DNA of 25,394 nt from a virus: positions 1 to 25,394 of the IMG/VR virus record IMGVR_UViG_3300042563_000035; one strand, written 5' to 3'. The notes under the pieces are model-generated. The model searched no databases. It was not told the DNA's origin and saw only the letters and a program-made list of their open reading frames with translations. Positions 1-25,394 of this stretch are shown here, piece after piece. The first letter of the stretch is position 1; each line of letters begins with the position of its first letter. The position numbers were made by a program, and so were the translations under genes.

Positions 1-3000
1 GAAAGAAATTCTGTTCTGGTGATTCTGTTCGTAAAATATTAAATTGATTGCTTTTAATTGGAACAAAATTTTGATCCAGAATCATACCTTTGTTAGGTAG
101 GTTAGAAATTTCGTCTACCATTGATCCGTTGGATGAGAAGCTCAGTTTAGCAGCCATTGGATTCAATACCAATAATGTGCCAGAATCCCAGCCTTGCTGT
201 GCCCAATATAAAAATTCACGAACGCTCAGAGTCCAATTTCTTGGTAATCCCAAATCTGGATCTACCGTAGTAAATAAGAACCCGCTGGCTGTTAGCTGTC
301 TTTCGTAACTGATCAAAAAGTCTGCCAATTGTTGTGGCGTTGCAAACGTTGCCCCATAAGGAATTGAAGTTACTGTTGTGCTGCTAGATTGATAAATCTT
401 AACTGATAAATTGTTAACTGTAACTACCGCAGGGGCACTAGTATTAACTACGCTGGGTAATATATCAAAAAATGGTTGGTTGATGTTGTACCCAGACACG
501 CTGTATCCAGCCTGTGTTTTTTCAACAATAACTGCGCTATAGGTAACGGTAGTAACTGGAACAGATTTCCCGAGATAAACATCATAATTGTTATCTGGTA
601 GCACTACGCTTGAATTGGTACTACCCGGACTTGTTTGCTCTGCAGAAACTGTAAGTATGTTTTTGTCTGTGAATCCTGCGGTTTTATATGCCAAGTTAAC
701 ATTTAAGTTTTGTAGATAAGAATTGATTTTAACCACAGGATCAATTCCTAGATTTTTTAAATAATCTCCAATCCAGTTAACATATCCGCTGGTACGCAAC
801 ACAGTACCCGGTACAGTGGTAGTATCACCGTTTACTCTAAGAGCTGACGGAGTTACTTTTTTATTGTCTATATTAGAAAATTGCCCTGTTATTGCATTTT
901 CAAAGAAACGACTTGTATCTATTTGTGTAGCAAAATACTCTGCAGGTCTAGCCAATGATAATGCTAATTGTAAAGCATAAGGAAAATCGCTGCTGCGTCT
1001 CCACGCTACTTCGCTAGGAGATTGTTCACCCACACTAAAGTTGCTTGACGCACTTGTTATGTTATATTGCTTAACTAAATTTGCATCAGTTGGCGATAAT
1101 AAATTACCAGCTGCATCAGTTGGTATAAAATCTTTAAGATTGGGTCTAACAAATCTAGCATCAGTATACGACTGCCCATTGTTCCACACATAGCCAGCAG
1201 CTAAATCGTCCCATAGTGTAGTGTTTCCATTTGTATATGGACCGGGGCCGTAACGATCTTCCCACCAACTTGGCTCAATGTCAAATCCTAACATTTTCCA
1301 AGGAGTTGTATTTGGTGTATCTGTGTCAAACCAATATTGATAAATTGCTCTCCAGGATCCTTGTAAGAATGATCCGTCAACTATATCAACAAATTTATTG
1401 TAGTTCCAGGTCCAGGAATCATTGGCATCATACCATTCATTGTTGGTGTAATCAATATTGTTTACGCCAACCCAGTTTAAAAAGTTTTGGCTTAACAATT
1501 GATTCCATTCGTTCAATGAGTAGTCAGTTGTTCTAAATCTACCTGGTATAACATCTTCTGGATCTATTATATTGTTTTCGTAGTTGGACTTAATATTATT
1601 ATAAATTCTACGTTCAATTTCTAATAGATAGTCGTCGCGGAAATCACCAAACGCAGGTGTCAATGATCCATCGTGACCACGTATTACATCTATGGGAGTT
1701 CTATAACTATCATCTGTGTAAATCTCAGGAGAGAACTTTGAGTATAACCCCAACTTGGTTGGAGTCTCAGGTATATAATTACCGTCAGTGTTGGCGTAGT
1801 CTCGTATGACTAAGGTGTCCCCAAAAGTCAATTGTTTTAATATAGTAACTGCCGGCACAGTTGAACTAAAGGTATAATCAACACCTTTGGTCAATTGCGA
1901 ACCGTTATGGTATACTAATACTGCACGATTTCCCAGTGCTGTGTCGTCAAATATTGACGAAATTTCGTACTGAGTCTGTCTAGCATTTAAAATGCTGTAG
2001 GATATCGAAGTGTACTCTGATCCGTAAGGGACCATATCGCTGTAATACCAAGGAAAGCTGCTGTTTTTTACCGAGTTGATACTAGATAGAATTAAATCAA
2101 CCCCTGTTACAGGATCATTATAATCTAATGTAGTCAGTGTTACGCAGGCCTGTAAAAACTTATTTTTAAAGCGTTGATATTCTTTACGTGCCAAAGATAT
2201 ACCGTCAACAAAATTTAATTGTTGATCATTTAAAAAAGTCATTGCATACAGCAGAGGTCCGCTATGTTGCAATAGTGTACCACCTTGTGCTTTTACATAT
2301 TGGTCCTGAATTGGTATATCGTTGTTAGATGTATTTTCAATTAATTTATTGTAATGAGTACGTATTTGTCCGAGTGTAATAGTGTCAAAAGTTTCATTAA
2401 GTGGATTATAATCTAAGTTTTCAGGAACAACATAGTATCCTGTTTTGCTAATGGTGTTGCTGTATACCGCCACATCTATCTTGGCACCAATATTAGGTAA
2501 CGTGGTTAGTAATACAACATCATAAATTCCCACTTTAGTAACAGTATAATCAGTGTCGGGGTCAAGTAATGCATTATCTAAGAAGACTTTGATGTAGGGA
2601 ACGGTTGCTTGATCCACAGGCAATATATCTATTTGCACAAACGCATATTGTTGACCGGAGACTGTTACCACTAGCCCGTCATAAAACTTTGAGAACATTT
2701 GGTACTGATCGCTTATTTCTACGCTGTTGACCCAATTGTTAAGTTTTACAGAGGTAGTTAATCCTGAGTTTTTAACTATATAACCAGTACTGCATTTAAC
2801 TGGTGCAGAAGCTCCTGTGTAAGTAAAAGACTCTACATCGTAATAGTTCTTAAAGACTATATCGCCAATGTTATTAAAGTTCTGATACTTTAACGGAAAC
2901 CCCAGTAGTAGGTCATTATTGCCTGTGCCTACATCGTAACCAAAGAACTTTGTGCCTGTAAAAGTTGAAGCAGGATAAACGGTAGTATCTGAAAAACTAT

Positions 3001-5071
3001 ACCCATCTGTGTCTACTAGATCAAACAATGGAGCTTGATTAAATGCTGTTTTATTTTGGCATTCACTCCACTCAGTTCCATCAAAGTAAAAAGTTTTATT
3101 TGCATACGTGCCTTGTGTTACTAGTACATTTTCGTAAGGCAGCACCGGATCATCAGTTGTTTCAATCAGTCTGATAAAAAACTGATTATTAATTGTTTGT
3201 ACATCCACTAGCCAAATTTTATTTGTGACATTAACATCGTAATCGTTAGCAAAAACAATTCGCTGCCCAGTTACTAGTTTGATGCCTTGTATGTACGCTT
3301 CAATTTGCCCAGCATATTCATTGAAAGCATCAGTTGCTGTAAATACAATCAGATTGATATTGTCTTTGGCCGACTTACCAAAATTAAACAATTGTAGGCT
3401 TGATTCAAATTCAATGATAGGACGCCGTCCTGCAATATTGGGTCCATAGTCTACTTCTGTTTTATTGTATTCAGCGACAGCATTTAATACATCAACGTGG
3501 AACCAACGATTTGTGCGGCTCCAAGGATTATGATCTTGACTGGTACGGTTAACAGTAATATAGTCCGCTGTTGTTTCTATTAGAGATGTGAAAGCTGCGG
3601 GCACAGTCAGCTGACTGACTGCAATCAATTGAATTGAGGTACCCACACCTTCTACATACCACTGACTGTTGGCATAGGAGCTAGGAACAACCAAGCTGTC
3701 AAATTGGATTTTTAGTCCATTGGTGAATTTTATACCGTTTGGACTAGTATATCCTATTTTACCAAGTATATCGCTGTTTACATCAATCGGCACACTGGCA
3801 TTGTCGACTATTTTAATTTGACCCACAAATCCTGGATTTGCACTGTCTTGATAAAATAGATAATTTAACGGCGCTGTTATTACCGGAACAATATTGTACT
3901 GTTCGTTGTTGTTTAACCAAAATTGTGTGCTGGCATAAAGTGTGCCCGATTTAACAAAAACTTTTTCTTTAATTCCAACTGCGTCAATTGGTACTAGTTG
4001 TATTAGATAGTCAGTTGTACCGACAGGGCTTAGTGTAATCTTCCAGCTGCCTCGACGATACTGTGTCGGTGCTATGCCAGGTAAGTATCCGCCCGAGTCA
4101 AATGGCATAACGTTATTAAATCCGTTGGTGTCAAATGTTCCTTCTGCTGTCCACAAGTCGTCATCGACATCTGAGTTGATAAAAATTATAGTTTTGTTTT
4201 GTAGTTGTGCATTAAGCCCGTCAATGCCTTCTGGAAATTCTCTCAAGAATTGGCTGAGCAATCTATTTTGTATCTGACTATAACTAAAAGTTGCTGCTGC
4301 ATCAACCTGCGTAGCAATTGGCATTCTTACATAAAAATCTTGTGCAGTTGCTAATGGTACATTGAATGTTACCGCACCGCTATCTGTACCATTGTTTTTA
4401 ACTCCAAATATTTCTCTTGTGCCCACTGTGGAGATGTTGGAATCTACTCCCGAAGTACCTACTTCATTTTGTAGCCAAAACTTAAAGCCTGGCTGATCTA
4501 CTGTAAATGTGTAACGACCACCTCGTGCTAGTGTTAGTTGTGTATTTGGGTGCGGGCCCACACCGCTAAATGTATACCCGCCTACGTTAGTATTGCGTGT
4601 TACTACATAGTCTGCTCTTAGAGGAGTATCCCCTGCTGTGACTGATACTGCGGCTGTTCCGTTTGGTAACCAATAATAGTTGTTATAGTTTACAAACTTG
4701 TCGTAATCTGTATGGCTGTCGTAGTTGTAGGAGTTAGTTCTAAATAGTCGTTGTTGATTGTCCGACTTACCATTATAATTTTCAACGTTCTGTAACAAAT
4801 CAGCGTAGGTAGTATTAAAGATTATATCAGCATCTTGATTGCGAATTACAACACTGGGCTCAAGTTGATACTTTGTGCGTTGCTGTGTTGGCTCAGGTAT
4901 GTAATTATCCCCTTGCTTGTATGTGGGTGCGAAAGTTCTACCAATGTATCCATTGATCGGCACATTAAAAGAATCTGTCACTAGCTGATCTAGTGTGCTT
5001 CCAAAAAATCGTTGGTTAGTGTCGGATCTAAATACTTCAGGTAAAAAATTTAGGGTGCTAATTAATGCCAT
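1..5071 (-). CDS. Very large virion structural protein, probable baseplate protein in the gp7 position (3' end outside window)
   Basis: One uninterrupted minus-strand frame of 1690 codons runs from the ATG at 5071 off the left edge, so the C-terminus is missing. I checked the frame at several points (near 3505, 2440, 1213 and 85) and saw no break. The start overlaps the gp6 stop by one base (TAATG), with TAGGA eight bases upstream, so translation is probably coupled to gp6. The protein is rich in Asn, Thr, Tyr and beta-strand-like segments, with no signal peptide or membrane segment. Motifs such as PETPTKLGLYSKF, followed by an RGHDGS segment, resemble very large structural proteins of marine T4-like phages, but this rests on memory. 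In T4, gp7 (about 1030 residues) follows gp6, so a wedge role is inferred from position and size. It could instead be a tail-fibre connector. Confidence 0.6.
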   Translation of the reverse strand, partial: MALISTLNFLPEVFRSDTNQRFFGSTLDQLVTDSFNVPINGYIGRTFAPTYKQGDNYIPEPTQQRTKYQLEPSVVIRNQDADIIFNTTYADLLQNVENYNGKSDNQQRLFRTNSYNYDSHTDYDKFVNYNNYYWLPNGTAAVSVTAGDTPLRADYVVTRNTNVGGYTFSGVGPHPNTQLTLARGGRYTFTVDQPGFKFWLQNEVGTSGVDSNISTVGTREIFGVKNNGTDSGAVTFNVPLATAQDFYVRMPIATQVDAAATFSYSQIQNRLLSQFLREFPEGIDGLNAQLQNKTIIFINSDVDDDLWTAEGTFDTNGFNNVMPFDSGGYLPGIAPTQYRRGSWKITLSPVGTTDYLIQLVPIDAVGIKEKVFVKSGTLYASTQFWLNNNEQYNIVPVITAPLNYLFYQDSANPGFVGQIKIVDNASVPIDVNSDILGKIGYTSPNGIKFTNGLKIQFDSLVVPSSYANSQWYVEGVGTSIQLIAVSQLTVPAAFTSLIETTADYITVNRTSQDHNPWSRTNRWFHVDVLNAVAEYNKTEVDYGPNIAGRRPIIEFESSLQLFNFGKSAKDNINLIVFTATDAFNEYAGQIEAYIQGIKLVTGQRIVFANDYDVNVTNKIWLVDVQTINNQFFIRLIETTDDPVLPYENVLVTQGTYANKTFYFDGTEWSECQNKTAFNQAPLFDLVDTDGYSFSDTTVYPASTFTGTKFFGYDVGTGNNDLLLGFPLKYQNFNNIGDIVFKNYYDVESFTYTGASAPVKCSTGYIVKNSGLTTSVKLNNWVNSVEISDQYQMFSKFYDGLVVTVSGQQYAFVQIDILPVDQATVPYIKVFLDNALLDPDTDYTVTKVGIYDVVLLTTLPNIGAKIDVAVYSNTISKTGYYVVPENLDYNPLNETFDTITLGQIRTHYNKLIENTSNNDIPIQDQYVKAQGGTLLQHSGPLLYAMTFLNDQQLNFVDGISLARKEYQRFKNKFLQACVTLTTLDYNDPVTGVDLILSSINSVKNSSFPWYYSDMVPYGSEYTSISYSILNARQTQYEISSIFDDTALGNRAVLVYHNGSQLTKGVDYTFSSTVPAVTILKQLTFGDTLVIRDYANTDGNYIPETPTKLGLYSKFSPEIYTDDSYRTPIDVIRGHDGSLTPAFGDFRDDYLLEIERRIYNNIKSNYENNIIDPEDVIPGRFRTTDYSLNEWNQLLSQNFLNWVGVNNIDYTNNEWYDANDSWTWNYNKFVDIVDGSFLQGSWRAIYQYWFDTDTPNTTPWKMLGFDIEPSWWEDRYGPGPYTNGNTTLWDDLAAGYVWNNGQSYTDARFVRPNLKDFIPTDAAGNLLSPTDANLVKQYNITSASSNFSVGEQSPSEVAWRRSSDFPYALQLALSLARPAEYFATQIDTSRFFENAITGQFSNIDNKKVTPSALRVNGDTTTVPGTVLRTSGYVNWIGDYLKNLGIDPVVKINSYLQNLNVNLAYKTAGFTDKNILTVSAEQTSPGSTNSSVVLPDNNYDVYLGKSVPVTTVTYSAVIVEKTQAGYSVSGYNINQPFFDILPSVVNTSAPAVVTVNNLSVKIYQSSSTTVTSIPYGATFATPQQLADFLISYERQLTASGFLFTTVDPDLGLPRNWTLSVREFLYWAQQGWDSGTLLVLNPMAAKLSFSSNGSMVDEISNLPNKGMILDQNFVPIKSNQFNILRTESPEQNFF

Positions 5072-8000
5072 TAGTATGTTCCTACTAGGTTGTTGCCAAG
5101 ATTAAGTTGTGCTGCGGTTACTGCACCAATGATGTCAATGTCGTTAACTGTTGCTGCACTGGTGATAATTTCCCAAGGTTCGCTGTTGATTTGAAAGTAA
5201 TTACCAAATACTAAACTATCGCTAGCTGGTACAATTAAAATACTAGCTATGTTAGGAGCCAATGTTGAGTGCAGGTATGCTGATAACTCTGAAAAATAGA
5301 ATGTATCACCAAAATCCCAGTTGCCAACATCAAAGTATCTATTGATTGCTGAAATAACTTGACTCTTTATTTCGTTATCGGTTATATTGACTGCTGGATT
5401 TTTCACTACCTGAAAACGTGCCTGTAATGAAGGGTCTGCTTTTGCGCCGAACAATGGTTTAAATTTGGCAGGATTATAGACTATGCTATCGCTAACAGTT
5501 TTGTAGTTATCTAACTCGCTGTAGTCAATTTCCAATGTACTTGAAGTAGGCGGAGTTGGCTGTGTTAGTGTACCAGTTAAATCTCTAAGCCAAGCAGCAT
5601 ATGTTCTAGTATACTCCGAAGTTAGAATATACAAATCAATGATGTTAATAGGCGTTGGATCAATTCTATTACGGCTAGGAGAATTGTGTTTGTATCTAAA
5701 ATACAAATTGTCTCGGCTAGTGCTCGAACCAGCAGTGGTTGTATATAGATCGGGATCGTCCGGAACTCCCTCAAGGTGTGAACTTGGGGATTTAACTAAT
5801 ATTTTACTGTCGTCGACATATCCATCCACTGCTGTAATTATATCGTAAACTTGCCAAATTACATCAGTGTCCATTGGTTGTGCGCCACCGGGCTTGGTAT
5901 TAATTTTTAATAGTTTAATCGAATCTGTTATGTTCTCACCGCTCAACGAATCATAAACTTTAACAGTTGGATCGTAGTAGAATTTAGTCGATCCGGTACT
6001 GGAGAAAGTGTATGCCAGTGTCTTGTACTCGATATTATATAGCCCTTGATTGTAATTAAACTTCATCAACCATCCAGAATCTGGTGTTGTGCCAATGTTC
6101 GACGGTGGTATGTTTTTCCATACCTGATTTACTTGATCGTATGTTAATCCAAAATTAGTTTTTGCTGCAATCTGACTAACCATTGTGCTAATTAAACTGC
6201 TGGATAGATCATTTTTATATGTAGGAATAATACTTGAATTTCCCAATAGCCCAGGGCCAGTTATAACAGCTCCAGTGGGCACTACATTAGCAAATCTAAT
6301 TAAGTTTGGTGTGGTTGGATCAGTTGCTGCAACTACACCAGCGACCGCTGAGTAAAAAGTTGAGCTGTTGCTGGTGAACTGCACCGTGGCACCGGGTGCA
6401 ATATATTGAAGGTTACCAGTTACTCCTGTGCCTACTTGCAAGGTATTTCCAGCATACTGTAAGTAGCCACTGCTGCTGACTGTGCTATTTGCTGTTTGAA
6501 AAAACGTTACATTGGCATAAGGACTATTATAACGTTGGTAATTAGCATAATAATAATTACGCATACCAGTTGAATTGATTGCTGGAATTACATCATTATA
6601 AATTGCATTATAAATGTCGTTAGAAGTCAAAAAGTCAAAATTCAATGACCTGGCAGCGGTATTTGCTGTAATAGTGCCATCTTCGCCAAATATGTTTGTG
6701 CTACTATAGCTCTTGGTTGGGTCCAATGAATCTAAATATAAACTAATTCCTGAACTAGTTCTGTTGACTGCTTTAACTTTTTGTATGCTGGTAAATGTAG
6801 TCAGCGGAAGAATATTATAATCCTCACCGGTAATCATACGATTTTGTGTATAGTACTGTTGCGGTGCATACGACTTAATAGAATTCAATGATTGAGTTGA
6901 TGTAGCATTAGTAACAGTATATTTCAAACTAGCAGTAACAGTTAATGTTTCTACTGTGTTTTTAGAACTGATATAGCTGAATGCCACACTAACTGATGAC
7001 ATATCATCTGGCGTTACGCTATAGTTTGCACCTGTGTTGGTACGGTAATAGAATCTGAAGTTTCCCTGAGGAATATTACTAAAGCTACCGTCGCCAAATA
7101 CTAATCCAACTTGATCGTTGCTTAACGAATTAATTTGGTATAAGTTTTTATTTGATTCTTGATTGTAAATTACGTTGACACCGGTTAATGCAGGAACTGC
7201 GCCCCATAGTGTTTGCGTTGAGTTATTTGGGCCAAGTTGGTATAACCAATGGTCATTGTTGTTGATATTATTTGTAGCTATTTGTACAAAGTTATTTGGG
7301 ATAGCATTTTGAAAATTAATATCTGTTGCCTGCAGATTGCCTTGTTTAAAATACAAGAACATACCAGTATCATTACTACCGTTACCGTTGTTATCATTTC
7401 TGTATAAAATGTTAAATCTACCCGATACAGTTGGATCAACTTCGTATATGTAACTTTGCCCAACAGATGTTGCACTAACTGCTTCAAATGGTAAAGTAGT
7501 TGACAATAGATTTACGTTAAACTTGGCCACTGGCAAGCTGTTTGGATTTAGTCTTATACTGTATTCATCTGTTTGAATACCGTTTAATACTTGGCTATTA
7601 CCGGGCTTGCCCAGTGCTTGTCTAGAAACCAGTGCAGAATTAATAATTGTAGTAAACTGCTCTAACCAATTATCGTTAGTAAGATCGTTCCAATTAACTG
7701 TAACACCTGACAGGTTAATTCCGCTGCTGTCAGTTATAGTTTCTGTTGTTTGCACTGAATCAATTTTTACTAATCCAGTTGCACTGCTGCTGCGAGTTGG
7801 ATTGTAACTTAGCATACGGGATAGCTTTAAAATACTATCTCTGCGCTGTGCTGTGTCTAAGAAGTTTTCCCGTGCATTTAAATCTGAGCGGAAAGAAAGG
7901 CTTTGCCCCAGGAATGCAATACAATCAATTAGGGCCAAATATTCAGAGCTTTCAATGAAATCATTGAATGTTTCTGGATAATATGTCTTAATGTACTCAA

Positions 8001-8121
8001 TCATACTATTACGAAGTGTTTCAAAATCGTAACTGGTAAAATCAGCATTGCTGAAAGATTGGTATACTTTTGTCCAGTCCTGTTCGACTAGTAAGTTAGT
8101 TTGACGAGTAGTTTGTGCCAT
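5071..8121 (-). CDS. 6: Baseplate wedge protein gp6-like (baseplate J family)
   Basis: The protein has 1016 residues, longer than T4 gp6 (660). Gp6 forms the inner ring of the baseplate wedges that holds the structure together and changes shape on contraction. The N-terminal 110 residues are the most recognisable part. They include SSEYLALIDCIAFLGQSLSF (residues 58-77), then NARENFLDTAQRRDSILKLS (82-101), the helical start typical of gp6 and J-like proteins, in which unstructured ends are placed before a row of lysines and arginines. The middle is a long beta-rich region that accounts for the extra length. The C-terminal part (KSQVISAINRYFDVGNWDFG, about 930-950) matches the end of the J-like fold. 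The gene lies directly after gp25, as in T4 (25 before 6), and its stop overlaps the next start. The ATG at 8121 has AGG upstream. Confidence 0.88.
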   Translation of the reverse strand: MAQTTRQTNLLVEQDWTKVYQSFSNADFTSYDFETLRNSMIEYIKTYYPETFNDFIESSEYLALIDCIAFLGQSLSFRSDLNARENFLDTAQRRDSILKLSRMLSYNPTRSSSATGLVKIDSVQTTETITDSSGINLSGVTVNWNDLTNDNWLEQFTTIINSALVSRQALGKPGNSQVLNGIQTDEYSIRLNPNSLPVAKFNVNLLSTTLPFEAVSATSVGQSYIYEVDPTVSGRFNILYRNDNNGNGSNDTGMFLYFKQGNLQATDINFQNAIPNNFVQIATNNINNNDHWLYQLGPNNSTQTLWGAVPALTGVNVIYNQESNKNLYQINSLSNDQVGLVFGDGSFSNIPQGNFRFYYRTNTGANYSVTPDDMSSVSVAFSYISSKNTVETLTVTASLKYTVTNATSTQSLNSIKSYAPQQYYTQNRMITGEDYNILPLTTFTSIQKVKAVNRTSSGISLYLDSLDPTKSYSSTNIFGEDGTITANTAARSLNFDFLTSNDIYNAIYNDVIPAINSTGMRNYYYANYQRYNSPYANVTFFQTANSTVSSSGYLQYAGNTLQVGTGVTGNLQYIAPGATVQFTSNSSTFYSAVAGVVAATDPTTPNLIRFANVVPTGAVITGPGLLGNSSIIPTYKNDLSSSLISTMVSQIAAKTNFGLTYDQVNQVWKNIPPSNIGTTPDSGWLMKFNYNQGLYNIEYKTLAYTFSSTGSTKFYYDPTVKVYDSLSGENITDSIKLLKINTKPGGAQPMDTDVIWQVYDIITAVDGYVDDSKILVKSPSSHLEGVPDDPDLYTTTAGSSTSRDNLYFRYKHNSPSRNRIDPTPINIIDLYILTSEYTRTYAAWLRDLTGTLTQPTPPTSSTLEIDYSELDNYKTVSDSIVYNPAKFKPLFGAKADPSLQARFQVVKNPAVNITDNEIKSQVISAINRYFDVGNWDFGDTFYFSELSAYLHSTLAPNIASILIVPASDSLVFGNYFQINSEPWEIITSAATVNDIDIIGAVTAAQLNLGNNLVGTY

Positions 8122-8141
8122 ATGTGTTTACCTATATCATA

Positions 8142-8149
8142 TATTTATT
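8142..8149 (-). promoter_or_regulatory. Possible T4-type late promoter upstream of gp6
   Basis: On the minus strand the sequence reads AATAAATA, seven of eight bases of the T4 late box TATAAATA. It lies 20 bases before the gp6 ATG, which would give a leader of about 15 bases containing AGG. There is no -35 element, as expected for gp55-dependent promoters. In AT-rich DNA a 7/8 match can arise by chance. Confidence 0.4.
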
Positions 8150-8169
8150 TAGGTAAATTATATGGTCAG

Positions 8170-8547
8170 TTAATATGATGATGTTAGGGATCTTGTGGTT
8201 TGATCAAACAATAAGTTGAAAGTTTCAGACTGATCTGTTGGTACATAAGTCAAACTTATTTGTATTTGTAAGCCGTTTGTTTGTTCCGTAATTGATACCG
8301 ATTCTACTGCAAGTCGGGGATCATAACGAACTATACGTTTGACATCGTCTGATATAATCTGTTGGGAATCATCATCCAATGGTTCGAATAACATATCCCA
8401 TATAATCGTGCCAAAATCAGGATTCATTAATCGAGAACCCTTTCTAGTATTAAAGTAGTTAAATAGATCCTGTTTAGCCAGAGCATAATCCTCTAAGCTG
8501 TACTTTTTCTTGTTAACTAGTGTGCTAAAACCTCTGTATGTTGCCAT
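8170..8547 (-). CDS. 25: Baseplate wedge protein gp25-like
   Basis: The protein has 125 residues, close to T4 gp25 (132), a small wedge protein of the gp25/GpW lysozyme-like fold family. Gp25 has no enzyme activity. It sits at the wedge-hub junction and nucleates sheath assembly. Visible family marks are the N-terminal region ending MNPDFGTIIWDMLFEPLDDD (about residues 41-60), where the LFEPL segment is the conserved gp25 core (EPR-type motif), and the following helix IISDDVKRIVRYDPRLAVES. The C-terminal half alternates beta strands (LQIQISLTYV). It precedes gp6 by 48 bases, as in T4. The ATG at 8547 has no clear Shine-Dalgarno sequence. Confidence 0.92.
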   Translation of the reverse strand: MATYRGFSTLVNKKKYSLEDYALAKQDLFNYFNTRKGSRLMNPDFGTIIWDMLFEPLDDDSQQIISDDVKRIVRYDPRLAVESVSITEQTNGLQIQISLTYVPTDQSETFNLLFDQTTRSLTSSY

Positions 8548-8560
8548 ATATGTATTTATT

Positions 8561-9226
8561 TTAAATTAGTGTTTGTAGAGCATATCTACCACTGTTAAAG
8601 TTTGCAATTCCGTTGCCTTTGTTGAAAAATCTCCAGGCATATGCGCCTGTTCCCGACGGGTTATTCCTATTAGGCTTTTTACCTACACCCAAATCCCAAG
8701 CAACGTATACCATTCCGGCTGCAACATCATTGGTGTCGGTATTTTTAATAGCCCCAATATTTTGTAATTCCAAGTAAAGATCGTTTATTCTTTGATATGC
8801 CAAGTGATCTTGCACTACCTGAGCTATCAGAAACGTATCTATATCCGGCACATCATAGAAGTAATAAGCATAAGAATTGGTATTATTTCTAATGTATGTG
8901 GGTTGCCAGGTGTTACGATAGTTAACTGCATCAGTTCCATATTGATTGATTGCACCGGCTATCAATAGTCCATAACTTTCTAACTGTGCAGGTGTAATTT
9001 GATAGTAGCCAAGCTCATCATTTGCCCCAATCTTAGACAAGTTCCAGCCGCTTTTGTCGTAGGCAATTTGCGATTGTAAGCTTTGTAATTGCAAATTAGT
9101 CAAAGTACCAATATTGGCCCATGACGGCGGTAGTGTAGGTACGTCGGGGCGACCTAGCCAGCTGATTGGCATAGGGTTAGGAATAGCTTGTCCCACTGCA
9201 TTTAGAAATCCAAGATCTTGTAACAT
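8561..9226 (-). CDS. Probable tail lysozyme/transglycosylase-like protein
   Basis: The protein has 221 residues and no signal peptide. Residues 52-90 look like a phage lysozyme or transglycosylase-type active-site region: a helix ending AYDKSGWN (55-62), then ANDELGYYQITPAQLESYG (68-86), comparable with the ESG...LGKYQF...L..G arrangement of peptidoglycan hydrolases. A later helical part (FLIAQVVQDHLAYQRINDLY, 132-151) followed by AAGMVYVAWDLGVG and AYAWRFFNKGNG also fits that fold. The usual catalytic Glu would be Asp57 here, so activity is uncertain. The gene starts one base after the gp5 stop, implying coupled translation. It may supply the lysozyme function that T4 carries inside gp5. Function is inferred from the motif and position, without a database match. 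Confidence 0.5.
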   Translation of the reverse strand: MLQDLGFLNAVGQAIPNPMPISWLGRPDVPTLPPSWANIGTLTNLQLQSLQSQIAYDKSGWNLSKIGANDELGYYQITPAQLESYGLLIAGAINQYGTDAVNYRNTWQPTYIRNNTNSYAYYFYDVPDIDTFLIAQVVQDHLAYQRINDLYLELQNIGAIKNTDTNDVAAGMVYVAWDLGVGKKPNRNNPSGTGAYAWRFFNKGNGIANFNSGRYALQTLI

Positions 9227-9227
9227 A

Positions 9228-10775
9228 TTATGGGAATCCAGAGCTGGCTATACTAGATGCTGCCGAGGCACCACTTGCAAAATTACTAACAGCATTACTT
9301 ATACCAACTCCTAATAATGCTAGAGAACCACCAAGTACTATATTTTTAAGAGCATTATTGCCAGAGCCGTTTGGACCAGGGCGGGTGCCGTCTGAGTTTT
9401 GCCATGGTTCGTGGCCAGGTACCACAGTACAGGTACTGGCCACGGCATCATCTTGCAGTTCCCAGCGTGTGCCACTGAATTGCACATCCGGGAAATCTTT
9501 AGGCATAGTCGGTATCACAGGGATTGGTATTGGAGGTTTGCCGCTGTTTAGTTTCAGCATACCCAATCCAACAATGCTGGTGATACTAGGCGAACCAATG
9601 GTCAATGGGCCGCCTGACGATATTGTTGTTGTTGCCATACCAGTGATACTTAAAAATCCATTGGTCTTTAGAGAGGCTCCAGTCATACCCGAAATACCAA
9701 CAGATGCTAAACTAGATATGTTTACACCCTTTGACCCTTGTATGTTTACTGCTCCGCCGCTGTGTATGTTTACTAACGTGTCACTATGTAAATTTAATGC
9801 CCCCACAGTGCGCAGATTAAATCCTGCATATCCGTACATATTAATCATACCGTTGTTACTAAATTCCATCCAATGGTATCCGCTAGCACTGCCTATATAG
9901 AATACTTGCTCAGTATCGTTCATTAATATCTGATGTCCCGCAGATGTGCGCAGTCTAATCAATTGATCTGTTCCGTCGGCGGCTGCCCCATCATCCATAA
10001 CAAATTGGTGACCACCTTTGCGCATTATAACCTGCTGAGGATTGTCTTTGACTTGATCTGTGGTTGTAGCTTTGCGTCCCGGAGTACTTATACCATATAC
10101 ATTACTAGGACTTTCTCTTAGACTACTTGAACTAATAGAACCGCGAATTTTATCTCTATCTAACCCTTGTCCTATTAACAAAGAACTTTGGTATTCGTGA
10201 AAGTATCTGGGTGTTTTTTCCAAGCCGTCGGCATCAAATGCTTTAGGTGATGCTGTACTGGATTCTACCACTGGTAGTATACTGTCAGGTCCCAGGTATG
10301 GAGTTACTGGACTGTCTGTGGGTGCTGTAGTATTTTCTGAACCACCGATGTTTCTGGCTAGACCGGGAACCATATGGTGTGTTGGGCTGTCATAAACACA
10401 AGCGAACCAATAACCACGATCTCTCGATCCTGCAACAAATGTAACTAAAACTTGGCACCCAATATCAGGAGGTACAAACCACATACCGTAACTTTGACCC
10501 ACTGTGTTTGCATTATCAGGAAGAAGTTGACTATCTGTTCCGTAGGTTGTTCCATAGAACGGACTTGCATAACTAACTGTAGTTTGCGAATTTGGATCTT
10601 CTAGGTCGTCGCCCCAGTCCGGGATATAAACCAGTAGCTGTCCCATCCTTGAACCTTCAACGTGTTTTACTACCGTTGCCACATACGGGCCTGGATCAAT
10701 TGTGGTGCCGGCTTTTTTACTGTCAGCGGTATATGACGTACTGCCTGCCGACGATCGTTCTGCGTTACTTGCCAT
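9228..10775 (-). CDS. 5: Baseplate central spike gp5-like (OB fold plus beta-helix, no lysozyme domain)
   Basis: The protein has 515 residues. The first 150 form the gp5/VgrG OB-fold domain: ATVVKHVEGSRMGQLLVYIP (29-48) and, later, PPDIGCQVLVTFVAGSRDRG. The second half begins like VgrG/gp5 needles (RKGGHQFVMDD, LIRLRTSAGHQILMND, GSASGYHWMEFSNNGMI) and continues as short repeated strands (ALNLHSD, LVNIHSG, AVNIQGS, GVNISSL) that form a triple-stranded beta-helix. This spike sits under the hub and pierces the outer membrane. T4 gp5 (575 residues) has a lysozyme domain between these parts. Here only a linker with no lysozyme motif is present, and the next gene looks lysozyme-like. The Pro-rich segment after the helix (GKPPIPIPVIPTMPKDFPDV) and the C-terminus, a low-complexity Ala/Ser tail, are unusual. 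The ATG at 10775 follows a late-promoter-like box. Confidence 0.85.
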   Translation of the reverse strand: MASNAERSSAGSTSYTADSKKAGTTIDPGPYVATVVKHVEGSRMGQLLVYIPDWGDDLEDPNSQTTVSYASPFYGTTYGTDSQLLPDNANTVGQSYGMWFVPPDIGCQVLVTFVAGSRDRGYWFACVYDSPTHHMVPGLARNIGGSENTTAPTDSPVTPYLGPDSILPVVESSTASPKAFDADGLEKTPRYFHEYQSSLLIGQGLDRDKIRGSISSSSLRESPSNVYGISTPGRKATTTDQVKDNPQQVIMRKGGHQFVMDDGAAADGTDQLIRLRTSAGHQILMNDTEQVFYIGSASGYHWMEFSNNGMINMYGYAGFNLRTVGALNLHSDTLVNIHSGGAVNIQGSKGVNISSLASVGISGMTGASLKTNGFLSITGMATTTISSGGPLTIGSPSITSIVGLGMLKLNSGKPPIPIPVIPTMPKDFPDVQFSGTRWELQDDAVASTCTVVPGHEPWQNSDGTRPGPNGSGNNALKNIVLGGSLALLGVGISNAVSNFASGASAASSIASSGFP

Positions 10776-10800
10776 TTATGTGTATTCCGTATTTTACTTT

Positions 10801-10808
10801 AATTTATA
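10801..10808 (-). promoter_or_regulatory. Probable T4-type late promoter upstream of the gp5-like gene
   Basis: The minus strand reads TATAAATT, seven of eight bases of the T4 late box, preceded by CC. It sits in the 44-base gap between the hub stop and the gp5 ATG. The start would fall near 10795, giving a leader of about 20 bases with GGA before the ATG. Confidence 0.5.
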
Positions 10809-10819
10809 GGGTGCCGGCG

Positions 10820-13045
10820 CTATTCATCTGTTCTTTCGGCTATAGCTGTACTTTGTGCTGGTGCAACAAAATCTGAGTTGATTAGCCTCGACATAGTTAA
10901 AACCTGCGTAAATTTACCACTAACAAACTTATTGTCAATATCTCTTATAACATATTGTCCCCCAAACAACGAAGGAGTTACACCAATTGGGGGGTACACT
11001 AGCCCTTGACCTGTGATATCTAAGTCCATATCAATTGGGGTATTAATAATCAAACTAATAGGAACCATACCAGTATCAAATCTTATATGCCCGTATTTTT
11101 CGGCAAATTCAGCTTGGCTAACTCCGCTTATATTATTATAATTTATTGCATCTACAGGGTCGGGGGTATAAAACCAATCATCTTGTTTTAGTAGTGTAGG
11201 GTCGCCAAGTATAGTTAGTTTCACATCAATCATTGCAGCTTCGTTGTATACGCCGCGCCTAATAATATCCATCATTTGTTGTGCGTCAGAACTATCAATG
11301 ATATTCAATCCAGCAGTGGAGTTTTGGTCGCCACGAACTGCTCTTACTCTACTTTCTGATACTGTACCCACTGCTCTAAATGCCGGGATAAGTGCTTTAA
11401 ACAGAGACGGTGTTAACATGGGATTGGGCAATAGGCTTTTATATATTGAAAGAGCTGTTGACTTAGAAGCAGTTTGTGCGGCCACTGAATTTGTGTACTT
11501 CATGACTGTAACAAAATAGCTAGTATCAAAGTCTATTTTTAAATCAATTACATCACTGTTGCCACCAGTGTACAAATATTCGTATTTTTTAACAGTATGC
11601 GGACTAGAATCTACAAACTGCGGCAATGCCGGATGTTCAGTTCTCCAATTATCGTAGGGCCTGATATTAATGATCATTTTTTTAGCGCGGGTGTTACGCA
11701 AAGGATCTACATCTCCTATTTCCATCTTAGCTGTAGTTTTAAATGCTTTAAATACCTGAGTTTGAGTAAGACTATTAATTATCGTCGGAGTTGTACCTCC
11801 TGCTGGCGTTTGATTTGCCAATGCAATAGATAATTGATCATTGAGATATCTGCTATGCGACATTATTTTTGTAATGATTGACGTAATCTTTGTACCGGCA
11901 GGTATGTTAAAAGAAGTTTCCTTAATATTAATTAAATTACTTCCAGGATCACCTCGGCTCAATGATATATTGGTTTCATTGAGTATTTTTGAATCACCTA
12001 TCACTGGATCAATTTTAAATTCAATTTGATCCGGTATTCCCATAAATCGTTTAGCAACTTGTGTTTTCCAGTAATCATTTAAGTTGGTTGCTAGACTGGT
12101 AAAAAATTCATTGACTGTCGACACTCCCTCGACACTGATATCCTTATCCAAGAATCCGTATTCTTTCATATACGACAAGTGAGCATAAGGAGCAAAGGTA
12201 ACCTTATACTCGGTTCCTTTATTGCTAAGATTTATCTTTACTTGGTTAAGGATTATAGGAAATCTTTTTCTAAATTTTTTATTAACTGGCATCGGCCGAC
12301 CTGCATCGTCATATCCTTTAAAATCTAACTGAAGTATAAATGGCTGTTCTGTCCAATTTTTAAATTGATATCCGTCGTAACTAGCAGCAACCAATTGATC
12401 AATGAATGTAATTCCAATTGGCTCAATTATTGTCATTGACCCTTGTATTAGATTTGTACTTTCTTGAGACAGGCCGCCTGTAGGGCCTGTCTTAAAATTA
12501 ACTTCTTGTATATTATAATTTAATCCCAGAGTTCCGGGTATGCGTCGATTTGGATACAGCCCACTATCTTCAGCAACCACATAACTTTTTGGGCCAAATT
12601 CCCATTCTTGCGCCGTTGATACATCTTTGGCGGCGCCCAGTGTTTTAATTTCATCAACATCAGTCCACCACAAACTCCAGGAGTATGTATACGAAGCAAA
12701 TCTATGTAATGGATTGGGTACTAAATTCGTAGGTTTTTGTTGTTTTAATTGGCCAGGTACTGAGGTCGCTGGTGGCGCAGTATTTGGTGCCGGCTCTTCG
12801 TCAACTGTTAAATCAACTCCACCGGGGTGCATTGGTGCATTTCCGGGTATTGTGATATCGCTAGTAACACTGGTCACTGGCAGAAGCAACGACTGGGCCG
12901 ATATTCGTCCTGCAGGATCAATGATTTGTTGTGTAGTTGAAGTAGTGGTACCGGATGCTTCTGTAACAACTACTGTGCTGGTTACAAGTTGGCCGCCTGG
13001 CCCCAAATCTGGAAGTGGTTGTACTGATTGAGAAAAGGTTGCCAC
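10820..13045 (-). CDS. Baseplate hub protein, gp27-like
   Basis: The protein has 741 residues. The first 110 are low complexity, rich in Thr, Val and Pro, followed by a structured body. The C-terminal third has the layout of phage hub proteins of the gp27/gpD type: a strand-rich domain with ILGDPTLLKQDDWFYTP, and near the end GGQYVIRDIDNKFVSGKFTQ, the common end of hub proteins where the chain closes the tube-like ring. An earlier part (FAPYAHLSYMKEYGFLDKDI) is helical. The gene sits directly before the gp5-like spike, where a hub is expected, since gp27 carries the gp5 trimer. It is longer than T4 gp27 (391 residues), so identity with gp27 is not proved. The start is GTG at 13045, three bases after the gp53 stop. 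A later start cannot be excluded because the N-terminus is poorly conserved in character. Confidence 0.65.
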   Translation of the reverse strand: MATFSQSVQPLPDLGPGGQLVTSTVVVTEASGTTTSTTQQIIDPAGRISAQSLLLPVTSVTSDITIPGNAPMHPGGVDLTVDEEPAPNTAPPATSVPGQLKQQKPTNLVPNPLHRFASYTYSWSLWWTDVDEIKTLGAAKDVSTAQEWEFGPKSYVVAEDSGLYPNRRIPGTLGLNYNIQEVNFKTGPTGGLSQESTNLIQGSMTIIEPIGITFIDQLVAASYDGYQFKNWTEQPFILQLDFKGYDDAGRPMPVNKKFRKRFPIILNQVKINLSNKGTEYKVTFAPYAHLSYMKEYGFLDKDISVEGVSTVNEFFTSLATNLNDYWKTQVAKRFMGIPDQIEFKIDPVIGDSKILNETNISLSRGDPGSNLINIKETSFNIPAGTKITSIITKIMSHSRYLNDQLSIALANQTPAGGTTPTIINSLTQTQVFKAFKTTAKMEIGDVDPLRNTRAKKMIINIRPYDNWRTEHPALPQFVDSSPHTVKKYEYLYTGGNSDVIDLKIDFDTSYFVTVMKYTNSVAAQTASKSTALSIYKSLLPNPMLTPSLFKALIPAFRAVGTVSESRVRAVRGDQNSTAGLNIIDSSDAQQMMDIIRRGVYNEAAMIDVKLTILGDPTLLKQDDWFYTPDPVDAINYNNISGVSQAEFAEKYGHIRFDTGMVPISLIINTPIDMDLDITGQGLVYPPIGVTPSLFGGQYVIRDIDNKFVSGKFTQVLTMSRLINSDFVAPAQSTAIAERTDE

Positions 13046-13048
13046 GAA

Positions 13049-13351
13049 TTACAGCCCCAGAGATATTTTTACTACTTCTTTGTTGGGCAAATATATCACC
13101 CTCGGGGCAATAAAATCAAACAATGGATCTTTAAGAATATCTGGATTTCTTAAAGTAAATACCCACCAAAGATTAGTATCGCCGTATAAGTCATATGCTA
13201 AAAGATCTGGGCGACGGTTATATAATGTATCAATTTGATACAAGGCGTCGCTGGGGTCTGGATTTATTGTTTTACCAGCCCACAGGTCCAAAAATGTGCC
13301 CCATAATCCTGTTCCCGAATATAAACTAGTTTTAGAGTATGTAGCTGACAT
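13049..13351 (-). CDS. 53: Baseplate wedge protein gp53-like
   Basis: The protein has 100 residues starting at the ATG at 13351, preceded nine bases upstream by GGAGG (13361-13365). This ATG overlaps the stop of the gp48-like gene by one base (TAATG). The open frame extends 12 codons further upstream, but that part lies inside gp48 and has no better start. The core DTLYNRRPDLLAYDLYGDTN, then LWWVFTLRNPDILKDPLFDF, is the signature of the gp53 baseplate wedge family, in which the protein clamps neighbouring wedges together. It is half the length of T4 gp53 (196 residues) and keeps only this core, as in many marine T4-like phages. Translation is probably coupled to the upstream gene. Confidence 0.85.
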   Translation of the reverse strand: MSATYSKTSLYSGTGLWGTFLDLWAGKTINPDPSDALYQIDTLYNRRPDLLAYDLYGDTNLWWVFTLRNPDILKDPLFDFIAPRVIYLPNKEVVKISLGL

Positions 13352-14349
13352 TAAATAAATCCTCCGGGTCCACCGCCTGTGGTCCATTGACCACCTTGGC
13401 TAGTTCCATAAACAGTAACTCCGCCATTGGCAAATGGAGAATTAATAAGAGCACCTTTACTAAAGTCCCTGAGACTAAATCCTTGGCTCTGTGAAAGTCT
13501 GCTGTATATTGGCTGCAAGGTTAGTGTGATAGTACTCTTTGTTGGTAATCTTGTGCTATTAAGTCTGTAGCTAACTGATTGCGGGTTATATTGTGTTCTA
13601 GTAGCTGCTGGCTCCGGTACTTCTATATAGTCTACATCTGCTGGCATAGTGTGTGCAAAAGACGTAACAATACAAGATACATTTGGTAGATAATATTGAC
13701 CGTAACCATTTAGATAAACGATAGGGGGCGGTGTTCCAGCATCTGGATCTCCACCAAAAAACATTTTTGTAACACTACGGAAAAAGTGTAGTGTTGCCAA
13801 TAGGTATTGTCCCTCGTTCACATTCTGCACAGTAAATTCGCCGGCAATAGATATAGCCTGTACTGCGCTGCTATCGTAAAAATAATTTGTATAATTGCTA
13901 TGTGTTAATTTTTGTTCAGAGTAACTGGCCACGTGTGTTACTGTAATGTTTGGGGTGTAGGGAAATACTACACCTATACGTTTTTTTCCGCTTAATCCAA
14001 CTGTGTTAGTTAAACTATTAACAATTTGTCCACCGAGACTGTCACCAATTTGATTAACCAATGGACTTAATAAGAAGTTATTGGGATCTTTATAAAAATA
14101 GTCTGCGCCCGGTGCTAAACTTATACGTACTCGCCAGTCCTGATTGGCATTGGGATACTTTATTTCTGGAGGACTATTTGTACGATCTACATAGCGGAAC
14201 GCCTGGGATAAAGTTAATCTGCTGCCCGACTGTTCGAGCGTGGATGGCCCAAAAGTAGTGGACTGTGGCGCATAGCCTACTTGGCTCATACGGGGAGTTC
14301 CGGAATCTGTTGCTAGGCCAGATCTTAAAGAATTAGGTAGTACAGGCAT
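13351..14349 (-). CDS. 48: Baseplate tail tube cap, gp48-like
   Basis: The protein has 332 residues (T4 gp48: 364). Gp48 with gp54 caps the hub and starts tail-tube polymerisation. Recognisable parts are PYTPNITVTHVASYSEQKLT (about 130-149), AISIAGEFTVQNVNEGQYLL, then LHFFRSVTKMFFGGDPDAG and PPPIVYLNGYGQYYLPNVSC. This set matches the tube-protein-like domain of gp48 in T4-like cyanophages and relatives. The C-terminus is Gly-rich and flexible. It is the first gene of the minus-strand baseplate block, 21 bases below a perfect late-promoter box, and GGA precedes its ATG. A gp54-like protein is the alternative, since the two share a fold and no separate gp54 is visible in the window. Confidence 0.8.
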   Translation of the reverse strand: MPVLPNSLRSGLATDSGTPRMSQVGYAPQSTTFGPSTLEQSGSRLTLSQAFRYVDRTNSPPEIKYPNANQDWRVRISLAPGADYFYKDPNNFLLSPLVNQIGDSLGGQIVNSLTNTVGLSGKKRIGVVFPYTPNITVTHVASYSEQKLTHSNYTNYFYDSSAVQAISIAGEFTVQNVNEGQYLLATLHFFRSVTKMFFGGDPDAGTPPPIVYLNGYGQYYLPNVSCIVTSFAHTMPADVDYIEVPEPAATRTQYNPQSVSYRLNSTRLPTKSTITLTLQPIYSRLSQSQGFSLRDFSKGALINSPFANGGVTVYGTSQGGQWTTGGGPGGFI

Positions 14350-14369
14350 ATGCGTTCCAATTTATATTG

Positions 14370-14377
14370 TATTTATA
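14370..14377 (-). promoter_or_regulatory. T4-type late promoter of the baseplate block
   Basis: The minus strand reads TATAAATA, an exact match to the T4 late-promoter -10 box recognised by gp55-bound polymerase, preceded by GC. The expected start is near 14364, giving a leader of about 15 bases before the gp48-like ATG. It sits in the short divergent region that also holds the gp55 promoter. Confidence 0.8.
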
Positions 14378-14416
14378 GCAAAAATTATATGCTAAGATAA
14401 TGTTTTATAAACTCGG

Positions 14417-14446
14417 TTGACTTGCTAAGTTTAAATATGCTAGTAT
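14417..14446 (+). promoter_or_regulatory. Sigma70-like promoter of the gp55 gene
   Basis: TTGACT (14417-14422) and TAGTAT (14441-14446) are separated by 18 bases, close to host sigma70 consensus. The start would fall near 14453, which puts the upstream ATG at 14445 inside the promoter and favours the GTG start at 14472. Confidence 0.5.
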
Positions 14447-15344
14447 GTATCAACTACAAGGATTCCCTAAGGTGAGACACAATTATTTAAATAACAAAGA
14501 TATTCTAAAAGAAATACATAAAAGTAAAAATTCTTATTGTACTTACACTAGTCCCGCAGTAGCAGATTACGATATGATTCTGCCTGATGTTGGCAAAATT
14601 AATAAGAAAAATATACTTCAGGCACGTAAAAATCGTGCAGAAAGACTAGCTAAACTTGCCCACGAAGCTGCTACAGCAGATGGCACTAAACGTAAGCTAG
14701 ACGAGTTTGAAATCAAACTCAAAGATGTAGCGGACACCGATGTAGTATTTCGTGTTATGACCTGGGACCACGTTCCAGTTGACGATATTAAAAGTCGTAA
14801 AGCTGCTATTAAGTTAATGGAGGAAGAAGGCGTTCCCCGCAGCGAATATGACGATGACTCGGATATTGACATATCCGGCAGCACAAAATATGTCAAAGTA
14901 AATTTCCCACCATTTGAACACTATCAAGTTGACGCCGATGGTGCCAGCGTGTGTGTTGGCCGTAGCCATTGGGTTGGTGTATTGGATAATGGTAAGTTTA
15001 GCAAAGATCACGGAGCAATGACTCCAAAATTGGCGCATATGTTTATTAAACTGTGCGAACGCTATGCTACTCGCAGCAACTGGCGTGGATATACTTACAA
15101 CGACGAAATGCGTAGTCAGGCATTATTACAGCTAAGTCAAATTGGGTTACAATTCGACGAATCCAAAAGTCAAAACCCTTTTGCTTACTATACGGCTGCA
15201 ATCACAAACTCATTTACCCGTGTATTAAACATCGAAAAACGTAATCAAAACTTGCGTGATGACATATTAGAAATGAATGGCCTAACTCCCTCCTACACAC
15301 GACAAGGTATGGCATCAGGCGGCTATCACGGCGACGACGAGTAA
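14445..15344 (+). CDS. 55: Late-transcription sigma factor gp55-like, with large insertion
   Basis: Gp55 is the sigma-like factor that directs host RNA polymerase to late promoters. The open frame has 299 residues (T4 gp55: 185). The N-terminal NYLNNKDILKEIHKSK (13-28) matches T4 gp55 YVNNKELLQAI. Residues about 195-278 match the sigma-region-2-like core: FIKLCERYATRSNWRGYTYN, FDESKSQNPFAYYTAAITNS, and LNIEKRNQNLRDDILE. Between them lie about 150 extra residues (40-190) with a Lys/Arg-rich helix and an acidic stretch (YDDDSDIDIS). The C-terminus (GYHGDDE) lacks the SLDFLYE-type clamp-binding end of T4 gp55. The ATG at 14445 has no ribosome site and sits in the -10 box. GTG at 14472 has AAGGA (14458-14462) nine bases upstream and still keeps the conserved N-terminus, giving 290 residues, and is the likelier start. 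Late-promoter boxes in the window fit its role. Confidence 0.85.
   Translation: MYQLQGFPKVRHNYLNNKDILKEIHKSKNSYCTYTSPAVADYDMILPDVGKINKKNILQARKNRAERLAKLAHEAATADGTKRKLDEFEIKLKDVADTDVVFRVMTWDHVPVDDIKSRKAAIKLMEEEGVPRSEYDDDSDIDISGSTKYVKVNFPPFEHYQVDADGASVCVGRSHWVGVLDNGKFSKDHGAMTPKLAHMFIKLCERYATRSNWRGYTYNDEMRSQALLQLSQIGLQFDESKSQNPFAYYTAAITNSFTRVLNIEKRNQNLRDDILEMNGLTPSYTRQGMASGGYHGDDE
14446..14459 (+). repeat. 14-base repeat shared with the leader of gp47, copy 1
   Basis: TGTATCAACTACAA occurs here and at 16079-16092, both in leader regions of plus-strand genes, each with TTTAAATAT a few bases upstream (14430-14438 and 16069-16077). It may be a regulatory site, but in 25 kb one 14-base match by chance is not surprising. 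Confidence 0.4.
14458..14462 (+). promoter_or_regulatory. Ribosome binding site favouring the GTG14472 start of gp55
   Basis: AAGGA lies nine bases before GTG 14472-14474, which is in frame with the longer ATG version. No comparable site precedes the ATG at 14445. Confidence 0.55.
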
Positions 15345-15350
15345 TAGTCG

Positions 15351-16073
15351 ATGAAAATTTATGTAGTTGGTGACTCGCACGTATATGGAGATGAATTAAA
15401 GTCTCCATCGACAGATTCTTGGCCAGCATTATTGGCTAGTAAACTTGGTGCCAGCTGTGTCAATGACGGAGTACAATGCGGATCTAATCAGCGTAATGTG
15501 TTTAATACTATCAAGCATTGCGCTGATCTAGATATTGATCTATTCATTATTAGTTGGACTACTACTGCTAAATTTACATTTTACAAGTCGGACGACAACA
15601 TCGAAGGCAATTTTAATCCAAAATTAATAGATTATACCTTTGGTGATAAAGATTTTTACAAAATATGGGGTCGTACCTTATTCCAAGTTTGGTACAATAG
15701 AATGTTTGGATTTAAAAATTGGCTGCAACAAATTGTTTTATTGCAAAGTTACTTAAACACAAATAAAAAACAGTATCTAATGGTCAATAGCCACAGTAAC
15801 GAATTAACTCGATGGCTTTCTCCAAAAGATCGATTTATCGAACAGGTTAAACCATTGATCAACTTTGATATAATGGACGATGATCAAATTTTTGAAGTAC
15901 ACCGAGAAATACAATTTTATGCTAGTCAAATTGACACTTCGAAGTTTTATCGTTGGCACGATTTTGCTATACGGGATATCCTACCATTATTTCCGTCCGG
16001 ACCAAGAGGACACTTCCTAGAAGACGGGCACCAACATATAGCTGAGTTACTTTATAAACACCTGTGTTTTTAA
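15351..16073 (+). CDS. SGNH/GDSL hydrolase-like protein
   Basis: The protein has 240 residues and no signal peptide. The start MKIYVVGDSHVYGDEL carries the GDS block with nucleophile Ser9 at the usual place after a first beta strand. CGSNQRN (43-49) is consistent with the oxyanion Gly/Asn block, and LEDGHQHIAELL (223-234) has the C-terminal Asp-x-His pair (Asp225, His227) before the last helix. Such enzymes are mostly esterases or acetylhydrolases acting on sugars or lipids; the substrate here cannot be told. The gene begins six bases after the gp55 stop (tandem TAA TAG), so it is probably co-transcribed with gp55 as an early gene. Its aromatic middle region (KIWGRTLFQVWYNRMFGFKN) is not a motif I recognise. 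The lack of an export signal suggests action inside the cell or on the virion. Confidence 0.65.
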   Translation: MKIYVVGDSHVYGDELKSPSTDSWPALLASKLGASCVNDGVQCGSNQRNVFNTIKHCADLDIDLFIISWTTTAKFTFYKSDDNIEGNFNPKLIDYTFGDKDFYKIWGRTLFQVWYNRMFGFKNWLQQIVLLQSYLNTNKKQYLMVNSHSNELTRWLSPKDRFIEQVKPLINFDIMDDDQIFEVHREIQFYASQIDTSKFYRWHDFAIRDILPLFPSGPRGHFLEDGHQHIAELLYKHLCF

Positions 16074-16078
16074 ATATT

Positions 16079-16092
16079 TGTATCAACTACAA
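16079..16092 (+). repeat. 14-base repeat shared with the leader of gp55, copy 2
   Basis: TGTATCAACTACAA, identical to 14446-14459, here just after the SGNH gene and 16 bases before the -35 element of the gp47 promoter. Confidence 0.4.
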
Positions 16093-16107
16093 ATAACACC
16101 ATTATAT

Positions 16108-16136
16108 TTGATGGAGCAGAATTAACCTGCTATACT
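16108..16136 (+). promoter_or_regulatory. Sigma70-like promoter of gp47-gp46
   Basis: TTGATG (16108-16113) and TATACT (16131-16136) are spaced 17 bases, a good sigma70-type promoter. The expected start is at or next to the A of the gp47 ATG (16143), and no ribosome site precedes that ATG. The transcript from this promoter may be leaderless. Confidence 0.6.
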
Positions 16137-16142
16137 TACACT

Positions 16143-17159
16143 ATGACAAATCTCTTTAAGAAAGCTGCGATATTCACGGACATACACTTTGGACTAAAGT
16201 CCAATAGTCAGTCCCACAACGATGATTGTTTAAATTTTATTAAATGGGCCACTGCCAAAGCCAAGGAAGAGGGCTGCGAAACAGCTATGTTTCTAGGCGA
16301 TTGGCACAATAATAGAGCATCAATAAATATTGTCACGCTGAACTATAGCCTAAGGGCGTTGGAGCATTTAAATGACAACTTTGACCGTGTTTTCTTTATT
16401 CCTGGTAATCATGACTTATATTATCGCGATAAACGGGATGTTCAGAGTGTTGAATGGGCAAAGCATCTTAGTAACATTACTATTGTTAACGATTGGTTCA
16501 CTGACGGAGATGTTACTTTTGCTCCTTGGTTAGTGGGTGACGATCATAAGCGCATTAAGAAGCTGTCGGGCAAATATATGTTTGGACACTTTGAGCTGCC
16601 TGGTTACTTAATGAACGCAATGGTCGCTATGCCCGAACACGGCGAGCTAAGACGTGATGACTTTGTTAGATTCGAACACGTTTATTCAGGTCATTTCCAT
16701 AAGCGCCAAACACAAAAAAATATCACTTACTTGGGCAATTGCTTCCCCCATAACTATGCCGATGCCGGAGACGACGATCGAGGACTAATGATACTAGAGT
16801 GGGGTAAGCCTCCAGAGTACCATTCGTGGCCCGATCAACCAATGTACAGAGTATTTCAATTGAGCGATGTTCTTAAACATACCGAACTTATGCTCAAGCC
16901 GGGTATGCACGTTAGAGTAAACCTAGATATTGACATCAGTTACGAAGAAGCAACATTTATTAAAGAAACATTCATTGATACTTATAGGTTGAGAGAAATT
17001 ACTTTAATACCTGCTAAAACAACAGATTTGACAGATTACGAAATACAGGGTAACATCGAGTTTGAGTCAGTTGATCAAATTGTTGTGGGGCAGTTGAGTA
17101 CCATTGACAGCAACCAATACAATCCAAATTTACTTTTAGACATTTACAGGAATCTTTAA
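16143..17159 (+). CDS. 47: Recombination endonuclease subunit gp47 (Mre11/SbcD-like)
   Basis: The protein has 338 residues (T4 gp47: 339). With gp46 it forms the SbcCD/Mre11-Rad50-type complex that resects DNA ends for recombination-dependent replication and helps degrade host DNA. All metallophosphatase motifs are visible: FTDIH (Asp13, His15), GDWHNN (Asp53), PGNHD (Asn89, His90), FGHFE (His149) and GHFHKR (His184, His186). The C-terminal third (from about 235) is the less conserved cap region. The gp46 start follows two bases after the stop, so the two subunits are probably made together. The ATG at 16143 keeps the first catalytic motif near residue 13, as in relatives, and there is no alternative start before it. 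Confidence 0.95.
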   Translation: MTNLFKKAAIFTDIHFGLKSNSQSHNDDCLNFIKWATAKAKEEGCETAMFLGDWHNNRASINIVTLNYSLRALEHLNDNFDRVFFIPGNHDLYYRDKRDVQSVEWAKHLSNITIVNDWFTDGDVTFAPWLVGDDHKRIKKLSGKYMFGHFELPGYLMNAMVAMPEHGELRRDDFVRFEHVYSGHFHKRQTQKNITYLGNCFPHNYADAGDDDRGLMILEWGKPPEYHSWPDQPMYRVFQLSDVLKHTELMLKPGMHVRVNLDIDISYEEATFIKETFIDTYRLREITLIPAKTTDLTDYEIQGNIEFESVDQIVVGQLSTIDSNQYNPNLLLDIYRNL

Positions 17160-17161
17160 TT

Positions 17162-18934
17162 ATGACCCTTAGAATTAAAGATCTGACCGTTAAAAATTTT
17201 ATGAGTGTGGGTAACACCACGCAAGCAGTAAACTTTGATAGACAAGACCTTACATTGGTGCTTGGGGAAAATATGGACCTGGGCGGCGACGACTCAGGTG
17301 CTCGTAACGGTACAGGTAAGACTACTATTATTAATGCATTAAGCTATGCATTTTATGGTACTGCACTAACAAATATTAAAAAAGATAACTTGATCAATAA
17401 AACCAATCAAAAAAATATGTTGGTCACAATTGATTTTGAAAAAGATGGACAAAATTATAGAATCGAGCGCGGGCGCAAACCTGGTATTATGAGATTCTGG
17501 ATCGGCGAGAACGAAAAAGAAATCACCGACGATGCCCAGGGCGATAGCCGAGAAACACAGTCGGACATTGAGCGTATGTTGGGTATGAGCCACGATATGT
17601 TTAAACATATTGTAGCATTAAACACTTATACTGAGCCGTTTTTAAGTCTGCGGGCAAATGATCAGCGTACTATAATTGAACAATTACTGGGCATTACCTT
17701 GCTCAGTGAAAAAGCAGAAACGCTTAAAGAGCAGGCAAAAGAAACCAAAGATGCTATTACTGCTGAAGAATTTCGAATTAAAGCAGTTACTGATGCTAAT
17801 CGCAGAATTGAAGAACAAATTGAAGGACTAAAGCGCAGACAAACGCTGTGGAAAAACAAATACGCCGAAGATGTTAACAAATTACAAACTGCACTCGACC
17901 AGCTGTTAAAAATAGATATTGATTCCGAAATCCATTCACACAAAGCTCTTACTGCTTACAATCAAAAGCGTAAAGATATTGCTGACTTAACTACTGTACT
18001 TAAACGTGCTGAATCCGATGAAGCACGTAATCAAAAGCTGCTAGATAAACTTAAAAAAGAACTTGCAGCATTAGAAGATCATAAGTGTAGCACTTGCGGT
18101 CAAGACTTACACGACGTTACACACGAGCAATTACTCACAGAAAAAAAATCGGCTATACAAGAAGCTGCACTACAAGCACTTAGCGATAATGGGCAATGGA
18201 TGGAGCTAAAAGATGCCCTGCGGGAACTAGGAGAACTTGGCATTCAGCCCAAGGTATTCTATGACAAAGAAGAAGACGCAATTCATCATCGTAGTACTTT
18301 GGCTAATTTACAAACTCAGCTGACTGCAAAAATTGATGAAGAAGATCCTTACGCAGAACAAATTGTAGAAATGCAGGAGCAGGGTGTAGAAGAAATTTCG
18401 TATGACACAATGAACGAACTTGCAGTTATGCGGGATCACCAGGATTTCTTACTTAAATTGCTTACCAACAAAGATAGCTTTATACGTAAACGTATTATTG
18501 ATCAAAATCTAAGTTATTTAAATGCTAGATTGGGACAATACTTAGATCGCATAGGACTTCCGCATACAGTAAAGTTCAACAACGACCTAACTGTAGCCAT
18601 TACAGAGCTGGGACGTGATTTAGATTTTGACAATCTATCACGCGGCGAACGAAACAGACTTATTCTTTCCTTATCGTGGGCATTCCGTGATGTGTGGGAA
18701 AGTTTATATCAACCAATCAACTTATTGTTTATTGACGAACTGGTCGACAGTGGCATGGATGCCAGTGGTGTTGAAAACAGTCTGGCTATTCTTAAAAAGA
18801 TGAGCCGAGATGCTAACAAGAGTATTTGGCTAGTTTCGCACAAAGATGAGTTAGCAGGGCGTGTTAATAACACGTTACACGTGGTTAAAGAAAACGGATT
18901 TACTAGTTACAATACTGATGTCGACATTACTTGA
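17162..18934 (+). CDS. 46: Recombination endonuclease subunit gp46 (Rad50/SbcC-like ATPase)
   Basis: The protein has 590 residues (T4 gp46: 560). It is the ABC-type ATPase partner of gp47, controlling its nuclease and bridging DNA ends. The Walker A motif is GARNGTGKTT (46-55, Lys53), set after a slightly longer than usual loop (MDLGGDDS). Two coiled-coil arms run about 185-300 and 325-445. They meet at the zinc hook CSTC (Cys309, Cys312). The signature motif is LSRGE (492-496), Walker B is LLFIDE (521-526), and the switch histidine is in WLVSHKDE (His560). AGGA lies ten bases before the ATG. The 3' end overlaps the start of the radical SAM gene by 17 bases. Confidence 0.96.
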   Translation: MTLRIKDLTVKNFMSVGNTTQAVNFDRQDLTLVLGENMDLGGDDSGARNGTGKTTIINALSYAFYGTALTNIKKDNLINKTNQKNMLVTIDFEKDGQNYRIERGRKPGIMRFWIGENEKEITDDAQGDSRETQSDIERMLGMSHDMFKHIVALNTYTEPFLSLRANDQRTIIEQLLGITLLSEKAETLKEQAKETKDAITAEEFRIKAVTDANRRIEEQIEGLKRRQTLWKNKYAEDVNKLQTALDQLLKIDIDSEIHSHKALTAYNQKRKDIADLTTVLKRAESDEARNQKLLDKLKKELAALEDHKCSTCGQDLHDVTHEQLLTEKKSAIQEAALQALSDNGQWMELKDALRELGELGIQPKVFYDKEEDAIHHRSTLANLQTQLTAKIDEEDPYAEQIVEMQEQGVEEISYDTMNELAVMRDHQDFLLKLLTNKDSFIRKRIIDQNLSYLNARLGQYLDRIGLPHTVKFNNDLTVAITELGRDLDFDNLSRGERNRLILSLSWAFRDVWESLYQPINLLFIDELVDSGMDASGVENSLAILKKMSRDANKSIWLVSHKDELAGRVNNTLHVVKENGFTSYNTDVDIT

Positions 18935-19829
18935 AACTGTTAGAGTATTACACTTAGAGCCAACTGATGTGTGTCAGGCGGCTTGTCCGTTGTGTGCTCG
19001 TGAAACAGATACTTCATTTAATAAGGATGTACAGCACGTACTCACTGTCAACGACATCGAGCGTATTGTAGGAGAGCAGGTAATTTATCGCCTAGACAAA
19101 ATGTTTATGTGTGGTAACTACGGCGATCCCGCAGCAAGCCACGAAACATTATCTATTTTTGAATACTTTAGAACAGTAAACAGTAGCATTACCCTAGGTA
19201 TGAATACCAATGGTGGGCTACAAAATAGTGCTTGGTGGGCTAGGCTAGCTGGCATACTATACAAACCTGCAGACTATGTGGTGTTTAGCGTTGACGGCTT
19301 AGAAGACACTAATCATCTATACCGACGCAACGTTAGTTGGGATCGCGTAATGCAAAATGCCAAAGCATTTATCCAAGCCGGTGGCAATGCGCACTGGGAT
19401 ATGTTAGTATACAAACACAACGAACATCAGGTTGATGCTTGCGAACAGTTAGCAGCACAGATGGGATTTAAATGGTTTCGTGCCAAAGTTAGTAAGAGGC
19501 CTGCTACTGTGGAATGGCTACAATCCCCTAAGGGATGGGCAAGACCAACGGTCGATTCGGGAGAAGTTAACTGTTTTAGAAATAACGACCAAAGTTTGTA
19601 TGTTAGTGCAAAAGGCCTTATACATCCTTGCTGCTGGTTAGGGCACGGTATAGAAACTATAAACAACTTTGATCAAATACAGGCCGGCTGGAGTACAGAT
19701 ACGTGTAATCCTGTTTGTAAAGAGAACTGTTCCACTAGTAACAACCTGTCAAATTTTACAGGGCAATGGCAAAGAAACGTACCATTGGTAGGCAATACAA
19801 AATATTATAAAGAGTTTAAGGGTGTGTGA
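18918..19829 (+). CDS. Radical SAM protein with C-terminal cysteine-rich (SPASM-like) region
   Basis: The protein has 303 residues from ATG 18918. The frame reaches up to 18861, but that part lies within gp46 and begins the fold too late, so the later ATG is preferred. CQAACPLC (Cys19, Cys23, Cys26) is the CX3CX2C site for the 4Fe-4S cluster that cleaves S-adenosylmethionine. CGNYGDP, NTNG and VVFSVDG are the further radical SAM strands. Near the end, CFRNN, HPCCW and CNPVCKENC give six more cysteines arranged like a SPASM or twitch domain that holds an auxiliary cluster, as in peptide- or protein-modifying members. The substrate is unknown and I see no precursor peptide nearby. It overlaps gp46 by 17 bases and so belongs to the early operon. 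It could be an accessory metabolic or modification gene. Confidence 0.82.
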   Translation: MSTLLETVRVLHLEPTDVCQAACPLCARETDTSFNKDVQHVLTVNDIERIVGEQVIYRLDKMFMCGNYGDPAASHETLSIFEYFRTVNSSITLGMNTNGGLQNSAWWARLAGILYKPADYVVFSVDGLEDTNHLYRRNVSWDRVMQNAKAFIQAGGNAHWDMLVYKHNEHQVDACEQLAAQMGFKWFRAKVSKRPATVEWLQSPKGWARPTVDSGEVNCFRNNDQSLYVSAKGLIHPCCWLGHGIETINNFDQIQAGWSTDTCNPVCKENCSTSNNLSNFTGQWQRNVPLVGNTKYYKEFKGV

Positions 19830-19841
19830 TAAGTATGTACG

Positions 19842-20270
19842 ATGACATGGTATTACCAAGATACACCCGTAAATGAATTACCCGAAGATTGTGTTGGTTT
19901 TGTTTATTTAATAACCAATACTGTAACTGGACGGAAGTACATAGGTAAAAAATTAGCTAAATTCTCTAAAACAACTTATAAAGTAGTAAAACTTAAAAAC
20001 GGTAACAAAAAACGCAAAAAGATTCGAAGCAAAATTGATTCGGATTGGCAACAATATCATGGCTCAAGTACTGAATTAACTGAAGACATCAACCAACAAG
20101 GCCCAGACAAATTTAAACGCGAAATACTTTACTATTGCAAAAGCAAGGCAGAATGTAGTTATATTGAAGCCCGCGAGCAGTTTAGTCGTAGAGTATTAGA
20201 ATCAGATGATTATTACAACGGACAGATCAGTGTCCGTGTCCATGGCTCTCACATCAAAAACAAAATCTAG
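19842..20270 (+). CDS. Small GIY-YIG nuclease-like protein
   Basis: The protein has 142 residues. GFVYLITN (19-26) and KYIGKK (32-37) form the GIY-YIG core, with the two motifs nine residues apart as in the family. A basic loop (KNGNKKRKKIRSK, 52-64) follows, then SDWQQYHGSS and a helix with the probable catalytic Glu (YIEAREQF, 107-114), and YYNGQISVR at the end. Free-standing GIY-YIG proteins of this compact type are common in T4-like phages. Some act as homing endonucleases, others may have nuclease roles in phage DNA metabolism. It lacks NUMOD DNA-binding modules, so homing is not shown. It lies 12 bases after the radical SAM gene and is the last gene before a 509-base gene-free stretch. 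Confidence 0.75.
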   Translation: MTWYYQDTPVNELPEDCVGFVYLITNTVTGRKYIGKKLAKFSKTTYKVVKLKNGNKKRKKIRSKIDSDWQQYHGSSTELTEDINQQGPDKFKREILYYCKSKAECSYIEAREQFSRRVLESDDYYNGQISVRVHGSHIKNKI

Positions 20271-20274
20271 TCTC

Positions 20275-20690
20275 AGACACCCCGTCTATCTTAATAGAAA
20301 ACAGTATTTGACTTGCACAGGTTACGACATCGTGTGCCCAAGATAACCGGCTTAACTGCACGGGGACGGAAGACTCTTCGCTGTAAAGAGCACTCAGCAA
20401 CTATCCTTAACAGGACGTAGATTGGATATGCCTACATACAACCAGTTTTGCTGTTTGAACAAAAATAGATAACCAAGGCTAAAAGATGCGGCTCTGATGA
20501 AAAAGACACAACCGCAGCGTGTATAACAAGCTAACTTTTGTATATGCACGTACCGTCGTATAAAGGCTAGGGTAGAGGTACAGGACGACCGCCTCTGAAC
20601 AGTATTGTTGACCCTTTAAGTTAGTGATTGTGCTACTCGGATGATGTACTCAATTTGATCTTTGCCCTTTGCGGGCAAAGTATGACTGAT
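20275..20690 (+). ncRNA. Candidate large structured non-coding RNA (class unknown)
   Basis: This is the main part of a 509-base stretch with no supported reading frame. I see nested complementary segments. In the 5' part, CCCCGT 20280-20285 pairs with ACGGGG 20360-20365. It encloses GCACA 20315-20319 / TGTGC 20333-20337, whose loop GGTTA (20320-20324) can pair with TAACC 20344-20348, a possible pseudoknot. In the middle are CTCTT 20374-20378 / AAGAG 20386-20390, TATCC 20402-20406 / GGATA 20424-20428 and TGCGG 20487-20491 / CCGCA 20512-20516. In the 3' part, CTAACTT 20531-20537 / AAGTTAG 20618-20624 encloses AAA/TTT, GGGT 20570-20573 / ACCC 20611-20614 and AGAGG 20574-20578 / CCTCT 20592-20596. 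An 8-bp hairpin closes the region at 20660-20680. A-rich loops favour the plus strand. Large phage RNAs such as GOLLD or ROOL are an analogy only; no promoter or tRNA-like part was identified. Confidence 0.45.
20660..20680 (+). other. Strong hairpin near the end of the candidate RNA
   Basis: CTTTGCCC (20660-20667) and GGGCAAAG (20673-20680) form a perfect 8-bp stem with a five-base loop. No T-run follows on the plus strand, so it is not a clear terminator by itself. An imperfect direct repeat flanks it: GGATGATGTAC at 20639-20649 and GGATGATATAC at 20697-20707. Confidence 0.6.
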
Positions 20691-20720
20691 TTATCTGGAT
20701 GATATACAAAAACAATAATT

Positions 20721-20771
20721 AAAAAAGATTGATGAGCGTTAGCGATATCAATAGATGAACGTAGTTCATCT
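20721..20771 (-). terminator. Probable terminator of the gp26-gp51 transcript
   Basis: Reading down the minus strand after the gp51 stop there is a perfect 8-bp hairpin AGATGAAC-TAC-GTTCATCT (20771-20753). A weaker stem ATTGAT/ATCAAT (20752-20728) follows, then C and six T (20726-20721). The T-run marks this as an intrinsic terminator for the minus strand between two facing transcription units. Confidence 0.55.
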
Positions 20772-20779
20772 TAACAGTA

Positions 20780-20998
20780 TTAAAAGAATGGCATCCCAGA
20801 CTTTTCAGCAGTTTCCAAATTACTTTCTATAATCTTATTGATAATACGCCTATCATCATATGATAACATCACTGCATCTTCGTATGAAATGCTACCGCGC
20901 ATATACCAGCACATAGTTAAGAGGTCTTTCTTTAAGGCTTTTGATTCTTTGTCGAAGTTGTCGAGCATTTCGACAATGTCCTCATTGGATGATGTCAA
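20780..20998 (-). CDS. 51: Small gp51-like baseplate hub assembly protein, possibly expressed by frameshift from gp26
   Basis: The frame gives 72 residues from a TTG at 20998. In T4, gp51 is needed for hub assembly but is not part of the virion. The conserved-looking end CWYMRGSISYEDAVMLSYDD, then NKIIESNLETAEKSGMPFF, matches short gp51-type proteins that follow gp26 in cyanophages and relatives, from memory. No ATG is present at the start of the frame. The TTG has AAGG only three bases upstream, and an internal ATG (20968) with GAGGA ten bases upstream would give 62 residues. The frame is -1 relative to gp26 and open back through the gp26 stop to a slippery site, so a gp26-gp51 fusion of 357 residues is possible. 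Late expression with gp26 is expected. Confidence 0.65.
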   Translation of the reverse strand: MTSSNEDIVEMLDNFDKESKALKKDLLTMCWYMRGSISYEDAVMLSYDDRRIINKIIESNLETAEKSGMPFF

Positions 20999-21003
20999 AA
21001 GCC

Positions 21004-21852
21004 TTAGACGAAAAAATTTGTTTGTTCAAACATAAACGGAGCAGTGAAGTCTTGATTACATTCAGGATTTTCGCAGGTTAACTCTACTAGATTATGTTCG
21101 CTATTTTGTTTGTTAATTATTTCTAATCGATCTTTAATTAGATCCCAAAGTTTTCTATCACAGTTATTTAGAAATTCTGTAATATAATCAACTCTTGTTA
21201 CCACTGTGCCGTCGTCCATTTTAATGCCAGCAATACTTTTAGTAACTTGCTTTATTCCGGATATAATTAGTTTTTGAAACATTTCGTCAAATTTCTTAAC
21301 TTTTTCTTCTTCGGAAATTTCTTGATCTTGCACTAATTGTAAAATACGCTGTTCTTCGTATACATTAACATTATTTTTATTATAGTCTTCGTATGATTGT
21401 GGCTTTAGCATTATTTCTAAACCATTGAATAAAACTGTTTGGCTCCAGTCTGACGGATTAATTTTATCTAGTATGAATGATAAATCGATTGCTTTTTCAT
21501 TTTCTGTACCGCAATGGGGACACTTGCTTTTAAAATCTAATTGTTTACCGTAAGATGCAATTCTAATAGCTATTAAGATAGCATCCAAATCTACAGTTGG
21601 TACTTGCCAAGCGTTTTTAATGGCAGGACAGCAACTTTCTATTACGTGAGCAGTACTAGCACCGTTTAATAATGCGTCAGGTGTTTTCATTGTAAGCTCA
21701 TCTTTTGCAGTCATTGGGTAAATTGGAATCTCCCCAGTAACTGGCAAATCAATCGAACCTTCGGCATACCACCGTCCTTCGCTTGGCAATTTAATATAAA
21801 TTGCAGGTTGTCTAAAATGTTTAGTTAACGGATTGCCGGTTAATACACTCAT
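21004..21852 (-). CDS. 26: Baseplate hub/assembly protein gp26-like
   Basis: The protein has 282 residues (T4 gp26: 208) and belongs to the T4 baseplate protein family that includes gp26. The start GNPLTKHFRQPAIYIKLPSE (6-25), then GEIPIYPMTAKDELTMKTPD (40-59), LLNGASTAHVIESCCPAIKN (61-80) and DLDAILIAIRIASYGKQL (88-105), is the characteristic N-terminal half. CPHC (Cys111, Cys114) and CENPEC (Cys260, Cys265) could together hold a zinc ion, which is inference. GGAG lies seven bases before the ATG. The last codons contain the heptamer A_AAT_TTT. The gene stands divergently to the tape measure gene, and its layout (first protein, overlapping second frame, tape measure nearby) recalls tail assembly chaperones G and GT. 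Confidence 0.87.
   Translation of the reverse strand: MSVLTGNPLTKHFRQPAIYIKLPSEGRWYAEGSIDLPVTGEIPIYPMTAKDELTMKTPDALLNGASTAHVIESCCPAIKNAWQVPTVDLDAILIAIRIASYGKQLDFKSKCPHCGTENEKAIDLSFILDKINPSDWSQTVLFNGLEIMLKPQSYEDYNKNNVNVYEEQRILQLVQDQEISEEEKVKKFDEMFQKLIISGIKQVTKSIAGIKMDDGTVVTRVDYITEFLNNCDRKLWDLIKDRLEIINKQNSEHNLVELTCENPECNQDFTAPFMFEQTNFFV
21010..21019 (-). other. Probable -1 ribosomal frameshift site between gp26 and gp51
   Basis: At the 3' end of gp26 the minus strand reads ACA AAT TTT TTC GTC TAA. A_AAT_TTT (21019-21013) fits the X_XXY_YYZ slippery rule, and T_TTT_TTC (21016-21010) overlaps it as a second possibility. After a -1 slip the frame is open through F-R-L-R-L into gp51, with no stop, giving 280+5+72 = 357 residues. 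I did not identify a stimulatory structure downstream. Confidence 0.55.
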
Positions 21853-21862
21853 GTTTTAACTC

Positions 21863-21870
21863 CATAAATA
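21863..21870 (+). promoter_or_regulatory. Possible T4-type late promoter of the tape measure gene
   Basis: CATAAATA matches seven of eight bases of the T4 late box. It lies 44 bases before the tape measure ATG, in the short divergent gap shared with gp26, giving a leader of about 39 bases. Confidence 0.45.
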
Positions 21871-21914
21871 ATTGATATATGTACTTATCACACCAATTAA
21901 CTGCGTAGATTAAA

Positions 21915-24551
<2,637 letters not shown>

Positions 24552-24582
24552 TCTCGGTAAATATACATAACAGAGAAAATTT

Positions 24583-25137
24583 ATGGCCGGTTGTAATTAT
24601 TACGTGTATCAATACCTTACAGAAAATGGATTACCATATTATGTCGGTAAAGGAAAAAATAACAGAATCAATGTTAATCACAAACACATTGCATTACCTA
24701 CGGTTGAACGTAGAGTTATTGTTAAAGATGGACTTACTAACAAAGAAGCATACGAAATGGAATCGGAATTAATTAAATTCTATGGTTGTAAAAAACACGG
24801 TGGTATATTGGATAATAAAAAGATAACCAGATGGGTAGCAGAACCAGGATGGAAACATTCCGACGATTCTAAGAAAAAAATTAGTGCAGGTAATAAAGGT
24901 AAAGTGCGGTCCGAAGAAGCAAAAGCAAAATATCGCACACCTAAAACAGCAGAACACGCCGAAAAAATTAGACAAGCAAATCTAGGAAGACCGTATGATC
25001 CGATTAGGGCAGCAAAAATATCAGCTACCCTTAAAGGTAATATACCGTGGAATAAAGGTGTAAAAGGTACTCCTTGGACAGAAGCAAGAAGAAATGCTTA
25101 CTTACAAAGTAAAGCATTAAAAGGATTTTCATCATGA
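24583..25137 (+). CDS. Free-standing GIY-YIG homing endonuclease with NUMOD3 repeats
   Basis: The protein has 184 residues. YVYQYLTENGLPYYVGKGKN (7-26) is the GIY-YIG core, with the basic residue Arg28 after it and a probable catalytic Glu in EAYEMESELIKFYG (about 55-68). The rest is made of NUMOD3-type DNA-binding repeats: HSDDSKKKISAGNKGK, KTAEHAEKIRQANLGRP and IRAAKISATLKGNIPWNKG. This is the make-up of T4 Seg-like and I-TevI-like homing endonucleases that spread into neighbouring genomes lacking them. It stands between the tape measure and portal genes. Its stop overlaps the portal ATG (ATGA), and its last codons contain the AAGGA ribosome site of the portal gene. It starts 31 bases after the tape measure stop and is not interrupted. 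Confidence 0.9.
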   Translation: MAGCNYYVYQYLTENGLPYYVGKGKNNRINVNHKHIALPTVERRVIVKDGLTNKEAYEMESELIKFYGCKKHGGILDNKKITRWVAEPGWKHSDDSKKKISAGNKGKVRSEEAKAKYRTPKTAEHAEKIRQANLGRPYDPIRAAKISATLKGNIPWNKGVKGTPWTEARRNAYLQSKALKGFSS

Positions 25138-25394
25138 CTTGGCGTAAGTATTTTAAGACCAGTAATTTACCTAGTAACGTAAGCCCCTTAGGTGGCGGCC
25201 GTGTACCTGACCCAGGATTTAGAAACTATCAAAGTCAGCTGCCAGAAGTTTATACTGGGCAACCAAATCGTGTTGAGCGTTATAATCAATACGAACAAAT
25301 GGATATGGATAGTGAAGTAAACGCTGCATTGGATATTCTAGCAGAGTTTTGCACACAAAAGAATCAAGAAAATCACACAGCATTTACAGTTAAG
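25134..25394 (+). CDS. 20: Portal vertex protein gp20 (5' part only)
   Basis: The first 87 codons are present, and the frame runs off the right edge. NYQSQLPEVYTGQPNRVERY (31-50) and NQYEQMDMDSEVNAALDILA (51-70), followed by EFCTQ, are the well-known conserved N-terminal region of T4-like portal proteins, long used as a marker for this group in water samples. The portal forms the dodecameric ring through which DNA is packaged and ejected and to which the neck binds. The ATG at 25134 has AAGGA eight bases upstream, within the homing endonuclease gene, whose stop it overlaps by ATGA. No late promoter was seen directly before it, so it probably relies on transcription from upstream. Confidence 0.97.
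   Translation, partial: MTWRKYFKTSNLPSNVSPLGGGRVPDPGFRNYQSQLPEVYTGQPNRVERYNQYEQMDMDSEVNAALDILAEFCTQKNQENHTAFTVK

What the first reader, a model, noticed from the sequence alone, without database searches (positions are those of the whole stretch)
20780..21852. Likely -1 programmed frameshift fusing gp26 to gp51
The gp26 frame ends with a canonical slippery heptamer A_AAT_TTT (21019-21013), overlapping a second T_TTT_TTC. The -1 frame is open with no stop into the gp51-like frame, which starts with TTG and has no ATG at its head. The set-up mirrors the G/GT tail-chaperone frameshift of lambda and many other tailed phages (established), and a tape measure gene lies next door. I do not know of a frameshift described for T4 gp26/gp51. 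This would make gp26-gp51 a hidden functional analogue of G/GT.
Basis: partly seen in the sequence, partly recalled or inferred. Interest (0 to 1): 0.72.

Follow-up and report, generated by a model that had tools for sequence, protein, structure and literature searches.

The report
Tail-chaperone frameshift in T4-like jumbo phages
A phage gene ends in a slippery stretch that very probably makes some ribosomes shift one base back and add a 76-residue tail to the protein, giving the short and long tail-building helpers that many phages make; it is real and well conserved, but a known kind of system.

Summary
On the minus strand a PF12322 (gp26-type) gene, 21852-21004, ends ACA AAT TTT TTC GTC TAA, and the -1 frame stays open to 20780. 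Comparison strongly supports a -1 programmed ribosomal frameshift. T_TTT_TTC is in phase in 72 of 72 junctions of a first set, including 8 named jumbo phages, and 78 of 78 readable of a second; 125 of these 150 are distinct. The -1 frame encodes a 70-77-residue extension wherever the contig reaches its end. In 36 clusters the two Phe codons of the site are the only codon-invariant ones among 32 conserved columns. The window has a 12-bp stem 3 nt downstream; stems covary in two metagenomic clades but are absent above controls in RaK2-like phages. Correction: the conserved heptamer is T_TTT_TTC; A_AAT_TTT occurs in 101 of 150. It is not a new kind: tail assembly chaperones of T4-like phages, with poly-T -1 signals, are reported by Vladimirov et al. 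2022 (not held; cited in PMC10885494 and PMC12846349; that it names gp26/gp51 is recalled). T4 carries two separate PF12322 genes. Products and function are inferred, not measured.

The parts
21004..21852 (-). TAC-N (gp26-type short tail assembly chaperone, 282 aa), ATG start with a GGAG Shine-Dalgarno-like motif
   Evidence: PF12322 E 2.5e-16; phrog_150 E 2e-19; start context printed; AlphaFold2 mean pLDDT 86.2
21010..21016 (-). slippery heptamer T_TTT_TTC
   Evidence: in phase in 72 of 72 and 78 of 78 readable junctions; both Phe codons invariant in 36 of 36 clusters
   Evidence: present in 101 of 150 junctions
21004..21006 (-). 0-frame stop TAA of TAC-N, 3 nt after the heptamer
20780..21010 (-). 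TAC-C: 76 codons read in the -1 frame after the slip (RLRLLTSSNEDIVEM...SGMPFF) plus stop TAA
   Evidence: homologous extension in relatives; helical model, mean pLDDT 89.5
20780..21852 (-). TAC-NC: predicted frameshift fusion, 281 + 76 = 357 residues, junction ...TNFF-RLRLL
   Evidence: inferred; product not measured
20995..21006 (-). 5' arm of the downstream stem, TAAGGCTTTTGA, 3 nt after the heptamer
   Evidence: 12 perfect base pairs; z -4.38, 0 of 200 shuffles as stable; covariation in the clade
20933..20944 (-). 3' arm of the downstream stem, TCAAAAGCCTTA (loop 50 nt, which folds an inner hairpin)
21915..24551 (+). candidate tape measure gene (878 aa), divergent from TAC-N
   Evidence: position; RaK2's divergent neighbour is annotated as similar to a tape measure protein; no convincing family hit for this ORF

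Best explanation
[quoted passage not shown] Most ribosomes stop at TAA 21006-21004 and make the short form, TAC-N. A minority slip back one base on T_TTT_TTC (21016-21010), helped by an RNA stem starting 3 nt downstream, and read 76 more codons to make the long form, TAC-NC. By analogy with lambda gpG/gpGT, many TAC-N and few TAC-NC molecules would coat the tape measure protein, and the C-terminal part would recruit tail tube protein. Shown here: the site, its phase, the open and homologous -1 frame, codon-level constraint, and covariation of stems in two clades. Inferred: that slippage occurs, its rate, and the chaperone function.
For: T_TTT_TTC in phase in 72 of 72 junctions, 54 distinct over 140 nt, including Atu_ph07, Phosso, SCTP-2, RaK2, 121Q, Cassandra, XaC1 and GAP32, and in 78 of 78 readable of 80 loci; one contig is in both sets, and 125 of the 150 junctions are distinct over 92 nt. 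Among 32 amino-acid-conserved columns of TAC-N in 36 clusters, only TTT and TTC of the site are codon-invariant. The extension usually starts RxRLL or RxRIL, before the first possible start codon of the window's frame, and L052, L055 and Cassandra have no ATG/GTG/TTG in it. Window stem: 12 bp, z -4.38. Clade stems: 86.8% of cells paired versus at most 57.4% slid, and 84.7% versus at most 49.2%; cells with changes on both sides exceed all 500 shuffles in both. S-PM2, P-SSM2 and KVP40 have T_TTT_TTC, and HTVC008M and phiM12 T_TTT_TTT, at the same place with a -1 extension; T4 instead has two PF12322 genes and no T-run heptamer at the end of gene 26, and the C-terminus of gp51 aligns with those extensions. 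Copies of PF12322: one each in S-PM2, P-SSM2, KVP40, phiM12, HTVC008M, RM378, Atu_ph07 and RaK2, two in T4; one each in 5 of 6 more jumbo records.
Against: No product was measured. The stem is not universal: where the search was confined to stems starting 3-8 nt after the heptamer, it ranks in the top 2% of gene-body controls in 32 of 54 distinct junctions and not in the other 22, among them the four RaK2-like phages (L075, L076, L078, L079), SCTP-2, L016, L058 and L062. The stem registers tested were chosen from the same sequences; two of the five measures in each (pairs with both-side change, further pair types) do not stand out from the shuffles; both arms also encode conserved residues. 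The window-type TAC-C profile matches the cyanophage/T4 extension profile only weakly (hhalign probability 37%). RM378 has its open second frame in +1, not -1. Other slippery-type heptamers occur further upstream in some genes, e.g. TTTAAAG 103 nt before the stop of T4 gene 26. The candidate tape measure gene is divergent and unproven.
Confidence: 0.92

Rival explanations
1. The second frame is a separate small gene (72 aa) started at TTG 20998 by termination-reinitiation, with no frameshift.
For: TTG at 20998 lies 5 nt after the gp26 stop; six of the eight named records annotate a separate downstream CDS in this frame or part of it: Atu_ph07, Phosso, SCTP-2, 121Q, XaC1, GAP32.
Against: No ATG, GTG or TTG at all in the extension of L052, L055 and Cassandra; in 16 of the 72 the first such codon is at codon 15 or later; conserved residues RxRLL lie upstream of the TTG; the only Shine-Dalgarno-like motif, AAGG, sits 3 nt before the TTG, which is too close (sequence); the TTG is inside the stem; codon freezing of the heptamer is not explained.
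Confidence: 0.03
2. RNA polymerase slippage on the T run makes mRNAs with one base changed, so the frame change is transcriptional.
For: A run of six T; seven or more in HTVC008M and phiM12.
Against: Six T is short for slippage (recalled); the run is followed by an invariant C, and in two clades by a stem; the codon phase is constant.
Confidence: 0.03
3. The slip occurs on A_AAT_TTT, as the first reader put first.
For: Present in the window and in 101 of 150 junctions.
Against: Absent in 49 of 150, where the codon before is AGT, CAT, GAT, CGT or ACT or the base before AAT is not A, while T_TTT_TTC is in all 150. In L003 and L023 a -1-frame TAA overlaps the would-be A_AAT site.
Confidence: 0.03
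4. A sequencing or assembly error, or a decayed gene, mimics a frameshift.
For: Single-base indels in T runs are common errors (recalled); L002 and L066 do carry breaks inside TAC-N.
Against: The same -1 relation in 150 junctions, 8 of them in named phage records, with the extension conserved as protein.
Confidence: 0.01

Closest known systems
T4-superfamily tail assembly chaperones (Vladimirov, Gautam and Davidson 2022, Virology 566:9-15; assignment of T4 gp26 = TAC-N and gp51 = TAC-NC recalled)
   Same: Same PF12322 family; same short/long pair logic; TAC-N genes of T4-like phages with poly-T -1 signals are cited from that work in PMC12846349.
   Different: T4 itself has two separate PF12322 genes, whereas this group has one gene with a slip site. 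The paper is not held, so whether it lists this group or the RaK2-like phages is unknown to me.
Lambda gpG/gpGT
   Same: Short chaperone plus -1 frameshift extension near the 3' end; neither in the mature virion (PMC5009743, passages).
   Different: No sequence relation tested or shown; lambda uses another slippery site and lies upstream of its tape measure gene in the same direction (both recalled); here the candidate tape measure gene is divergent.
Pakpunavirus/Vandenendeviridae TAC frameshift (PMC12846349, section 3.8.3 read)
   Same: Myovirus TAC-N with an invariant poly-T motif and a -1 extension, found by the same comparative argument.
   Different: Other phage families; motif GTTTTT; no stem mentioned in the section read.
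HK97 tail assembly chaperone (2ob9)
   Same: Listed among weak structural matches, aligned to residues 1-106 of TAC-N (Z 5.9, rmsd 6.7, 89 aligned; Foldseek E 4.1).
   Different: The match is within the background of unrelated rows; not evidence of membership.

Membership tests
T4-like TAC-N (PF12322 / phrog_150) | Sequence match to the family | tested here: met
   60.5 bits against a 24.5-bit cut-off; 71.1 bits to phrog_150
TAC gene pair expressed by -1 programmed frameshifting | Slippery heptamer in the 0-frame phase near the 3' end of TAC-N | tested here: met
   72 of 72 and 78 of 78 readable
TAC gene pair expressed by -1 programmed frameshifting | Conserved -1 extension that need not have its own start | tested here: met
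   70-77 residues where not cut by a contig end (4 of 150 are cut); no ATG/GTG/TTG in L052, L055 and Cassandra
TAC gene pair expressed by -1 programmed frameshifting | Stimulatory structure downstream (common, not obligatory) | tested here: met
   window z -4.38; two clades covary; 22 of 54 distinct junctions not in the top 2% of controls, RaK2-like phages among them; stimulation itself not tested
TAC gene pair expressed by -1 programmed frameshifting | Both products made in infected cells | not testable with these tools
   needs proteomics or reporters
Lambda G/GT-type chaperone | Lies just upstream of the tape measure gene | tested here: inconclusive
   an 878-aa candidate is adjacent but divergent, without a convincing family hit
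Lambda G/GT-type chaperone | N part binds tape measure protein, C part binds tail tube protein; absent from virions | not testable with these tools
   biochemistry needed
T4 gp51 (TAC-NC) | C-terminal part homologous to the C-terminal part of T4 gp51 | tested here: inconclusive
   profile comparison over 33 columns, probability 37%, E 3.5e-4; a shared [ST]Yx..[ML]..[ED]R-like pattern by eye only
T4-style two-gene TAC system | A second, in-frame fused PF12322 gene in the genome | tested here: inconclusive
   one copy in the window record, which has 25,394 bases and may be a fragment; one copy in Atu_ph07 and RaK2 and in 5 of 6 further jumbo records, SCTP-2 having none at E 1 or better
HK97-type TAC fold | Structural match to 2ob9 | tested here: inconclusive
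   Foldseek E 4.1; Z 5.9 with rmsd 6.7, inside the background

The most novel reading that the evidence does not exclude
The T_TTT_TT[CT] frameshift is the ancestral way of making the two tail chaperones across the T4 superfamily. T4 (and, with the same layout, Campylobacter phage CP220) replaced it by gene duplication and in-frame fusion. Among jumbo relatives the stimulatory RNA has been rebuilt repeatedly around a frozen slip site: a long stem closing a loop of about 40-55 nt in the window's clade and in Atu_ph07/Phosso, a short hairpin with an 8-nt loop in the second clade, and nothing clear in RaK2-like phages.
Probability: 0.5. Interest if true: 0.45.

Novelty: new member of a known kind. 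Interest (0 to 1): 0.3.

Why it matters
It points to a long chaperone product that is missing from phage annotations: of the eight named records viewed, none shows a joined frameshift CDS, RaK2 and Cassandra carry no CDS for the extension, and the other six carry a separate small CDS for all or part of it. It also gives 150 aligned junctions (125 distinct) of slip site, spacer and stem that can be used to test how the short/long chaperone ratio is set in large contractile-tailed phages.

Tried and rejected
A_AAT_TTT as the operative site: rejected, 101 of 150 only. Bare heptamer frequency as evidence: rejected, at chance in the window. Separate initiation of the second frame as the general mode: rejected because some members lack any common start codon. 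Structural proof of a TAC fold: inconclusive; a sequence-profile search of solved structures gave one row, a CRISPR Csm2 protein at E 0.67. The viral structure library returned, among the 49 matches at E 0.001 or better, proteins annotated as baseplate hub or baseplate proteins of other phages. The extension model had 49 matches up to E 10, one of them below E 0.001, to an uncharacterised phage protein. Paper searches, judged by their listings: gp26 + gp51 + frameshift (8 papers), programmed frameshift + tail assembly chaperone + T4-like (4), ribosomal frameshift + jumbo phage + baseplate hub (0), frameshift + tail assembly chaperone + jumbo (0), Vladimirov + chaperone terms (8), gp26 + gp51 + tail assembly chaperone (6), TAC-NC + frameshift (1), RaK2 + frameshift + baseplate (1), slippery sequence + chaperone terms (2). 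None of the listings is a report on this group; the library lacks most subscription journals. The codon-usage product (10^-37.6) is not used as a probability: the TTC codon is also constrained by the Arg codon of the -1 frame and the clusters are not independent.

Rows dropped: of 71 loci, L067-L071 were not given to (their contigs end inside the gene). L053 had no stop. L002 and L066 were left out of the 72 because their TAC-N frame is broken or holds N, though both show TTTTTTCG at the junction. Of 80 loci, L161 and L168 end before the junction. L098 and L001 are the same contig, and the window's junction equals theirs. Four extensions are cut by a contig end (L034, L143, L163, L165). For one search, 64 of the 70 distinct window-clade sequences were used (those read as 76-codon extensions); for, 46 of 46. 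The clade split is by TAC-N similarity; its labels 'fresh' and 'marine' are mine and unverified.

Full report
What is there. The window is a 25,394-base virus record. On its minus strand, ORF 21852-21004 (282 aa) matches PF12322 T4_baseplate (E 2.5e-16) and phrog_150 baseplate hub (E 2e-19). It ends GAA CAA ACA AAT TTT TTC GTC TAA. The -1 frame is open from 21025 to its stop at 20782-20780. The first common start codon in that frame is TTG 20998. The heptamers themselves are not over-represented in this window, so the question is whether selection keeps this one.

Comparison. A scan of viral contigs with the protein gave 71 relatives. Readable junctions of 63 of these, the window and 8 named phages were examined: 72 of 72 have T_TTT_TTC in phase with TAC-N, and 54 of the junctions are distinct over 140 nt. 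The named phages are Atu_ph07, Phosso, SCTP-2, RaK2, 121Q, Cassandra, XaC1 and GAP32. In these eight the 0-frame stop follows 3 to 33 nt after the heptamer, but the heptamer and the start of the extension (FF-R, or FF-Q in Cassandra) stay. One contig is in both sets; over both sets 125 junctions are distinct over 92 nt. The -1 extension is 70-77 residues wherever it is not cut by a contig end (4 of 150 are cut). A_AAT_TTT is present in 101 of the 150 junctions, so it is not the conserved site.

Codon-level constraint. In 36 clusters at 80% TAC-N identity, 32 alignment columns have a residue conserved in at least 90% (Met and Trp not counted). Only two of them use a single codon throughout: TTT (36 of 36) and TTC (36 of 36) of the slip site. 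The other conserved Phe columns mix TTT and TTC (24 and 10, 25 and 10, 25 and 9, 31 and 2). The second Phe codon of the site is also constrained by the Arg codon of the overlapping -1 frame, so the first is the cleaner evidence; TTT is 81% of Phe codons here, so the codon before (always NNT) and the joint pattern matter as well.

No independent start needed. The extension begins R-x-R-[IL]-L in most members directly at the slip. L052, L055 and Cassandra have no ATG, GTG or TTG anywhere in it, and in 16 of the 72 the first such codon is at position 15 or later. In the second set every extension holds at least two such codons.

RNA structure. In the window TAAGGCTTTTGA (21006-20995) pairs with TCAAAAGCCTTA (20944-20933), 12 bp starting 3 nt after the heptamer. 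The 88-nt stretch folds at -26.5 kcal/mol, z -4.38, with 0 of 200 shuffles as stable. In the window's clade (64 of 70 distinct sequences, ungapped) 86.8% of cells are paired against 25.0-57.4% when slid by 1-3 columns; 35 cells change on both sides against 8.5 in shuffles (0 of 500 as high); but pairs with a both-side change (42 of 500) and pair types (142 of 500) do not stand out. A second clade (46 sequences, 44 distinct) has a different, short hairpin (12 bp, 8-nt loop), 84.7% paired against 31.6-49.2% slid, 34 cells with both-side change against 17.0 (0 of 500); again pairs (177 of 500) and types (400 of 500) do not stand out. Both registers were chosen from these same sequences. Atu_ph07 and Phosso have 10-bp stems with 48- and 51-nt loops and partly different sequences. 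In one search, which looked only for stems starting 3-8 nt after the heptamer, 32 of 54 distinct junctions reach the top 2% of gene-body controls; RaK2, 121Q, XaC1, GAP32 and SCTP-2 do not.

The wider T4 superfamily. PF12322 occurs once in S-PM2, P-SSM2, KVP40, phiM12, HTVC008M, RM378, Atu_ph07 and RaK2 and twice in T4; once in 5 of 6 other jumbo records, SCTP-2 having no match at E 1 or better although its TAC-N is found by tblastn. S-PM2, P-SSM2 and KVP40 end that gene with T_TTT_TTC, and HTVC008M and phiM12 with T_TTT_TTT, each with a -1 extension. T4 gene 26 has no such T-run heptamer at its end (a TTTAAAG lies 103 nt before its stop), and gp51 carries in frame a C-terminal stretch that aligns with those extensions. 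RM378 has an open second frame in +1. The window-type extension and the cyanophage/T4 extension compare weakly as profiles (probability 37%, E 3.5e-4), so that homology is likely but not settled.

Mechanism. Shown by sequence: a frozen slip site, a conserved -1 extension that some members cannot start on their own, and stems just downstream in two clades. Inferred: ribosomes slip by -1 at T_TTT_TTC, giving 282-aa TAC-N and 357-aa TAC-NC, which act as lambda gpG/gpGT do. A review describes gpG and gpGT binding the tape measure protein and the T part binding the major tail subunit, and says such frameshifting is widely conserved 'except T4' (PMC5009743, passages). AlphaFold2 models are confident for both parts (mean pLDDT 86.2; 89.5, helical), but structural comparison gives only a weak match to the HK97 tail assembly chaperone.

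What is known. PMC10885494 (passages) cites Vladimirov, Gautam and Davidson 2022 for T4-like phages that carry one short chaperone gene and one longer fused gene instead of frameshifting. PMC12846349 (section 3.8.3 read) cites it for poly-T -1 signals in TAC-N genes of T4-like phages. From recall of its abstract, the paper assigns T4 genes 26 and 51 to TAC-N and TAC-NC and proposes frameshifting in several T4-like groups; the paper itself is not held. The finding is therefore a new, well-documented member of a known kind. Its added value is the exact slip site, the clade-specific stems, and extension reading frames left unannotated or annotated as separate small genes in the named jumbo phage records viewed.

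Noticed in passing
L096 (Rhodothermus phage RM378): Its PF12322 gene ends TCC TTT TTT TGG AAT AAG TTA TGA and the open second frame (67 codons past the stop) is +1 (or -2), not -1: a possible different type of shift.
   Followed up: partly
L182, L183 (Campylobacter phage CP220): Two separate phrog_150-type open frames, 228 and 244 codons, the longer ending ...YPFEREIFISLINDEVEEQNKALKK like the TAC-C of cyanophages: a T4-style two-gene arrangement.
   Followed up: partly
L181 (Bacillus phage SP-15): The phrog_150-type gene ends GAA TTT TTT CAC GCC CGA TTC GAC GAC TAA with an overlapping long open frame (107 codons) downstream.
   Followed up: no
structure library rows: Proteins of about 500-550 aa in Erwinia phage Special G and Ralstonia phages RP12 and RSF1 resemble the TAC-N model, and small proteins with close accession numbers in Special G, Leptospira phage LE4 and ctshb19 appear (weakly, E 5-10) for the TAC-C model: possible unrecognised chaperone pairs. 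A phrog_150 search of Special G found nothing.
   Followed up: partly
L002 around 860-930: A near-perfect fold-back duplication interrupts TAC-N shortly before the junction in this contig, probably an assembly artefact.
   Followed up: no
window 21915-24551 (+): 878-aa ORF with a hydrophobic stretch and a C-terminal part that looks like a peptidase (by eye, motif recalled, no convincing family hit): candidate tape measure protein, divergent from its chaperone gene.
   Followed up: partly
window 19842-20270 (+) and 24583-25137 (+): Two ORFs that look like GIY-YIG endonucleases (motif recalled, not searched), on either side of the chaperone/tape-measure region.
   Followed up: no
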